DNA of 64,000 bases, taken from the NCBI RefSeq assembly GCF_023101345.1, contig NZ_CP095848.1, forward strand, positions 3,994,001-4,058,000, read 5' to 3'. Below are positions 1 to 64,000 of the stretch, one piece after another. Numbering within the stretch: position 1 is the stretch's first letter; every line of letters begins with the position of its first letter. Under the pieces are notes generated by a model that worked only from the letters and a program-made list of their open reading frames with translations, was not told the origin of the DNA and did no database searches. This DNA is from Hymenobacter sublimis. Lineage in GTDB: Bacteria > Bacteroidota > Bacteroidia > Cytophagales > Hymenobacteraceae. The translations under genes were made by a program, and so were the position numbers.

Positions 1-101
1 CGATTCTTGGTGGTGATGTAGCGCGAGGTGCCCGGCTGCCCCGAGTTCTTATGCTCAGTGCATTCAAGGATTACCTGCACCCGGTTGCCTTTCTTAGCCA
101 T
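1..101 (-). CDS. rpmG: 50S ribosomal protein L33 (3' end outside window)
   Basis: The visible 33 codons start [20 protein letters not shown] and continue with the [11 protein letters not shown] stretch typical of bacterial L33, a small protein of the large ribosomal subunit. The gene runs off the left edge, so only the N-terminal part (of roughly 60 residues) is seen. Visible Cys is limited to one before the cut. The ATG at 101 is preceded by a strong Bacteroidota promoter match at 133-163, so it appears to be transcribed separately from the aminopeptidase gene upstream. L28 (rpmB) lies on the same strand about 2 kb upstream; in many Bacteroidota the two are adjacent. Confidence 0.95.
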
Positions 102-132
102 CTCGACGGGGTTTTTTTGGTATTAAGGACTG

Positions 133-163
133 CAAAGGTACGACCCTTTTTGGAATTGCCAAA
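133..163 (-). promoter_or_regulatory. Bacteroidota-type promoter of rpmG
   Basis: Read on the minus strand this is TTTG, 19 bases, then TACCTTTG, an exact fit to the Bacteroidota -33 (TTTG) and -7 (TAnnTTTG) elements. It ends about 32 bases before the rpmG start codon. It is the best two-box promoter match in the window together with the one before metH. Confidence 0.7.
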
Positions 164-215
164 CAGTCAGTGACATTCCCCGCAAAACTGTGCTCGGCCC
201 TTATCCGACTGGCTC

Positions 216-1859
216 CTACTTGAGTGCAGGCAGCGTGAAATCATCCAAAGCGCTGGGCTTGGCCATTAAGCTTTCTACTTCTGCCACGGTACGCGGGGCT
301 TCCCGCGAGAGATTTTCGTAGCCCATGGTCGTAATTAGTACGTCGTCCTCGATGCGCACACCGATGTTCCACCACTTCTTGTCACAGGGGCTGCCTTCGG
401 GGATGTAAATACCTGGTTCCACAGTGATTACGCTACCTGCGCGCAACGGACCATAAGTACCGGAATCATGCACATCGAGGCCTAGGTAGTGGCTGGTGCC
501 GTGTGGAAAGTACTTGCGGGCTTCCTCCGGCTTCTTGATAATACCTAACCGAAGTAGCCCTTCCGCTACTACCTGCTGGGCAGCCTTGTTGGGAGCTTGA
601 AACTCATTGCCGGGCTTGCAGGCAGCAAATCCAGCTTCTTGAGCGGCCAGCACCAACTCGTAAATCTGGCGCTGGGCCGGGCTGAATTTGCCGGAGGGCG
701 GAATAGTGCGCGTAACATCAGCAGTATAGCCGTGGTATTCGGCGCCGCAATCCATCAGCAGCAGGTCGTTTTTTACTTGGGGCTTGTCGTTTTCGGTGTA
801 GTGCAGAATGCAGGCGTTGCCACCAGCCCCCACAATGCTGGGGTAGCCCTCGAACTCGGCCCCGTACTTTTTGTACACGTACTCGTGCACGCCTTGCAGC
901 TCCATTTCGCCCATTTCAGGACGGGTTGCCTTCATTACCTCCTGCTGGCCCACGGCGCTAATGCGCACGGCCCGGCGCAGGAGGACAAGTTCCTCGGGGG
1001 TTTTTACTTCCCGCAACTGGGCCAGCGCCGCATCAAGCACTTGCGTGTCGAAGCGGCTGGCGGGGCGGTTAGCCACAGCTTTCTGGCGCTCGGCGTCGGT
1101 TTTGGCGTTCAGGTACCCTTGCACGTAGGCATCCTGGGCTAGAGCGGGCTGAGTTTGGGTTAGGTTCTGGAGGTAAGGGACCAGCCGCGCCGCACCCGTC
1201 AGGCCACGCTGCTGAATAAGCTGCTGAGCCTCCGCCACGACGGGGTTTACATCGGCAGGGAGGGCGGCCTGCTGCCGAAACGAGGCGAGAAGGTTGTATA
1301 GGTCGGCGGGGTCCCGGCTGTCGTCGCGCACGTCCGTGGCCAGGGGCGAGTACATGATGTGGGCGAAGCCAGCCCACCCAATGCCGGCGGTTGCAAACTC
1401 CTTGTTATCGGCTACAAACTGCACCTGTAGCTGCTGCTTGGCGCCCTCCGTGCCCAGCCGACGGCCAGTCCACTGTTCGGCTTGGGGGTCGCGGGGTTGC
1501 ACGAACAGGGCTTCCGTAACGCCTGCTTGCCCTTTAACGGTCTGTGGCTCCTTGAACAGCACCAGTACCGCGTCCGGCTCAGTATAGCCAGTCAAGTAGT
1601 AAAAATCGGGACTCTGGTGGTAGGTGAAATCGACGTCGTTGGCGCGGTTGCGCACCGGGGCGGCAAATAGCACCGCTACTGAGCCGGCCGGCAAAGCTTG
1701 GCGCAGCAACTCCCGCCGCTGCTTGTGAAATGAGGGCGACAGAAAATCGGCCGGGCGGTCGGGGCCGGCGGCGCGCTGGGCCTGGGCCGAGGGAGCCGCT
1801 AGGAGCAGGCCCGCGAGCAGGAGAAGATGAGCGGGCTTGGGCAGCAGCGAGATAGGCAT
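216..1859 (-). CDS. Xaa-Pro aminopeptidase, M24B family, probably exported
   Basis: A 547-residue metallopeptidase that should release N-terminal residues preceding proline. The N-terminal region after MPISLLPKPA is a hydrophobic signal segment ending near APSAQAQ, so the protein is probably periplasmic; the start at 1859 was chosen because the longer reading adds 21 residues before this signal. Residues about 45-190 form the aminopeptidase P N-terminal domain and the pita-bread catalytic domain follows. The five metal ligands are visible: Asp about 370 (MDCGAEYHGY), Asp about 381 (TADVTRT), His about 457 (HGTSHYLGLDVHD), Glu about 481 (VEPGIYIPEG) and Glu about 504 (RIEDDVLI). It sits between rpmB and rpmG on the same strand. 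The peptidase call is firm; substrate range is inferred. Confidence 0.93.
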   Translation of the reverse strand: MPISLLPKPAHLLLLAGLLLAAPSAQAQRAAGPDRPADFLSPSFHKQRRELLRQALPAGSVAVLFAAPVRNRANDVDFTYHQSPDFYYLTGYTEPDAVLVLFKEPQTVKGQAGVTEALFVQPRDPQAEQWTGRRLGTEGAKQQLQVQFVADNKEFATAGIGWAGFAHIMYSPLATDVRDDSRDPADLYNLLASFRQQAALPADVNPVVAEAQQLIQQRGLTGAARLVPYLQNLTQTQPALAQDAYVQGYLNAKTDAERQKAVANRPASRFDTQVLDAALAQLREVKTPEELVLLRRAVRISAVGQQEVMKATRPEMGEMELQGVHEYVYKKYGAEFEGYPSIVGAGGNACILHYTENDKPQVKNDLLLMDCGAEYHGYTADVTRTIPPSGKFSPAQRQIYELVLAAQEAGFAACKPGNEFQAPNKAAQQVVAEGLLRLGIIKKPEEARKYFPHGTSHYLGLDVHDSGTYGPLRAGSVITVEPGIYIPEGSPCDKKWWNIGVRIEDDVLITTMGYENLSREAPRTVAEVESLMAKPSALDDFTLPALK

Positions 1860-1987
1860 AGCGAGGAGTTGGGTCCCTGGAGTTACCCACGAGAGGCAGG
1901 GTGCGGACCAGATATACTGCAACTTCCGAAAAAAGCAGCACCTATGCCAGCCCGGAATACGGCACCTGCTACCTATTGCTATACAAC

Positions 1988-2072
1988 AGCGCGAAGCTTC
2001 CGCTACCCGCAGAACCGAGAACTTCCAAACAAGGAAATACTCTGAATCTGCGCGTGGCGGAAGCTTCGCGCT
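1988..2072. repeat. Long hairpin, 16-bp perfect arms (AGCGCGAAGCTTCCGC)
   Basis: AGCGCGAAGCTTCCGC at 1988-2003 is repeated as its reverse complement at 2057-2072, and the arms continue inward with partial pairing (CCGCAGA against TCTGCG). It lies in the 238-base gap between rpmB and the aminopeptidase gene. There is no T-tract on either side, so it is more like an interspersed palindromic element than a simple terminator. Confidence 0.7.
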
Positions 2073-2097
2073 AAAAGGCTACTGGTTTCCGAAGAAA

Positions 2098-2337
2098 CTA
2101 GTACACGATGAAGCCTTGCTCCTTGGCCTTCTTCAGGACCGACATGATGCCGTTCTTGTTGATGGTACGGATGGTGCTGGCGGCAACTTTGAGCGTAACC
2201 CAGGCGTCTTGCTCCGGGATGTAGAAACGCTTCTTCTGCAGGTTCGGGTAGAACTTGCGCTTGGTCTTGTTGTTGGCGTGCGAAACGTTGTTGCCTACGC
2301 GGGTACGCTTGCCGGTCAGATCACAAACTCGGGCCAT
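2098..2337 (-). CDS. rpmB: 50S ribosomal protein L28
   Basis: Seventy-nine residues that begin [20 protein letters not shown] and contain [17 protein letters not shown], the signature of bacterial L28, a component of the large ribosomal subunit. Length and ends agree with the family. The ATG at 2337 is unambiguous. A weak -7-like element (GATATTTG on the minus strand, about 2378-2385) lies upstream. Downstream on the same strand come a hairpin, the aminopeptidase gene and rpmG, so the rpmB-rpmG pair common in Bacteroidota is split here. Confidence 0.97.
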
Positions 2338-2433
2338 GATATCAGGAGCTTAGAGGTTTCAATGCTAGAAAAAGGGACGCAAATATCCGAAGTATTTTGA
2401 CAGAAGCAAACCCACGGGCTGAAAAATAGCAGG

Positions 2434-2619
2434 TTAGCCCGTTTTCCGGCCCGGACGGGGCTTCTTTTTGTCGCGCCCGAACTGCCAAGGGCAGTGCCGG
2501 CAGCCGTTGCCGCAGCAGGTACCCCGCCGCAAATGGTACTGTTCCGTGAAAACCATATAGCCTTCCGGGGTCAGGTAATAGTCGCCGGGCTGGAGGGGTT
2601 GGGGAGCGGAACGGGCCAC
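2434..2619 (-). CDS. Small DUF5522-type cysteine-rich protein
   Basis: Sixty-one residues with the pattern GYMVFTEQYHLRRGTCCGNG followed by CRHCPW and a basic tail (KKKPRPGRKTG). This arrangement of four cysteines and a histidine matches my recollection of the DUF5522 family, whose function is unknown; the CC...CxxC cluster suggests bound metal. The start used is GTG at 2619; no in-frame ATG lies close upstream, and the reading continues open further 5' with more cysteines, so the true N-terminus could be longer. It lies about 95 bases upstream of rpmB on the same strand. Confidence 0.75.
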   Translation of the reverse strand: MARSAPQPLQPGDYYLTPEGYMVFTEQYHLRRGTCCGNGCRHCPWQFGRDKKKPRPGRKTG

Positions 2620-2747
2620 GAAATTACAGGAAGTGAAGCCGCAAGATACGCAGGCTCAGCCAGTGCGGCCGTTGAAAACATGTTCTTACCCTTGGGAGTA
2701 TATAGTCTACTCCGCGCTTGGGCTTATGGCGCCGGCTGTCCTGCATC

Positions 2748-3218
2748 ATGCGCCCTCTGCTACCCTTGTTTTTGGCTGTGCTGCTGACCGGCGCAGCGCA
2801 GGCCCAACACTCTGAATCGGCTGGTGTTGCGCTGCTGGTTGAGCAACTAGCTCAGGCGCCGGAAACCTTGCCGGAACTACCCTTGAAAGAAGCCCGTCGC
2901 ACCTTGCCCCAAGCGCGGCAGCGCTACCAGCGCGGCCTACCGGCCAGCACTAACTTCTACCTCACGGCCCGAGTACTAAATGAAACGGCTACCCCCGAAG
3001 CCGTGGTAATACTTGTTGAGCGGTGGCAGGGTAGCCGCATCAGCGGCCGTATTCTGCGGCTAGACCCCAACGGCCGCGCTACCCCCGGCCCCGCTGCCGA
3101 GTTCGAGGAAGCTGCCGTGCTAGACTGGGTGCTGGTGCAGCCCAACGGCGCGGAGGAAGGCAACTACCTCGGCAAATTCTTGGACCTGGAAGACCGACTG
3201 GCAACTCTGCACGACTAG
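2748..3218 (+). CDS. Exported protein with a DUF2314-like domain
   Basis: About 156 residues. MRPLLPLFLAVLLTGAAQAQ is a clear signal peptide, and the ATG at 2748 was chosen because it starts exactly there. The mature part has FYLTARVLNE, ERWQGSRISGRILRLDP and AVLDWVLVQP, a layout like DUF2314 (a beta-rich domain with an invariant Asp-Trp pair near its end). Function is unknown for that family, and the match is from memory. It is convergent with the LEA-type-2 gene at 3244, only 25 bases away and without an obvious terminator between them. Confidence 0.6.
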   Translation: MRPLLPLFLAVLLTGAAQAQHSESAGVALLVEQLAQAPETLPELPLKEARRTLPQARQRYQRGLPASTNFYLTARVLNETATPEAVVILVERWQGSRISGRILRLDPNGRATPGPAAEFEEAAVLDWVLVQPNGAEEGNYLGKFLDLEDRLATLHD

Positions 3219-3243
3219 GTAGTTTGCCGCGCCGGCCGTCGGT

Positions 3244-4146
3244 TTACTCGCCTTTCTTCGGAATGTTCTTCAAATCCTGCAACGTGCCGCTGCTATTGAA
3301 GCGCATGGTCATGTCCTTGGGGTTGTGCTGGCCGGCGGCAATTACGGCCGCGCCGGTGAGCTTGTAGTTGGTTTTCTTCGCTTTGAAAAGGGTTTTGAAG
3401 GCAACTTTGGGTAACCCCTTGGGTTCAAACTTCACGTGAATGGGCATAAGCTCCGTGCCGCGCTTACGAAACGAGACATCCTTTTCCTCCACGCCCTGCA
3501 CCTGCATGTCGTCACTGATGCGGAAATCATAGCTCACGCGCCGAACCGTGACGGGAAACGGGTTGTAATTGGTCACCTTCAGCGTGACAACGGCTTCACC
3601 GTTCTTCAGCCCCAAGTCTTTTACGTCTACGTCGGCTACTTCCACCTTCGGAAGTTTGGGCAGGTACACCCGTTTGGTGATGTTCACCGGAATCTTCTGG
3701 GGGCCGGCCACGGGTAAGCGGGTGTACAGGTTCATGGTCATTTGCACGTCTACGCAGTCCTGTTGGCTGTTTTTGAGCGTGTTCTTGACGTTGCTTAAAT
3801 CCACGGACATGGGAAGCTGCAGGTGGCTGACGGCGTTGCCCTGCATGACGGTAGGCTTGTCCTTGGTACCCTCAGCCAGCAGTTTGCCATCTACGCGGGT
3901 CTGGTAGCTTAGGCTATCAATTTGCAGGGTTACGGGCATGTGGTTGCGCAAATCCGTCTTTACCTGAGCCTGCAAACGGTCGGCGGTAATATTATTAACG
4001 GAGAGGGAAGTATTTTCCAGGGTCGGCAACAGTTCCTTGCCCTTATCGGTTGAAAAGTAGGCCCAGCCGCCGCCCAGCAATAGAACCACAAGCAGAGCCA
4101 GTATAAAAGTCCAGACGGGGTGACGGCGTACGAAAGTAGCGGCCAT
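3244..4146 (-). CDS. LEA type 2 family protein
   Basis: Three hundred residues: a short cytoplasmic N-terminus (MAATFVRRHPVW), one transmembrane helix at about 12-31, then two beta-sandwich LEA-2/WHy-like units at about 40-160 and 175-285. The second carries the typical VTLKVTNYNPFPVTVRRVSYDF motif in which Asn-Pro-Phe-Pro precedes a beta strand. LEA-2 proteins are linked to stress and desiccation tolerance and may act at the membrane in the periplasm; that role is family knowledge, not visible here. Start ATG at 4146 is clear. Confidence 0.8.
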   Translation of the reverse strand: MAATFVRRHPVWTFILALLVVLLLGGGWAYFSTDKGKELLPTLENTSLSVNNITADRLQAQVKTDLRNHMPVTLQIDSLSYQTRVDGKLLAEGTKDKPTVMQGNAVSHLQLPMSVDLSNVKNTLKNSQQDCVDVQMTMNLYTRLPVAGPQKIPVNITKRVYLPKLPKVEVADVDVKDLGLKNGEAVVTLKVTNYNPFPVTVRRVSYDFRISDDMQVQGVEEKDVSFRKRGTELMPIHVKFEPKGLPKVAFKTLFKAKKTNYKLTGAAVIAAGQHNPKDMTMRFNSSGTLQDLKNIPKKGE

Positions 4147-4312
4147 AGTTTCGGAAGCTGCGTTGGAGAGTGAACTAGAATGCTACCGGATAGTATATAC
4201 GGTTGAGCTTCAAGAATTTACAAGGCAGCACTTTTCTCTTACTCCTGAAAGCAGGGAAATGGTTATGGCCGAGCTTGCCTTGGCAGCTCCGTATCGGGCC
4301 CGCCTTTTTCCG

Positions 4313-4320
4313 TAGTTTTG
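4313..4320 (+). promoter_or_regulatory. -7 promoter element before rocD
   Basis: TAGTTTTG is an exact match to the Bacteroidota -7 element TAnnTTTG, 39 bases before the rocD ATG. No TTTG is seen at the expected -33 position. Confidence 0.45.
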
Positions 4321-4359
4321 AACTAGTTAAGTCCGCTGTTAACCCAAACCACCCTTGTT

Positions 4360-5628
4360 ATGCAGTCCGCCCCCACCCACCCCACTGCCGACGTACTCAC
4401 CTCGCCCAGCCGCAGCCAGGAGCTTATGGCGCTGGAGGACCAGTATGGGGCTCACAATTACCATCCGCTGCCCGTGGTGTTGGCCCGGGGCGAGGGCGTG
4501 CACCTCTGGGACGTGGAAGGCAAGCATTATTACGACTTCTTGTCGGCGTACTCGGCCGTAAATCAGGGCCACTGTCACCCGCGCATCATTGGCGCCCTCA
4601 CGGAACAGGCTCAGAAGCTGACGCTTACTTCCCGCGCCTTCTTCAACGACCAATTGGGCCCGGCCGAAAAGCAGCTTTGTGAACTGTTTAACTACGATAA
4701 AGCCCTGCTGATGAACTCCGGGGCCGAGGCCGTAGAAACTGCCCTGAAGCTGGCCCGCAAGTGGGGCTACCAGGAAAAAGGTATTGCCCCGAATCAGGCC
4801 CGCATTCTGGTGGCCGAGCACAACTTCCACGGCCGCACCACGGGTATCATCTCCTTTAGCACCGATCCGGACTCCACTGGTGGCTTCGGCCCCTACACGC
4901 CCGGCTACCAGGTAGTACCCTACGATGATTTGGCGGCCCTGGAAGAAGCCGTGAAAGACCCGCACGTGTGCGGCTTCCTAGTGGAGCCCATTCAGGGTGA
5001 GGCCGGCGTCATGGTACCTTCGGAGGGCTACTTGGCTCAGGCCGCCGCTATTTGCAAGGCTCACAAGGTGCTGTTTATTGCCGATGAAATTCAAACGGGC
5101 CTGGGCCGCACCGGTGAGCTGCTGGCCGTGTGTTACGAGGGTGTGCACGCCGACATTCTAATTCTGGGCAAGGCCTTGAGTGGGGGCGTGATGCCGGTGT
5201 CGGCGGTGCTGGCTCGCAACGAAATCATGCTCACTATTCAGCCCGGGCAGCACGGCTCTACGTTTGGGGGTAATCCGCTGGCCTGCGTGGTACTGCGGGC
5301 CGCCCTGGACGTGCTGCTGGAGGAAAAGCTCACCGAAAACGCCCGCGTACTGGGTGAAGTATTCCGGGAGCGGATGCGCCGGGTGCAGCAGCAGCGCCCC
5401 GAGGTAGTAGAGCTAGTACGTGGCAAGGGACTACTCAACGCCGTGGTTATCAAGCCCCGCCCCGACGGCCGCACGGCCTGGGACGTGTGCGTGACCTTGA
5501 TGGAGCGCGGCGTGCTCGCCAAGCCTACCCACGGCGACATCATTCGGTTTGCCCCACCCCTGGTTATTACCGAGGAACAGCTCCACGAAGCCTGCGACAT
5601 TATTGAGCAGGTAATCCGGGAGTTCTAA
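4360..5628 (+). CDS. rocD: Ornithine aminotransferase (ornithine-oxo-acid transaminase)
   Basis: A 422-residue class III PLP-dependent aminotransferase that converts ornithine and 2-oxoglutarate to glutamate semialdehyde and glutamate in arginine/proline metabolism. Visible family motifs are [19 protein letters not shown] near the N-terminus, [17 protein letters not shown] (cofactor phosphate site), [37 protein letters not shown] and the PLP lysine K271 in [17 protein letters not shown]. The residues YGAHNY and the length favour ornithine over acetylornithine aminotransferases. It is monocistronic: promoter element upstream, GTCAGGCTGA hairpin with T-tract downstream. Confidence 0.93.
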
Positions 5629-5666
5629 GCTCTATGAAGAGTAAAAACTTTGGATTAACACAGGTC

Positions 5667-5766
5667 GTCAGGCTGAGCACAGTAAAACATTTCGCATGCT
5701 ACTGTCAGCCCGCGAGATGCTTCGTCTCTGCATGATGCGCAGAATAATCAGCCTGACGTTCTTTTT
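5667..5766 (+). terminator. GTCAGGCTGA hairpin with T-tract after rocD
   Basis: GTCAGGCTGA at 5667-5676 pairs with TCAGCCTGAC at 5748-5757, and is followed by TTCTTTTTT. The inside contains GCGAGATGCTTCGTC, a sequence related to the hairpin at 36843-36948. It therefore looks like a member of an interspersed repeat family doubling as terminator. Confidence 0.6.
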
Positions 5767-5885
5767 TAGCTCAAACACCCTTACTGTCCACGCCGGTTAG
5801 GTTGCCATACTTGAACCCGGTACGCTGGCTTATCCTTTTCCTAATCGGAAGGCTGGTTTGCCATTTTGCTGCAGTATCCTTTTAC

Positions 5886-5916
5886 AAGCGGGGTCCCTGA
5901 GTAGGGGCCCCGCTTT
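5886..5916 (+). terminator. Hairpin terminator-like sequence
   Basis: AAGCGGGGTCCC pairs with GGGGCCCCGCTT across a 6-base loop, then TTGG. It lies in the 458-base gap between rocD and the HdeD-like gene. A smaller hairpin (GCTCCG/CGGAGC, 5958-5977) follows. I see no gene in 5629-6087. Confidence 0.5.
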
Positions 5917-6087
5917 GGCGTAGTATGGGGCTTGCTTGCCGTACGTATTACCCGGTTGCTCCGCACAAAAACGGAGCAGCCTTACCGGGAAATACTGAAT
6001 TTGGGTGCGTTGGTCGGCACGGCCGCAACACGGAGTTGGCCGCGGGAGTATGCTGGAGCAATCTTCCAAACTTTACGACTAGCAGCT

Positions 6088-6654
6088 ATGCTACAATCAG
6101 TTATGTATTCAAACTGGTGGGTAATGGCCCTGCGCGGACTGTCGGCCGTGCTATTCGGCTTGCTTACTTTCCTGATGCCCGGCCTGACCTTACTGGTGCT
6201 GATAACCTTGTTCGGGGCATACTGCCTGGTGAATGGGGTGCTCACCCTAATCACGGCCTTCCGCGGGGGGCGCAACCAACCGCGCTGGTGGGCCCTGGTT
6301 CTAGAAGGGGCCGTCAGTTTGGTTGCTGGGGCCGTGACTTTAGCCTGGCCCGATCTTACCTCCCTGGTGCTTCTGTACGTGGTAGCCATCTGGGCCCTGG
6401 TAACCGGGCTGCTCCAGATCGGCTCGGCCATTCGGCTGCGCAAGCACATAACCGGGGAGTGGGTGCTGATGGCCGGGGGCTTGCTTTCGGTACTGTTCGG
6501 ATTGATACTGATGACGAGGCCCATTGCGGGCGCCCTGGTTATTGCCTGGTGGGTGGGGGCTTACGCATTTGCCTTCGGGATTCTATTAGCGATACTGGCC
6601 TTCCGGCTGCGGCGGCAGGCCAGCCACCAAGGAGCAGCAGCTTCAGCCAGCTAA
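6088..6654 (+). CDS. HdeD family integral membrane protein
   Basis: About 188 residues from the ATG at 6088, made almost entirely of six predicted transmembrane helices arranged as three pairs, with the repeated motif SAVLFGLLTFLMPGLTLLVL / AGAVTLAWPDLTSLVLLYVV / LSVLFGLILMTRPIAGALVI. This threefold pattern (a helix, a Pro in W/M-P, then another helix) is characteristic of the HdeD/DUF308 family, known from acid resistance in enterics; here the role is unknown. Longer readings upstream to 5932 lack a convincing membrane start and cross the hairpin region, so the internal ATG is preferred. Confidence 0.85.
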   Translation: MLQSVMYSNWWVMALRGLSAVLFGLLTFLMPGLTLLVLITLFGAYCLVNGVLTLITAFRGGRNQPRWWALVLEGAVSLVAGAVTLAWPDLTSLVLLYVVAIWALVTGLLQIGSAIRLRKHITGEWVLMAGGLLSVLFGLILMTRPIAGALVIAWWVGAYAFAFGILLAILAFRLRRQASHQGAAASAS

Positions 6655-6753
6655 GTGGCGGGCCAGCGGCCACGCCCACCGACGAAACCGCGCTTCTGGC
6701 GGGGCATGGCCGCAGATTAGCCGAGGATGCCAGCAGGGGGCTAGACGAGGTAG

Positions 6754-6761
6754 TAATTTTG
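6754..6761 (+). promoter_or_regulatory. -7 promoter element before the first small lipoprotein
   Basis: TAATTTTG fits TAnnTTTG exactly and lies 30 bases before the ATG at 6791. Confidence 0.45.
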
Positions 6762-6790
6762 ACTCATTACTACTTCAACATCTACTCGTT

Positions 6791-7012
6791 ATGCGTACTC
6801 GTCGGTTGCTTCTGTTGTGTGGTTTGGTGTCAATGCTAGCAAGCAGCTGCCAGACGAGTCGCTCGGCTTTTCAGGCCCGGCATTTGGGTCCGGTAATGTC
6901 GTTTTCCGCTGACACGGCTACCACGGTACTGCTGCTACACGACTCCCAGGGCCCGCAGGCCACTCGGGTGCAGGTAACGGCCGCCGAAGCCGCTGCCTTC
7001 CGCCAGCAGTAA
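6791..7012 (+). CDS. Small lipoprotein, first of three related genes
   Basis: Seventy-three residues with a lipoprotein signal MRTRRLLLLCGLVSMLASSC; the lipid-bearing Cys is residue 20. The residues just after it, QTSRSAFQARHLGP, resemble the start of the next two proteins (CRSE..., FQFRP). The rest is short and without a recognised domain. I do not recognise a function. The two genes downstream are longer and carry C-terminal membrane segments, which this one lacks; it may be a shortened copy. Confidence 0.65.
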   Translation: MRTRRLLLLCGLVSMLASSCQTSRSAFQARHLGPVMSFSADTATTVLLLHDSQGPQATRVQVTAAEAAAFRQQ

Positions 7013-7175
7013 GCCGGGAGCGGGTTTCCCGCTGACGTTTCACCCTGATTTTCACACACCACGCCGCCGTGGTCCAGTCCAAAGTGGGCGGGGCCGCGGC
7101 GGTGGTGTTTTCGGCCAGCTGGCTTCCGGGAGCCCGAAAATGCGGCCCGGCGCGGCGTTTGTTTTACCTTGGGCC

Positions 7176-7706
7176 ATGCATGTATTCCGATGGTGCCGCG
7201 GCTGGGCGGCAATTGCGCTGCTGGCCACTAGCTGCCGCAGCGAACAGGTAGCCTTTCAATTCCGACCTACTCCTCCCAGCGTTGCTCCGGCCCCCATTTC
7301 TGTCCCCTCTCCCACTACTCCCTCTCCGGCACCGGCACCGGCCCCTGCCCCGCTGGAACCCACCCCTACGGCCTCCGTTGCTACCCCGGCCCGCCCGAAA
7401 ACGCAGCAACTGGCTCACCTGCCACAGCCACCTCAACAGCTTCACCGTCAACTACTTCGTCGCCATCAATCCCAGGAAACTACGGCCCGGCCCCAGGCAC
7501 AGCTTCCGGACAGGCGCGACACGTGGCATCTGCTGCTGGGTGGGTTGCTGATAGCGGCTGGGGTAGTAACGGGGCTGCTGCTGGGCGGCTGGCTGGGGCT
7601 AGGTGTAGGGGCGCTGATTGTTGTTCTGGGCTACTACTTTCTGGTGCTGGGCCTAGGTGGCAAACACGCGTGGCTGGAGATTTTTCAGGAGTTTTTCAAC
7701 ATGTAA
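7176..7706 (+). CDS. Proline-rich lipoprotein with C-terminal membrane segments, second of three
   Basis: About 176 residues from the ATG at 7176. Signal MHVFRWCRGWAAIALLATSC gives a lipidated Cys at residue 20 followed by RSEQVAFQFRP. Then comes a Pro/Ala-rich linker, a basic stretch, and two closely spaced hydrophobic glycine-rich segments (about 122-160: LLLGGLLIAAGVVTGLLLGG and VGALIVVLGYYFLVLGL). Function is unknown. A weak -7-like box TACCTTGG sits directly before the ATG (about 7165-7172), implying a very short leader. A longer in-frame start at 7140 would put ten extra residues before the signal and is less likely. Confidence 0.65.
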   Translation: MHVFRWCRGWAAIALLATSCRSEQVAFQFRPTPPSVAPAPISVPSPTTPSPAPAPAPAPLEPTPTASVATPARPKTQQLAHLPQPPQQLHRQLLRRHQSQETTARPQAQLPDRRDTWHLLLGGLLIAAGVVTGLLLGGWLGLGVGALIVVLGYYFLVLGLGGKHAWLEIFQEFFNM

Positions 7707-7727
7707 CCACCACATACTGCACAAATT

Positions 7728-8225
7728 ATGGCGTACGGTAAGGGCATCCTGCTATTCCTTGCTGGTGCTTTGGTCACGGGTTGCCGAAGCGAAAGGACTG
7801 GGTTTCAGTTCAGGCCAGCTCCCGTGGTAGCAAAACCGGAGGTTCCGGTTGGCACAGCCTCGCCACCCGCCGCGAAGGTGGCCCGCCTGAGCCTACCGGT
7901 AGGGCCTGACTGGCGGTCCTCAGCCCGGAGCCGAAACAAACAACCACGCCCGGCAGCCAAGCGGCGGCCAGCTTCCGCAGCCACCAGCCATACCCGCACG
8001 GATGCTGCTCAGCACCGCCAGCAGCCGAAACCGTCGTTTCACTACCGGAGCCCGCGCGAACTGCACTTTGGGCCAAACGCCGGCACCTTTTTACTGCTAG
8101 TGGTTGGAGGAGTTATAGGCCTGATTGTGGGTGCCTTTATCGGTTCTACTGCTGGCATTATGGTAGCCGTGGCAGGCCTGGCAGCCGTAGTGCTGGGCTT
8201 CCTAGGTTTTGTGAACCAGTGGTAG
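7728..8225 (+). CDS. Lipoprotein with C-terminal membrane segments, third of three
   Basis: A 165-residue protein with signal MAYGKGILLFLAGALVTGC, lipidated Cys at residue 19, and RSERTGFQFRP directly after it, the same motif as in the preceding gene. A basic, Arg/Ala/Pro-rich middle is followed by a double hydrophobic glycine-zipper-like region at about 123-162 (LLLVVGGVIGLIVGAFIGS, AVAGLAAVVLGFLGF). Such an arrangement would span the periplasm with the N-terminus on the lipid and the C-terminus in a membrane. Function is unknown. It lies 21 bases after its paralogue and is probably co-transcribed with it. Confidence 0.65.
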   Translation: MAYGKGILLFLAGALVTGCRSERTGFQFRPAPVVAKPEVPVGTASPPAAKVARLSLPVGPDWRSSARSRNKQPRPAAKRRPASAATSHTRTDAAQHRQQPKPSFHYRSPRELHFGPNAGTFLLLVVGGVIGLIVGAFIGSTAGIMVAVAGLAAVVLGFLGFVNQW

Positions 8226-8249
8226 CCTGATCTGCCAATTCCGCAACCT

Positions 8250-8257
8250 TACCTTTG
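8250..8257 (+). promoter_or_regulatory. -7 promoter element before hemB
   Basis: TACCTTTG, an exact TAnnTTTG match, 49 bases before the hemB ATG. Confidence 0.5.
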
Positions 8258-8305
8258 CCGCGGTTGTTCTACCCCGTCTACCTCACTGATAACTGAAAGC
8301 TACCC

Positions 8306-9298
8306 ATGCCTATTTTGCCTACGCACCGCCCGCGCCGCAACCGTAAGTCCCAGGTTATTCGCGACATGGTGCAGGAAACCCGCCTTACAACCCACGATTT
8401 TATTTACCCCATTTTCATCACCGAGGGACAGAACCAGCAGGTGGCCATCAAGTCGATGCCGGGTATTCATCGGTTTTCGGTTGATCGGGTTATCGATGAA
8501 ATTGGTCAGTGCGTGGAGCTAGGTATCAAGAGCTTCGCGCCGTTTCCGCAGGTGAACGAGGTGCTAAAGGACCGGCTGGCCCGCGAGTCGGCCAACATGG
8601 AAGGTCTTTACCTCAAAACCGTAGCCGAGATTAAGCGGCAGTTTCCAGAGGTAGTGCTGATGACCGACGTAGCCATGGACCCCTATTCCAGCGACGGCCA
8701 CGACGGCATCGTGGACCCCGACTCGGGCGAGATTCTCAACGACGCTTCCCTAGAGGTGCTGGGTCAGATGGCCCTAGCTCAGGCCCGGGCCGGTGCCGAC
8801 ATTATTGGCCCCTCCGACATGATGGACGGCCGCGTGGCCTGGATTCGGGAGGTGCTGGACAGCAACGCGTTTTCGCACGTGAGCATCATGAGCTACACGG
8901 CCAAGTACGCCTCGGCTTTTTACGGCCCTTTCCGCGACGCCCTGGATTCGGCCCCCAAGAAAGGCGACAAGAAAACCTACCAGATGAACTACGCCAACCG
9001 CCGGGAAGCCCTGGTTGAGCTGGCACTTGATGAGCAGGAAGGCGCTGATATGGTGATGATTAAGCCCGCCCTAAGCTACCTCGATGTCATTCGGGAGGTG
9101 CGCAACAACACCCAGCTGCCCGTCACGGCTTACAATGTATCGGGGGAGTACGCTATGGTGAAAGCAGCCGCTCAGCAGGGCTGGCTTGATGGGGAGAAAA
9201 CCATGATGGAAGTGCTGACCAGCATCAAGCGGGCCGGGGCCGACGCCATTCTGACGTACTTCGCCAAAGAAGCCGCCGAGGTACTGCGCCGGGGTTAG
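8306..9298 (+). CDS. hemB: Delta-aminolevulinic acid dehydratase (porphobilinogen synthase)
   Basis: A 330-residue enzyme condensing two 5-aminolevulinate molecules into porphobilinogen, the second common step of heme synthesis. The two Schiff-base lysines are visible: K200 in YTAKYASAFYGPFRD and K253 in MIKPALSYLDVI. The metal segment reads MTDVAMDPYSSDGHDG and has no cysteines, so this is the Mg/K-type and not the Cys3 zinc-type enzyme. Other family marks are RPRRNRKSQVIRDMVQET, FAPFPQV and AYNVSGEYAM. The gene has its own promoter element and a strong hairpin terminator at 9314-9349. Confidence 0.96.
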   Translation: MPILPTHRPRRNRKSQVIRDMVQETRLTTHDFIYPIFITEGQNQQVAIKSMPGIHRFSVDRVIDEIGQCVELGIKSFAPFPQVNEVLKDRLARESANMEGLYLKTVAEIKRQFPEVVLMTDVAMDPYSSDGHDGIVDPDSGEILNDASLEVLGQMALAQARAGADIIGPSDMMDGRVAWIREVLDSNAFSHVSIMSYTAKYASAFYGPFRDALDSAPKKGDKKTYQMNYANRREALVELALDEQEGADMVMIKPALSYLDVIREVRNNTQLPVTAYNVSGEYAMVKAAAQQGWLDGEKTMMEVLTSIKRAGADAILTYFAKEAAEVLRRG

Positions 9299-9313
9299 CA
9301 CTCTAATGCTTAG

Positions 9314-9349
9314 AAAAGCGGAATGGGCTCGGCTTGTTCCGCTTTTTTT
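9314..9349 (+). terminator. Intrinsic terminator of hemB
   Basis: AAAAGCGGAA (9314-9323) pairs with TTCCGCTTTT (9337-9346) over a 13-base loop and is followed by more T. It starts 15 bases after the hemB stop codon. Confidence 0.85.
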
Positions 9350-9377
9350 ATGTCTTCACTCAACATTCACGTTCCTT

Positions 9378-9887
9378 ATGCCAACGCTTCGGCTTGCTAC
9401 CTCTTCCGATGTCCCTGCTATTCTGGCTCTTATCCGGCGAGTAGTGCCGCTGATGCAGGCCGGCGGTAACCAGCAATGGAGCGCCGATTACCCGAATGAG
9501 CAGGTGTTTCAGCAGGACATTGCTCGGGGCCACTTGTGGGTAGCTGAGTTACACGGCGCAGTAGCGGCCGTTGCGGCCCTCACCCACAACGACCAAGATG
9601 CCGAATACGCCCAAGCCGACTGGGATTTTGCGGAGCCGGCCCTGGTAACTCACCGCCTAGCTGTCGACCCCGCCGCTCAGGGCCACGGGCTGGCCGTAGC
9701 GTTGCTGGAGCAGGCCGAACGGCTGGCCCTTGCCTACGGTCTGCGCGTGCTGCGCGTAGATACCAACTCCGAAAATCAGGCCACGCAACGGCTGTTTCCG
9801 CGGCTGGGCTACCGCTACGCCGGCGAAATCACGCTGGCTTTCCGGCCGGGGCTACGGTTCTTCTGCTACGAGAAATGGGTGGGGTAA
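9378..9887 (+). CDS. GNAT family N-acetyltransferase
   Basis: About 169 residues from the ATG at 9378, beginning PTLRLATSSDVPAILALIRR, the typical beta1-alpha1 start of GNAT enzymes. The acetyl-CoA pyrophosphate-binding motif appears as LAVDPAAQGHGLAVALLEQAE (motif A, Q/RxxGxG/A), followed by GLRVLRVDTNSENQATQRLF and LGYRYAGE. Substrate is not predictable. A longer start at 9306 would run through the hemB terminator hairpin and is rejected. Confidence 0.87.
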   Translation: MPTLRLATSSDVPAILALIRRVVPLMQAGGNQQWSADYPNEQVFQQDIARGHLWVAELHGAVAAVAALTHNDQDAEYAQADWDFAEPALVTHRLAVDPAAQGHGLAVALLEQAERLALAYGLRVLRVDTNSENQATQRLFPRLGYRYAGEITLAFRPGLRFFCYEKWVG

Positions 9888-10039
9888 GCTAGCGTACATT
9901 GCCCGGAGTTTGGCCCTTATTTGGTTTTCAGTACCATCCTCCGGGCACTATTCTGCGGGGATAAGCAAGCCACCCTACTTGCATGTTCCGCCTATGAGCC
10001 GGGCCGACGTGGTAGTGGTTGGGGTACACTCGGGAAAAC

Positions 10040-11461
10040 TCACTTCTTAAACGGCCAGCGCCTGAGCTGACGGCTCCAGAGTAGGAACACGCCTACCCCT
10101 ACCGCCATCATCAGCAAGGCCCCCACCTGGAAAGGCAAAAACAGCGTGACCGTTTGGGACAGGGTGAGCCTGATTCCGTCTTGAATGCTCAGGAATACCC
10201 ACAGCCACACGGCTACGGCCACAAGTACGGGCAGCGGATACAAGGGCATTCGGAAGGGTAGCCCCTGGGTGCCGCGCCGCCGACGCAGTAGTACCAGCCC
10301 TACGGCCTGCCCCACAAACTGCACCAGAATCCGCATGGCCAGGATGGCACTGATGACTTCGCCCAGCTTAAAAAGCAGGCTGAACACAAACCCTACCCCA
10401 CCCAGCAGCAGCAAGGAAACGTGGGGGAAATGCTTGGTAGGATGAGTGCGGGCGAAAATGGGCAGAAACTCGCCGTCGGCGGCCGCGGCGTAGGGAATGC
10501 GCGAGTAGCCCAGCAGCACGGCGAACAAGGAAGCAAATGCCACCCACAGCACCAGGGCCGTAGCCGCTTTGGCCGCCGTAGCGCCGTAAATCCGCTCCAC
10601 AAACGTGCTGACAATGAACTCCGAACGGCTGGCTTCGGCCCACGGAATTACGGAGCCCACGCTCCAGTTCAGGAGCAGGTAGAGGGCCATAATTCCGAGA
10701 ATGCTCAAGAAAATGCTGCGCGGAATGATTTTGTGGGGCTCCCGGACCTCGCCGCCCAAGTGGCAGACGTTGTAGTAGCCTAGGTAGCTGTAAATGGTTT
10801 TGACCGTGGCCTGGCCCATGGCGGCGGAAAGCAGGACTCCGGGCAGCGCCCCCAGCCCACCGGCCGGCAGCCAGGCTACTGGGTGGGTAGCGTGCGTCAC
10901 CCCGCCCAGAATCAGCCAGCCCATGAGTCCGAGCACGCCCAGCCACAACAGCACCCCTAACCGCCCGATATCCTCAATCTTGCGGTAGAGCAGAGCCAGC
11001 AGCAGCAAAACCACCCCGCCCGATACCAGCTTGGGCTGCCACCACTCGGTGAGGGGCACGAGGTAGCCGAAGTACTGGGCAAAGCCGATGGCTCCGGAGG
11101 CCACTACCAGCGGCGCCTGCACCAAAGTCTGCCACACGTAGAGAAACGACATAAGCCGGCCCCACTTCTGCTCCCCGTAGGCCAGCTTCAGGAAGCGGTA
11201 GGAGCCGCCGGCTTCGGGGTAGGCCGCCCCCAGCTCACTCCAGATTAGCCCATCCACCAGGCTCAGAGCCGCGCCTACCAGCCAGGCCAGCAGAAAGTTA
11301 GGTCCCATGAATCCCATGACCAGCGGCAGCGTCACGAAGGGCCCAATACCCACCATATCAATCATGTTCAGGGCCGTAGCCTGCACCAGCCCCAACCGCC
11401 GGTGCAGGGTAGGCGGGGCCGGGGCCGAAGCTGGTGCGGGGGTAGAGGGAGGCTGATCCAT
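10040..11461 (-). CDS. APC superfamily amino acid permease
   Basis: A 473-residue inner-membrane transporter of the amino acid-polyamine-organocation superfamily. From the ATG at 11461 there is a short Pro/Ala-rich N-terminus, then about 12 transmembrane helices beginning with GLVQATALNMIDMVGIGPFV, the conserved GIGPF/TM1 unwound segment. FLLAWLVGAALSLVDGLIWSELGAAYPEAGGSYRFLKLAYG is the TM2-TM3 consensus of the family. The C-terminal helices end in a basic tail (RQLRRWPFKK). Substrate is unknown. It is flanked by divergent or unrelated genes and is probably transcribed alone. Confidence 0.9.
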   Translation of the reverse strand: MDQPPSTPAPASAPAPPTLHRRLGLVQATALNMIDMVGIGPFVTLPLVMGFMGPNFLLAWLVGAALSLVDGLIWSELGAAYPEAGGSYRFLKLAYGEQKWGRLMSFLYVWQTLVQAPLVVASGAIGFAQYFGYLVPLTEWWQPKLVSGGVVLLLLALLYRKIEDIGRLGVLLWLGVLGLMGWLILGGVTHATHPVAWLPAGGLGALPGVLLSAAMGQATVKTIYSYLGYYNVCHLGGEVREPHKIIPRSIFLSILGIMALYLLLNWSVGSVIPWAEASRSEFIVSTFVERIYGATAAKAATALVLWVAFASLFAVLLGYSRIPYAAAADGEFLPIFARTHPTKHFPHVSLLLLGGVGFVFSLLFKLGEVISAILAMRILVQFVGQAVGLVLLRRRRGTQGLPFRMPLYPLPVLVAVAVWLWVFLSIQDGIRLTLSQTVTLFLPFQVGALLMMAVGVGVFLLWSRQLRRWPFKK

Positions 11462-11804
11462 AGGAAACGAGTTGAAGCTGTACAATCCGCAGAAGCCCCG
11501 ATTGTTCATGCACCTACGAACCGGACCCAGCCGCAGCCAGCCGGCGGGCTCATCCAACCTGGGTTTGCCGGGTTTCGTACCACTGGCTCAGTCACCACGC
11601 TTCACATGCACTGTACCGCCACTTAGAGGCCCCGTTGTAGTAGCCTGAACAGTAGGGGGCCGGCGGCTGGTGGCTGGCCGTAGTGGCCAAGAATTTAGCC
11701 GCATCTTCGTGCTGGCCGCCGGCGCTACGACCACCCACTACGGCCACTATACGGGGGCTTCCCTTTTTGCTCGTTGTTTTTATCCTGTGCCCTAGCTCTA
11801 CCAC

Positions 11805-12758
11805 ATGGCATCCCAGTCCTCGTCTAAAATTGCCATTTACGGTGCCATTGGGGCTAATGTCGCCATTGCCATCAGCAAGTTTGTAGCGGCCTTCTTTACT
11901 GGTAGCTCGGCCATGCTTTCGGAAGGTATTCACTCCCTTGTAGACAGTGGCAACGGGCTGCTAATTTTGTTTGGGGTGCACCAGGCCCAGAAGCCCGCCA
12001 ATGCTCGCCACCCTTTCGGCCGCAGCAAAGAGCTGTATTTCTGGTCGCTGATTGTGGCCATTCTGGTGTTTTCCGTGGGCGGGGGCATGTCATTCTACGA
12101 GGGCATTGCGCACATCAAGCACCCGGCCCCCATCACCGATGCCACCTGGAACTACTGGGTACTAGGCCTTTCACTGGCTTTTGAAGGCATTTCCTTCTTT
12201 CTGGCTTTCCGCGAGTTCAACAAAAGCCGCGGCGAGGCGGGCTTCTGGGCTACCCTGGGGCGCAGCAAGGATCCGTCGGTATTTGCCATTCTGATGGAGG
12301 ACTCCGCAGCCCTGCTAGGATTGGTTATTGCCCTGGCTGGGGTGTACTTCGGACACATGTTCCAGAATCCTTACTTTGATGGGGCCGCTTCCATCTGCAT
12401 CGGGGTGCTGCTGGTTTCCGTGGCCGTGTTCCTCATCTACAAAACCAAGGGCCTGCTTGTGGGCGAAGGGGTAGAAGAGGAAACCCTGGATGCCTTGGAA
12501 GCACTGGTGCGGCAGCAGGCCGGGGTTGAGCAAACTCGCCGGCCCCTGACCATGTACCTCGGCCCCCAAGACGTGATACTGGCCCTAGACGTTGATTTCC
12601 ACGACCATTTGTCGGCCGTTGAGGTTGAAAAAACCGTAGACGAGCTTCAAGATAAAATCCGGGCCACGTATCCGGAGTTCAAGCGCATCTTTATTGAGGC
12701 CCACGGTTTGGCCGGCCAGCAGCGTACCCCGCTGCCACCCGGTCCTACCTCGGCCTAA
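11805..12758 (+). CDS. Cation diffusion facilitator family transporter
   Basis: A 317-residue metal/proton antiporter of the CDF (ZnT/FieF) type, expelling divalent cations such as Zn, Fe or Co from the cytoplasm. Six membrane helices are visible between residues about 10 and 215. Metal-site residues are H43 and D47 in EGIHSLVDSGN (TM2) and the Asp of MEDSAALLGLVIA (TM5). The cytoplasmic C-terminal domain (about 215-300, LEALVRQQAGVEQTRRPLTMYLG ... FIEAHG) has the usual ferredoxin-like layout. The metal specificity is not evident; the H..D pair, as opposed to D..D, resembles zinc/cadmium-type members. Confidence 0.93.
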   Translation: MASQSSSKIAIYGAIGANVAIAISKFVAAFFTGSSAMLSEGIHSLVDSGNGLLILFGVHQAQKPANARHPFGRSKELYFWSLIVAILVFSVGGGMSFYEGIAHIKHPAPITDATWNYWVLGLSLAFEGISFFLAFREFNKSRGEAGFWATLGRSKDPSVFAILMEDSAALLGLVIALAGVYFGHMFQNPYFDGAASICIGVLLVSVAVFLIYKTKGLLVGEGVEEETLDALEALVRQQAGVEQTRRPLTMYLGPQDVILALDVDFHDHLSAVEVEKTVDELQDKIRATYPEFKRIFIEAHGLAGQQRTPLPPGPTSA

Positions 12759-12825
12759 CTCTAAGGGTTGCTCTCGTCTTGGCGGCTGGCGCTGCCAGGA
12801 CTTCGTTCTCTCCTTTCCTGCTGCT

Positions 12826-14025
12826 ATGCCACACGACTTCCTCGCTACCTCCCCCTTTCAATCTTTCTGGATGGCCGGTTTTGAATGCACCGACCAGCAG
12901 AACGCCTTCGGCAACCGCGTCGATTTTCTCACGCTCACCGGCCACCTCCAACTCCTCGACGACGACTACCAGGCCGTGCGCTCCTTTAATCTGGGCACCG
13001 TGCGCGAAGGCATCCGCTGGAGCCAGGTAGAGCGCACTCCCTACCAGTATGACTGGAGCACGGTGCAAGTGCTGCTGGACGCGGGCCAGCGCAACGGCAT
13101 CCAGCAGGTCTGGGACTTGTGCCACTTCGGCTACCCCGACGACCTGACCCCGCTGCACCCCATGTTTGCCCGCCGCTTTGCGCACCTGTGCCGGGCCTTT
13201 GTGGAGTTTTACCGCAGCCAGCGCCCCCACGATGTTCTTATCGTGACGCCCATCAACGAAGTAAGCTTCATGAGTTGGCTGGGCGGTGATGTGCGGGGCA
13301 CCTCACCTTATTGCGTGGGCCAAGGCTGGGAAGTGAAGCGCGGGCTGATGCGGGCCTACATTGAAGGTGTAGCCGCCCTGCGCGAGGCCGACCCCGGCAT
13401 TCGGATTCTGACCACGGAACCTCTGATCAACATTGTGCCCCGCCACGGTGCTGGCCCTGCCGAAACGCGTCGCGCCCGGGAGTTTCACCTGAATCAATTT
13501 CAGAGCGTGGATATGCTGGCCGGGCGCCTGTGCCCGGAGCTAGGCGGCCGCCCAGAGTACCTGGACCTGCTCGGGTTTAATTTCTACTACGACAACCAGT
13601 GGCAGCTGGAGCCCCACCAAACCCTACCCTGGGCCAACGATTTTAACGACTCGCGCTTCCGGCCCCTGAGTCATTTGCTGCGGCAAGCCTACCGCCGCTA
13701 TGGCCGCCCGGTAGTACTCACCGAAACCAGCCACCCCGGCCAGGACCGCCCATTGTGGCTGAACATGATTGCCCGCGAGGCAGCCCACGCCCTTAAATCC
13801 GGAGTTCCCCTGCTGGGCGTTTGCCTCTACCCCATCATCGACCGGCCCGACTGGGACCACCTGACCCCCTGGCACCGAGCCGGCCTCTGGGATGCCGACC
13901 TGACCCAGCCTGCTCCCGGCCTGACCCGCCTGCTGCACGAGCCCTCCGCCGATGCTCTCACCCAGGCGCAGCACACCGTGGCCAAGGCGCTGCGGCAGCC
14001 CGTTGAGCAACTTTCCTTCTCCTGA
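12826..14025 (+). CDS. Divergent GH1-like glycoside hydrolase
   Basis: A 399-residue TIM-barrel protein resembling family 1 glycosidases. The acid/base candidate is E145 in TPINEVSF and the nucleophile candidate E300 in LTETSHPG; both are at barrel-strand ends as in GH1, but the usual TFNEP and TENG are altered. Other marks are MAGFECTDQQ near the N-terminus, GIRWSQVERTPYQYDWS and WDLCHFGYPDDL. No signal peptide is seen, so it is probably cytoplasmic. The ATG at 12826 is preferred over a start 132 bases upstream inside the CDF gene. It is followed after 5 bases by the PLD-like gene, so the two are probably one operon. A second gene of this kind is at 48076-49413. Confidence 0.78.
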   Translation: MPHDFLATSPFQSFWMAGFECTDQQNAFGNRVDFLTLTGHLQLLDDDYQAVRSFNLGTVREGIRWSQVERTPYQYDWSTVQVLLDAGQRNGIQQVWDLCHFGYPDDLTPLHPMFARRFAHLCRAFVEFYRSQRPHDVLIVTPINEVSFMSWLGGDVRGTSPYCVGQGWEVKRGLMRAYIEGVAALREADPGIRILTTEPLINIVPRHGAGPAETRRAREFHLNQFQSVDMLAGRLCPELGGRPEYLDLLGFNFYYDNQWQLEPHQTLPWANDFNDSRFRPLSHLLRQAYRRYGRPVVLTETSHPGQDRPLWLNMIAREAAHALKSGVPLLGVCLYPIIDRPDWDHLTPWHRAGLWDADLTQPAPGLTRLLHEPSADALTQAQHTVAKALRQPVEQLSFS

Positions 14026-14030
14026 AACAC

Positions 14031-14756
14031 ATGAGCGGTAGCCCCACTTCTGCCTCAGCTGACCTGCTTCAGCAGTTCCAGCAGGCCTTTGCCGACGTAA
14101 ACCTGTCCTCCGCGGAAGCCCACCACCTGCGCGACCGGCTGGCGAGCTTTGCCGGACAGGGCGGCGACGTGGGGCAACTGCGCCATCAGGTGTTTGCCTT
14201 GGCTCGGGAGCGGTTCAACACCTTCAAGGACAAAGCCGTGGTAGAGTGGCTGGAGGCGGCCACCATATTACTGCCCGAAGCAACCCTTCCGGTTCCGCAG
14301 CTCCAAAGCAGCGCCGCAGAAGTGTATTTCAGTCCCGGCCAAGAGTGCGTAGCGGCTATTCGGCGGTTTATTCTGGAGGCTCGGAGTACCCTGGACGTTT
14401 GTGTATTCACGGTGGCAGATGATCGGCTGACTGATGCTTTGCTCACGGCGCACCGGGCAGGCGTCCGGTTACGGCTGCTCACCGATAACGACAAGCTCTT
14501 TGACCGGGGCTCCGACGTGCGCCAGTTGCACGCCGCCGGCGTACCCGTGCGCACCGACTGCACCGAGTACCACATGCACCATAAATTTGCCCTAGCCGAC
14601 CGCCAACGGGTGCTTACGGGCAGTTATAACTGGACTCGCTCGGCCGCGGAGCACAACCTAGAAAACCTGCTCATCACTTCGGATCCAGCCATTGTGGCCC
14701 GCTACGCAGCAGAGTTTGAGCGCCTATGGGCCCAACTGTCTGCTTACCAAGGCTAA
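14031..14756 (+). CDS. Phospholipase D-like domain protein with one HKD motif
   Basis: A 241-residue protein. Residues 1-85 are helical without a recognised domain; residues about 95-235 are a PLD domain (EVYFSPGQECVAAIRRFILEA, LDVCVFTVADDRLTDALLTAH). A single HxKx4D motif, H183-x-K185 to D190 in MHHKFALADR, precedes VLTGSYNWTRSAAEHNLENLL. Single-HKD enzymes such as the mitoPLD/Zucchini and Nuc types act as dimers on phospholipid or nucleic acid; which one applies here cannot be told. No signal peptide. Its start lies 5 bases after the GH1-like gene stop codon. Confidence 0.82.
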   Translation: MSGSPTSASADLLQQFQQAFADVNLSSAEAHHLRDRLASFAGQGGDVGQLRHQVFALARERFNTFKDKAVVEWLEAATILLPEATLPVPQLQSSAAEVYFSPGQECVAAIRRFILEARSTLDVCVFTVADDRLTDALLTAHRAGVRLRLLTDNDKLFDRGSDVRQLHAAGVPVRTDCTEYHMHHKFALADRQRVLTGSYNWTRSAAEHNLENLLITSDPAIVARYAAEFERLWAQLSAYQG

Positions 14757-14785
14757 CGGCTCGCTTCAATACCCTGGGCTGTACC

Positions 14786-14844
14786 ACGCAACAAGGCCCG
14801 GCGCTCAACTCCCAGCAGGAGCCAAGCGGCGGGCCTTGTTGCGT
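14786..14844. terminator. Bidirectional hairpin between convergent genes
   Basis: ACGCAACAAGGCCCG (14786-14800) pairs perfectly with CGGGCCTTGTTGCGT (14830-14844). It lies between the PLD-like gene (plus) and the PA14-ricin gene (minus), just 21 bases from the latter's stop codon, and could serve both. Confidence 0.65.
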
Positions 14845-14865
14845 AGTTCTGGAACCAGCCTAGGC

Positions 14866-16560
14866 TTATTTGGCCGAGGTAGTCTGGATTTGGGCGCCTT
14901 CCGCCGAAGGGCGCCGGATGATCAGAGGAAGTTTAGTGGTTTCGATGCCCACGGTCAGGTTCAGGTTGTAGTCGCCGGCGGGCAGGTCGGTAAAATCGAG
15001 GGACTGGTGATGCGAACCGGCCGGCTGCTTACGGTAGTCCGACACGCGCACGGCAATGCCGCGCTGGTTGTACAGCACCCAGCCCAGGGGCTTCTCCTGG
15101 GCCAGCTGATACGACATCTGCACGACGCCGTTGCTGGGGTTGGGGTACACGCTCATTTGGTTGGCTCCTACGCCGGGCAGGCTCATGGCCGCTACTACCG
15201 GCGGAGCTTGGGCCGGGGCTACGGCCGTTAACTTCCACTGCTGGGCTTCTTTGCCGGAATAACGCCGCTGCTCCACTCCGCCGCCTTCCGCAACGTCAGC
15301 TGAATCCCTCGCGGAAAGGGCCTTGCGGCTGTGCTTGGCAAGCAGCTTGTAGTAGCCACCGCCCACTTCCTCAATGCGCCAGATTTGGTTGTTACCGCTG
15401 TAGTAGTTCCAGAGGCTCATGGGCGCCCCGTTGGACGTGGAGCTGCCCAGCACCTCCAGTACCTTATTGCTGCCCTGCACCGAAATGCGGTAGAAGCCTT
15501 CACCAGCCGGCTCAATTTTCCACTGGGGGGCCTTGCCTTTGCTGTTAGGGTCCAGTACCCGGCTGGCATACCGGCCTTCGTCAGGCACTTCCAGCGGGGC
15601 CCCGGTGGTACGCACCGTTAGGGTATACACGCCGGGAGTCAGGGGCACAGGTGGGGTAGCCGTAGCGGCGGCTTCGGCGGCGGCCTTGGCTTTCGCGGCG
15701 GCTTTGGCAGCGGCCTTTTCATCGGCTTTAGCTTTCGCAGCTAAGGCCGCGGCGCTTGGGGCCGGGGCGGGCTTGGGAGCCGCTTTAACGGGGGCCGCTG
15801 GTTTGGCCGCTGCCGTAGCAGGTTTGGCGGTAGCAGCGGCGGGCTTGGTGGCAGCAGCGGCGGGCTTGGTGGTAGCCACCGGTTTGGCCGTTGGGGCAGG
15901 CTGAGGAGTAGCGGCTTTGGCTACCGGGGCCGGGCGCGGCCCTGCCGGATCGGGAGTTGTGGGGGAACCTAGGGGGTAGAGGTTGCCCATAGGAATGACC
16001 TGCGCGGCTTGCCCCGGTGGCACCCACTGGAGCTGAATGCCCGCTTCGCCGCCGCCATCGTTGTACTCCAGCCGGATGGTGGTTTTTTCACCGGCCGCTA
16101 GGCTTACGTTTGGGTCGAGGGTGCTGTTCTTTTTTCCATCCCAGGTATCCAGTACTTTTTTGCCATTTACCCACAGCCGAACCTCATCTGAGGTAAGCGC
16201 CACGAAACGGTAGCGGCCGGTACTCGGGGCGGCCAGCAACCCTTCCCAGCGCACGGAAAAGTTATCGGACGGTACGCCGGCAGCCGGCGCGGCCATGCCC
16301 CATCGGAAGTCAATGGCGCCATCAATCCGCTGCAGGGCTGGGGCGCCGGCCAGGCTGCCATTGGTGAAGTAAAAGCCCGTGAGGCCGGTACCGAACCCTT
16401 GCACTGGCTTAGCTACCCTACCCACGGGAGGGTCAGCCAAGAACCTAGCTTCGGGCCGGCCGGGCGTGGTTGCCACAGCAGGCGTGCCGTTGGTGAAACC
16501 CAGCCAGGCCAGGGAACAGACTAGTAGATATCGCACAATATGGAAACTTTGGGTGGACAA
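14866..16560 (-). CDS. Secreted PA14-ricin repeat protein with T9SS type A sorting domain
   Basis: About 564 residues. Layout: signal peptide (RYLLVCSLAWLGFTNGTPAVA), PA14 domain at about 55-195 (TGFYFTNGSLAGAPALQRID, VRLWVNGKKVLDTWDGKK), a long Ala/Lys/Pro linker at about 200-300 built from KPAAA-type repeats, a ricin-type beta-trefoil (about 310-450, with repeated QIWRIEEVGGGYYKL and AQQWKL units), and a C-terminal T9SS domain (MSVYPNPSNGVVQMSYQL ... LPAGDYNL). It is therefore likely exported through type IX secretion and bound to the surface, where both middle domains would bind carbohydrate. The start is uncertain: TTG at 16560 or GTG at 16536. A PA14-OmpA relative is at 54941-56089. Confidence 0.85.
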   Translation of the reverse strand: MSTQSFHIVRYLLVCSLAWLGFTNGTPAVATTPGRPEARFLADPPVGRVAKPVQGFGTGLTGFYFTNGSLAGAPALQRIDGAIDFRWGMAAPAAGVPSDNFSVRWEGLLAAPSTGRYRFVALTSDEVRLWVNGKKVLDTWDGKKNSTLDPNVSLAAGEKTTIRLEYNDGGGEAGIQLQWVPPGQAAQVIPMGNLYPLGSPTTPDPAGPRPAPVAKAATPQPAPTAKPVATTKPAAAATKPAAATAKPATAAAKPAAPVKAAPKPAPAPSAAALAAKAKADEKAAAKAAAKAKAAAEAAATATPPVPLTPGVYTLTVRTTGAPLEVPDEGRYASRVLDPNSKGKAPQWKIEPAGEGFYRISVQGSNKVLEVLGSSTSNGAPMSLWNYYSGNNQIWRIEEVGGGYYKLLAKHSRKALSARDSADVAEGGGVEQRRYSGKEAQQWKLTAVAPAQAPPVVAAMSLPGVGANQMSVYPNPSNGVVQMSYQLAQEKPLGWVLYNQRGIAVRVSDYRKQPAGSHHQSLDFTDLPAGDYNLNLTVGIETTKLPLIIRRPSAEGAQIQTTSAK

Positions 16561-16757
16561 ATCAGGGGAAGCTGAACCCTACAGCGGCAACTCGGGAAAC
16601 CCTACGCATTTTGTACATTTTCCGGGTTGGTACTATTTCAACAAGATAAGCCATTTAGGCCAGAATCTTCCCATCTCACTGCCAGTCTGGACTTTTCGCC
16701 CGTGAACAGTCCCGCAAATATCGGGTTTTAGGACGTAGGTACGGCTGGGTAAGTGCG

Positions 16758-16765
16758 TATTTTTG
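16758..16765 (+). promoter_or_regulatory. -7 promoter element before the alkyltransferase gene
   Basis: TATTTTTG matches TAnnTTTG exactly, only 18 bases before the ATG at 16783, which implies a short leader. Confidence 0.45.
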
Positions 16766-16782
16766 ATCTTTCCCTTCCTACT

Positions 16783-17289
16783 ATGACTGAGGCTATTGCG
16801 TATTTACCTACCCCACTGGGACCGTTGGAATTGCGGGGTACGGAGGCTGGCTTGCACGAGGTGCAATTCGTGAAGCCGCACCTACTGGCAGCGGTTCCTG
16901 GGGCCGCTGCAACGGCGCCCATCCCGGTGTGCTTGCTGGAGCCGCACCGGCAGCTGCGGGCTTACTTCAACCGGGAGCTACGCGAGTTTGACTTGCCGCT
17001 GGCCGTAACGGCCGGCACCGAGTTTCAGCGCCGGGTTTGGGCGAACTTACCCACGGTGGGCTACGGCCGCACGGCATCCTACCTAGATCTGGCCCGGCAC
17101 CTGGGCAACCCGGCCGCCGTGCGGGCCGTGGGCGCTGCCAACGGCCAAAATCCGCTGACCATTATCTGGCCTTGCCACCGCATTATTGGGGCTAGTGGTC
17201 AGCTCACCGGCTACGCTGGTGGCCTGGACCGCAAGCGGTGGCTGCTGGCCTTTGAGCAGCCGCTGACCCAGACGACGTTGTTTGGCTAA
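16783..17289 (+). CDS. Methylated-DNA-protein-cysteine S-methyltransferase
   Basis: A 168-residue suicide DNA-repair protein that takes alkyl groups from O6-methylguanine. The acceptor is C131 in the invariant PCHRII motif; before it lies the helix-turn-helix with the arginine finger (YGRTASYLDLARHLGNPAAVRAVGAANGQNP). The C-terminal GYAGGLDRKRWLLAFE is also typical. There is no N-terminal Ada-type regulator domain, so it is an Ogt-like single-domain enzyme. Start ATG 16783 was chosen over a GTG-type start at 16753, because the promoter element at 16758-16765 lies between them. It is convergent with the esterase gene 9 bases away. Confidence 0.94.
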   Translation: MTEAIAYLPTPLGPLELRGTEAGLHEVQFVKPHLLAAVPGAAATAPIPVCLLEPHRQLRAYFNRELREFDLPLAVTAGTEFQRRVWANLPTVGYGRTASYLDLARHLGNPAAVRAVGAANGQNPLTIIWPCHRIIGASGQLTGYAGGLDRKRWLLAFEQPLTQTTLFG

Positions 17290-17298
17290 GCAGGCTAC

Positions 17299-18195
17299 CT
17301 ATCCCGCCGGCCGGAGCGGTAGCCCCACGAAGGCAAGAAGCTCCCGGTAGATAATGTTATGCTGCCAATACAGCTGCAACACCATCGGAATGTGGTTTTT
17401 GCCCGGCAACACCCGGTAACCCGGGGCGTGGCCTAGCTTCGTTAATTTCTGCCGGAACCGCGCACTGCTGCTTTGAATAGAGGGGTAGGTTTCGCCGCCC
17501 ACGTACACCAGAAAAGGCGGACTCTGGGCCGTGACGTGATAGAGCGCCGATACTTCCCGCCAGCCTTCCGGCTGCCGCCCGAACGACACCAGGTACTGCG
17601 CATCACCGGCGTACTGCTTTTTCTGGAGGTAGTCGTACATGTCTAGGCCGGCGGGGTCATCGAGAATAGCGCCGCGCACCGGATTCTGGGCTACTCCTCG
17701 CCGTTCAAACAGGCGGTTATCGGCAGCCAGCAGCGCGGCCAGGCCCCCGCCGGCGGAGTGACCCATTACGAAGATGCGGCTGGGGTCGCCGCCGTACTCC
17801 TTAATGTGGCCAACCGTCCAGATAACGGCCCGGGTGCAGTCGTCGGCCATTTGCGGCACTTGTACCTGCGGAGCTAGTCGGTAATTGATGATAACCGCTA
17901 CCACGCCCTGTTTGGCGAGCCGCCGCCCAATAAACGAGTACAGATTTTTGCTGCCGCTGTTCCAGTTGCCGCCGTGAATAAATACCACCACGGGCCGCAA
18001 CGTGGCGCTGCTGGCTTTGGGCGCATACACATCCAGCCGGTGCCGCTGGTCCTGGTACGCCGAGTCGGTGACGGGCACGTAGGCCACGTCTTGGGTGCGG
18101 CGGCTGGGGCGGGCCGTGGCGTATTCGTTGGCAACGGCCAGCAGCAGGGCCAGCACTAACAAGGCGGGCAACACCCGGAAAAATAATGTGGGCAT
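17299..18195 (-). CDS. Alpha/beta hydrolase, carboxylesterase-type, exported
   Basis: About 298 residues from the ATG at 18195. The start MPTLFFRVLPALLVLALLLAV is a signal peptide or anchor. The fold marks are the oxyanion HGGNW motif, the nucleophile elbow GHSAGGG, an Asp in ILDDPAGLD or later, and a His in LPGKNHIPM; together they place it with the hormone-sensitive-lipase/BD-FAE-like esterases that deacylate small esters or acetylated sugars. Substrate unknown. A longer start at 18231 adds twelve residues and would weaken the signal peptide. No terminator is visible before the convergent alkyltransferase gene. Confidence 0.85.
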   Translation of the reverse strand: MPTLFFRVLPALLVLALLLAVANEYATARPSRRTQDVAYVPVTDSAYQDQRHRLDVYAPKASSATLRPVVVFIHGGNWNSGSKNLYSFIGRRLAKQGVVAVIINYRLAPQVQVPQMADDCTRAVIWTVGHIKEYGGDPSRIFVMGHSAGGGLAALLAADNRLFERRGVAQNPVRGAILDDPAGLDMYDYLQKKQYAGDAQYLVSFGRQPEGWREVSALYHVTAQSPPFLVYVGGETYPSIQSSSARFRQKLTKLGHAPGYRVLPGKNHIPMVLQLYWQHNIIYRELLAFVGLPLRPAG

Positions 18196-18305
18196 AGAAA
18201 GCAGGAAACGGCAGAAAACAGGTACGCTCATCGACCCGGGCCGGATTGCGGGGCCTACCCGAAAGCGCCAACGGGAAGCCCGCGCGCAGGTTGCCCGCCG
18301 TCGGT

Positions 18306-18313
18306 TATCTTTG
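18306..18313 (+). promoter_or_regulatory. -7 promoter element before the TPR gene
   Basis: TATCTTTG, exact TAnnTTTG match, 49 bases before the ATG at 18362. Confidence 0.5.
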
Positions 18314-18361
18314 ACAGTTCCCGGCGGCTTACTTTTTGCCGCTCCTGTTCGTTAGGCTTTT

Positions 18362-19081
18362 ATGAAATCCACATTTTTACTTGCGGCGGCCTTACTGCTC
18401 TGGGGTGCCGCACCGGCTCAGGCTCAGCGCAAAAGCAAATCGGCTGGCCCGGCCCTGGAAATGACTACCGCCGCCCGCCGGCTCCAGCCCCTGTTTGGGG
18501 GGCTCACGCCCGCCCAAGCGGAGCAATTGGTAGGCCCGGCGTACGTAACCAAGGTAGCCGGCAGCTTTGCCTCGCGCGCCGAAGCCAGCCGCTTCTTCAG
18601 CACCAAAGGTTATGAGTACCTGCGGGAAAGCCAGCCTGACACGGCCGCCTACCGCTTCAATCTGGCCTGGGTACTGGACCCCACCAACGCCGACGCCTAC
18701 CGCGGCCTGGGCATTGTGGTCAGCCGCAATCCTACCCCCGACCAAGCCATTGAACTGCTTACCCGCGGGCTGGCCCTGGCGCCCACCAACAATCTGTTAC
18801 TCAGCGACCTGGGCACCAGCTACATGATGCGCTACGAGCTGACCAAGAAGAAAAAAGATCTGACCACGGGCATCGAACTCCTGGAAAAAGCCACCACCCA
18901 GGACGCGACGAATGCCGTGGCCTGGCAGCAGCTAGGGCGCGGCTACTACTACCAGGAAAAGTACGACCAAGCCTGGGCCGCCGTGCACAAAGCCCAGAGC
19001 ACCGACCTTACGGCGGTAGACTTCGACTTGGTTTCCGACTTGCTCACCCACCTACCCGACCCGCAGGGCAAGTTCAAATAA
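18362..19081 (+). CDS. Exported tetratricopeptide repeat protein
   Basis: A 239-residue protein with a signal peptide (MKSTFLLAAALLLWGAAPAQAQ) and four or so TPR units from about residue 80 to 225, e.g. AYRFNLAWVLDPTNADAYRGL, AIELLTRGLALAPTNNLLLSD and AWQQLGRGYYYQEKYDQAW. TPRs are protein-binding scaffolds; this one would act in the periplasm. The first 60 mature residues (TTAARRLQPLFGGLTPAQAEQL) are not a recognised domain. The outer-membrane barrel gene follows after 46 bases on the same strand and may be co-transcribed. Confidence 0.82.
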   Translation: MKSTFLLAAALLLWGAAPAQAQRKSKSAGPALEMTTAARRLQPLFGGLTPAQAEQLVGPAYVTKVAGSFASRAEASRFFSTKGYEYLRESQPDTAAYRFNLAWVLDPTNADAYRGLGIVVSRNPTPDQAIELLTRGLALAPTNNLLLSDLGTSYMMRYELTKKKKDLTTGIELLEKATTQDATNAVAWQQLGRGYYYQEKYDQAWAAVHKAQSTDLTAVDFDLVSDLLTHLPDPQGKFK

Positions 19082-19127
19082 AGACCCGCCCGCTGGCGTT
19101 AGGCAACGACTACTGCCCCGGCCGCGT

Positions 19128-19913
19128 ATGCCGGGGGCCCACCTACCGTCTACCCGCGTGAACATTCGTCCTCTTTTCCCCGCCCTGTTGCTGCTCTCGG
19201 GCCTGGCAACAACCCAGCAAGCAACTGCCCAGGATGGTGGCCCCGAACGCCGCCGCCGGTATTATGATGGCAACGCCCGCCCCTACTACCGCGGACCGGT
19301 TCGGTTTACGCTGGGCGGGGGCGTGGGGCTGTACAGCGGCGACCTGACCAGCGGCCTGGGTGAGCAGTTTGTAGGGCCTAGCTTTAGCGCCGGGCTGCTC
19401 TACAAAGTGCGGCCCCGCTGGCACGTGGGCGGCGAGGCCTCCTATGTGCAGCTAGGCGCGAAAGACCAACTAGCGGAGCGCAACCTAGCCTTCCGCAGCC
19501 GCAACGGGTCCGGGGTAGTACTGGTTCGGTTTGAGCCTTTCCGCGACGAGGCAGCTTTTGCCGATCCGCGCCGGCCAGCGGCCTTGATTAAGCCTTACCT
19601 CAAAGCCGGCGTGGGTTTTCTGCTCTATAGTCCCAAGGCGTACAACGGCACAATGCGCCCCGACGACAATACCGTGTTCCTGCCCTCAGAACGCAACGAC
19701 TACCCCGCAATGGCCCTGGTAGCACCCGTCGGCATCGGACTCACGTTGCGCCTTACCTCTCAACTGAATGCATCCATTGAGGGCGCTTATTCCTTCACCA
19801 CCACCGACCAGCTCGATGATATCAGCCCGGTGAGCGGCCGCTCCTCCTCTGACCGCAACGATGGATTCGGGCAAGTGGAGCTGAAACTAGAGTACGCGCC
19901 TTGGAAACGGTAA
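19128..19913 (+). CDS. Outer-membrane beta-barrel protein
   Basis: About 261 residues with a signal peptide ending near QQATAQ and an 8- to 10-strand barrel: FTLGGGVGLYSGDL, FSAGLLYKVRPRWHVGGEASY, LIKPYLKAGVGFLLYSP, and a closing strand GQVELKLEYAPWKR with the aromatic near-C-terminal pattern. The YSGDL segment is like the OmpA-like/DUF6089 barrels of Bacteroidota. Function is unknown. The ATG at 19128 is used; a GTG at 19158 (NIRPLFPALLLLSG) would give a more compact signal peptide and is a real alternative. Two hairpins with flanking A/T tracts follow the stop codon. Confidence 0.8.
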   Translation: MPGAHLPSTRVNIRPLFPALLLLSGLATTQQATAQDGGPERRRRYYDGNARPYYRGPVRFTLGGGVGLYSGDLTSGLGEQFVGPSFSAGLLYKVRPRWHVGGEASYVQLGAKDQLAERNLAFRSRNGSGVVLVRFEPFRDEAAFADPRRPAALIKPYLKAGVGFLLYSPKAYNGTMRPDDNTVFLPSERNDYPAMALVAPVGIGLTLRLTSQLNASIEGAYSFTTTDQLDDISPVSGRSSSDRNDGFGQVELKLEYAPWKR

Positions 19914-19924
19914 CGCGCAGTTCC

Positions 19925-19968
19925 AGAAACACATAGGCCCTGACTTAGAGTCGGGCCTGTGTGTTTCT
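19925..19968 (+). terminator. Hairpin terminator after the barrel gene
   Basis: AGAAACACA (19925-19933) pairs with TGTGTTTCT (19960-19968), with further pairing of AGGCCC and GGGCCT inside. It begins 12 bases after the stop codon at 19913. Confidence 0.7.
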
Positions 19969-19986
19969 AGGGTTATGTGCTTCTAA

Positions 19987-20014
19987 AAAAGGCCCGCCAG
20001 ATGGTGGGCCTTTT
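19987..20014 (+). terminator. Second hairpin terminator
   Basis: AAAAGGCCCGCC and GGTGGGCCTTTT form a compact stem with a 4-base loop and T-tract, just after the first hairpin. Both lie before the SDR gene at 20141. Confidence 0.75.
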
Positions 20015-20140
20015 CGTGCCGGGAAGTTTCCTGCTCGACTACTGCTAGCCAGGGTAGAATCCTCATTTTTGCGGGGGCAGTTACAACTGTCAGATCAATC
20101 TGTAATCCGTACAACACTTCAGATACTCCCATATCTCTCT

Positions 20141-20926
20141 ATGCAAACTTCCTCATCTAGGCCGGGGCGCTGGAACCTGACGGGCCAAGTGGCCTTGGTT
20201 ACGGGCGCTTCCAAAGGCATAGGCGCAGCTGTAGCAACTGAACTGCTGGCCCTGGGCGCTACGGTGGTAGCCGTAGCGCGTACGGCTCCGGACCTGGAGC
20301 AGCAGGTAGCTCAGTGGCAGCAGCAGGGCCTGGACGCCCACGCCCTGCCCGCCGACATAAGCACACCGGCCGACCGGGCCCACTTGCTGGCTACGGTAGC
20401 TGAGCGGTGGCCGCAGTTGCACATTCTGGTTAATAACGTGGGCACGAACATCCGTAAGCCCACCGTGGAGTACTCCGAGGAGGAATACCGCTATTTGTTG
20501 GCCACCAACCTAGATTCGGCCTGGGAGCTAAGCCGGGGGGTGCAACCGCTGCTGGTAGCCGCTGGCGGGGGTAGCATCGTAAATATTTCCTCGGTGGCGG
20601 GGCTGGCCCACGTGCGCACCGGGGCCGTGTACGGCATGACCAAAGCAGCCTTGATTCAGCTGACTCGCAACCTGGCCGTGGAGTGGGCCGGGCTGGGCAT
20701 TCGGGTAAACTGCGTGGCCCCCTGGTACATCAAAACGCCGCTGGCTGCCGGTGTGCTGGGCAACGAGGCGTACTTGCATGAGGTGCTGAGCCGCACGCCC
20801 ATGCGGCGCATTGGGGAGCCGGAGGAGGTAAGCGCCGCCGTGGCCTTCTTGTGCCTGCCGGCCGCCAGCTACATCACGGGCCAAACCATCAGCGTCGATG
20901 GGGGCTTCTCGGTGAATAGCTTCTGA
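20141..20926 (+). CDS. SDR family oxidoreductase, tropinone-reductase-like
   Basis: A 261-residue classical short-chain dehydrogenase. Seen: nucleotide-binding [11 protein letters not shown] (about residues 22-32), the adenine-site Asp in LPADIST, NNVGTN, catalytic Ser in [10 protein letters not shown], and the YxxxK pair in [43 protein letters not shown] and [20 protein letters not shown]-like C-terminal sequence are close to plant and bacterial tropinone-reductase-type SDRs; the substrate remains unknown. The start ATG 20141 avoids an extension through two terminators. Palindromic sequence at 20986-21032 follows. Confidence 0.88.
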
Positions 20927-20985
20927 ATAAGAACTGAATAACGGCGTAGGCAGCTAATAACTCTGCGCCATGAGGTGAGCCTAAT

Positions 20986-21032
20986 AGCCTGAAAAGTCCT
21001 TATCGTATCATACGATAAGGACTCTTTAGGCT
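20986..21032. terminator. Near-perfect 14-bp palindrome with extended stem
   Basis: AGTCCTTATCGTAT (20995-21008) and ATACGATAAGGACT (21010-21023) are perfect inverted copies separated by a single base, with outer pairing of AGCCT and AGGCT. It may end the SDR transcript, or may be a binding site for a dimeric protein, as single-base spacing makes it close to an uninterrupted palindrome. Confidence 0.6.
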
Positions 21033-21100
21033 GAAGCAGATAAGAAATTAATCAGGAAGGCGTCGGCAGTGGGCCGATCAGACTGTGTAGTCAGTAATGA

Positions 21101-21139
21101 AAGAACGTCATTCCGAGCTTGTTGAGGAATGACGTTCTT
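21101..21139 (-). terminator. AAGAACGTCATTCC hairpin
   Basis: AAGAACGTCATTCC (21101-21114) pairs with GGAATGACGTTCTT (21126-21139). It lies 46 bases beyond the stop of the minus-strand ATP-grasp gene and so may terminate it. The GTCATTCCGAGC core links it to the repeat at 22193-22270. Confidence 0.6.
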
Positions 21140-21184
21140 ATGAAGCGGCTAATGCTACCTGCCTACACAAACGGTTACGCCTAC

Positions 21185-22060
21185 TCAATTGCTCATGTGG
21201 CGCAACGCAGCTTCGTAGCGGGGCAGGGAGCCGTCGGCGGAGGCCAGGTAGAGGAAGGGTTCGATTAGCTCTAGCTCCATGAGCAGAAACTCGCCGTTCT
21301 GGTCCAGGCCATCGACGCGGGCGTAGAGGCAGCCGGCGGCAAACTGCTGCACAATGGCATCGGCAGCTTGGCGCAGGTGGGCCGGGGCCTGCCGGGGCTC
21401 AATGCCGCCGCCGAGGTAATGTTGCACCCGAAAGTCGCCGGACTTGGGGGTTTTGAGCACGCAGTGGCTGAACTCGCCGCCGAAATAAATCAACGACCAC
21501 TCACCTTCTTCCTGAATTTCGGGCTGGAAGGGCTGCACTAGGAAATCCTCGTCGCGCAGCAGTTCCTGCAGTTGGGGCTGGCGGATGGCCGACTCCTGGC
21601 GCGTGAGCACGAAGGTATTTTTGGCGCCCCCGCTCACGGCGGGTTTCACCACCAGCGTATCGTGGCCCAGCTTGTCGAACAGAGCGGCCGTTTCTACGGC
21701 CTGGCCGCGGCTCAGCCAGTGGGTGGGCACAATGCGCACCCCGGCCTGCTCCATATCCAGCAAATACTTTTTGTCGGCATTCCAGCGCACGGTAGCCGCG
21801 GGGTTCAGCATCTTCACACCCAAGCTTTCCATCCGGTCGAGCCATTCGTAGAACTCGCCCACCCGGTCGAAGTAGTCCCAGGGCGATTTCACGACTACCA
21901 CATCATAGCGGAGCCAATCAACGGCGGGATTGGTCCAGACGCGGGGCTCCACCGTATGGCCCTGCTCGCGCAGGTAGCGGGTCAGCAGGCCGTCCTCATC
22001 TTCCACGTTGGGGGCGGCGTACTGGGCAAGGCTTTCACAGGTAACTAAGGCAATATTCAT
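21185..22060 (-). CDS. ATP-grasp domain protein
   Basis: A 291-residue protein with the layout of small ATP-grasp ligases (glutathione-synthetase-like; the nearest named example I recall is the cycloserine-pathway cyclo-ligase DcsG). Seen: N-terminal Rossmann-like part with VVVVKSPWDYFDRVGEF, ATP-site lysine in TLVVKPAVSGGAKNT, DFLVQPFQPEIQEEGEWSLIYFGG, and the metal site MELELIEPFLYL near the C-terminus. It should join a carboxylate to an amine with ATP, but the substrates are not evident. It stands alone between hairpin repeats. Confidence 0.82.
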   Translation of the reverse strand: MNIALVTCESLAQYAAPNVEDEDGLLTRYLREQGHTVEPRVWTNPAVDWLRYDVVVVKSPWDYFDRVGEFYEWLDRMESLGVKMLNPAATVRWNADKKYLLDMEQAGVRIVPTHWLSRGQAVETAALFDKLGHDTLVVKPAVSGGAKNTFVLTRQESAIRQPQLQELLRDEDFLVQPFQPEIQEEGEWSLIYFGGEFSHCVLKTPKSGDFRVQHYLGGGIEPRQAPAHLRQAADAIVQQFAAGCLYARVDGLDQNGEFLLMELELIEPFLYLASADGSLPRYEAALRHMSN

Positions 22061-22150
22061 TACGGGTGCAGAGGGAATTTGTCGGTTTTTTCGGATACAG
22101 GCGCCGGTTGGCGGCCTGGATGGGCTACTAGACGGTAAAGTTGCACTGCG

Positions 22151-22187
22151 GTTGCGCTTTGCTTATTAAAGCGCAACAAAGCGCAAC
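22151..22187. repeat. Inverted repeat with two alternative partners (GTTGCGCTTT)
   Basis: GTTGCGCTTTG at 22151-22161 can pair with AAAGCGCAAC at 22168-22177 or with the adjacent tandem copy AAAGCGCAAC at 22178-22187. It lies upstream of the ATP-grasp gene and directly before the 30-bp-arm hairpin. Confidence 0.5.
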
Positions 22188-22192
22188 CACGC

Positions 22193-22270
22193 TGTCATTC
22201 CGAGTGGAGCGAGGAATCTAGGCTCGCCTCTAGAGAGTAACCCAGATTCCTCGCTCCACTCGGAATGACA
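22193..22270. repeat. Long hairpin with 30-bp arms, GTCATTCCGAG family
   Basis: The arm 22193-22222 (starting TGTCATTCCGAGTGGAGCGA) and its reverse complement at 22241-22270 differ at one position only; the loop is 18 bases. The outer sequence is shared with the smaller hairpin at 21101-21139 and, in degraded form, with 31230-31290 and about 54860-54925. Confidence 0.8.
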
Positions 22271-22274
22271 AGGG

Positions 22275-22300
22275 AAAGCAGAGGTAGCTCCCTCTGCTTT
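22275..22300 (-). terminator. Terminator of the M20 amidohydrolase gene
   Basis: AAAGCAGAGG (22275-22284) pairs with CCTCTGCTTT (22291-22300). It lies 12 bases beyond the stop codon of the minus-strand gene at 22313. Confidence 0.7.
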
Positions 22301-22312
22301 AGTCTGAGGGTG

Positions 22313-23632
22313 CTACTTCTTGCCCGCGCTAAGGTAGTCGGCGGCCAGGGTAGCCAGGGTTTTCACGCCCAGGGTCAGCCCGCTTTCATCCACGAAGAAG
22401 CCGGGCGTGTGGTGCGGGGCCGTGTCGGCGGGGTTCTTGCCCTTGGGCATGCCACCCACGAACACGAACAGGCCGGGCACTTTCTCCTGGAAATAGGCAA
22501 AGTCCTCGGCCCCGGTCACGGCCTTCTGCACCCGCACGTTGGTAGTGCCGGCGGCCCGGTTCAGGCTGGGCACCATCTGCTCGGTCAGGTGCGGGTCGTT
22601 GTAGGTCACGGGGGCGTAATTCACGATGTCTACCTCGGCTGTGGCCCCGGCGCTTTCCGCAATATTGGTGGCCGTACGGCGCACCGCTGCCCATATTTTC
22701 TGCTGCATGTCCTTGTTAAGGCAGCGGATGGTGCCGGTCAGCTCCACCTGCTCGGGAATGATGTTGTTGCGCACCCCACCGTGCACCATGCCCACCGTCA
22801 GCACAGCCGCGTCTTCCGTCAGTTCAGTTTGGCGGCTGACGATGGTTTGCAGGCCCAGGATAATCTGGGCGGCCGTTACCACGGGGTCAACGGCCAGCCA
22901 GGGGTAGGCGCCGTGGGCCGATTTGCCCTTCACCTTGATGTTGAATACGTCCGAGGAGGCCATTTCCCCGCCGGGACGGTAGGAAAGCTGGCCTACCTCA
23001 GTCTGGGCCTGAATGTGCACCCCGAAAATAGCATCCACCTTGGGCTTGTCGAGGGCACCTTCCTGCACCATGAGGCGGGCGCCCCCTACCACGCCGGGCA
23101 GGGAACCTTCTTCGGCGGGCTGAAAAATAAACTTCACGGTGCCGGGCAGGTCCTTCTTCACCTGGCTCAACACCTCGGCGGCTCCCAGCAGCATGGCCAC
23201 GTGGGTGTCGTGGCCGCAGGCGTGCATGACGCCCACTTCCTGGCCGTTGTAGGTGGTGCGGGCCTTGGAGGCGAAGGGCAGGCTGTTGCTTTCCGTCACG
23301 GGCAGGGCGTCCATGTCGGCGCGCAGGGCCACCACCGGGCCGGGCTTGCCACCTTTCAGAATCCCGACGACACCGGTACGGGCCACGCCGGTTTGCACCT
23401 CAATGCCTAGCTTTTTCAGGTGCTCGGCTACTAGCGCGGCGGTGCGGATTTCCTGGTTGCCGAGTTCGGGGTGCTCGTGCAGGTCGCGGCGCCAGGCAAT
23501 AACCTTGGCTTCCTGCTGGGCCGCGAGCTTGGCAATTTGGGCGTCGAGGGCTGTGTTTTGGGCCAGGACGGGGGCCGCCGTGAGGAGGGCCGCCGTGAGG
23601 GCAGTACAGGTAGTAGCGGAAAAAAGCTTCAT
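22313..23632 (-). CDS. M20 family amidohydrolase, exported
   Basis: A 439-residue zinc-dependent amidohydrolase of the hippurate hydrolase/IAA-amino-acid hydrolase type. From the ATG at 23632 a signal peptide (MKLFSATTCTALTAALLTAAPVLAQ) precedes RRDLHEHPELGNQE. Metal ligands are seen in HACGHDTHVAMLL, FQPAEEGSLPG and, near the C-terminus, HHTPGFFVDE. The dimerisation lid occurs at about 215-330 (KGKSAHGAYPWLAVDPVVTAA). It would remove acyl groups from amino acids or peptides in the periplasm. The long upstream reading to 23851 covers the divergent promoter region of the PAP2-like gene and is rejected. A terminator follows the gene. Confidence 0.92.
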   Translation of the reverse strand: MKLFSATTCTALTAALLTAAPVLAQNTALDAQIAKLAAQQEAKVIAWRRDLHEHPELGNQEIRTAALVAEHLKKLGIEVQTGVARTGVVGILKGGKPGPVVALRADMDALPVTESNSLPFASKARTTYNGQEVGVMHACGHDTHVAMLLGAAEVLSQVKKDLPGTVKFIFQPAEEGSLPGVVGGARLMVQEGALDKPKVDAIFGVHIQAQTEVGQLSYRPGGEMASSDVFNIKVKGKSAHGAYPWLAVDPVVTAAQIILGLQTIVSRQTELTEDAAVLTVGMVHGGVRNNIIPEQVELTGTIRCLNKDMQQKIWAAVRRTATNIAESAGATAEVDIVNYAPVTYNDPHLTEQMVPSLNRAAGTTNVRVQKAVTGAEDFAYFQEKVPGLFVFVGGMPKGKNPADTAPHHTPGFFVDESGLTLGVKTLATLAADYLSAGKK

Positions 23633-23740
23633 GAGGAATCTAGAGGTAGAGGCGCACAGGCCGTTGGAGAGGAAAAGTACGCCGCAAACCGTTTCGGACC
23701 GAAAGTGCCCCGCAAAAAACCGCGCTAGCTGAAATGGCGG

Positions 23741-23748
23741 TAGGTTTG
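23741..23748 (+). promoter_or_regulatory. -7 promoter element before the PAP2-like gene
   Basis: TAGGTTTG matches TAnnTTTG exactly, 62 bases before the ATG at 23810 and in the divergent gap with the M20 gene. Confidence 0.4.
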
Positions 23749-23809
23749 CCACCGCGGCGTCTACTGCCTCTGGGGCGGCAAGACGAGGCCGCTTTACTTC
23801 TCTCGTTGC

Positions 23810-24442
23810 ATGTTGTCTTCTTTTCCCACTTGGCCGGAAGCGTGGCGGCACCCGGCGTTCCGGCGGCGCCTGCTGCTGGTACTGGCCCTGCTGCTGCTGC
23901 TGGCCGCCAGCCTGCCGCGCTTTTTTGCCTGGGTGCAGGCCCGCCCCGGCATTATCCTGCCCGATCCGCTGCTGGCCTTGCTGCCCGCCCGCAACGTATC
24001 GGGGCTGACGTTTGCCATTATTTACCTGGGCATTGGACTGGGAGTAGTTACGCTGCTACCCCAGCCCTACCGGCTGCTACGGGCCCTCACGGCCTACCTA
24101 CTCCTGCACGGGTTTCGGTGCCTGACCCTGGCTCTATTCCCCCTGGAGCCGCCCATTGGCCTGATTATACTCCGCGACCCGCTGGTGGAGCAACTGTTTT
24201 ACGCGGCGCCCGCCCCCATTACCAAAGACCTGTTTTTTTCGGGCCATACCGCCACCTTGTTCCTGCTGGCCCTGGCAGTACCCGCTGGCTGGCGCCGCCG
24301 CGTTCTGCTCGTAGCCACCGTGGCCATTGGGCTGCTGGTGATGATGCAACGGGCCCACTACAGCTACGATGTGCTAGCCGCTCCGCTGTTTGCGGGTCTG
24401 AGCTTCTGGCTGGCCGGCAAGCTGACGCCCAAACAAGGCTGA
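23810..24442 (+). CDS. PAP2-like/sphingomyelin-synthase-related membrane protein
   Basis: A 210-residue protein with about six transmembrane helices. The late segment KDLFFSGHTATLFLLAL and QRAHYSYDVLAAPLFAG gives the SGHT...HYxxDV pattern of the PAP2_C (sphingomyelin synthase-like) family, in which the two histidines and the aspartate act in phosphatase or head-group transfer chemistry. It could act on a phospholipid or sphingolipid, and sphingolipids do occur in Bacteroidota, but the substrate is inference. It is convergent with the SDR gene 15 bases downstream. Confidence 0.8.
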   Translation: MLSSFPTWPEAWRHPAFRRRLLLVLALLLLLAASLPRFFAWVQARPGIILPDPLLALLPARNVSGLTFAIIYLGIGLGVVTLLPQPYRLLRALTAYLLLHGFRCLTLALFPLEPPIGLIILRDPLVEQLFYAAPAPITKDLFFSGHTATLFLLALAVPAGWRRRVLLVATVAIGLLVMMQRAHYSYDVLAAPLFAGLSFWLAGKLTPKQG

Positions 24443-24456
24443 GTCTAGCTCAGATT

Positions 24457-25239
24457 TTATTTCAAGTGCTTCTCGTAGATGCCGGCCGCAATGCGCTCCG
24501 TGAGGCCTTTGGGCACCAGAGAAGTCAAAGCCGCCGATACCTTGTTGAGCGCGCCAGGAATCACCTCTGCCTCACCAGCTAGCAGGGCGGTAATGCCCGC
24601 TTCGGCTACCTGTTCGGGCGTCATGGATACTTTGTTGGCCACGGCCTGCAGGTCGGCGTTCATGCCGGCGCGGTCGGCAAAGTCGGTGGTGGTGGCGCCG
24701 GGGCTCAGGCACGTTACTGACACGCTGGTTTCGCGCAGCTCGTAGCGCAGACCCCGCGAGAAGCTGAGCAGAAAGGCCTTGCTGGCGGCATAAAGCGTAA
24801 GGGTAGGCACGGCCTGGTAGGCGGCCGTGCTGGCCACGTTCAAAATGTAGGCCTTGGGCTGGCGACGTAGCAAGGGCAGCAGGGCGTAAGTCAGCTCCAC
24901 GGGCAGGTGCATATTGAGCTGGAGCATGTTCTGCTGCTGGGCCAGGGGTAGTTCCTCAAACCGTCCCCAGAGGCCATAGCCGGCGTTGTTTACCAGCACG
25001 GCCAACTCCTGCGTTTGGGCGGTAACCCAAGCTGCCAACTGGGCAGCCGCTCCGGCACCGGCCAAATCCAGGGGCAGCACCTGAGCTGAGCGCCCCAGCT
25101 GCCGGGCTTCCGTGGCTACTTGCTCCAACTGGTCGGCGGAGCGGGCCGTGAGCAGCAGGTCGTAGCCTTGGCGGGCCAGCACAAGCGCCATGGCCCGCCC
25201 AATTCCGCGGGAAGCACCGGTAATAAGGGCAGTTTTCAA
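24457..25239 (-). CDS. SDR family oxidoreductase
   Basis: About 260 residues, a classical SDR: KTALITGASRGIGRAMALVL at the N-terminus, NNAGYGLWG, catalytic Ser in NVASTAAYQ, and YAASKAFLLSFSRGL with the Tyr and Lys. The sequence is close to the DltE/YqjQ-like subgroup; substrate unknown. Start: no ATG exists near the natural N-terminus, and TTG at 25239 places the first residues MKTALITGASRGIG exactly as in the family. A GTG at 25314 would add 25 residues and lies inside a hairpin repeat, so it is less likely. The hairpin at 25301-25344 lies upstream. Confidence 0.85.
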   Translation of the reverse strand: MKTALITGASRGIGRAMALVLARQGYDLLLTARSADQLEQVATEARQLGRSAQVLPLDLAGAGAAAQLAAWVTAQTQELAVLVNNAGYGLWGRFEELPLAQQQNMLQLNMHLPVELTYALLPLLRRQPKAYILNVASTAAYQAVPTLTLYAASKAFLLSFSRGLRYELRETSVSVTCLSPGATTTDFADRAGMNADLQAVANKVSMTPEQVAEAGITALLAGEAEVIPGALNKVSAALTSLVPKGLTERIAAGIYEKHLK

Positions 25240-25300
25240 AGGCGAAATAGTGAAGTAGTGAGGTTGTGCAGTAGCCGTATGAGGTAGTAGGCAGATAGGT

Positions 25301-25344
25301 AAACCGCCTGTCACCCTGCATAAGCTCAGGATGACAGGCGGTTT
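25301..25344. terminator. AAACCGCCTGTCA hairpin, GTCATCCTGAGC type
   Basis: AAACCGCCTGTCA and TGACAGGCGGTTT pair nearly perfectly around a loop containing CCTGCATAAGCTCAGG. It starts 12 bases past the stop of the phytanoyl-CoA dioxygenase gene (minus strand) and probably ends its transcript; its inner strand reads GTCATCCTGAGC, a variant of the interspersed hairpin family. Confidence 0.7.
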
Positions 25345-25356
25345 ACTTACCGAGTA

Positions 25357-26172
25357 TTACTTCACCAAGTGAAGAAACCGCAGATAAAACGGGGTAGGGC
25401 TGTTTTCGTGCTTGGGCTCGTATTTGCCGGCAATAATGGGCACGTACATCACCCGGCGGCGGGAGGCTTCGCCCACCAGCGGCGACTGGGCCACGCGGTG
25501 CCACATGCGGCCGTCGTGCACGGTTAGGTCGCCGGCTTCAGTTTCCACGGCTACCTCGTGGGGGTCGGGGCCTACGTCTTTGTAGTATTTCTTGCGGAAG
25601 AGAATGTCGCGCAGGCCCTGGCGGTGGGTGCCCGGAATGAGGCGCAGGCCCCCGTTGGTGACGGGCGTGCCATCGAGGTGAACCCCTACGTTGAGCATAG
25701 GCCCAATTTTCTTGCCGTAGAATACGTCGCGCAGGGAGTCAGTATGCCAGCCCATCTGCGAAAACTCCGAGCCCGCCACGTTCACGTAGTGGTTAATCAC
25801 CAGCCCGTCCTTCTCGTTTTCGCCTACCCGGCCGCCGGGCGCTTCCAGCAGCGGAAACAAGGCCTGAAACCGCGGGTCCTGCAGAAATTCGTGCAGCACG
25901 GGGCTGTGGTGAGAAGCAAAAGCAAAGCGCTGCACAATGGGCGAGCCATCCACATCCTTACCGTACTTGATAGGCACTCCATTTACTTTCTTGACGTCGT
26001 CGGTCAGCCACTGGTGTTGTACCTGCTGGGAAGCCTGCAGCAGGCTCTGAACGGTTTCCGGGGAGATGAAAGCGCGAAAGTGGAGAAATCCATGCTCCTG
26101 AAAGAAGGCCAGCTGTTCGGCCGTCAGGCTTTCTCCTAGGGTAAAACGAGGATAGGTTAGTTGTAAGGGCAT
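25357..26172 (-). CDS. Phytanoyl-CoA dioxygenase family protein
   Basis: About 271 residues of a non-heme Fe(II)/2-oxoglutarate oxygenase. The iron-binding HxD is in MGWHTDSLRDVFYG and the distal His with the 2-oxoglutarate Arg near LTVHDGRMWHRVAQSP and ASRRRVMYVP. FFQEHGFLHFRAFI and GGLRLIPGTHRQGL are further PhyH-family marks. The reaction would be a hydroxylation; the substrate is unknown. Start: ATG at 26172 is preferred over TTG at 26178. An exact -7 element (CAAAGATA on the plus strand, 26211-26218) lies upstream. Confidence 0.87.
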   Translation of the reverse strand: MPLQLTYPRFTLGESLTAEQLAFFQEHGFLHFRAFISPETVQSLLQASQQVQHQWLTDDVKKVNGVPIKYGKDVDGSPIVQRFAFASHHSPVLHEFLQDPRFQALFPLLEAPGGRVGENEKDGLVINHYVNVAGSEFSQMGWHTDSLRDVFYGKKIGPMLNVGVHLDGTPVTNGGLRLIPGTHRQGLRDILFRKKYYKDVGPDPHEVAVETEAGDLTVHDGRMWHRVAQSPLVGEASRRRVMYVPIIAGKYEPKHENSPTPFYLRFLHLVK

Positions 26173-26210
26173 AAGCAAAGGCGGTCAGCAAAACGCCTAG
26201 TGAGGGGAGG

Positions 26211-26218
26211 CAAAGATA
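26211..26218 (-). promoter_or_regulatory. -7 promoter element before the phytanoyl-CoA dioxygenase gene
   Basis: Minus strand TATCTTTG, an exact match to TAnnTTTG, 39 bases before the ATG at 26172. Confidence 0.5.
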
Positions 26219-26399
26219 CGATACCAAGGTTGCCGCTGCAGAAAAAGTGCTTCCCAACCCTGAAATCCGACAACGCAGTACCGTAGGGCGCGCCTCCCGC
26301 GGTGAAGAATGAGTGAATCAACCGCCGACCCTGCGTTTGGTTTACCGCGGCTGCGTACCTTAGCTGCAATAGCCGGGGCTCACCCAGGCCTTGTCGCGC

Positions 26400-27170
26400 A
26401 TGAAACGCCCCCTATTCCTGCTGTTGTTGCTGATGCTAGCGGCTGCCAATTCCGGGTGGGCGCAAACGGCCACTTCCCGCCTGGTGCCGTTTCGGAAGGG
26501 CGGCAAGTGGGGCTACGCTGACCAGTCGCGCCGGCTGGTGCTGCCCCTGCGCTACGACGAGGCCGGGCCCTTCGTGGAGGAAATTGCCTGGGTGCGCCAG
26601 GGCCAGCGCTACGGCTACATTGATGGCGGCGGTAACCCCGTGACGCCCCTGCAGTTTACCCGGGCCACTACCTTCCGGCTGGGCCGCGCCACCGTGGAGC
26701 TGAACGGCGAAACCTTCGAGTTGGGCCCCACCGGCCAGCGCCTGACCGAGCCCGCCCCCGCCGAGCCGGAGGAAGAGCCCTTAGAGCACGGCGACCTAGT
26801 GCGCAAAGAAGGCAAGGTAGGCTTCCGCTTCACGGTAGGTAGCGGCAGCGTGCCGGCTCTCTACGATGAAATTCGGGAGAACTACAACGGCTTGCTGTTT
26901 GTGCGCCAGGGTAGCAAGTGGGGCGTTATTGATAGCCGAGGCAAGCTGGTGCAGCCCGTGCGCTACGATGCTATTCGCCTGACGGGCAACCTGATGTTTC
27001 CGGTGGTGCAGTTGGGTCAGCTCTTCGGCTACCTCGACGAGGAAGGCAATACGCTCACGGAAATCCGCTACCCCCAGGCCGAGCCTTTCCTCGGCGACCT
27101 GGCCCGGGTGCTGGCCCCCGACGGGCAGCCCGGCTACATCAACACCAACGGCCAGGAGTTCTGGGAGTAG
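26400..27170 (+). CDS. Exported WG-repeat protein
   Basis: About 256 residues: signal peptide (MKRPLFLLLLLMLAAANSGWAQ) and at least five WG-type repeats, each of about 45 residues, e.g. GGKWGYADQSRRLVLPLRYDEAG, GQRYGYIDGGGNPVTPLQF, GSKWGVIDSRGKLVQPVRYD, GQLFGYLDEEGNTL and GQPGYINTNG. The acidic patch APAEPEEEPLEHGD interrupts the series. WG repeats form beta-propeller-like structures; the role is not known. The ATG at 26400 is used over a TTG nine bases earlier. A hairpin with T-rich tail follows at 27301. Confidence 0.85.
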   Translation: MKRPLFLLLLLMLAAANSGWAQTATSRLVPFRKGGKWGYADQSRRLVLPLRYDEAGPFVEEIAWVRQGQRYGYIDGGGNPVTPLQFTRATTFRLGRATVELNGETFELGPTGQRLTEPAPAEPEEEPLEHGDLVRKEGKVGFRFTVGSGSVPALYDEIRENYNGLLFVRQGSKWGVIDSRGKLVQPVRYDAIRLTGNLMFPVVQLGQLFGYLDEEGNTLTEIRYPQAEPFLGDLARVLAPDGQPGYINTNGQEFWE

Positions 27171-27300
27171 TGGCGAAATGGTGCGGTAGTGAAGTAAGAA
27201 GAGTGGTAAGCAGGCCGGTAGTCACCATCAGATGTCGAAGTAGTGCGGTTGGTGAAGGTGTTAAGTTGACGCTTCACGCCAGGACGGCACCACCACTAGC

Positions 27301-27331
27301 TAGGTAGCGTAGCCTATACGCTACCTATTTT
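27301..27331 (+). terminator. Hairpin terminator after the WG-repeat gene
   Basis: TAGGTAGCGTA (27301-27311) pairs with TACGCTACCTA (27317-27327) and is followed by TTTTATT. It lies about 130 bases after the stop at 27170. Confidence 0.7.
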
Positions 27332-27459
27332 ATTCCCAGCTGTGCCTCTACTGGCCGCAGAAGGCTAAAACGCGGCGTCCCATCTTTTACTACTACCCGC
27401 TATTCGCCGTAAACCGCCTACCTTCCTTTCCCTCCCGAACCCTTAACTGCTCCCGCCTT

Positions 27460-29016
27460 ATGCTCTTCACGCCCAGCCCCATGCTGCTCAAGCTGCTTTA
27501 CACCCGCGGCAGCCTGCATAACACGCCCGAAGGAGTGGCTTTCAGCATCAAGAACCGCCTGGATACAGTCCGCGTGACGCGTATCGACCACGTCCGGATT
27601 GGCGACACGCTGGTTCCGGCCGAGCAAATTGCCCTGGATTTAGGCGACGGGAACGTGCGGCCCGCCACGGTGCTCAACGCCGATGGCTCGGGAATTAACC
27701 TACCCGTTGGCCAGACGGCCACGTTTCATCTAGCCACACGTCCGCTCAAAGAAGGCATGCATACGGTGCAGGTGCAGTTTGCGGCGGAGCCCTTCGGCGA
27801 CCTGACCGTGGAAGTGGAGGACGCCATTGCCCAGCAGCCCGAAAACCGCACCCGCATTCCGCGCTCCGAGCAGGACGACTATTCCGAGGCCGCCATTCAG
27901 GCCCGCCAGCAGTTTGCCGAGGAGTTTACGGGTCAGCAGTTCGAGCACCTGAAACAATATTCCTTTGATGCCCACGCCCTGCAAGGAAACTGTGAGCATT
28001 TCACGGGGGTAGCCCAGATTCCGGTGGGCTTGGCCGGCCCCTTGCGCGTAAACGGCGAGCATGCCCAGGGCGACTTCCTGATTCCGATGGCTACCACCGA
28101 AGGCACCCTGGTAGCCAGTTACAACCGCGGCATGCAGGTGCTCAACCTTTGTGGGGGCGTGAAGTGCACCGTCATCGGCGACGCCATGCAGCGGGCCCCA
28201 GTGTTCGTGTTCGACGATGCCCGCGGGGCCCGCGACTTTGGCCAGTGGGTAGCGGCAGAAATCGAGCGAATTCGGCCCGAGGCGGAAAGCACTTCCCGCG
28301 TGGCCAAGCTGCAGTACATCGACACCTATCTGGCCAATAAATTCGCCTACCTGCGCTTCAACTTTTCAACCGGCGACGCGGCGGGCCAGAACATGGTGGG
28401 CCGCGCTACCTTCGCCGCCTGCTCCTGGATTCTGGAAAACTACAAAGGCGCGCCCATCCGCCACTTCTACCTCGAATCCAACTTCGCTACCGACAAAAAA
28501 GCCTCCCAAATCAACGTGATGCGTACCCGCGGCAAGCGCGTGGTGGCCGAGTGCGTTATCAAGCGCGACATTCTGCAGCAGCGCATGCGCGTAACGCCCG
28601 AGCAACTGGCCTACCACGGCCAAGTTAGCAACGTGGGCGCGTTTCTGAGCGGAGCCAACAACAACGGCGCCCACTCGGCCAATGGCATTACGGCCCTGTT
28701 CATTGCCACTGGCCAGGATGTCGCTAACGTGTCGGAGTCCTCGGCCGGTGTGCTTTACTCAGAAGTCACGAAGGAAGGCGACCTGTACCTGAGCATTACC
28801 ATTCCCTCCCTGATAGTAGCTACCCACGGCGGCGGTACCGGCTTGGCTACCCAAAACGAATGCCTGCGGATGCTGAACTGCGTAGGCCGCGGCACGGTCA
28901 ATAAATTCGCCGAAATCGTGGCCGGGGTAGTACTGGCCGGGGAGCTTAGCCTAGGTTCCGCTATTTCCTCCTCCGACTGGGTCAGCAGCCACGAGCAATA
29001 CGGCCGGAATCGGTGA
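27460..29016 (+). CDS. Hydroxymethylglutaryl-CoA reductase with extra N-terminal beta domain
   Basis: A 518-residue protein. Residues about 120-515 are an HMG-CoA reductase, forming mevalonate for isoprenoid synthesis: IPVGLAGPLRVNGEH, catalytic E214 in ATTEGTLVAS, STGDAAGQNMV (NADP-binding, in place of the class I DAMGMN), lysines K346/K347 in ATDKKASQIN, D420 in TGQDVANVSES, HGGGTGLATQ, and a late His in SSHEQYGRN. Residues about 8-115 (LYTRGSLHNTPEGVAFSIKN ... FGDLTVEVEDAI) are not part of the standard enzyme; they look like a small beta-sandwich and remind me of the CGDB/DUF6379 domains (from memory). No membrane anchor, so it is cytoplasmic. Its TGA stop lies within the GTGA repeat element. 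Confidence 0.88.
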   Translation: MLFTPSPMLLKLLYTRGSLHNTPEGVAFSIKNRLDTVRVTRIDHVRIGDTLVPAEQIALDLGDGNVRPATVLNADGSGINLPVGQTATFHLATRPLKEGMHTVQVQFAAEPFGDLTVEVEDAIAQQPENRTRIPRSEQDDYSEAAIQARQQFAEEFTGQQFEHLKQYSFDAHALQGNCEHFTGVAQIPVGLAGPLRVNGEHAQGDFLIPMATTEGTLVASYNRGMQVLNLCGGVKCTVIGDAMQRAPVFVFDDARGARDFGQWVAAEIERIRPEAESTSRVAKLQYIDTYLANKFAYLRFNFSTGDAAGQNMVGRATFAACSWILENYKGAPIRHFYLESNFATDKKASQINVMRTRGKRVVAECVIKRDILQQRMRVTPEQLAYHGQVSNVGAFLSGANNNGAHSANGITALFIATGQDVANVSESSAGVLYSEVTKEGDLYLSITIPSLIVATHGGGTGLATQNECLRMLNCVGRGTVNKFAEIVAGVVLAGELSLGSAISSSDWVSSHEQYGRNR

Positions 29017-29117
29017 AATGGTGAATTAGTGAGATGGTGAGTTTACTGTTCTGTTGGCGCTAATGGCGCGGTTTGAACAGTAAACTCACCATCTCACTAG
29101 TTCACCATCTCACTACC
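29012..29117. repeat. GTGA-type long hairpin, copy A
   Basis: The left arm begins GGTGAAATGGTGAATTAGTG and runs about 40 bases to ...TTTACTGTTC; the right arm is its near-perfect reverse complement, ending CATCTCACTACC. The centre holds GGCGCTAATGGCGC. It occupies exactly the gap between the stop codons of the HMG-CoA reductase gene and the convergent lipoprotein gene. The same arms and core recur at 61918-62028, and the arms at 39975-40213. Confidence 0.8.
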
Positions 29118-29647
29118 TACAGCGGATCGGCGGTTACTTTGAAGCGGGAATCGGTGCGGATGGTGATGTCCCGGCTGATGGGCTTGCGGATTTTAGCTTC
29201 CGTGGACAGGGTGTAGCTGCTGGCCTTCACGTACTTGTCTAGCTTTTGGGTGGAAGGCGTCAGCTGCAGCGTGTTTACGCCAGTCGGGATGTTATCCAAC
29301 GAGGCCAGCATGATTTTGTCGTTTGCATCAGTGCTGATGTAAATGGTGATGCTCTGCAGAAAGTCGAAGTTCTCGGAGTTCGGGTCGGTGATGGTGAGCG
29401 TAAGCCGGTCGAGCTTTACGTCTTTCACCAGGCTGGCGCTGGTGTTTTCGTTCTTGAACTTCTCGTCGGAGCGAGTCGTCACGGCAATGGGCGTGAGCGG
29501 CACTACTTGCCCAATGGGGAAAGCGCTGGCAATTTTCACCGACTGTGAGTCTTCGATATAGAAGGTCAGCAGCTTATCAAGTTTATCACAGCTGGAAAGA
29601 ATGGCCAGTAGCAGGAGCACCGGGGCCAGAAACAGGATTTTTTTCAT
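29117..29647 (-). CDS. Lipoprotein of unknown function
   Basis: A 176-residue protein from the ATG at 29647: MKKILFLAPVLLLLAILSSC is a lipoprotein signal with Cys at residue 20, followed by DKLDKLLTFYIEDSQSVKIA. The mature part looks all-beta (VKLDRLTLTITDPNSENFDF, SITIYISTD, YTLSTEAKIRKPISRDITI), like a compact immunoglobulin-type domain. I do not recognise a family. The longer reading to 29737 adds residues before the signal and is rejected. It is convergent with the HMG-CoA reductase gene through the GTGA hairpin. Confidence 0.7.
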   Translation of the reverse strand: MKKILFLAPVLLLLAILSSCDKLDKLLTFYIEDSQSVKIASAFPIGQVVPLTPIAVTTRSDEKFKNENTSASLVKDVKLDRLTLTITDPNSENFDFLQSITIYISTDANDKIMLASLDNIPTGVNTLQLTPSTQKLDKYVKASSYTLSTEAKIRKPISRDITIRTDSRFKVTADPL

Positions 29648-29769
29648 GGGTTTTGCAATTTTGGCGAAGTTACGAAATCCGTGCCGTTGTGGGTTTGCTA
29701 GCGCGGCTAGTCCACTAGCTCCTTTGCCAGGGTGCACGGCGCGGCGCCACCGTTCCTAGTCTAGGTCCC

Positions 29770-29861
29770 TACCCCTTTGAAACGTGACAAGCCCTTACGT
29801 CCGTGGTGGAGGTAAGGGCTTGTTATGTTAGCAGGCGTTTGGCAAAGAGAGAAAGGATAGC
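29770..29861. repeat. TGACAAGCCCTTAC repeat element, copy 1
   Basis: About 90 bases that align with 40041-40129: ACCC(C)TT..GA, GTGACAAGCCCTTAC, TCCGTG.TGGA, GGGCTTGTT, and GAGAGAAAGGAT at the end. It contains the hairpin ACAAGCCCTTACGTCC / GGTAAGGGCTTGT (29787-29823). It lies downstream of the hmgA stop (minus strand). Confidence 0.65.
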
Positions 29862-29926
29862 TTTGGTACCCTCACCATGCCATACATGGCATAAACTCGC
29901 TCTATCACTAACTCATTCAATCACCG

Positions 29927-31135
29927 CTAATCCATCATATCAGCGGCGCGGGGTGGGTCGTGCTGGAAGTCGGGCTGCCAGCTCATGGGGTAGCGCGGGT
30001 CCACGTAGGGCAGGGCCGCCTCCGTGAGGTAGAGCGGGCGGAACGTGTCCACCATTACGGCCAGCTCGTGGGTTTCCTTTTTGCCGATGCTAGCCTCCAC
30101 GGTGCCGGGGTGCGGGCCGTGCGGGATGCCGCTCGGGTGCCAGGTAAAGGAGGCCAAATCTACCCCGCGCCGCGACATGAAGTTGCCCGCCACGTAGTAC
30201 AGCACTTCGTCGGAATCGACGTTGGAGTGGTTATAGGGCGCCGGAATGGCCAGCGGGTGATAATCAAATAGGCGCGGCACGAAGGAGCAGATGACAAAGT
30301 TGTTGCCCTCGAACTGCTGGTGCACGGGTGGGGGCTGGTGGATGCGGCCGGTTATGGGCTCGAAATCGTGGATGCTGGTGGCGTAGGGGTAAAAGTAGCC
30401 GTCCCAGCCCACCACGTCGAAGGGCGAGTGACCATACACCAGCGTGTGCAGCAGCCCGTCCTTCTTCACCCGCACCTCATACTCGCCCGACTCGCGCACG
30501 TCACCTTCTACTAGCTCCGAGGGGCCGCGGAAGTCCCGCTCGCAATAGGGCGCGTGCTCCAGCAGCTGCCCGAAGTGGTTGCGGTAGCGCCGGCAGGTTT
30601 CCACGGGACTGAACGACTCGATGATGAGCAGGCGTACCGGTCCTTCCTCGAAGTGCAGCTGGTGAATAATCGTGCGCGGAATTACTACGTAGTCGCCGGG
30701 CTCGAAGGCCAGTTTGCCCAATTGGCTCCACAACTCGCCCCGGCCCTCATGCACGAAAATCACCTCATCGGCCAGGGCATTCTTGTAGTAATAGTCCATG
30801 CGCTGCTCCGTGGGGTTGCAGATGCTCATGGTCACGTCGGCGTTGCCGAGCAGGGTTTGGCGGGCCTGCAGGTAGTCGCCGCCGGTGGTGGTTTGGGCCA
30901 GGGTGCGCAGGTGAGCCGGCTCCAGGGGCCGGTCTTTCAGCAGCTTGGGCGCGTAAGGCCGCGGCTCTCCTACCTTCCGAATGTCGGTGGGCGCGTGGCG
31001 GTGGTAGAGCAGCGACGAGACGCCATGAAAGCCCAGCGTACCTACCAGCTGCTCGTGGTAAAGGGAGCCATCGGGCTGCCGAAATTGGGTGTGCCGCTTG
31101 CGCGGAATCTGGCCAAGGCGTTGATAGAAGGGCAT
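29927..31135 (-). CDS. hmgA: Homogentisate 1,2-dioxygenase
   Basis: A 402-residue iron-dependent ring-opening dioxygenase of tyrosine/phenylalanine catabolism that converts homogentisate to maleylacetoacetate. Family marks: ADEVIFVHEGRGELWSQLG, FEPGDYVVIPRTIIHQLHFE, VVGWDGYFYPYATSIHDFEP, the iron ligands in PYNHSNVDSDEVLYYVAGNF (His, Glu) and HPSGIPHGPHPG (His). The protein is a little shorter than mammalian HGD but matches the bacterial branch. The other genes of the pathway are not in the window. An overlapping hairpin repeat lies downstream. Start ATG at 31135. Confidence 0.94.
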   Translation of the reverse strand: MPFYQRLGQIPRKRHTQFRQPDGSLYHEQLVGTLGFHGVSSLLYHRHAPTDIRKVGEPRPYAPKLLKDRPLEPAHLRTLAQTTTGGDYLQARQTLLGNADVTMSICNPTEQRMDYYYKNALADEVIFVHEGRGELWSQLGKLAFEPGDYVVIPRTIIHQLHFEEGPVRLLIIESFSPVETCRRYRNHFGQLLEHAPYCERDFRGPSELVEGDVRESGEYEVRVKKDGLLHTLVYGHSPFDVVGWDGYFYPYATSIHDFEPITGRIHQPPPVHQQFEGNNFVICSFVPRLFDYHPLAIPAPYNHSNVDSDEVLYYVAGNFMSRRGVDLASFTWHPSGIPHGPHPGTVEASIGKKETHELAVMVDTFRPLYLTEAALPYVDPRYPMSWQPDFQHDPPRAADMMD

Positions 31136-31229
31136 ATGGGTAGGAAGTAGCGGGTGGGAACTGCGGGTAGAATGCCGTAACGTGAAGGTACAAAGTTTGG
31201 CCGGAGGCTTGGGTGTTAGTGCGACACTA

Positions 31230-31290
31230 GAGGAATCTGGGCTACTAACAAGAGGCTAACCCAGATTCCTCCCTGCGTTCAGAAGGACAG
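31230..31290. repeat. Degraded GTCATTCC-type hairpin
   Basis: GAGGAATCTGGG and CCCAGATTCCTC form a 12-bp stem; the outer right part (CAGAAGGACA) resembles the outer arm of the 22193-22270 repeat (CGGAATGACA) but its left counterpart is missing. It lies in the divergent gap between hmgA and the transglutaminase gene. Confidence 0.5.
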
Positions 31291-31375
31291 AAAGGATGCG
31301 TGAACCATAACAATCTTTCGTGTCGTTTCTTTGCACTCTGATTATCAGCCGGGACAACCCAGCTACCCCTGCGTT

Positions 31376-32356
31376 ATGCTCTCGTTTTTGCTCCCCTTGC
31401 TTTCCTTGCTGACGATAGCTCAGCCACCCACGCCTGCTCCCCGTAGCCGCACGTTCACGTTCGACTATGCCGCCACCATTCCGGCCCAGCCGGCCGGCAC
31501 CAAAGCAGTGGACTTATGGCTGCCCGTGCCCCACGATGATAAATCCCAGGATATCCGCGACTTGCAGGTAACTTCGCCCGTGCCGTACGATATTCAGACT
31601 GGCCCGTATGGCAACCGAATTCTGCACTTGCGCGCTACTGGCCAAGCACTGCAGGGCTTCACGGTGGATATGCGCTTGCGCGCTACACGGCGCGAACACC
31701 TGGCTCCGGCCCTGAGTGGGCAGCGCCCGCCTCGCGAAGCTGCCGACCCCAACTTGCAGCGCTGGCTAGCCGCCGACAGCCTCGTGCCGCTTGACCCGCA
31801 AATTCGGCTCTGGGCGCTGGAGGTAGCTACCAAGGCCCAGGCGAAAACCAATTTGGAAAAGGCCCGCGCCGTGTATGAGCACGTGGTCAGCACCGTGAAG
31901 TACGACAAGACCGGCCAGGGCTGGGGCCGCGGCGACATCTACTACGCCTGCGACGCCCGCCGCGGCAATTGCACCGATTTCCACGCCGTATTTATTGGCT
32001 ACTGCCGGGCCCTGGGTATTCCGGCCCGCTTCAGCATCGGCTTTCCGCTGCCACCCGAGCGCGGCACGGCTGAAATTAAAGGCTACCACTGCTGGGCCGA
32101 GTTCTACACGCCCGAAACTGGCTGGGTACCCGTCGATGCTTCCGAAGCCGCCAAAAACCCCGACCGTCGCAACTACTTCTTCGGGGCTCACGACGAGAAC
32201 CGTCTGGAGTTCACCCGCGGCCGGGACTTGGTGCTGGTGCCACGCCAGAACAACCCGGCGCTGAACTACTTTATCTACCCCTACGCCGAAGCCGATGGCA
32301 AGCCGCTAACCGGCATCAGGCAGGAGTTTCGGATGCAGGATCTGGCCAAAAAATAG
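31376..32356 (+). CDS. Exported transglutaminase-like (cysteine protease-fold) protein
   Basis: About 326 residues from the ATG at 31376. A signal peptide (MLSFLLPLLSLLTIAQ) is followed by a beta-rich region at about 20-110 (RTFTFDYAATIPAQPAGTKA) and a transglutaminase core with the Cys-His-Asp triad visible in DARRGNCTDFHAVFIGYC, EIKGYHCWAEFYTPETGW and VPVDASEA. Such periplasmic proteins cleave or cross-link peptides; the exact role is unknown. The end is shared with a bidirectional terminator against the protease gene. Confidence 0.87.
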   Translation: MLSFLLPLLSLLTIAQPPTPAPRSRTFTFDYAATIPAQPAGTKAVDLWLPVPHDDKSQDIRDLQVTSPVPYDIQTGPYGNRILHLRATGQALQGFTVDMRLRATRREHLAPALSGQRPPREAADPNLQRWLAADSLVPLDPQIRLWALEVATKAQAKTNLEKARAVYEHVVSTVKYDKTGQGWGRGDIYYACDARRGNCTDFHAVFIGYCRALGIPARFSIGFPLPPERGTAEIKGYHCWAEFYTPETGWVPVDASEAAKNPDRRNYFFGAHDENRLEFTRGRDLVLVPRQNNPALNYFIYPYAEADGKPLTGIRQEFRMQDLAKK

Positions 32357-32472
32357 TCTTGGGCCCGGTCACGCGTGCTCAAGGCAGCGTGAGGTATATT
32401 ACTCTCAACTCAAAGGGGTACCCTTCTGGTGGTCATCGGTTGAGACTACAACCGGTTGAATCATCTATAAGC

Positions 32473-32509
32473 AAAGGCCCGCTACTCTTTAGAAGAGCAG
32501 CGGGCCTTT
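32473..32509. terminator. Bidirectional intrinsic terminator
   Basis: AAAGGCCCGCTACTCTT and AAGAGCAGCGGGCCTTT form a 17-bp stem with one mismatch and a 3-base loop, with A-tract and T-tract on the two sides. It lies between the convergent transglutaminase and S41 protease genes. Confidence 0.85.
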
Positions 32510-32528
32510 ATACTGTGCTTTGAGGCTT

Positions 32529-34211
32529 TTATTTACCCAGCAGGCCTAGCATAGCTGTAGTTCCGGGCTCCTGCATAGCGCGCAGGGCGTGCTGCATCTC
32601 GGCGTCTTCCTGGTTTAGAACCTGGTAGTAGGCTGACTTGCCGTAGGCGCTGCGGGCAATTAGGGCCTTGAGCTGGTTGCGCAGCAGGGCCGCGCTGCGG
32701 CGCATATCAGCGGGGTTCTGGGGCACACCGTCGCGGGCGCCTTTGGCAGCCAGCTGCTGCAACTGCACGTCGTTGATGTGGAAGTTATGGTTGAATTGTT
32801 CGAACCGCAGGGCTTCTAGCTCGGCTTTGTGCTCCTGGTAGTAGGTTAGGGCAAACTCGCGCACCAGGTTCAGGCTTTGCAGACGGGTGTAATAAGCAGA
32901 GTGGGCCGTAGTGTCCCGGGGCACAAACAGGTCGGGCATAATGCCACCACCGCCGTACACGGCGCGGCCGTGGGCCGTGCGGTAGCGCAATGAATCAGCA
33001 AAATGGATGCTGTCGGCGTGGAAAAACTCGCCGTGGCGCTGCCGGTTCTGCAACTCCTGCTCGTATTCGGCCAGGCCACCCCGGTAGGACTTCTGAATGC
33101 TCCGGCCTGAGGGCGTGTAGTAGCGGGCAATAGTTAGGCGGAGTTCTGAGCCATCATTCAAGGCAATGGGCTGCTGCACCAGGCCCTTGCCAAAGGTGCG
33201 CCGACCAACCAGCAGGGCCCGGTCGTGGTCTTGCAGGGCGCCGGCCAGCACCTCGGCGGCGGAGGCGCTGCCTTCGTCTACGAGCACGACCAAGGAGCCT
33301 TCTTCGAAGTCGCCGACTACCCGCGAAAACGTCTGGGTATCGTACTGGTCGCCCTTGCCGTCAGTGTATACAATCTTCTTGGTACCTCCGATAAATTCGT
33401 CGGCCATCTTGGTAGCGCGGTCGAGGTAGCCGCCGGGGTTGCCGCGCAAGTCTAGCACGAGGCGGGAGAGGCCCTGCCGGCGCAAGTCGCCCAAGGCCGA
33501 CTTAAACTCATCGTACGTACCACTGGCAAAGCGGCTGACCTTGATGTAGCCCGTCTGGTTATCTACCATATAAGCCACATCCACCGAGGAGTTAGGAATG
33601 CGGTTGCGGGTTACCTGCACGCTGAGCGGGCGGGCCTGCCCGCGGCGCAGCACCTGCAGCAGCACATTACTACCGCGCGGACCGCGCAGCTTGCCAAACA
33701 TCTGCTCCGTCGTCAGGTGCATGCCCGACACACGCTGCCCGTTCACGGCCAGAATACGGTCGCCGGGTTGCAAACCAGCGCGCTCGGCCGGGCCGTCGCT
33801 GAGGGGAGCCACTACGGTTACCGTGTCACGGAAGAGGTTGAACTCTACCCCGATACCGTCGTAATCGCTCTGCAAAAAGGAAGAGGCTTGCTGCTGCTGC
33901 TTGGCCGGAATGAACACGGAGTGCGGATCAAGGCGCTCCAGCATGCGGCTAATAGCGTAATCGGAAAGCTCCTCGGCGTTAACGGAGTCTACGTAGTCGC
34001 GGTCAACGTAGCTCAGGATTTCTTTGAACTTTAGATAGCCACGAGCCGTGAGGTCGGGGTTCTGATCAGAAGGCCGGAAGGGGTTAGCGCCCAGTAACAC
34101 TCCACACGCCAAGGCCAGGGCTAACAGCCACGGCTGACGCACCTGCCGCCGGGAATTTTGCGGGGCAGACTCCAACGCGGGACGTGGCGAGTCGGTCGGC
34201 TCGATGTTCAT
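32529..34211 (-). CDS. S41 family C-terminal processing peptidase
   Basis: A 560-residue periplasmic serine protease of the CtpA/Prc type. One N-terminal membrane segment (WLLALALACGVLLGANPF, about 29-46), a helical part with YLKFKEILSYVDRDYVD, a PDZ domain at about 115-200 (DGIGVEFNLFRDTVTVVAPL ... GLQPGDRILAVNGQRVSGM), then the S41 core. The catalytic Ser is S317 (DEGSASAAEVLAGAL) and Lys K342 (TFGKGLVQ), 25 residues apart as usual. The C-terminal 150 residues are an extension common in Bacteroidota members. It trims C-termini of envelope proteins. The start ATG is at 34211; the divergent gap to ruvX is 423 bases. Confidence 0.92.
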   Translation of the reverse strand: MNIEPTDSPRPALESAPQNSRRQVRQPWLLALALACGVLLGANPFRPSDQNPDLTARGYLKFKEILSYVDRDYVDSVNAEELSDYAISRMLERLDPHSVFIPAKQQQQASSFLQSDYDGIGVEFNLFRDTVTVVAPLSDGPAERAGLQPGDRILAVNGQRVSGMHLTTEQMFGKLRGPRGSNVLLQVLRRGQARPLSVQVTRNRIPNSSVDVAYMVDNQTGYIKVSRFASGTYDEFKSALGDLRRQGLSRLVLDLRGNPGGYLDRATKMADEFIGGTKKIVYTDGKGDQYDTQTFSRVVGDFEEGSLVVLVDEGSASAAEVLAGALQDHDRALLVGRRTFGKGLVQQPIALNDGSELRLTIARYYTPSGRSIQKSYRGGLAEYEQELQNRQRHGEFFHADSIHFADSLRYRTAHGRAVYGGGGIMPDLFVPRDTTAHSAYYTRLQSLNLVREFALTYYQEHKAELEALRFEQFNHNFHINDVQLQQLAAKGARDGVPQNPADMRRSAALLRNQLKALIARSAYGKSAYYQVLNQEDAEMQHALRAMQEPGTTAMLGLLGK

Positions 34212-34563
34212 AAAGCGTTGAGAGAGTAGTAGTTTAGGCGATACGTAGCGAATTTCAATACGAGCAGGTCTTCAAAACTATTGAAACTATTCCAAGAATA
34301 CCACCCCGAACATAGAGGGATAGGCATTTTCGAATAACAATGCAATTTTTTATTACTTAAACTCTAATGTATCAGATTTCTCAGTTCATATTCCCGGCTC
34401 GGAAGCCCCTGATGGTGAACTTGGTGCAAATATTGTTTTATGACTTTAGAAAGACGAACTGGTTTCGGCTAAGCAGTAAGTTTCGACGATAAACGTACGC
34501 CACTACCCCCCGACCGGATTGCCTGGTGGCACCCGTGGGCTTCACCTTTCCGGGCTGGTGTCG
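34212..34563. other. AT-rich intergenic region without a recognised gene
   Basis: This 352-base stretch upstream of both the S41 gene (minus) and ruvX (plus) is much more AT-rich than its surroundings at 34320-34470 (e.g. ATGCAATTTTTTATTACTTA). I find no ORF with coding signals, no tRNA and no strong hairpin. It presumably holds the divergent promoters. Confidence 0.5.
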
Positions 34564-34571
34564 TATCTTTG
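34564..34571 (+). promoter_or_regulatory. -7 promoter element before ruvX-def
   Basis: TATCTTTG is an exact TAnnTTTG match, 64 bases before the ruvX ATG. Confidence 0.5.
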
Positions 34572-34634
34572 AAGCGCGGCGCGAGGTAATAAACTGACCC
34601 GTTGCTGTTTGGCTTTCTATTTTTTCTCTTTGCG

Positions 34635-35045
34635 ATGGGCCGAATTCTTGCCATCGACTACGGGCACAAGCGCGTGGGGCTGGCCGTTACGGACCCGCTT
34701 CAGCTTATTGCTACCCCTCTTGACACGGTGCATAGCCAGGATTTGCTGGCCTACCTGAAGGCTTACCACCTGCGCGAGCCCTTGGCGGCACTGGTTATTG
34801 GCATGCCCAAAAACCTCAACAATGAGGCCACCGATTCGACGCCGGCCGTGGTGGGGGTAGTGCGCCGCCTACGAAAAGAATTTCCAGAGGTGCCCGTGCA
34901 CGAGATAGATGAGCGGTTTACCTCGCGCATGGCCCACGCGGCCATGCTGGCCGGGGGCCTGAGCAAAAAGGACCGCCGCGACAAAGCCACCGTCGACCGG
35001 GTGTCGGCCACCATTATTCTGCAATCTTTCCTCGAATCCCGATGA
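34635..35045 (+). CDS. ruvX: Holliday junction resolvase RuvX/YqgF
   Basis: A 136-residue RNase-H-fold protein, linked to Holliday-junction resolution and to pre-16S rRNA 5'-end processing. Seen: ILAIDYGHKRVGLAVTDPLQ with the first catalytic Asp, LVIGMPKNLNN, HEIDERFTSRMA with the acidic pair, and DKATVDRVSATIILQSFL. The ATG at 34635 gives the family's MGRILAIDYG start; a TTG at 34602 would add a hydrophobic tail that does not belong. Its TGA overlaps the ATG of def by four bases (ATGA), so the two genes are translationally linked. Confidence 0.94.
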   Translation: MGRILAIDYGHKRVGLAVTDPLQLIATPLDTVHSQDLLAYLKAYHLREPLAALVIGMPKNLNNEATDSTPAVVGVVRRLRKEFPEVPVHEIDERFTSRMAHAAMLAGGLSKKDRRDKATVDRVSATIILQSFLESR

Positions 35046-35641
35046 TTTACCCCATTGTTGCCTTCGGCGACCCGGTACTGAAAACGCCGGCTAAAGACAT
35101 TCCTGCCGACTTTCCGGCCGCGGAGCTAAAGCAAATTATTGCCGACATGTACGATACCATGTACCACGCCCACGGCGTGGGGCTAGCCGCGCCGCAGGTA
35201 GGCAAGAGCATCCGCTTGTTTGTGATTGACTCCGAGCCAATGCTGGACGAAGACGAGGACGGCAACCCCGTTGTGGAGGAGCCCACGGCCGCCCCGGTGA
35301 AGCGGGCTTTTATTAACCCCCGCATGGTGAGCGAAACCGGTGAGGAGTGGGGTTTTGAAGAGGGCTGCCTGAGCATTCCGGGCATTCGGGAGAAGGTAGT
35401 GCGCCACTCCACCATTGTGCTACGCTACGAGGACGAAAACCGTCAGCAGCACGAGGAAACCTTTTCGGGCATGACGGCCCGCGTGATTCAGCACGAGTAC
35501 GACCACCTGGAAGGCATCTTGTTCACCGACTACGCTTCGGGCCTGAAAAAGCAACTGCTCAAGGGCAAGCTAGCGCGCATCAGCAAGGGCGACGTAAGTG
35601 CCGACTACCGGATGCGTTTCGTAGGTCAGGGCCGGCGATAA
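35042..35641 (+). CDS. def: Peptide deformylase
   Basis: A 199-residue metallohydrolase that removes the formyl group from nascent proteins. The three signature motifs are present: GVGLAAPQVG, C109 in EEGCLSIPG, and H151-E152-x-x-H155 in QHEYDHLEGIL; Cys and the two His bind the metal. An acidic insert after residue 64 (DEDEDGNPVVEEPTAAPVKR) is typical of Bacteroidota enzymes. It is co-transcribed with ruvX, sharing an ATGA overlap. Confidence 0.96.
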   Translation: MIYPIVAFGDPVLKTPAKDIPADFPAAELKQIIADMYDTMYHAHGVGLAAPQVGKSIRLFVIDSEPMLDEDEDGNPVVEEPTAAPVKRAFINPRMVSETGEEWGFEEGCLSIPGIREKVVRHSTIVLRYEDENRQQHEETFSGMTARVIQHEYDHLEGILFTDYASGLKKQLLKGKLARISKGDVSADYRMRFVGQGRR

Positions 35642-35813
35642 GCTCAAGTAGCGCAACTAAAAAGAGGAAGAGCAGTGGTTCCAGATGCTGGAGCTTCTGC
35701 TCTTCCTTTTTTGGTTGCTCTGGCTTCGCTATGTTCTTATTTTGTGAAGTATTTCGCAGCTTTACCAAAGTTTATCCTTCTCTACTTATGCCTATTTAGG
35801 TGCTGCATTGCTG

Positions 35814-36806
35814 ATGACAACGTGTTCTTATTCAGCCCTGATCCGATATGCCGTCATTATCATTCTGATTAACACGCTTCCTGGAACGGCGCAGGCCTGG
35901 GGATTTTTCGGGCATCGGCTAATTAATCGGCTGGCGGTGTACACGTTGCCGCCCGAAATGATTAGGTTCTATAAGGCCAACATCGACTACCTCACTGATA
36001 ATGCCACCCGACCGGACTCCCGGCGCACGGTAGTGCCAGGCGAGGCGCCGCGCCATTTCCTCGATGTGGATGTGTACGGCGACTCGGCCATCTACAAGCT
36101 GCCCCGCTCCTACCCCGATGCCGTGGCTCAACTCGGCGAAGATTCCCTGCTTCGGCACGGCATCGTGCCCTGGCAGGTGGCGCGCATGAAGGGCCAGCTC
36201 ACGGCCGCTTTCCAGGCTCATGATACCGACCGAATTCTGCATATCTCGGCCGATATGGGCCACTACATTGCCGATGCCTGCGTGCCCCTGCATACTACCC
36301 ACAACTACAACGGACAACTAACTGGGCAGCGCGGCATTCATGCCCTTTGGGAAAGCCGGCTGCCGGAGCTGCTCAGCAGCGGCTACGACTTCTTTACCGG
36401 CCCCGCTCCCTACCTCGACCGACCCACGGAAACTATCTGGGGCGCTGTGGGCCGCTTCCACGCCGCCGTCGACTCAGTGCTGCGCCTGGAGCGGGAGTTA
36501 AGCCAAAAGCTGCCCGACGACCGAAAGTACGGCTTTGAGCAGCGTGGCAACCTAACCGTGCGCACCTATTCCCGCGACTTTGCCCGGGTCTACCACCAGC
36601 GCCTGAACGGGCAAGTGGAGCGGCAGATGCGCCTAGCCCTGCGCCTGGTGGGTGCTTTCTGGTACACGGCCTGGGTAGATGCCGGTCAGCCGAACCTTAA
36701 CGCGCTACCCCGTACGCCCTCCGAGAAAGAGCAGCAGCGCCTAGCCTTGGAAGCAAAGCAGGCTGAGCAGCTACCTAAAACTGCCATAGCAGGCCACGAG
36801 GACTAG
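35814..36806 (+). CDS. Exported zinc-dependent phospholipase C / S1-P1 nuclease-like protein
   Basis: About 330 residues from the ATG at 35814. The signal peptide ends at AQA, so that the mature protein begins with Trp (WGFFGHRLINRLAV), as in the zinc-dependent phospholipase C and S1/P1 nuclease superfamily, where the N-terminal Trp and the nearby His bind zinc. Other zinc ligands are probably in HFLDVDVYG, DMGHYIADACVPLHTTHNYN and GQRGIHALWESRL. The enzyme would cleave phosphoester bonds in phospholipid or nucleic acid; I cannot tell which. A TTG two codons earlier is a less likely start. Confidence 0.82.
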   Translation: MTTCSYSALIRYAVIIILINTLPGTAQAWGFFGHRLINRLAVYTLPPEMIRFYKANIDYLTDNATRPDSRRTVVPGEAPRHFLDVDVYGDSAIYKLPRSYPDAVAQLGEDSLLRHGIVPWQVARMKGQLTAAFQAHDTDRILHISADMGHYIADACVPLHTTHNYNGQLTGQRGIHALWESRLPELLSSGYDFFTGPAPYLDRPTETIWGAVGRFHAAVDSVLRLERELSQKLPDDRKYGFEQRGNLTVRTYSRDFARVYHQRLNGQVERQMRLALRLVGAFWYTAWVDAGQPNLNALPRTPSEKEQQRLALEAKQAEQLPKTAIAGHED

Positions 36807-36842
36807 GGCATGTGACCGGTAAGAACGTTTAAATGCAAAAAT

Positions 36843-36948
36843 CACGCGTCCTGCCGGGGCGCAGCCGAAGCGTCTTGCGTGCTGATGTGGTAGCAGTAGC
36901 TCAACAGTTCGTGCGAGATGCTTCGGCTGCGCCTCAGCAGGACGCGTG
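36843..36948. repeat. CACGCGTCCTGC long hairpin, GTCmTGCTGAG family
   Basis: CACGCGTCCTGC (36843-36854) pairs with GCAGGACGCGTG (36937-36948), and the arms continue with GGCGCAGCCGAAGC against GCTTCGGCTGCGCC. The inner GTGCGAGATGCTTCGGC is related to 5711-5735. It sits between the zinc-phospholipase-like gene and the DUF486 gene. Confidence 0.75.
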
Positions 36949-37062
36949 CTTTGGGCTGACGGCTCACAGGGCTTGACATGCTCAAAAACGATTCTTGGTG
37001 CAAAGGAGTAGATGTTTGCGTAGCTGTTTCCTTTGCCTGACCAACTGCTTCTGCCGCGCCTC

Positions 37063-37434
37063 ATGAAAAGCTTTACCACCATTGCCCTGCTGCTGATTTC
37101 CAACTTGTTCATGACGTTTGCTTGGTACGGCCACCTGCAGTTCAAGAAAATCAGCTGGTTGCATGGGCTGGGGCTAGTGGGCGTTATCCTGATTAGCTGG
37201 GGACTAGCTTTCTTTGAGTATGTGTTTCAGGTGCCGGCCAACCGCATCGGATTCGAGGAAAACGGAGGGCCCTTCAGCCTATTTCAGCTCAAAGTCATTC
37301 AGGAGGTAGTTTCCCTGACGGTGTTTACGCTCTGCGCCGTTTTCATCTTCAAAACCGACAAACTCGCCTGGAACCACCTAGTTGGCTTTGCCTTACTAGT
37401 GGCAGCCGTGTACGTCATTTTCAAAAAGTGGTAA
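37063..37434 (+). CDS. DMT family protein, DUF486
   Basis: A 123-residue protein with four transmembrane helices (KSFTTIALLLISNLFMTFAW, GLVGVILISWGLAFFEYVFQ, VVSLTVFTLCAVFIF, HLVGFALLVAAVYVIFKKW). FEYVFQVPANRIG and GPFSLFQLKVIQEVVSL are the conserved features of DUF486, a half-size relative of the drug/metabolite transporter superfamily with no known substrate. The ATG at 37063 fits; a TTG-type start ten codons earlier is unlikely. Confidence 0.88.
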   Translation: MKSFTTIALLLISNLFMTFAWYGHLQFKKISWLHGLGLVGVILISWGLAFFEYVFQVPANRIGFEENGGPFSLFQLKVIQEVVSLTVFTLCAVFIFKTDKLAWNHLVGFALLVAAVYVIFKKW

Positions 37435-37637
37435 GCCGGAGGCGGGGGTAGCACCAAGCAGCTAAGTAGGAGCCGAAGCCACCACTGTAAGGCGGAGCTT
37501 GCCACGCTAGCCAGCCCCAGGCACGGTTGAGCGGGCAGCCGCTGCTTTTCGCCGGGCTGTCGGCAACTCCGCTTCTGCGTATGCGTAGGAAACGCGCCCC
37601 ATAGCTGGGGCCTTTCACGTTTTATTCCCCTGACTTT

Positions 37638-39974
37638 ATGTCGAAAAAATACAATGCTGTAGCGTTGCTTTTCCTGTGGTTGCTGAGCATACACGCCGTT
37701 CAGGCCCAGAAGGTGGGCCTCGTGCTCAGCGGAGGCGGGGCTAAGGGCCTGGCCCACGTGGGCGTGCTGAAGGTGCTGGAGAAGAACCGAATCCCTATTG
37801 ACTACATTGTGGGCACCAGCATGGGCGCCATTGTGGGCGGCATGTACGCGGCCGGTTATTCGCCCCGCGAAATCGAGGAAATTGTGCTTAAGCCCGAGTT
37901 TCAGGACTGGGTGGCCAACCGCCCCCTCGAAGGCAAAGTGTTCAACTTCTACGATGCTGACCCCTCGCCGGCGGCTCTGCATCTGGGCTTGTCCATCGAT
38001 ACGGCGTTTCGCACCCGCGTTACGCCGCGCATTATCAACGACGCTACCCTGAACTACGTGCTGGCAACCATGCTGGCCCCGGCCGGCGCCATATCCAATT
38101 ACAACTTCGATAACTTATTCGTGCCCTACCGGGCCGTGGCCTCCGAGGTATTTACCCGTCAAAAGGTAGTGCAGCGCAGTGGCTCCCTCTCCGATGCCGT
38201 GCGTAACTCCATGGCGTTTCCGCTGGCTTTCCGCCCCATTCGCCAGGAAGACGGGCGCTACCTCTTCGACGGGGCCGTGGTCGACAACTTCCCGACCGGC
38301 GTTATTCGGCAGGAATTCAAGCCTGACATCATCATTGGGGTGAACGTGGGCGACGTAGCCTACCGCAAATACCCCAAGGAAAAGGACGACCAGTTGTTAA
38401 CCAGTACTCTCGTCTTTTTGGGTTCTAATGCCGCTGACACCCTTTCGGTGGGCCCGAACGGCATTTTTATTCAGCCGGATATAACAGATTACACCGCCGC
38501 CGACTTTGGGCGGGTGAAGCGCCTGATTGCCTTGGGCGAGCAAGCCACTGAAGAAAAGCTGGCCCTTACCCTGCAGCGTATTCAGCGCCGCGAAGACACC
38601 GTAGCCTTGCAGCAGCGCCGCCTTGCGTTCCAGCAGCGCGCCCCCAAACCCGATTTCACCCGCATTACCGTGCAGGGCCTGCCCCGGCAGCAGCAGGAGT
38701 TTGTGCGCCGTTTTTTCCAGCGTAGCGGCTCTACCTACACCCCCAGCGACGTGGAAGAAGGCTACTTCCGCCTTGTCAGCAACGACTTCTTTACCAACGT
38801 GTACCCGCGCATCCGGTACTCAGAGGAGCAGAAAGGCTACGGACTGAGCATTGACGCGCGCCAGGCCAACAACCTTACCGCCGACTTAGGCGTGCTGCTT
38901 TCCTCACGCTCCATGAGCAACTTTTACCTGGGCGGCGCCTACCGCTACCTGAGCCGCTACCTCTATACGGTGCGGGCCAATGCCACGGTGGGCCGCTTTT
39001 ACAACGCCGTGCAGGGCTCATTCCGGGTAAGCGTGCCCGGCCAGGTTCCGCTGTACTTTGAGCCCATTGTCACCTTCAACAACCTGAACTACCAGGATAC
39101 CGGCGGCCTGCTTGGGCAGAATGCCGAAACCAGCCAGCTGGTGCAGCGCGACCTGAAAACGGCCCTTAACATTGGCATCAGCCCCAACTACCGCAGCCGC
39201 TACGTGCTCGACATCGGCGCCTTTACCAACCGCGACCGGTTTGCCAATACCAGCGAGGTAAGCAGCACCGATGAGCTGGACCTGAACCGGTTTCAGGGCA
39301 TTACGGCCGGCCTCCGCTTCGAGCGCAACTCCTTGAATGCTCGCCAGTACGCTACCAAAGGCCGCCGGGCTGAGTTTGCGCTGCGTGGCATCACGGGCCA
39401 GGAAAAATACGACCCCGGCACTACCGCCAACGAGGTAGAGGGCCGGACCAAAAACCAGCGCTGGGTGAAGGGCTCCTTGTTTGTGGAGCAGTATTTCTCG
39501 CTAAGTAAAACGGATTCCGTGGGGGCCAAAACCAACGCCTGGGGCTACCTGCTCGATGCCGTGGCCAGCACCCAGGGCGCGTTTGCTACCTACCGCTCTT
39601 CCCTGACGACCTCCGCCGCTTTTCTCCCCCTGCCCGACTCCCGCACCTTGTTCCTGGACAATTACCGGGGCACAGCTTATGCTGGTGCCGGCCTGCGCTA
39701 TGTGAAAGGCGTTTTCCGGGGCGTAGAATGGCGCTCGGAGGCGTTTGCACACGTGCTAGTGCGCCCCTGGAAACAAGCCTACGACAATCCCGTGCTGGTA
39801 CGCCGTTCCAACAGCGTAAGCCGCCCCTACCTCACCTTCATGACCGGCCTCGTCTACCAGACGCCCGTCGGCCCGCTCTCCGTACAAGCCATCCACTACG
39901 ACGACCCAAACCACCGTTTCGGTGTCTTCGCCCACATCGGCTACGTCCTCTTCCGCGACCGGTCATTGGAGTAA
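37638..39974 (+). CDS. Patatin-like phospholipase fused to outer-membrane barrel
   Basis: A 778-residue protein. Signal peptide (to about 23, HAVQAQ), patatin domain at about 27-320 with GGGAKGLAHVGVLK, nucleophile S61 in GTSMGAIVGGMYAAGY, and the dyad Asp D211 in DGAVVDNFP; then a POTRA-like stretch at about 340-405 (FTRITVQGLPRQQQEFVRRF) and a C-terminal 16-strand-type barrel of the Omp85/surface-antigen kind, ending GVFAHIGYVLFRDRSLE. This is the patatin-POTRA-barrel arrangement known in PlpD-like type Vd secretion and in uncharacterised Bacteroidota proteins. It is likely an outer-membrane lipase; whether the patatin part is released is unknown. Confidence 0.91.
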   Translation: MSKKYNAVALLFLWLLSIHAVQAQKVGLVLSGGGAKGLAHVGVLKVLEKNRIPIDYIVGTSMGAIVGGMYAAGYSPREIEEIVLKPEFQDWVANRPLEGKVFNFYDADPSPAALHLGLSIDTAFRTRVTPRIINDATLNYVLATMLAPAGAISNYNFDNLFVPYRAVASEVFTRQKVVQRSGSLSDAVRNSMAFPLAFRPIRQEDGRYLFDGAVVDNFPTGVIRQEFKPDIIIGVNVGDVAYRKYPKEKDDQLLTSTLVFLGSNAADTLSVGPNGIFIQPDITDYTAADFGRVKRLIALGEQATEEKLALTLQRIQRREDTVALQQRRLAFQQRAPKPDFTRITVQGLPRQQQEFVRRFFQRSGSTYTPSDVEEGYFRLVSNDFFTNVYPRIRYSEEQKGYGLSIDARQANNLTADLGVLLSSRSMSNFYLGGAYRYLSRYLYTVRANATVGRFYNAVQGSFRVSVPGQVPLYFEPIVTFNNLNYQDTGGLLGQNAETSQLVQRDLKTALNIGISPNYRSRYVLDIGAFTNRDRFANTSEVSSTDELDLNRFQGITAGLRFERNSLNARQYATKGRRAEFALRGITGQEKYDPGTTANEVEGRTKNQRWVKGSLFVEQYFSLSKTDSVGAKTNAWGYLLDAVASTQGAFATYRSSLTTSAAFLPLPDSRTLFLDNYRGTAYAGAGLRYVKGVFRGVEWRSEAFAHVLVRPWKQAYDNPVLVRRSNSVSRPYLTFMTGLVYQTPVGPLSVQAIHYDDPNHRFGVFAHIGYVLFRDRSLE

Positions 39975-40213
39975 ATGGTGAAATGGTGAGTTGTCATGGC
40001 GAGGAGGCACGACGAGGCCATCTGTCCTGGCCAATGGGTTACCCTTAAGAAGTGACAAGCCCTTACCTCCGTGCTGGAAGTGAGGGCTTGTTGCATTATC
40101 AGGCTTGTCACAAGGAGAGAAAGGATGGCGTCGTCGTGCCTCCTCGCCATGACACAGTGCTTCAATCACTCATGCACGAACTCACCACCTCACCATCTCA
40201 CCATCTCACCCTT
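39975..40213. repeat. Nested repeat: GTGA arms, GTCATGGCGAGG hairpin, TGACAAGCCC element
   Basis: Between the patatin and aquaporin genes three repeats are nested. Outermost are GTGA-type arms (AATGGTGAAATGGTGAG at 39975; CTCACCATCTCACC at the right end). Inside are perfect 22-bp arms starting GTCATGGCGAGGAGGCACGA (39993-40014) and their complement (40132-40153). Innermost is a copy of the TGACAAGCCCTTAC element (40041-40129). It fills the gap between the two stop codons. Confidence 0.75.
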
Positions 40214-41047
40214 TCACTTCTCTTCCGGATAAACTGGCGGCTCCTCGCCGGGGGTGTGGGGCGAGGAGGGGCCGGGCGTGCAGCCGGCCAGGATGGCGCA
40301 GTCGAGGTCTTCACCGTGGTACAAGCGGCGGAACAGCACCGTGGCCAGCCACATGGCCAGGGGCGGCGCTACCCAGTACAGCCACAGGCCCCGGTAACTT
40401 CCGGCGGCTACCGCCGAGCCCAGGGTGCGCGCGGGGTTCAGGCTCATTCCGGAGTAGGGCGTTTCAAAAACAATGTAAAGCGCCAGTAGAGCGCCGATCA
40501 GCCAGCCGGCCCGCTTTTTCCAGGTGGCCGAGTGCAAGGCGGCCAGCAGCACAACCATCAAAATAAAGGAGATGATGAACTCGGCGGCAAAGGCCAGAAA
40601 CTCCCCCTGCGGTCCGGGCTGGGTTACGGTGAAGTTGACGCTTGGGTGGGCGTAGAGGGAGCCCAACGCCCCCTTCAGGAGTTGCCCCGCTCCTAGCGCG
40701 CCGGCCACCTGAAATAGCACGTACCAGATGGCATCGGGGGTGCGCAGCTTGCCTAACTGCCAGAAACCCAGCGTAACGGCGGGGTTGATGTGGGCTCCGG
40801 AACGCTTGCCCCAGGGGCTGTAGACAATCAGTACCACCACTAGGCCCATGCTCAGACCTAGCAACCAGTGCCGCACCTGCTCCTGGCTGCGCAATGCTTG
40901 GTGCAACGGGGAGGCCGGGTGCTCCAGCCCAGTTGTCAGCAGGGCGGCGCAGGTCATGAAAAAAGCAATGCCCGCCGCTTCCGCCAGGTAATGCGCCCAA
41001 TGACGGCGCAGGGCGGCAAGCAGGCGGGCAGCGAACGATACGGACAT
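40214..41047 (-). CDS. Aquaporin / MIP family channel
   Basis: A 277-residue channel with six transmembrane helices and the two NPA loops: SGAHINPAVTLGFW (first) and SGMSLNPARTLGSAVA (second). The residue after the second NPA is Arg, as in all MIP channels. Residues that line the selectivity filter are not decisive, so water versus glycerol cannot be told; the protein lacks the Asp-typical glycerol-facilitator GYAINPARDFGPR and is probably of the water type. The C-terminal 35 residues are Pro/Glu-rich and cytoplasmic. Confidence 0.92.
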   Translation of the reverse strand: MSVSFAARLLAALRRHWAHYLAEAAGIAFFMTCAALLTTGLEHPASPLHQALRSQEQVRHWLLGLSMGLVVVLIVYSPWGKRSGAHINPAVTLGFWQLGKLRTPDAIWYVLFQVAGALGAGQLLKGALGSLYAHPSVNFTVTQPGPQGEFLAFAAEFIISFILMVVLLAALHSATWKKRAGWLIGALLALYIVFETPYSGMSLNPARTLGSAVAAGSYRGLWLYWVAPPLAMWLATVLFRRLYHGEDLDCAILAGCTPGPSSPHTPGEEPPVYPEEK

Positions 41048-41134
41048 GCAGTGGGAAGTGGGACTAGCCTAGTGAAACGCCGCCAGCCCCGCGCGGTTAC
41101 TACCGTCGAGCTGAGCTAGCGGGGCAGTCAGGGC

Positions 41135-43144
41135 CTAGGGTTGCACCAGAATCAGGGCCGAGGAGGCAGACACTTCTACCGTCATGGTTTCGCCGGCGCC
41201 CTCTACCGTCCTTATTCCCTGGGGATTGATTTGGTCCTCAGCCACTACCACGGAGTAGCGGCCACCCGGAATGGGTAGGCGGGCGGCCTGGCGGTTGCCG
41301 TTGAACAGCACCACAATGGTACGCCACGCGTCGCCGCCGGCATGATCTTTCAGTTGGTAGCCGATGGTAGTGGCCGGCAAGTTGGGCAGGAACTCCAGAT
41401 GTTGCTGAACCAGGGCCTGGGTAGGTAGCCGGAAGGCCGGATGAGCGCGGCGCAGGGCAAGTAGCTGGCGGTAAAATTCATAGACGCGCGAGTACTGCGC
41501 CTTGCGGGCCCAGTCGAGTTGGTTGACGCTGTCGGGCTGGTTGTAGGAGTTATGGGAGCCGCCTTTGGTACGCAGAAACTCGTCGCCGATGGGCAGGAAG
41601 GGCACGCCTTGGGAGGTGAATACAATGGTGTTGCTAAGCAAATCCAGCTTGATGAGCTCGGCTTCCGAAGCGCCGGGGTTACCCACGGTCAGCTCGTCCC
41701 AGAGTAGGCGGTCATCGTGGCAGGCCACGTAGTTGATGGCTTGGGCGGGGGTAGTGGCCCAGGGCGCTTTGGCGTAATTTACCTTGTTGTAGTCGAGCTG
41801 CGGGTGTTGGGTAGCGCCCACAATGCCAAACTTCACGCTTTCCTCCTGCCCTGGCTGTCCGCCCACAAAGCCCGGGTCGGCGGGGCGCGACACGCCGCCT
41901 TTCACCCCGTCGCGCAGCTCGTCGCCGAAAGCGGCAATGCGGTCCAGCTTGCCTACGTTGGCTTTCACGGCCCGCTCGGCTTCGGGCAATGGGCTCGGGC
42001 GGGCCGTCCAGCCCTCCCCGTATAGGAAGATGCTGTGGTCAATCTGGTCGAGGGCCACGCGCAGGGCCCGCATGGTGCGCAAATCCAGGATGCCCATCAA
42101 GTCAAACCGAAACCCATCGACGTGGTACTCGCGGGCCCAGTACACCACCGATTCCACAATGAGCTTGCGCACCATGGGCCGCTCGGAGGCAATTTCGTTG
42201 CCGCAGGCCGCCGCATCAGATAAGGAGCCGTCGGGGTTATGGCGGTAGTAGTAGCCGGGCACGAGCTGCTCAAAGGAGGTGCGGGCAACGTCGGTGGTGT
42301 GGTTGTACACTACATCCAGAATCAGCCGCAGGCCCCGCCCGTGCAGGGCTTGGGTTACTTGCTTTAACTCCCGGATGCGGGCGGCGGGGTCGGCAGGGTT
42401 GGTGGCGTAGGAGCCTTCCGGCACGGAGTAGTGCAGCGGCTCGTAGCCCCAGTTGTAGCGGTTTTCGCTCAGCTTGCTTTCATCAATGGAAGCAAAATCA
42501 TTAACGGGCAGTAGGTGCAGGTGGGTGATGCCCAGCTCCGTGAGGTGGTCGAGGCCCGTCTTCACGCCGGCGGGGCCGCGGGTACCGGCCTCCGCTACGC
42601 CCAGGTACTTGCCCTTGTGCTGAATGCCGGATTGGGGGTGCATGGACAGGTCGCGCACGTGGGCTTCTCCGATGACGATGTCGGTGGCTTGTTTCAGCTG
42701 GGGGCGCAGGTCCTCTTCCCACCGGGCCGGACTCACGGTAGCGGGGTCGAGCAGGGCGCCGCGTTGCCCGTTCAGGCCCACGGCGTGCACGTAGGGGTCG
42801 GGCACCTCCGCCATTTGCCGGCCCTTGATGGTGGCTTGCACCACGTAAAATTGCCCCGCCGGCTGGGCCGGCAAGGTGTACAGCCAGGTGCCGCCCGTCG
42901 ATTTTTGCATGGCGTACTCGGCCACGGGCGCGCCGCCAGTGCCCTCGGCATACAGCTTCAATTGGAGCTTTTCGGCCGTGGGCGCCCACACCCGCAGGCG
43001 GGCCTGGCCCCGGGTAAAGGTCAGGCCGAGGTCGGGCCCTTCGTAGGTAGGCAGCAAGGCGTAAGTATCCGCGACGCGGGCGGTGCGGCAGGTGGTGAGG
43101 GTGCTCACGGCAAGCACTAGGGTAAGGACAGACCGAAACTTCAT
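41135..43144 (-). CDS. Type I pullulanase, lipoprotein
   Basis: A 669-residue GH13 enzyme that cleaves alpha-1,6 bonds in pullulan and limit dextrins. From ATG at 43144: lipoprotein signal MKFRSVLTLVLAVSTLTTC with lipidated Cys at residue 19; CBM48-like domain at about 40-130 (LGLTFTRGQARLRVWAPTAEKLQLKLY); GH13 barrel with DVVYNHT, GFRFDLMGILD (nucleophile Asp), FLYGEGWTA (acid Glu) and YVACHDDRLLWDEL; C-terminal beta domain. YNWGYEPLHYSVPEGSYAT is a pullulanase hallmark. It probably works at the periplasmic face or cell surface. Confidence 0.94.
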   Translation of the reverse strand: MKFRSVLTLVLAVSTLTTCRTARVADTYALLPTYEGPDLGLTFTRGQARLRVWAPTAEKLQLKLYAEGTGGAPVAEYAMQKSTGGTWLYTLPAQPAGQFYVVQATIKGRQMAEVPDPYVHAVGLNGQRGALLDPATVSPARWEEDLRPQLKQATDIVIGEAHVRDLSMHPQSGIQHKGKYLGVAEAGTRGPAGVKTGLDHLTELGITHLHLLPVNDFASIDESKLSENRYNWGYEPLHYSVPEGSYATNPADPAARIRELKQVTQALHGRGLRLILDVVYNHTTDVARTSFEQLVPGYYYRHNPDGSLSDAAACGNEIASERPMVRKLIVESVVYWAREYHVDGFRFDLMGILDLRTMRALRVALDQIDHSIFLYGEGWTARPSPLPEAERAVKANVGKLDRIAAFGDELRDGVKGGVSRPADPGFVGGQPGQEESVKFGIVGATQHPQLDYNKVNYAKAPWATTPAQAINYVACHDDRLLWDELTVGNPGASEAELIKLDLLSNTIVFTSQGVPFLPIGDEFLRTKGGSHNSYNQPDSVNQLDWARKAQYSRVYEFYRQLLALRRAHPAFRLPTQALVQQHLEFLPNLPATTIGYQLKDHAGGDAWRTIVVLFNGNRQAARLPIPGGRYSVVVAEDQINPQGIRTVEGAGETMTVEVSASSALILVQP

Positions 43145-43194
43145 AGGCCCCAAGTTCGGCATTTTGGCGTGGAGCGCGAAGCGCCGGTGCGGGG

Positions 43195-43938
43195 CTACAA
43201 CCGGTGGGCAAAGGCCCGCAGCAGCTCGGCAACTTCCTCGGGTGCTTCGTAGGGTAGCAGATGGCCGGCACCGCCAATAATTTCCAGGGGCGTGCCCACG
43301 GGCAGCAGGGGTAGTGTTTCCAGCCCGTGCACCGACGGTGACATCACATCATCCTGGTCGCCGACGATGATGGTGCAGGGCACGCGCACGTTGCCCATCT
43401 GGGCGCTGAGGTCCTCGCGGCTGCCGTGTAGTAGCCAGGCATCCCAGGCCAGGCGGGTGCTGCGCAGATTATCGTCCAGAATTTGCTGGTGCAGAGGCTC
43501 GGGCAGGGTGCGGACGGTTATTTTCTGGAAGGTTTTTTCGGCTTCCGGGCGCTTGCCATAGGCCCGCAGGCTGGCCATTCGGTCGGCATCGGTCATGGGC
43601 TCCGGGCTGGGCGGCGAGGGGCTCAGCAGGGCCACCCCAACTAGGCCGGCGGGTTGGTGGGCGGCTAGGGCCAGGGCAATTTTGCCACCCATGCTGTGGC
43701 CCACCAGCACGTAGCGCCCTACCTCATTCTCGGCAATGAAGCTTTCCACCTGCCGGGCATACGCCCCCACCGAATAGCTACTGACGATAGGCTCCGGCGC
43801 CGCACCAAAGCCCAGCAGATCAGGCGCTAACAAGGGGTAGTCGGGGGCTAGCAAATCGGCCACTGGTTGAAAGGCGCGGCCGGAGCCGGCCCAGTAGTGC
43901 AGGCCAATAAAAGTAAGCGCGGGAAGAACAGCAGGCAT
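43195..43938 (-). CDS. Alpha/beta fold hydrolase
   Basis: About 247 residues from the ATG at 43938. Features: GLHYWAGSGRAFQPV near the oxyanion region, nucleophile motif VLVGHSMGGKIALAL, the acid in IVGDQDDVMSP and the His in IIGGAGHLLPYEAPE. This is the general alpha/beta hydrolase (pimeloyl-ester esterase/haloperoxidase-like) fold; substrate unknown. No signal peptide. It lies 50 bases downstream of the pullulanase start and is transcribed the same way but separated by the pullulanase promoter region. Confidence 0.85.
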   Translation of the reverse strand: MPAVLPALTFIGLHYWAGSGRAFQPVADLLAPDYPLLAPDLLGFGAAPEPIVSSYSVGAYARQVESFIAENEVGRYVLVGHSMGGKIALALAAHQPAGLVGVALLSPSPPSPEPMTDADRMASLRAYGKRPEAEKTFQKITVRTLPEPLHQQILDDNLRSTRLAWDAWLLHGSREDLSAQMGNVRVPCTIIVGDQDDVMSPSVHGLETLPLLPVGTPLEIIGGAGHLLPYEAPEEVAELLRAFAHRL

Positions 43939-44021
43939 AGTTGATGTAGCAAGGTAGGTGGCCCGCACGGCTGAGCTTGCGGGCCGCAAACGGGGTAGCT
44001 GCTGTACGTAGGCGTACTGGG

Positions 44022-44636
44022 TTACAGCCGGGCGGAACCCGCAAGTTTCTCCAGGGCCGCCCGGAACTCGGATGTGTCATAGTCGGCCATGCCCTCGTGA
44101 CGGGCCGCAATCTGCCCATCAGGCCCCACGATAATGGTGGTCGGAATTGACTCAGACTCGAAGGCCGGGGGTAGCGGGGCGGCGGGAAAATAGGCAGGAA
44201 AGGTGTAGCCCTTGCGAGCCATCAGACGGCGCGCCTTCTCCGGATTCTGGTCAAACGAAATCATCACGAACGCCACTTTTCGCTTATCTACTTGGTTATA
44301 AAGCTTCTGCAAACTAGGCATTTCGGCCACGCAAGGCGGGCACCAGCTAGCCCACAGGTTCACCAGAAGTACCTTGCCCTGCAAGTCGCGCAGGTTGGCC
44401 GGCTTGCCATCCAAGGTCAGCAGGGGCACGTTGTGCGGGTAGGTGCCGGCCGTGGGTTGGGCGCGGGGCATAGGCGCGGGCGCAGGCAGGGTTGGCCGCC
44501 ACAAGCCGGTAGCCAGTAGCCCCCGCTGCACCCCACCGAGTACTGGCGTGCGCAAATCAGTAAAGAGAACCACCAGCAAGGCAATGAGCCCCATCCACTG
44601 GATTAGCGTACTTGCTGTCGGCTTTGAAAATTGCAT
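44022..44636 (-). CDS. TlpA-like thioredoxin-fold disulfide reductase, membrane anchored
   Basis: About 204 residues from the ATG at 44636: one N-terminal membrane helix (LIQWMGLIALLVVLFTDL), then a thioredoxin domain with LLVNLWASWCPPCVAEMPSL (redox CxxC), VMISFDQNPEKARRLM and the cis-Pro in SIPTTIIVGPDGQI. Periplasmic proteins of this type reduce disulfides in cytochrome c maturation or other substrates. The Pro-rich linker (LPAPAPMPRAQPT) separates anchor and domain. The start at 44678 is excluded because it adds residues before the membrane helix. Confidence 0.9.
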   Translation of the reverse strand: MQFSKPTASTLIQWMGLIALLVVLFTDLRTPVLGGVQRGLLATGLWRPTLPAPAPMPRAQPTAGTYPHNVPLLTLDGKPANLRDLQGKVLLVNLWASWCPPCVAEMPSLQKLYNQVDKRKVAFVMISFDQNPEKARRLMARKGYTFPAYFPAAPLPPAFESESIPTTIIVGPDGQIAARHEGMADYDTSEFRAALEKLAGSARL

Positions 44637-44755
44637 AGGATGGGTTGTCGGGTGCTGAGTGCAGCAAGATAGCGCCACTGCCGCCTACCCCGCCACCGAC
44701 CGGCGCTACCGGTTCGGGTAAAGCGTGACCGGAGAAGAAAGTTTGGCGCGTAAAA

Positions 44756-44797
44756 CTACACACGGCCGCTCCCGATGCCCGGGGCGGCCGTGTGTAG
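44756..44797 (-). terminator. Terminator of the M16 peptidase operon
   Basis: CTACACACGGCCGC (44756-44769) pairs with GCGGCCGTGTGTAG (44784-44797); on the minus strand the stem is followed by TTTTACGC. It lies about 86 bases past the stop of the second M16 gene. Confidence 0.8.
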
Positions 44798-44882
44798 TAG
44801 GTAGTTTGGCGAAGAGCGGTGGCGGCTGGGCACTGCCGCCTGGGATGCTCCTAGCTGCCCGCAGGCCTGCGCCTAGAGGGCT

Positions 44883-46358
44883 TTACATGGCTTTCTTCCG
44901 CGTGGCCTGGAATTTTTTGATTTGAGGGTCGATGATTTTCTTGTCGCCGACTACCACGATGGTCATGGCTTCGGGGCGCACGTATTTGCGGGCGGTTTCG
45001 CTGACTTGCTGGGGCGTCACGGCGTTGATGTTCTTGACCTGCTCCGTGAGGTAAGAATCGGGGAGGCCGTGCAGGTCCAGGGTGTTAAGCTGGCCGATGA
45101 TGCCGCCCGGCGTGGAGTTGCGCAGTACAAACAAACCCGACTCGTAGTTCTGGATGCCTTTCAGCTCCTCAGTAGTGGGCGGGGTTTTCTGCAGGCGCTC
45201 AATCTCGTACACGATTTCCTTGAGCGAGTTGCCGGTTTCCTGGGTGGTCACGTCGGCGTTTTGGCTCCAGTTGCCGGCACGGTAATGGGTTTCTACGAAG
45301 CTGTAGGGCGAGTAAGTATAGCCCTTGTCCTCACGGATATTGCGCGTAATGCGCGAGCCGAACGAGCCGCCAAGCAAGGAATTCATTACCCGCACCTTCA
45401 TGTAGTCGGGGTGCGAGGGGTCCACGACGGGCATCCCAATGACGATGGTAGACTGGGGCGCGCTGGGCCGGTCCAGGGTCAGCACATCGGGCCGGATTTG
45501 GGCTTTGGCAATTTCAATGTGGGGCACCGGGCCTTTTGCCCACTCGCTCCAGCTTTTGGTAATGGCCTGGCGCAGAGCACCCTGGTCGAACTTACCGGCC
45601 ACGTACACGCTGGTGCGCTGGGCCCCGTACTGGTTCTGGTAGAAGGCTTTTACCTGCTCCAGGGTCAGGGCATCAATGGCGGCATCCGTGGGCAGGGGGC
45701 GGCCGTAGGGGTGGCTACCGTAGAGGGAGGCGGTGAACTTTTGGCGGGCCTGAGTGCCGGGCTGAGCGCGGGCCAGATTCATCTGGCGCTTAAAGTCCGC
45801 CTTGATGCGGGGCAACTCACTGGCCGGCAGGGCGGGGTGCTGCACCACATCGGCTAGCAGCGTAGCCAGCTCAGGCGCGTACTCCGAGAGGCAGGAAGCC
45901 CACAGCATGGTTTGGTCTTGGCCCACTGAAACGTTGAGGGAGCCGCCCATGCGCGCTACCTTATCGGCTAGCTGGGTGGCGTTGAGCGTGTTGGTGCCTT
46001 CGTTCAGGAGCTTGCCCAGCACGTCGGCAATGCCTACTTGGTCAGGGGCTTCGTGCACGTTACCGGCCTGAATGGCTACCATCATCGTCACTTTGGGCAC
46101 CTGGCCGTAGGGTACTAGCTTGGCCGAAAGCCCATTGGGTAGCTCAAACTCTTCCTTGGCTGGCAGGGCAAAATCACGGGGCGTGCCACCGGGCGGCGGG
46201 GTTTCCTTGGGCGTTGCCGGGACTGGGGCGGCAACTGGCTTGGCTGCCGTCGTGGCTTTGGCGGCTGGTTTGCTGGCGGGTTTAGTTTGGGCGAGAACTG
46301 CAGGTGCGGTACTCGTTAGGAGGGCGGCGCTGAGCAACCCGAAATAGAGCGTTTTCAT
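44883..46358 (-). CDS. M16 family peptidase-like subunit without zinc motif
   Basis: A 491-residue exported M16 (pitrilysin/MPP-like) protein. Signal peptide (to about AVLAQ), a Pro/Ala/Lys-rich linker (about 25-55), then two M16 half domains. Where an active M16 has HxxEH, this protein reads GIADVLGKLLNEGT and lacks both His residues, so it is the non-catalytic partner. The C-terminal half keeps SLLGGSFGSRITRNIREDKGYTYSP, the R/Y motif for substrate binding. It starts 9 bases after the stop of the catalytic partner and forms an operon with it. Confidence 0.9.
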   Translation of the reverse strand: MKTLYFGLLSAALLTSTAPAVLAQTKPASKPAAKATTAAKPVAAPVPATPKETPPPGGTPRDFALPAKEEFELPNGLSAKLVPYGQVPKVTMMVAIQAGNVHEAPDQVGIADVLGKLLNEGTNTLNATQLADKVARMGGSLNVSVGQDQTMLWASCLSEYAPELATLLADVVQHPALPASELPRIKADFKRQMNLARAQPGTQARQKFTASLYGSHPYGRPLPTDAAIDALTLEQVKAFYQNQYGAQRTSVYVAGKFDQGALRQAITKSWSEWAKGPVPHIEIAKAQIRPDVLTLDRPSAPQSTIVIGMPVVDPSHPDYMKVRVMNSLLGGSFGSRITRNIREDKGYTYSPYSFVETHYRAGNWSQNADVTTQETGNSLKEIVYEIERLQKTPPTTEELKGIQNYESGLFVLRNSTPGGIIGQLNTLDLHGLPDSYLTEQVKNINAVTPQQVSETARKYVRPEAMTIVVVGDKKIIDPQIKKFQATRKKAM

Positions 46359-46366
46359 AAGTCGGG

Positions 46367-47809
46367 TTAACTTTTAGCCAGTGGGTTTACAACAACAATG
46401 GTCCGGTTGGTGGGCCGCAGGTACTCCTGAATGGTGCGCTGCATGACCTCGGGCGTGATTTTGCGGAACTCGCCTTCGAGCGTATTGATGCGGGCCGGAT
46501 TGTTATCAAACAAGGCAAAGGCCGCTAGCATGTCGGCCCGCCCGAAGTTGTCGGAGCCGGAAAGCTGGTCGTAGAGGGTAGAGCGGAGCTTGACTACCGC
46601 CAAATCCAGGGTCGATTGGTCGATGCCGCCTTTGGCCAAGCGGTTGATTTCCTGGTCCAGCACACTCACTACGGAGTCCGACTTCACGGTCTGGTCGTAG
46701 GTCAGGTTGCCCATCCAGAGCATGGGGCCGGCATAGTTGAAGGCATTGCCGAGGTAGTTGATGCCTCCGCTCACGTCGTCGGTGAGGCCGCGCTTCTGCA
46801 CCATAGCCTGGTAGAGGCGGGAGTCTTTGCCCTGCAGCAGAATCTGGTCGAGCAGGATGAGGGCGTAATACTCGGGGGTGTTGCGCTCGGGCATGTGGTA
46901 GGCAAAGGCCAGGGCAGGCTTGGTGGCCAGCTTATCGTCCTTGGTGAAGCGCTGTTCCTTTTCCTGGCGGGGCTCCGTGAGGTCGGGCTTGGGCGGCTGG
47001 GCCACGGCCGGAATCCCCCCGAAGTACTTCTGCACCCAGGCTTTGGCTTCGGTCGGTTCAAAGTCGCCGACGACGGCCAGGGCGGCGTTGTTGGGGGCGT
47101 AATAGGTTTTAAAGAACTGCTGGGCGTCCTCGAGGGTAGCGGCGTCGAGGTCTTTCAGGTCGCCGTAGAAGTTGTGGGCGTTGTTCCAATTTTTGTTGGC
47201 GTACTGGGGCATGTCCAGCCACGGAAAGCCGCCGTAGGGCTGGTTGAGCACGTTCACGCGCACCTCGTTTTTCACTACCCCCTGCTGGTTGGTCAGGTTG
47301 GCTTGCGTGATGGCCAGCCCGCGCATGCGGTCGGCCTCGGCCCACAGCATGGTTTCCAGCTTGTGGGCGGGCACTACCTCAAAATAGTTGGTAAAGTCGA
47401 AGCGGGTAGAGCCGTTCAGAATGCCGCCGTTTTTCTGAATCAGCTGAATAAATTCCATCTTGCCCAGGTTCTGGGAGCCCTGAAACATCAGGTGCTCAAA
47501 CAAATGCGCAAAGCCGGTACGGTTACGGGGCTCGTTGCGAAACCCAATGTTATAGTACGCCGCTACCGTGGCCGTTGGGGCGGTGTGGTCAGGAGAAAGA
47601 ACGACTTTCAGCCCGTTCGGCAGGGTGTAGTACTCCACCGGAATCTGAAAAGACGACGTTACTGCCTGGGTGGGGGCGGCCTCAGCGGTAGGCGACGGGG
47701 TAGTGCTGGTCGTAGCCACGGAGGTAGCCTTGGGGCTGCAGGCACCAAGGGTCAGCAGGAAGGCCGTGCCCCAACTCAGGGCATAACCTATCGGGGGTAG
47801 TGGTTTCAT
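46367..47809 (-). CDS. M16 family zinc metallopeptidase, catalytic subunit, lipoprotein
   Basis: A 480-residue protein. The lipoprotein signal MKPLPPIGYALSWGTAFLLTLGAC gives a lipidated Cys at residue 24. The zinc motif HLFEH (TGFAHLFEHLMFQGSQNLG, about residues 102-106) and the downstream Glu region (NEVRVNVLNQPYGGF) show an active M16 enzyme. It would degrade peptides in the periplasm together with the downstream partner. Start ATG at 47809; an upstream alternative start at 47815 adds two residues. It is the first gene of a two-gene operon. Confidence 0.93.
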   Translation of the reverse strand: MKPLPPIGYALSWGTAFLLTLGACSPKATSVATTSTTPSPTAEAAPTQAVTSSFQIPVEYYTLPNGLKVVLSPDHTAPTATVAAYYNIGFRNEPRNRTGFAHLFEHLMFQGSQNLGKMEFIQLIQKNGGILNGSTRFDFTNYFEVVPAHKLETMLWAEADRMRGLAITQANLTNQQGVVKNEVRVNVLNQPYGGFPWLDMPQYANKNWNNAHNFYGDLKDLDAATLEDAQQFFKTYYAPNNAALAVVGDFEPTEAKAWVQKYFGGIPAVAQPPKPDLTEPRQEKEQRFTKDDKLATKPALAFAYHMPERNTPEYYALILLDQILLQGKDSRLYQAMVQKRGLTDDVSGGINYLGNAFNYAGPMLWMGNLTYDQTVKSDSVVSVLDQEINRLAKGGIDQSTLDLAVVKLRSTLYDQLSGSDNFGRADMLAAFALFDNNPARINTLEGEFRKITPEVMQRTIQEYLRPTNRTIVVVNPLAKS

Positions 47810-48075
47810 AATCAACAGGTAGGAGTGGTGAAGTATCCGGGATTGGCCACAACCTACACAATCTGCCGCAAAGAATTAATCCTACTCTATATAAGGAAAA
47901 CAAATAATCAACAAACCGGGCACAGCCGGGTATTGGCGGCCGGTTTTCGTCAATGAATACCCAGCCAGGGTAAGCCCGATAACTTCCTATCGGTGGCTTG
48001 CCTGTATTCCAGCAAGAAGGGCCTGGCTCGTTGCCTCCGGAAACGAACGCCTAGCTACCCTTCTAGCAGCCAACC

Positions 48076-49413
48076 TTATTTCTCCACTTTCAGCGTGGCG
48101 GGGCGAGTGGTGAATTCAAACATTTCGCCGTGGGGCATGATGGTGATTTGGCCGAATTCGCGGATCATCATTTTGTAGCTCTCCCCCACGGGCCTGATCT
48201 TCCGGTCGAGGTCATAAAGGCCGCAGGCATTGACGCTCAGGCGCTTCTCGGCCAGACTGATGTCCCAATCGAGTTGGTCGAGGAGGCTGTACCAGGTGAA
48301 ACCAACCACGGGCACGCCATCTTGACGGATGCGCTGCACGTTCACCCATTGCTTCCAGAGCCAGCATTCGGCGTCTTTGGCGTTGAAGGTGTTGGTTTCG
48401 GTGTGCATCACGGGCTTGCGGTACCGCTCGTAGTATTGGCGCGTCATGGTGTACCAACCCAGCACGTCTTCGGCCGCGCACCAGTCGCCGTTGGGCTTGA
48501 TAATCCGCTCGTTACGCCCGTAGTAGTCGTTGCCCATGATTTGGTAGCCAGGCGGCTCCCCGGCCATAAACCAGTCCAGCTCCTGGCGGGTCAGGCCATT
48601 ATCAAGGCAGTATATCAGCACTTCCGAGTCGATGGGGTGGGCGTAAAGCAAGTCCAAGGACAGGAACCGCAGCTTATTAAGCAGGCAGATTTCCGGGGTC
48701 GGCACGGCGCGCATCTCGTGCACATACTCCGCCGATTCACTTTGCACAATAATACAGTCGGGGCGGTACTTGGCAATCTGCTGGTTGCCCATGATGCTGG
48801 CCGCCGCAATGTGCTTCATGGCCGTAATAAAGGCTCGGTCGTCGCGGAGTTGCTCGTTCCAGATACCATCCTTGGCGGAGGCCCGGGCCGTGACGTAAAT
48901 CTCGTTGACGGGAGTATAAAAGCGCACCCAGGGGTAGCGGCGGGCCACGGCTCCGCAGTACTCCGCGAAGTGTACCGGCAACTCCGGGTTCTGAAAGTTA
49001 CCAATCCAGTCGGGCACGCCGAAGTGCATCAGGTCCAGAATGGGCGTGATGCCCAGGCGCTTGATTTCGGCCATGGCCTTGTCGGCAAAGTCCCAGTCGA
49101 ACCGGCCCGGCGCCTTATGAATCAGGTAATAGGGCAGGTTGTAGCGCAGCACTTTGAGCCCCAATTCCTTAACCAAGGCCAGATCTTCCTTATACCGAGT
49201 GTAATGGTCAGTTTCGGCCAGCAAATCGCGCCGAATGGTGCCGTTGGCAATGGTGGGGTACGAGCACTCAATGCCGGTGGCAAACATGAAGTTACCCGCG
49301 TTGCCAGTAGGTAGGCCGCTGCCATCATGCCCCGCCGCGCCGCCATGCTCGTCGCCCTCGTACAGGCCGTCGCCGAAGTTGTCTTTGATGTGGGTTAAGA
49401 AGCTTTTAGCCAT
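48076..49413 (-). CDS. Divergent GH1-like glycoside hydrolase
   Basis: A 445-residue TIM-barrel protein. Candidate catalytic residues are E171 in YTPVNEIYV and E339 in MHTETNTFN, in the positions of the GH1 NEP and TENG glutamates. MFATGIECSYPTIANGTIRRD, DFADKAMAEIKRLGITPILD and VVGFTWYSLLDQLDWD resemble GH1 barrels. No signal peptide. The start ATG at 49413 is preferred over a longer version. It is downstream of GMC oxidoreductase and gluconate-subunit genes in the same orientation, so likely part of one carbohydrate-processing operon. It has the same architecture as 12826-14025. Confidence 0.8.
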   Translation of the reverse strand: MAKSFLTHIKDNFGDGLYEGDEHGGAAGHDGSGLPTGNAGNFMFATGIECSYPTIANGTIRRDLLAETDHYTRYKEDLALVKELGLKVLRYNLPYYLIHKAPGRFDWDFADKAMAEIKRLGITPILDLMHFGVPDWIGNFQNPELPVHFAEYCGAVARRYPWVRFYTPVNEIYVTARASAKDGIWNEQLRDDRAFITAMKHIAAASIMGNQQIAKYRPDCIIVQSESAEYVHEMRAVPTPEICLLNKLRFLSLDLLYAHPIDSEVLIYCLDNGLTRQELDWFMAGEPPGYQIMGNDYYGRNERIIKPNGDWCAAEDVLGWYTMTRQYYERYRKPVMHTETNTFNAKDAECWLWKQWVNVQRIRQDGVPVVGFTWYSLLDQLDWDISLAEKRLSVNACGLYDLDRKIRPVGESYKMMIREFGQITIMPHGEMFEFTTRPATLKVEK

Positions 49414-49506
49414 TGGGCAATAGGGGTCAGGTGGCAGTTGTTGGTACAGAGTGCGTTGAAAATGGGCATATGCTGACAACTGACAGCTGGCACCCGACAA
49501 CAGAAA

Positions 49507-51198
49507 TCACCTATCCAGCCGCTGCTGGGCGGCCAGGAATTTGTCGGCGGTGCGCAGGCTCAGGGCCATGATGGTAAGGGCCGGATTAACGCTGAGGGCG
49601 CTGGGAAACACGGAGTTGTCGCAGATGTAGAGGTTGGGCACATCGAAGGCACGGCCTTCGGGGTTAACTACCGCGTCATCGCCGGAGAGGCCCATGCGGG
49701 CCGTGCCAATGGTGTGGGCGTACCGCTCATAGGCCCAGATGTCGCGGGCGCCGGCGGCCTCCCAAATCTGGCGCATGAGCTTTTCGGCGTGGGCGTTCAT
49801 GCGCTGCTCGTTTTCCTGGGCCGTGAAATGCACGCGCGGCTTGGGCAAGCCACGCACGTCTTTTTCGTCGGCCAGTTCCAGAAAGTTGTTCTCGTGGGGC
49901 AGACAGTCGCCGAGAATGTTGATGCCGGCGGTATGGTTATAGCTGCGCATGTAGTCGCGCAGGGGCTGGCCCCAGAGCTTGCGCTTGCGGGCCATTTGAG
50001 AGGCAAACGTAACGGGCATCACGCCAATGCTTTGGAGCAGGTAGCCGCCCACAAAATCGGCATCTGTTGGCCGGTGAGTATCCTCTGAAATCAGCCCGCC
50101 CGGAATACCCTTGTAGGGCCGGATGTCCTCCTCGAACGTGCCCCAGACTTGCATACCAGGGTGGGCCATAAAGTTTTTGCCGACCTGCCCGCTAGTCAGG
50201 GCCAGCTCGTTGAGCAGCAGCAAGCGGGGCGTTTCTACGGCCCCGGCGCACAGAAACAAGTGGCGGCAGCGCTGGCGTTTTTGCTCCCCATATTGGGTGT
50301 AGACTACCGCCGTCACGCGGCCCTTGGCGTCGCGCTCAATTTCGGTTACAAAAGCGTCCGCCCTGATTTCGGCGCCGTGGGCTTCGGCCAAGGGTAGGAA
50401 GGTGACGTCCATGCTGGCCTTGGCCCCGCGGTTGCAGCCAGCCTGGCAGAAGCCCCGGTTGGTGCAAGCCTCGCGCCAGCCCACCCCCTCCTGGTAGTAG
50501 CGCGCTGACAGCGCCGCATTAGCAGCCGGCGACGTTTGAATGCCTAGGCCTGCGCAGGCTTTCTGCATGAGTAAGGCGGCCCCGTTCAGAGGAAGCGGCG
50601 CCAGTGGGTAGCCCGTGCGACGCGGCGGGTCCCAGGGGTAGGGCGTGGGCCCACTAACGCCTAGAAAGTGCTCCAGCTCCTCGTAATACGGCTCCAGCTC
50701 CTCCACACCAAAAGGCCAATCAACCCCCTTGCCGAAGTCGGTGAACAGGCGCAGGTCGTCGCGGTGGGCGCGGGGCGTGTAGGCAGTGTAGTGCAGGGTG
50801 GAGCCGCCCACGCCGGTGCCGGAGTTGTTGTTGCCAAAGGCTACCGGGTTCTGGCCCGCCGACAGGCGTTCATCGTTCCAGAACAGGAAGTGCTGGGCTT
50901 TTTCGTCGGTGGCGTAGTCGCGGGTAGGGTCGCGGCGGGGGCCGGCTTCCAGGGCTACTACCTTCAGGCCGGCCATGGCCAGGCGGGCCAGCAGCGGCGC
51001 ACCGCCGGCTCCGGTACCAATCACCACGCAGTCCACTTCGTCCACGGGGTCGGGCAGCGGGGCCGGCTGCTCCTGCTCAACGGGTGCCTGGGCGAGCAAA
51101 CCACCGTTTTCCGCCAAGATGCTTTTCAGCAACGGATCCTGTATTTCTGGCTTCGCGGGGTTCAGAACGCCTTCCTCCAGAACTTCTTCGTCGGGCAT
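49507..51198 (-). CDS. GMC family oxidoreductase
   Basis: A 563-residue FAD-dependent oxidoreductase of the glucose-methanol-choline family, resembling the large subunit of membrane-bound gluconate/sorbitol dehydrogenases. FAD-binding GTGAGGAPLLARLAMAGLKV (about 57-76), NNNSGTGVGGSTLHYTAYTPR, GFCQAGCNRGAK, and near the C-terminus the His/Asn region HTIGTARMGLSGDDAVVN ... SVNPALTIMALSLRTAD. The N-terminal 50 residues are not FAD-binding. It is preceded by the small subunit-like gene (51331-51933) and followed by the GH1-like gene. Substrate is presumably a sugar or polyol; no cytochrome subunit is present nearby. Confidence 0.92.
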   Translation of the reverse strand: MPDEEVLEEGVLNPAKPEIQDPLLKSILAENGGLLAQAPVEQEQPAPLPDPVDEVDCVVIGTGAGGAPLLARLAMAGLKVVALEAGPRRDPTRDYATDEKAQHFLFWNDERLSAGQNPVAFGNNNSGTGVGGSTLHYTAYTPRAHRDDLRLFTDFGKGVDWPFGVEELEPYYEELEHFLGVSGPTPYPWDPPRRTGYPLAPLPLNGAALLMQKACAGLGIQTSPAANAALSARYYQEGVGWREACTNRGFCQAGCNRGAKASMDVTFLPLAEAHGAEIRADAFVTEIERDAKGRVTAVVYTQYGEQKRQRCRHLFLCAGAVETPRLLLLNELALTSGQVGKNFMAHPGMQVWGTFEEDIRPYKGIPGGLISEDTHRPTDADFVGGYLLQSIGVMPVTFASQMARKRKLWGQPLRDYMRSYNHTAGINILGDCLPHENNFLELADEKDVRGLPKPRVHFTAQENEQRMNAHAEKLMRQIWEAAGARDIWAYERYAHTIGTARMGLSGDDAVVNPEGRAFDVPNLYICDNSVFPSALSVNPALTIMALSLRTADKFLAAQQRLDR

Positions 51199-51330
51199 AA
51201 GGGAGAGGTAAGATGATGAAACGGTGGAATGGTAAGCTGGTGAGCTAGTGGCTTTTCTGGACTAGCGGCGTGTGCTGCGCCACTGACACTGCCTAGGTTC
51301 GTGGCACGGAAAACTCAACTGTTCAACCGC

Positions 51331-51933
51331 TTACGGTTTCACCTCCTCCGGCTCGCGGGCCTCCAGCTGGTTAGGTTCGATGCGGTGCCAGCCGGGCACG
51401 TCGGCCATGCCCACGTACCCAATTTCCTCCTGGGCCAGCGGATGGGAATAGTAGGCCTCGGCCAGCTCGGCCAGTAGCTCCTCAAAGAACCGGTCGATGG
51501 GCAGGTGCTGCCAATTTTCGCCGGGAGCAGTGCCGTTAGCCACGGCCGCCACAACCTGATCTTGCTGAGGTTCAGACAGGTGCCCGAAAGGCCGTTGAAA
51601 CAGAACCTGAGCCGCCTGATTGATGCCCCCCAGGCCCAGACGGTAGGCTTCCCGGTCGGGCGGCATGGCATCGTAGCGCCAGCCATCGGAGTCGCCCTGG
51701 GCCAGGCGTTTATCTACCACCGGGGCTAGTTCAATAGGCTCGGGGCGCTCCGGCTGAGGGTAAATGCGCGCCGCTACCGCCCGCAGGAGCTCGTACGTAG
51801 CCTCATCAAAAAACTGGGGCGTGTACTCGGAGGTATCCAGACGGGGCAGCAGGGCGGCGCGGGTAGCTTCCGTCACGAGGTCGGTTTGGAGCAGGGCGCG
51901 CACGGTGCCATCGGGGTAGTGAGGGGAAGCCAT
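51331..51933 (-). CDS. Gluconate 2-dehydrogenase subunit 3 family protein
   Basis: A 200-residue protein with the family motifs FFDEATYELLRAVAARIYPQ, IELAPVVDKRLAQGDSDGWRY, GINQAAQVLFQRPFGHLSE and YYSHPLAQEEIGYVGMADVPGW. It corresponds to the small (gamma) subunit of membrane-bound sugar dehydrogenases. Unlike many homologues I see no Tat or Sec signal at the N-terminus (MASPHYPDGTV), so it may stay in the cytoplasm or be carried by the partner. The gap to the GMC gene is 132 bases; the two probably form a complex. Confidence 0.9.
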   Translation of the reverse strand: MASPHYPDGTVRALLQTDLVTEATRAALLPRLDTSEYTPQFFDEATYELLRAVAARIYPQPERPEPIELAPVVDKRLAQGDSDGWRYDAMPPDREAYRLGLGGINQAAQVLFQRPFGHLSEPQQDQVVAAVANGTAPGENWQHLPIDRFFEELLAELAEAYYSHPLAQEEIGYVGMADVPGWHRIEPNQLEAREPEEVKP

Positions 51934-52142
51934 TCGGGTCGGAAATCAGCCGGTGAGCAAGAAGAACGTAGCCCTACCTGACGAGCTAGGTTGACGCAAG
52001 GTTTCTACTCAACAATAAAAGCTCCTCTTTGACTTAAAAATGAGATGCTTTTGCGCGTAAGGCCCGTTTGCCGCCAACCCGTTAGGCCCACCAAGCCTCG
52101 CCCAACAAGCCAGCAAGGCTACCATGCGGCTGTTGACTGGCG

Positions 52143-53141
52143 TTACTGGTCGCTGCTCATTTTACCACCCGTAACGTGCACCAAGGAGCCAGTCATGAAC
52201 GAGCCGTCCTGGGAGGCCAGCAGCACGTAGGCGGGGGCCAGCTCTTCGGGCTGGCCGGGGCGGGCTAGGGCTACCTCGTAGCCGAACTTTTCAATTTCTT
52301 CCTGCGGCATGGTGCCGGGGATGTTGGGCGTCCAGACCGGGCCGGGCACCACGCAGTTTACCCGAATGCCTTTCTCGCCGAGGTAGGTTGCCAGGCTTTT
52401 GGTGAGGGCATGAATGGCCGATTTGGTACAGGCGTAATCCACCAGAATCGGGATGCCGGTAAGCCCCACAATGCTGCCGGTGTTGATGATGCAGTCATGC
52501 TGCTTAAGGTGGGGTATAGCGGCCTGCGCCATCCAGATGTAGCCCAGAATGTTGGTATCGAAGGTGCGCCGGATTTGCTCTTCGGATATATCCTCGAACT
52601 TCTCGGCGCTCATCTGAAAGGCCGCATTGTTGACTAGAATGTTCAGGCCGCCCAGCTCTTTGCGGGTCAGGCGCACGGCCTGCTTGCACTGCTCTGGGTC
52701 GCGCACATCTAGCTGTAGCAGCAGGCACTGGCGGTGTTGTGCTTCCACAAGGCGCTTGGTTTCTTCGGCGTCCAGGGTGTTTTCGTTGTAGAGCACCGCT
52801 ACGTGGGCGCCTTCCATGGCAAAGGCCACGGCCACGGCCCGCCCGATGCCGGAATCAGCGCCGGTCACCAGCGCAATCTTGTCTTGAAGCTTGCCCGCGG
52901 CTCGGTAAGTAGAGAAATCCATGGCCGGCTGCAGCTTCATATCGGCTTGCCGGGCGGGGTAGGGCAGCTTCTGCGCGTGCGCCTTCATTTCCTTGGCCGT
53001 CGGCCGCTTCACGGGTTGGGGTGCCTCGGTAGCGGCGGCCGCTTTTGTGGCGGCGGGCGTGGCAGCCGACTTTTTACCCGGCGCGGCCTTAGCAGCCGAC
53101 GGAGCGGGAGTAGATGAGGCAGAAGGTTTCTTGGCAGCCAT
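52143..53141 (-). CDS. SDR family oxidoreductase with Ala/Lys-rich N-terminal tail
   Basis: A 332-residue protein. Residues 1-55 are an unusual Ala/Lys/Pro/Ser-rich tail (repeats such as AAKAAPGKKSAATPAATKAA) resembling a histone H1 tail. The SDR domain from about 80 has ALVTGADSGIGRAVAVAFA, NNAAFQ, catalytic Ser in IINTGSIVGLTG and YACTKSAIHAL. The section LPYPARQADMKLQPAMDFSTYRAAGKL before it is typical of YhdF/YghA-type SDRs, annotated as glucose/ribitol dehydrogenase-like. The function is not established. Confidence 0.85.
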   Translation of the reverse strand: MAAKKPSASSTPAPSAAKAAPGKKSAATPAATKAAAATEAPQPVKRPTAKEMKAHAQKLPYPARQADMKLQPAMDFSTYRAAGKLQDKIALVTGADSGIGRAVAVAFAMEGAHVAVLYNENTLDAEETKRLVEAQHRQCLLLQLDVRDPEQCKQAVRLTRKELGGLNILVNNAAFQMSAEKFEDISEEQIRRTFDTNILGYIWMAQAAIPHLKQHDCIINTGSIVGLTGIPILVDYACTKSAIHALTKSLATYLGEKGIRVNCVVPGPVWTPNIPGTMPQEEIEKFGYEVALARPGQPEELAPAYVLLASQDGSFMTGSLVHVTGGKMSSDQ

Positions 53142-53233
53142 TTGGGTAGCAAAGTATAGTTGAGGTTTCTGCTTACGCAGATTCCGACCTCAACAGCTAA
53201 CCGGTATGCCCTTGGTTGGAACAGCCGTTCTGG

Positions 53234-53276
53234 CGGGGCCTCACCCCCAGCCCCCTCTCCTCAGGAGAAGGGAAGC
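53234..53276. repeat. TCACCCCC/CCTCTCC palindrome, solo copy
   Basis: GGGGCCTCACCCCCAGCCCC then CTCTCCTCAGGAGAAGGG. It shares GCCTCACCCCC and CCCTCTCC with the palindromes around the DUF559 gene at 60440 and 60930. It lies in the 461-base gap upstream of the SDR gene. Confidence 0.65.
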
Positions 53277-53405
53277 CACGGCGGTAAGCGGTAATAAGTG
53301 ACACGTTAGCAAGAAGTCGGGGCAGTAGCGGCTGGAAAACCAGGTTAAGCAGTTTCAGACCGCCGGGCCTACAGTGCGTTGAGCCCAAAACCGAAAACCC
53401 GCTTC

Positions 53406-53506
53406 GCCTCCAGTGTCATCCTGCGCTTGCCAAGGACCTTACCACGTAGGAACAGGACGTTGTTACGTCAATCGTTTACGCGCTGCTTAGGATGACACTG
53501 GGAGGC
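53406..53506. repeat. GTGTCATCCT hairpin, GTCATCCTG family
   Basis: GCCTCCAGTGTCATCCT (53406-53422) pairs with AGGATGACACTGGGAGGC (53489-53506) allowing one bulge. The inner 60 bases show short partial pairing. It is another variant of the GTCATnCYGAGC hairpin family and lies in the same gap as the GC palindrome. Confidence 0.65.
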
Positions 53507-53540
53507 AAACGGGAATGGAATGAGGTTAATTGCTCAAATA

Positions 53541-53574
53541 AAAACCCGCCCCTGCTTGCGCCGAGACGGGTTTT
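53541..53574 (-). terminator. Terminator of the Old Yellow Enzyme gene
   Basis: AAAACCCG (53541-53548) pairs with CGGGTTTT (53567-53574). Read on the minus strand the stem ends in a T-tract. It lies about 29 bases past the stop of the gene at 53603. Confidence 0.6.
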
Positions 53575-53602
53575 ATATAGCAGATTACGAGCAGGTTAGT
53601 GC

Positions 53603-54739
53603 TTAGTTATTCTGGTAATCAACGGGCTCTTTCACGTCCGCGCCCTGGTCTTGGAGGGCGGGGTAGTCGATGTAGCCCTTGTCACCGGGCACGTAGAAGG
53701 TGCTGGGGTCAGGGGTGTTGAGAGCCGCCCCAACGCGGAAGCGCTCCACCAGGTCGGGGTTAGCAATGAAGGGTACTCCGAAGGCAATCAGGTCGGCCTC
53801 GTTGTTAGCCAGGGCCTTGTCGGCGGTGTCGTGGGTGTAGCCACCGTTGAGGATGAAGGTGCCGTTGAAAATCTGGCGTAGGTGCGCGGCTACGGCCGGA
53901 GTGCCGGGCTTGGCCGCCATCGGGTGACCAGGCAGGGCCTCAATGACGTGCAGGTAGGCCAGGTTGAACTGGTTGAGCTGCTCGGTAACGTAGCTAAAAG
54001 TGCGTACTGGGTTCGAATCGTGGATGCTGGCGCTGCCCTGGGGCGAGAGGCGGATGCCCACCCGGTCGGCGCCCAGCTCATCGACTACCGCTTGCACTAC
54101 TTCCAGCACGAAACGGGTGCGGTTTTCCAAGCTGCCGCCGTACTCGTCGGTGCGCTGGTTGGAGCCGTCCTGGATGAACTGGTCGAGCAGGTAGCCGTTG
54201 GCCCCGTGGATTTCGGCCCCGTCGAAGCCGGCCAGCTTGGCGTTGCGAGCCGCCTGGCGGAACTGGTCGATTACCCCCGGAATTTCGCTGAGCTCTAGGG
54301 CGCGCGGCGTGGGCACATCCTCGAAACCCTGGCCGGTAAAGGCTTTGGCGCCTTCCGGCTTGATGGCCGAGGGAGCAACCGGCAGCTCACCCTTATGGAA
54401 GAAAGGGTGCGACACCCGGCCTACGTGCCAGAGCTGGATGTATATGCGGCCCCCGGCGGCGTGCACGGCGTCGGTTACTCTCTTCCAGCCGGCTACCTGC
54501 TCCTCGGAGTAAATACCCGGCGTGTTGATGTAGCCCACGCCCTGGGGCGACACCTGCGAGCCTTCCGAAATGATGAGGCCAGCCGTAGCCCGCTGCACGT
54601 AATAGGTCACAACGGAGTCGGTGGGTACGTTGGCGGGGTTGGTGGCCCGGCTGCGCGTCATGGGCGCCATGGCAAAGCGGTTGGGCAGGGAAAGCGCGCC
54701 CACTTGCACGGGCGTGAAAAGATTGGTGGTTTGGCTCAT
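53603..54739 (-). CDS. Old Yellow Enzyme family alkene reductase
   Basis: A 378-residue FMN-dependent ene-reductase (NemA/OYE-like). From the ATG at 54739: FTPVQVGALSLPNRFAMAPMTRSRA, IISEGSQVSPQGVGY, YIQLWHVGRVSHP, GFDGAEIHGANGYLLDQFI with the active-site His/Asn pair, and NQRTDEYGGSLENRTRFVLEV. The reductase removes activated C=C bonds using NADPH. The 17-residue longer reading is rejected because the family begins close to LFTPVQVG. It stands alone, with a terminator hairpin downstream. Confidence 0.95.
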   Translation of the reverse strand: MSQTTNLFTPVQVGALSLPNRFAMAPMTRSRATNPANVPTDSVVTYYVQRATAGLIISEGSQVSPQGVGYINTPGIYSEEQVAGWKRVTDAVHAAGGRIYIQLWHVGRVSHPFFHKGELPVAPSAIKPEGAKAFTGQGFEDVPTPRALELSEIPGVIDQFRQAARNAKLAGFDGAEIHGANGYLLDQFIQDGSNQRTDEYGGSLENRTRFVLEVVQAVVDELGADRVGIRLSPQGSASIHDSNPVRTFSYVTEQLNQFNLAYLHVIEALPGHPMAAKPGTPAVAAHLRQIFNGTFILNGGYTHDTADKALANNEADLIAFGVPFIANPDLVERFRVGAALNTPDPSTFYVPGDKGYIDYPALQDQGADVKEPVDYQNN

Positions 54740-54940
54740 GATGAAGTCGATGGTTGAGAAACAATGACGTACCGTTTCAGCACCCATCAACTAATGTCTA
54801 TACACCAATGTTTTCATCGTCCTAACAAAAAGCAAAAACTGTTCTTCCACTGTAGACCGAGGAATCTGAGATTCGCCCCTGAATTCCCTGGCCCCTCGTT
54901 CCACTTGCAGGGACAGTTCTGTAGGACGTTACTGCTCAAC

Positions 54941-56089
54941 CTATTGCACCACTACCTCCACGCGCCGGTTGCGGGGGCGCTGCTGCGGGTCGCGGTTGTC
55001 GGCTACTGGCCGGGCCCCGCCGTAGCCCCGGGCCGTAAGCCGCACCGAGTCAACACCTTGCTGCACGAGATACTGCCGCACCACCCGGGCCCGCTGCTCA
55101 GAGAGGCGTAGGTTTAGGGCGGCTTCGCCTACATTATCGGTGTGGCCAGCTATTTCCAGCTGCATAGTGGGCTGGGCGCGCAGTGTACGAGCCAGGGCAT
55201 TCAGGGTAGGACGCGAGCTGGGCAGCAAAGCCGCCGTGCTCTGGGTAAAGTAGAGGTTGGGCAGCGTTACGGCCGCGCCTTTGCTCAGCGCCGTTAGGTC
55301 GGGTAGATGGGCGGTGGCGGTGTCGGCTTTTGCGGGCGCTGCTCTGGTCACTACCGGCACCACGGCTGACTTAGGTTTGGCCGCAGCTACGGGCGCTGGG
55401 CTGCTAGCTGCGCGGGCCGGCTTTGCATTTGGCTTTGGCTTGCCGCCGGAAGCAGCCGCCGGTGCCGCTGCCGGAACGGAGGCCGCGGCCTTGGGCTGGG
55501 GCGGCGTAGCCTCCACGAGAAGTAAAATATTGGTGGGCAGAGTGGAGTACAGATTAGCCGCTGGAATGGGCTGCGGTTCGTTGAACGTGTTGAAATCGGG
55601 TAGCTGCCAGGCTAGTAGTGCCCGCGAGTCCCGGTCGCTCTGGTAGTATTCCACCCGCAAGGCGTAGTAGCTCCCAGCTTTCATTTTCAGGTGGGTTGTG
55701 GAAACCGTTACGAGCTGATCGTGCCAGGAATCCAGCACTTTCTTCCCGCCGATCCAGACGCGCATCCCGTCGTCGGTAGCAATCTGGAAGGTGTACACCC
55801 CCGTTACCGGGGCATATACGTGGCCTGCCCAACGCACCGAGAAGTACTCGCCCGGCACGCCTGGTCCCGGCGACACAAAGTGGTTGCCGCTGGGCCCAAC
55901 GGTCCAGTTGAAGTCGATTGCTGCATCGGTGCGAGTCAGCACTAGCTTCTCAAACTTTTTACCCTCGTAGTACTGTCCACGCAAGCCCGAGCCGGCCTGG
56001 TGTTGAGCCAGCGTCCAGCTGCTCAGCAGGCATAAGCAGCCCGTTAACAGTTTCTGACACAGAGAGGATAGCATCATAGTCGCAGACAT
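54941..56089 (-). CDS. PA14 domain - OmpA-like envelope protein
   Basis: A 382-residue exported protein. Signal peptide (LLTGCLCLLSSWTLAQ), PA14 domain at about 35-180 (LRGQYYEGKKFEKLVLTRTD, DGMRVWIGGKKVLDSWHDQ), Ala/Pro/Lys linker at about 195-265, and a C-terminal OmpA-like peptidoglycan-binding domain at about 270-382 (LYFTQSTAALLPSSRPTLNALA, IAGHTDNVGEAALNLRLSEQRARVVRQYL, RRVEVVVQ). It should link a carbohydrate-binding PA14 unit to peptidoglycan. The PA14 part resembles that of the T9SS protein at 14866-16560. It is divergent from metH. Confidence 0.9.
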   Translation of the reverse strand: MSATMMLSSLCQKLLTGCLCLLSSWTLAQHQAGSGLRGQYYEGKKFEKLVLTRTDAAIDFNWTVGPSGNHFVSPGPGVPGEYFSVRWAGHVYAPVTGVYTFQIATDDGMRVWIGGKKVLDSWHDQLVTVSTTHLKMKAGSYYALRVEYYQSDRDSRALLAWQLPDFNTFNEPQPIPAANLYSTLPTNILLLVEATPPQPKAAASVPAAAPAAASGGKPKPNAKPARAASSPAPVAAAKPKSAVVPVVTRAAPAKADTATAHLPDLTALSKGAAVTLPNLYFTQSTAALLPSSRPTLNALARTLRAQPTMQLEIAGHTDNVGEAALNLRLSEQRARVVRQYLVQQGVDSVRLTARGYGGARPVADNRDPQQRPRNRRVEVVVQ

Positions 56090-56401
56090 CTAACGTATTG
56101 ACCACAAGATGAACAAAATGCCAAACCGCACGAACTTTATTCAATGAGCAGGCCATTCCGTACAACGAACCATTCAGCTAAGCCTATATACTTCTGCTAA
56201 GCAAACCGTGCAGCAAGCCACCAACTTGCTGTTGCTACCCGCCTGTAAAACGCGACATTCCACGTCGTGTCGGTGAGCAGTAAGCATTGGACGATGTGAG
56301 TTAAACAACTTCAGCAACGACTGAGACGCGAAGCGTCGCGTCTTCTGCAGGCGTGCAGCCTGAAAGCGAATGACTCTACCTCCCTCCCAAAACTTCCCGG
56401 A
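56090..56401. other. Divergent intergenic region before the metH leader
   Basis: I see no gene here. It holds the short perfect inverted repeat AGACGCGA/TCGCGTCT (56324-56343) with loop AGCG, and presumably the promoter of the PA14-OmpA gene, for which I found no good -7 match. Confidence 0.5.
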
Positions 56402-56432
56402 TTGAAAGTTGAAGATTCCGGTTGTATCTTCG
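56402..56432 (+). promoter_or_regulatory. Promoter of the SAM riboswitch-metH transcript
   Basis: TTG at 56402-56404, 20 bases, then TATCTTCG at 56425-56432, one base off the Bacteroidota -7 consensus TAnnTTTG. Transcription would start about seven bases on, at the first base of the riboswitch. Confidence 0.6.
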
Positions 56433-56439
56433 CCCTGTT

Positions 56440-56550
56440 ACTTATCCAGAAAGACCGAGGGATTGGGCCCGATGACGTCTTAGCAACCTGAATAAAACAA
56501 GGTGCTAATTCCCTTTCCGGGCGGCTTGGGCGGTTTGGAAGAAGATAAGA
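56440..56550 (+). promoter_or_regulatory. SAM-I (S-box) riboswitch
   Basis: The leader carries the S-box signature in order: CTTATC with AGA, GAGGGATTGGGCCCGATGA, TTAGCAACCTG, AGGTGCTAATTCC, and the closing strand GAAGATAAG, which pairs with the initial CTTATC. The conserved core residues of the SAM pocket and the kink-turn and pseudoknot segments (GGGCCC region) are present. The riboswitch ends 75 bases before the metH start. Bound S-adenosylmethionine would shut off metH, and perhaps the downstream genes. No clear intrinsic terminator is visible between it and metH, so control may act on translation. Confidence 0.9.
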
Positions 56551-56624
56551 ACAGGACTCGCGCCCCCACGCGGCTCTTTCTGGATAGGCACTTTTTTGCT
56601 GCCGATTTTCTTAGAAGAGCCGAT

Positions 56625-60436
<3,812 letters not shown>

Positions 60437-60437
<1 letters not shown>

Positions 60438-60859
60438 TGGCCTCACCCCCTCTCCCCCGGAGAGGGGGTGAGGCAACCCTTGAGGCAATCGACGCCCGCC
60501 TAACCGCTGACAGATCAAAATGGCACCAACACCTAAAAGGCTTCAGCGCCGAAATGCGACGGAACCCAACCGAGGCTGAAAACAAGCTTTGGCAAGCTCT
60601 GCGTAACCGACAACTTGCTAACGTCAAGTTCCGGCGCCAGCACAGTATTGACCTCTACATTGTTGATTTTGTGAGTCTTGCGCGCAAATTAATTGTAGAG
60701 GTAGACGGAGAAATCCACAACCAGCCTGACCAGCAGGACTATGATGCGGGCCGCTCTACACCACTGCAGGAACTCGGCTACCGAATCTTACGCTTCTCTA
60801 ATAACCAAGTGCTGCACGAACCAGATCAGGTGCTAGCAACTATCAAATCTGCCCTGTAA
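60437..60859 (+). CDS. DUF559 domain endonuclease-like protein
   Basis: About 140 residues from GTG at 60437, which overlaps the last base of the metH TAG. The DUF559 (Vsr-like, PD-(D/E)XK-type) domain runs from about 35: MRRNPTEAENKLWQALRNRQ, VKFRRQHSIDLYIVDFVS, the catalytic-type core KLIVEVDGEIHNQPDQQDYD, and GYRILRFSNNQVLHEPDQVL. The first 20 residues (MASPPLPRRGGEATLEA) are encoded by a GC palindrome. The ATG at 60554 would give a 101-residue protein with most of the domain and is the alternative start. Such proteins are thought to be endonucleases; the role is unproven. The gene is flanked by inverted GC palindromes. Confidence 0.8.
60440..60474. repeat. Left palindrome of the DUF559 unit
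   Basis: GCCTCACCCCCTCTC (60440-60454) and GAGAGGGGGTGAGGC (60460-60474) form a perfect 15-bp stem with a five-base loop. It begins three bases after the metH stop and lies inside the start region of the DUF559 gene. Its outer end GCCTCACCCCC is in inverted orientation to the right palindrome. Confidence 0.85.
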
Positions 60860-60890
60860 CCAAACCACAGCCCCCCCAAAAGTCGCCAGG

Positions 60891-60930
60891 CTCCCTCTCT
60901 CCACGGGAGAGGGGGCCGGGGGGTGAGGCA
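60891..60930. repeat. Right palindrome of the DUF559 unit
   Basis: CTCCCTCTCTCC and GGGAGAGGGGG form the stem, and the outer end reads CCGGGGGGTGAGGC, the reverse complement of the left palindrome's outer end. It lies 31 bases after the DUF559 stop codon and about 33 before metF. Confidence 0.8.
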
Positions 60931-60962
60931 CCCACCAGAACGAGCCGGGACCACCAACCCAT

Positions 60963-61919
60963 ATGAAAGTAACCGAACACCTAACCCGCGCCGACGGCAA
61001 GACGCTGTTTTCCTTCGAGGTGCTACCCCCCAAAAAGGGCGAGAACATCCAGAACCTGTTCTCGAATATTGAGCCCCTGATGGAGTTCAAGCCGCCGTTT
61101 ATTGACGTAACCTACCACCGCGAGGAGTACGTGTACCGCCAGCACCCCAACGGGTTTCTGGAGAAGAAAACCGTGCGCAAACGGCCCGGCACGGTGGGCA
61201 TTTGCGCGGCCATCAAAAACCGCTTCGACGTGGATACCGTGCCCCACCTGATCTGTGGGGGCTTCTCGAAGGAGGAAACGGAAAACGCCCTCATCGACCT
61301 GCACTTCCTCGGCATTGATAACGTGCTGGCGTTGCGCGGCGACCCCATCAAATCGGAAGGCCATTTCAAGCCCGACCCGGATGGGCACGCCTACGCCGCC
61401 GACCTGATTGGGCAGGTAGCCAACCTGAACAAGGGCGAGTATCTGGATGAGGAACAGGATGATACGTGGGCTACGAACTTCTGTATCGGCACGGCCGGCT
61501 ACCCCGAGAAGCACTTTGAGTCGCCGAACTACGGGGCTGATTTGCGCTACCTCAAGCACAAGGTGGACCGCGGCGCCGAGTACATCGTGACCCAGATGTT
61601 TTTCGACAACGAGCAGTTCTTCAACTTCGAGAAGCGCTGCCGGGAGGCGGGCATCACAGTGCCCATCATTCCCGGCCTGAAGCCCCTGACCACCAAGAGC
61701 CAGCTCACCATGCTACCCCGGGCCTTCTACCTCAACATCCCGGAAGAGTTGGCCGATGCCGTGCACCACTCCGCCGACAACGCCGCGGCCCGGGAAATCG
61801 GCATTGAGTGGTGCATCAACCAAAGCAAGGAGCTGATGGCCCACGGCGTGCCCTGCCTGCACTATTACAGCATGGGCAAGTCGGAGAGCATCCGGCGGGT
61901 AGCAGCAGCTCTGTTTTAA
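60963..61919 (+). CDS. metF: Methylenetetrahydrofolate reductase
   Basis: A 318-residue FAD-dependent reductase making 5-methyl-tetrahydrofolate, the methyl donor for MetH. Active-site E19 in LFSFEVLPPKKGE, then DVTYHREEYVYRQ (Bacteroidota-type loop), LALRGDPIK, EYIVTQMFFDNEQFFNFEKR and PIIPGLKPLTTKSQL. It is the third gene after metH and the DUF559 gene on the same strand, with the right palindrome in between; the enzyme pair metH-metF is functionally coupled. The gene ends at the edge of a GTGA hairpin (61918-62028). Confidence 0.95.
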   Translation: MKVTEHLTRADGKTLFSFEVLPPKKGENIQNLFSNIEPLMEFKPPFIDVTYHREEYVYRQHPNGFLEKKTVRKRPGTVGICAAIKNRFDVDTVPHLICGGFSKEETENALIDLHFLGIDNVLALRGDPIKSEGHFKPDPDGHAYAADLIGQVANLNKGEYLDEEQDDTWATNFCIGTAGYPEKHFESPNYGADLRYLKHKVDRGAEYIVTQMFFDNEQFFNFEKRCREAGITVPIIPGLKPLTTKSQLTMLPRAFYLNIPEELADAVHHSADNAAAREIGIEWCINQSKELMAHGVPCLHYYSMGKSESIRRVAAALF

Positions 61920-62028
61920 GCGGTGAGATAGTGAAATGGTGAGATGGTGAGTTTTTCGTTTTAACTGCGCCACTTGCGCCCATGGAACGTAGAACTCACC
62001 ATCTCACCATTTCACTACCTCACCGCTT
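61918..62028. repeat. GTGA-type long hairpin, copy B
   Basis: The arm AAGCGGTGAGATAGTGAAAT and following bases (61918 on) is repeated as its complement ending CCATTTCACTACCTCACCGCTT at 62028; about 36 bp pair with one or two mismatches. The centre holds GCGCCACTTGCGCC, complement of GGCGCAAGTGGCGC, matching the GGCGCTAATGGCGC core of copy A. It fills the gap from the metF stop to the TPR gene. Confidence 0.8.
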
Positions 62029-62497
62029 GGATACCCTCAACGACCTGTTTGCTCGCCTGCGGGAGGCCACGGCCCCGGCCGAAATTGAGGCCTTGCAGGA
62101 TGGCATCTGGCACATCTGGCTGACGGCCGGCCACCCCGTGCTCGACAAGCACCTGGAAGCGGGAATGCGCGCCCTCTCAGCCGGCGACTATACCCTTGCC
62201 ATTCAGGAGTTTACTTCCCTTACGGAAGCTAGCCCCGACTACGCCGAGGGCTGGAACAAGCGGGCCACGGCCTACTACATGCGGGGCGAGTATAACGCTT
62301 CTCTGCGCGACGTGCGCGAAACCCTACGCCGGGAACCCCGCCACTTCGGGGCGCTGTCGGGGTGGGCCACCATGCTCCGGATGCTCGGCGACGACCGGGG
62401 CGCCCTGCGCGTACTCGGCCGGCTAGAGAAAATTTGTCCGGCCTGGCCGGGCCTGCAGAGCCAGCTGCGCGACCTGCGCGACCGGCTGGAAGAGTAA
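61982..62497 (+). CDS. Tetratricopeptide repeat protein, start within repeat
   Basis: Up to 171 residues. Three TPR-like units are visible between about 60 and 165 (LEAGMRALSAGDYTLAIQEF, AEGWNKRATAYYMRGEYNAS, FGALSGWATMLRMLGDDRGA). No signal peptide, so cytoplasmic. The only upstream ATG (61982) gives an N-terminus MERRTHHLTISLPHR encoded by the GTGA hairpin; a TTG at 62027 (MDTLNDLFARLREA) would begin directly after the repeat and fits the natural protein better. Function unknown. It lies downstream of metF in the same direction. Confidence 0.72.
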   Translation: MERRTHHLTISLPHRLDTLNDLFARLREATAPAEIEALQDGIWHIWLTAGHPVLDKHLEAGMRALSAGDYTLAIQEFTSLTEASPDYAEGWNKRATAYYMRGEYNASLRDVRETLRREPRHFGALSGWATMLRMLGDDRGALRVLGRLEKICPAWPGLQSQLRDLRDRLEE

Positions 62498-62809
62498 ATC
62501 TGCTAAGCAGCTGAGCCTGACAGTGCTTCCCTATTCTTGAGTTGCTGAACTAGGAGGAAATTTGTAGATTTCCCGGACCAGGCTCTACCTACGGTTACTC
62601 CCCCCAGCCGTGTATAGCCGCGCTGCGCCGTGTTGGCCCAGCGTTCATGGTCCCACCCTTCTACCCCAGCCCCGCGGCTACTGGGAGCCTTATAGAACTT
62701 AACCAAGATTTATTTCTTACCCTTTTGCCCGTAGCCCGCTGGTATTGCCAGGGGCTGCCGGGGCATTTCTGCGCGCACATTCCCCTTTTCCCACCCCCAT
62801 TTCTCTTCT
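62498..62809. other. Intergenic region, nothing recognised
   Basis: 312 bases between the TPR and TonB-like genes. It has no ORF with coding signals, no RNA gene that I can recognise and no strong hairpin. The 3' half is AT-richer around 62700, where a promoter for the next gene may lie. Confidence 0.5.
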
Positions 62810-63379
62810 ATGAAACAACTCATACTCCCTCTTCTAGTATTCTCCTCCGTGGCGGCATCGGCCCAAAAAATGCGCAAGTCTGAACTAGAAAGCGGACTGC
62901 TGGAGAAAGGTCAAAAAGTTGGGGTTTGGGAGTACTACGCCTACACCCGCGACGGGAGTCAGGTAGTAACCCAAAAGTACGACCACACCGCTAAGAAGCT
63001 GGTATTCAACCGTCCCTTCGATGATGTGCCCTACTCTGTGCAGAACGCCGCCGGCGAATGGACCCGCCAGCGCGTAACCCATCCCGTCTTTTTCATCGGG
63101 GGCGATGCGGCGCTGGCTACTTATATGACCAAGCTTAATTACCCGGTGGCGGCCCAAACCAAGAACGTGCAGGGCCGGGTGCTGGTCTCATTCGTGGTGG
63201 ACACCCTGGGTCAGGCTTCCAACCACCAGGTGCTGCTGGGCATAGGCTCCGGCTGCGACGAAGAGGCCCTGCGGGTGGCTCGCAGCATTCCGGCCCAGTG
63301 GATTCCGGCTCGCATTGGCAGCCATGCCGTGGTTTCCAAATATGAAATGCCTTTCACGTTTCGGCTGCGGCCTCAATAG
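62810..63379 (+). CDS. TonB-like C-terminal domain protein with MORN-like N-terminus
   Basis: A 189-residue protein with signal peptide MKQLILPLLVFSSVAASAQ. Residues about 30-70 (GLLEKGQKVGVWEYYAYTRDG) resemble the G..vGvWkYY antitoxin/MORN-like repeats seen in other Bacteroidota. Residues about 110-185 are a TonB C-terminal domain (VQGRVLVSFVVDTLGQASNHQVLLGIGSGCDEEALRVARSIP). It has no membrane anchor of the TonB type and so is probably a periplasmic protein, not a classical energy transducer. A hairpin terminator follows at 63418. Confidence 0.82.
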   Translation: MKQLILPLLVFSSVAASAQKMRKSELESGLLEKGQKVGVWEYYAYTRDGSQVVTQKYDHTAKKLVFNRPFDDVPYSVQNAAGEWTRQRVTHPVFFIGGDAALATYMTKLNYPVAAQTKNVQGRVLVSFVVDTLGQASNHQVLLGIGSGCDEEALRVARSIPAQWIPARIGSHAVVSKYEMPFTFRLRPQ

Positions 63380-63417
63380 GGCTTGCGCACCGCTTTCAAC
63401 TACGGTACTACCCCACA

Positions 63418-63452
63418 AACACAGCCCGCTTCGTAAAGAAGTGGGCTGTGTT
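63418..63452 (+). terminator. Hairpin terminator after the TonB-like gene
   Basis: AACACAGCCCGCTTC (63418-63432) pairs with GAAGTGGGCTGTGTT (63438-63452), 15 bp with one mismatch and a five-base loop. Confidence 0.75.
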
Positions 63453-63509
63453 GCGTATAGTGCCTACTTGCGTTTACTCTCCCACCTCAACAATCAATAC
63501 CTTGCCGAT

Positions 63510-64000
63510 ATGAAATCTCTCCGTTTGTTTTTGCTGCCCGCCGTCGGATTGCTGCTGGCCGCCTGCGACACTACCCCGCGTGAGCGACAGGAAATGGTAA
63601 AACAAGAAGCCCGCAAGCTGGATACCGTCGCCGACCGGGCCGCGGCCAAACTGCGCGTGGCCGGCCGCCGGGCGGCCCGCTTCGATTCTGCCTCCCGCGC
63701 CCGTAGCCGCCAGCCCCTAGACAGAGCGGCGGAAGCCACCTTTGCCAGCCAGTTGCTGGGCACGTACACGGAAGTTGAACAGCTTACGCCCCAAACCATT
63801 GAGCCGGCTTTCGTGCAATTCATGCAGCAGGTGCGGGCCAACCGCCGGGAGTGGACCCAGCGCGACTGGGACTATGCTACCGCCATCAGCCGGCGCCTCA
63901 ATGAGCGGTTCCGGGCTATTCGCCTCGACATCAAGGGCCGCGACGAGCTGCACATCCGGGCCCTGCAAACCGAATTCACGGCCCTGGAAACCGGCCGCGA
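63510..64000 (+). CDS. Lipoprotein of unknown function (partial)
   Basis: Open from ATG at 63510 to the window edge, 163 codons. MKSLRLFLLPAVGLLLAAC is a lipoprotein signal with Cys at residue 19. The visible mature part is rich in charged helical sequence (EMVKQEARKLDTVADRAAAK, RRAARFDSASRAR, QLLGTYTEVEQLTPQTIEPA, REWTQRDWDYATAISRRLNE) and probably forms a helical bundle. I do not recognise a family. The C-terminus is beyond the window. Confidence 0.65.
   Translation, partial: MKSLRLFLLPAVGLLLAACDTTPRERQEMVKQEARKLDTVADRAAAKLRVAGRRAARFDSASRARSRQPLDRAAEATFASQLLGTYTEVEQLTPQTIEPAFVQFMQQVRANRREWTQRDWDYATAISRRLNERFRAIRLDIKGRDELHIRALQTEFTALETGR

Follow-up and report, generated by a model that had tools for sequence, protein, structure and literature searches.

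A two-layer palindrome between convergent Hymenobacter genes and a GIY-YIG nuclease as candidate partner of its REP arms

Between two convergent genes of Hymenobacter sublimis lies a gap of 239 bases (39975-40213, stop to stop) in which inverted repeats are set one inside another, and the question it raises is how many separate elements this arrangement records and what could have brought them together. Positions refer to the window, that is, the whole stretch of 64,000 nucleotides that was analyzed (C1:3994001-4058000 of the 4.78-Mb genome), unless a contig is named. The first-pass annotation described the gap as GTGA arms enclosing perfect 22-bp arms, which enclose a TGACAAGCCCTTAC element, and the length of the gap, the orientation of its neighbors and each of these parts are confirmed in the sequence. 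Repetitive extragenic palindromes (REPs) rank among the most common repeats of bacteria, and for the kind tagged with GTAG the enzyme, RAYT, is known. The analysis presented here leads us to read the gap as a palindrome of two layers, the inner of which is probably the non-coding form of a nuclease-carrying element and spread by means of that nuclease.

Anatomy of the gap and its two layers

The gap is bordered on the left by a gene whose protein reads as patatin-like (37638-39974, plus strand) and on the right by one that reads as an aquaporin/MIP-like protein (40214-41047, minus strand). Directly 3' of the patatin-like stop codon is the left outer arm, a GTGA array of two 8-bp units (39975-39992, plus strand). 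Its counterpart on the right comprises five GTGA units with a period of 8 bp (approximately 40167-40217, minus strand), the last of which contains the TGA stop codon of the aquaporin-like gene, and the two outer arms are 86-89% complementary. Inside them, the left REP arm GTCATGGCGAGGAGGCACGACGAGGCCATCTGTCC (39993-40027, plus strand), composed of a GTC tag, an ATGGC..GCCAT stem and a short tail, faces its own inverted copy (40119-40153, minus strand). Both of these 35-nt arms start with GTCATGGCGAGG, and the perfect 22-bp inverted match (39993-40014 with 40132-40153) is part of them. The spacer between the arms consists of a left segment, TGGCCAATGGGTTACCCTTAAGAA (40028-40051, plus strand), which recurs in other copies, a right segment that is its partner (40095-40118, plus strand), and between these a central hairpin of 15 bp plus 3 bp with a 5-nt loop (40052-40094, plus strand), one side of which is TGACAAGCCCTTAC. 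This 43-nt hairpin has a predicted energy of -27.7 kcal/mol (z -6.9), and the entire gap folds as one long hairpin of -135 kcal/mol (z -10.6), with none of 200 shuffles as good. A scan of the gap for terminator and promoter consensus sequences returned nothing, and a search of Rfam returned only a sub-threshold miRNA match, which we take as chance.

A DNA search with the gap sequence found 87 matching pieces in the same genome, which reduce, together with pattern searches, to approximately 41 distinct sites of the REP unit. The GTCATGGCGAGG arms, the spacer segments and the TGACAAGCCC hairpin keep a constant order at these sites, with arms and hairpin apart only in decayed or truncated copies. 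A 21-nt spacer pattern allowing three mismatches has 25 matches in the genome versus none for its control, and matches to the spacer hairpin pattern were seen only in copies of the unit. Because arms and hairpin co-occur in this fixed order, the inner part of the gap (39993-40153) is one fixed REP-type dimer, two inverted arms around a hairpin spacer, and not the product of two successive insertions. A second copy in the window (29785-29861, plus strand) has lost its left arm and presents a core match followed by the right arm.

Inspection of the arms across copies reveals that GTC is preceded by T in 107 of 127 arms and by C in 13, and that one stem position covaries within the arm (T-A 96, G-C 25, T-C 3, G-T 2, A-A 1). 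The predicted fold of a single arm is no better than that of its shuffled versions. Many copies are heterodimers, and the match between the two arms of a locus, compared with arms of other loci, is weak (985 of 10,000 permutations), so that a perfect 22-bp match such as the one found here is atypical. The halves of the spacer stem fit their own partners better than the halves of other copies (0 of 10,000 permutations). As to setting, the neighboring genes are convergent at 23 of the 41 copies, codirectional at 14 and divergent at four.

The GTGA arrays are a separable outer layer and form a family with an 8-bp period. A pattern of three GTGA units with one mismatch matches 181 times in the genome versus three times for the reversed control. 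GTGA palindromes also exist with no REP core inside them, for example elsewhere in the window (61929-62024), and others enclose a different REP family (L100, L115); conversely, the REP core is found without a GTGA layer at L015, L018, L025, L029 and L069. As with the spacer stems, GTGA arms resemble their own partners over the arms of other loci (22.5 versus 17.7; 0 of 10,000 permutations). Arrays of this kind, read as CTCACC.., also stand directly upstream of start codons (L094, L096, L109, L113), and the period of 8 places TGA in all three frames.

A nuclease gene between the same arms

One copy of the REP unit (L032, C1:1054562-1055030) carries a 94-aa GIY-YIG ORF (C1:1054668-1054949) in the place that the central hairpin occupies in the short copies, with full arms outside and half of the central hairpin sequence on each side of the ORF. 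The protein matches PF01541 with an E value of 7.7e-18, and Pfam recognizes GIY-YIG in 14 of 14 of these proteins. Y7, Y18, G20, R28, E31, H32 and N84 are invariant in the family and E65 is nearly so. The nearest solved structure is the UPF0213 protein 1zg2 (profile match, E 3e-7), which a phylogenomic survey from 2006 placed in the bacterial Slx1 cluster, described there as being without a C-terminal Asn (PMC1564403). Since Asn84 is invariant here, any placement of this family within the superfamily is tentative. The coding copy lies in a gap beside an apparent phosphoglycerate kinase gene; the congeners G111 and G089 carry the coding element in the same gap, where another, G030, has an unrelated GTCATTCCGAGC-type REP dimer. 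A separate palindrome, whose arms measure approximately 42 bp (CTACGGCGGCACC..CTTCCGCAT), is centered on the coding copy, and the genome contains a second small GIY-YIG ORF (L088, C1:4127956-4128147), flanked by GTCATCCTGAGC-type inverted arms. A RAYT-type transposase was considered as the driver and rejected, as the Y1 profile PF01797 has no match in this genome and does match in control genomes.

Relatives of the ORF are present in 98 of 120 congeners, and the nucleases of several congeners match those of named Hymenobacter records identically or almost so. Within 400 bp of the gene at the 28 nearest congener loci (subfamily 1), GTCATTGCGAG arms flank both sides in 25, of which 24 are exact and one has a single mismatch, and the other three have them on one side only; paired GTCATTGCGAG arms occur at none of 30 aquaporin control loci. 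In a second, more distantly related GIY lineage, arms of the GTCATGCTGAG or GTCATGCAGAG type (GTCAT..TGAG or GCAGAG) stand on at least one side at 18 of 20 loci. Scanning genome contigs with an alignment of the 14 nuclease proteins gave 80 loci, which span Bacteroidota, Chloroflexota, Bacillota, Planctomycetota, Pseudomonadota, Patescibacteria and others. Outside Hymenobacter, among the 50 loci with full flanks, GTCATTGCGA arms stand in both inner windows at 30, whereas both outer control windows, 550-880 bp away, have them at none of the 50; at least one window has them at 39 loci versus three. Judged from sequence, arm type follows the tree of the predicted nucleases, and the pairing is cognate across phyla. 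Over a tree of 128 nucleases, built from 94 columns and with many forks unresolved, the GCGAG type changes eight times and the TGAG type ten times, compared with 37.4 and 28.6 changes after shuffling (0 of 500 shuffles as low). Cognate pairing that extends over the tree and over many phyla suggests a long joint descent of nuclease and arms.

The relationship is looser when whole genomes are compared. A strict arm pattern, which has no control matches in any of the 120 congeners, matches 28 times in the focal genome, three times in G030, 128 times in G014 and 116 times in G021. By an eye tally that ignores kinship, at least four matches occur in 22 of the 28 genomes that have a close nuclease and in 28 of the 92 that lack one. 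That some arm-rich genomes have no close nuclease weakens any strict dependence of the arms on the enzyme; such genomes may have lost it after the arms had spread. The 116 matches in G021, which has no close relative of the nuclease, represent either an orphan family or one with a more distant enzyme.

We regard the GIY-YIG nuclease as a strong candidate for the partner enzyme of CGTC-tagged REPs, one that would make the system an analogue of RAYT and REPINs built on an unrelated enzyme. The inner unit would be a miniature, non-coding version of an element that, in its coding form, holds the 94-aa nuclease between the same arms. The nuclease would recognize its cognate arms as hairpins or cruciforms and nick or cut them, and repair or replication from another copy would carry the short unit to further sites, with a preference for palindromes already present directly behind genes. 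At this gap, the landing site would have been a GTGA palindrome that filled the space between the two convergent genes. Linkage is not activity, and we infer the cutting, the mobilization and the order of insertion.

The same gaps in relatives and the rival readings

In the closest relative, G030, whose aquaporin is 94% identical, the same gap is occupied by a near-perfect GTGA-only palindrome with no REP unit (L121), a partial state of the kind that the first-pass annotation had looked to in close strains. Other congeners have in this gap GTGA-like arms together with arms of the GTCATCCTGAG type (L122, L140), GTGA together with arms of the GTCATTGCGAG type (L141-L144, L148), no more than a plain hairpin, which bears a T run in L123 (L123, L132, L134), or nearly nothing (L145-L147). 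Comparison of 22 further REP-unit sites with G030 indicates that the family is kept at approximately ten, replaced by another REP family at six, and represented by a GTGA-only palindrome at two (L006, L026), the remainder having a hairpin, other inserts or a gene. In G030, the gap orthologous to L029 (L243, G030:C3:302990-304050) contains three neighboring features, namely GTGA arms, a hairpin with a T run and a REP dimer of the GTCATGCAGAG type. No target-site duplication was noticed on informal inspection of these orthologous gaps.

The separability of the GTGA layer and the GTGA-only gap of G030 support one nesting step here, the REP unit inside a GTGA palindrome, with a provisional polarity: G030 could have lost the unit by deletion rather than never having had it. 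Given that possible loss and the swapping of inner families at orthologous gaps, the nesting does not yield the general relative ages of the families that had been hoped for. The initial proposal of three different mobile elements, one inserted into another, was right about the order from outside to inside, and the GTGA layer and the core do each occur alone; the absence of the inner unit from G030 also agrees with it. It is nonetheless very improbable, as the arms and the spacer hairpin, which it counts as two families, were found to behave as the single unit that it named as its own refutation, leaving two layers and one nesting step. That the GTGA arms are instead part of the REP element is improbable as well. 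Among 36 copies scored for period-8 GTGA pairs around the unit, 15 have them on both sides and 11 on one side, as this reading would predict, but ten have them on neither, and it must also contend with the many coreless GTGA palindromes and with GTGA around another REP family.

Two further readings address the inner unit itself. The gap may be mainly a functional bidirectional RNA structure, which ends transcription or protects 3' ends and is under selection, with mobility incidental. We consider this possible, though not the leading account: the fold is very stable, more than half of the copies lie between convergent genes, spacer stem halves fit their own partners, and a plain hairpin with a T run takes the same gap in a relative, but the consensus scan revealed no terminator-like site, and the contents of orthologous gaps are swapped freely between families. 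The mostly convergent or codirectional setting and the own-partner matching of stems make a role in ending or protecting transcripts plausible, and such a role and the nuclease model may both hold. An unlikely alternative makes the GIY-YIG gene a passenger or homing gene taking advantage of the arms, while the REPs spread otherwise, for instance by hairpin-templated replication errors. A small single-domain nuclease in few copies per genome would suit a passenger, as would the several arm-rich genomes without a close nuclease, but the cognate pairing seen over the nuclease tree, and its recurrence in many phyla, argue against this alternative. We retain as the probable reading a two-layer palindrome whose inner unit derives from the nuclease-carrying element.

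Comparison with known repeat systems

The CGTC-tagged REP superfamily has been reported in five phyla, Bacteroidetes among them, as four families that apparently have no dedicated transposase (Di Nocera et al. 2013, PMC3733652). The arms described here share with it the (C/T)GTC tag, which in that superfamily is left unpaired at one end (CGTC or TGTC/CCTC), as it is here. Both have an AT stem start and a short tail (GTCAT..ATCC here), although the superfamily tail is CC(A) and CC in our arms is usually followed by G or T. The head-to-head dimers and structured spacers of the superfamily correspond to our inverted pairs and conserved spacer, a location close to 3' ends, where genes are convergent or codirectional, is also shared, and some superfamily dimers lie inside palindromes, as in this gap. 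In contrast, the superfamily stem has 8-9 bp with a loop of 4-5 nt, while the arm here has a 5-bp ATTGC/GCAAT stem and a variable segment. Because the stem differs and a single arm folds like its shuffles, we call the arm a related REP and not a member of one of the four families. The other difference is that no dedicated enzyme was described for the superfamily, whereas the arms here enclose a GIY-YIG gene.

REPINs and their RAYTs resemble the present system in combining one coding element with many short non-coding dimers and in pairing enzyme lineage with repeat type. They differ in enzyme, which is a Y1/HUH tyrosine transposase in that case and a GIY-YIG protein here, in a genome with no Y1_Tnp gene, and in tag, which is GTAG there and (T/C)GTC here. 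Minimal bacterial GIY-YIG nucleases (UPF0213 1zg2, the Slx1 cluster) likewise consist of a single small domain with no extra domains, but the gene described here is flanked by matching REP arms. MITEs and Rickettsia palindromic elements are, like these units, short, palindromic, mostly non-coding and dispersed; here no classical transposase was found and the copies examined lie between genes. Within the open-access literature, we found no paper that links a GIY-YIG nuclease with REP, RAYT, REPIN, MITE or palindromic elements, also when the palindromic repeats of Hymenobacter were the subject, and a search with the GTCATTGCGAG sequence led to no REP paper. An earlier description in subscription journals or preprints is possible.

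It seems to us somewhat better than an even chance that minimal GIY-YIG nucleases are dedicated mobilizers of GTCAT-type (CGTC/TGTC) REPs in many phyla. They would then form, next to RAYT/REPIN, a second and independent pairing of REPs with an enzyme, in which the lineages of enzyme and repeat match. The window illustrates how one intergenic gap comes to receive palindromes repeatedly, with nesting inside the gap and swaps between species. The GIY-YIG gene, enclosed by matching arms across many phyla, is a concrete and testable candidate for the missing enzyme of CGTC-tagged REPs, and if the enzyme acts on the arms, the pairing of nuclease and REP would close a gap that has been noted for a widespread repeat class.
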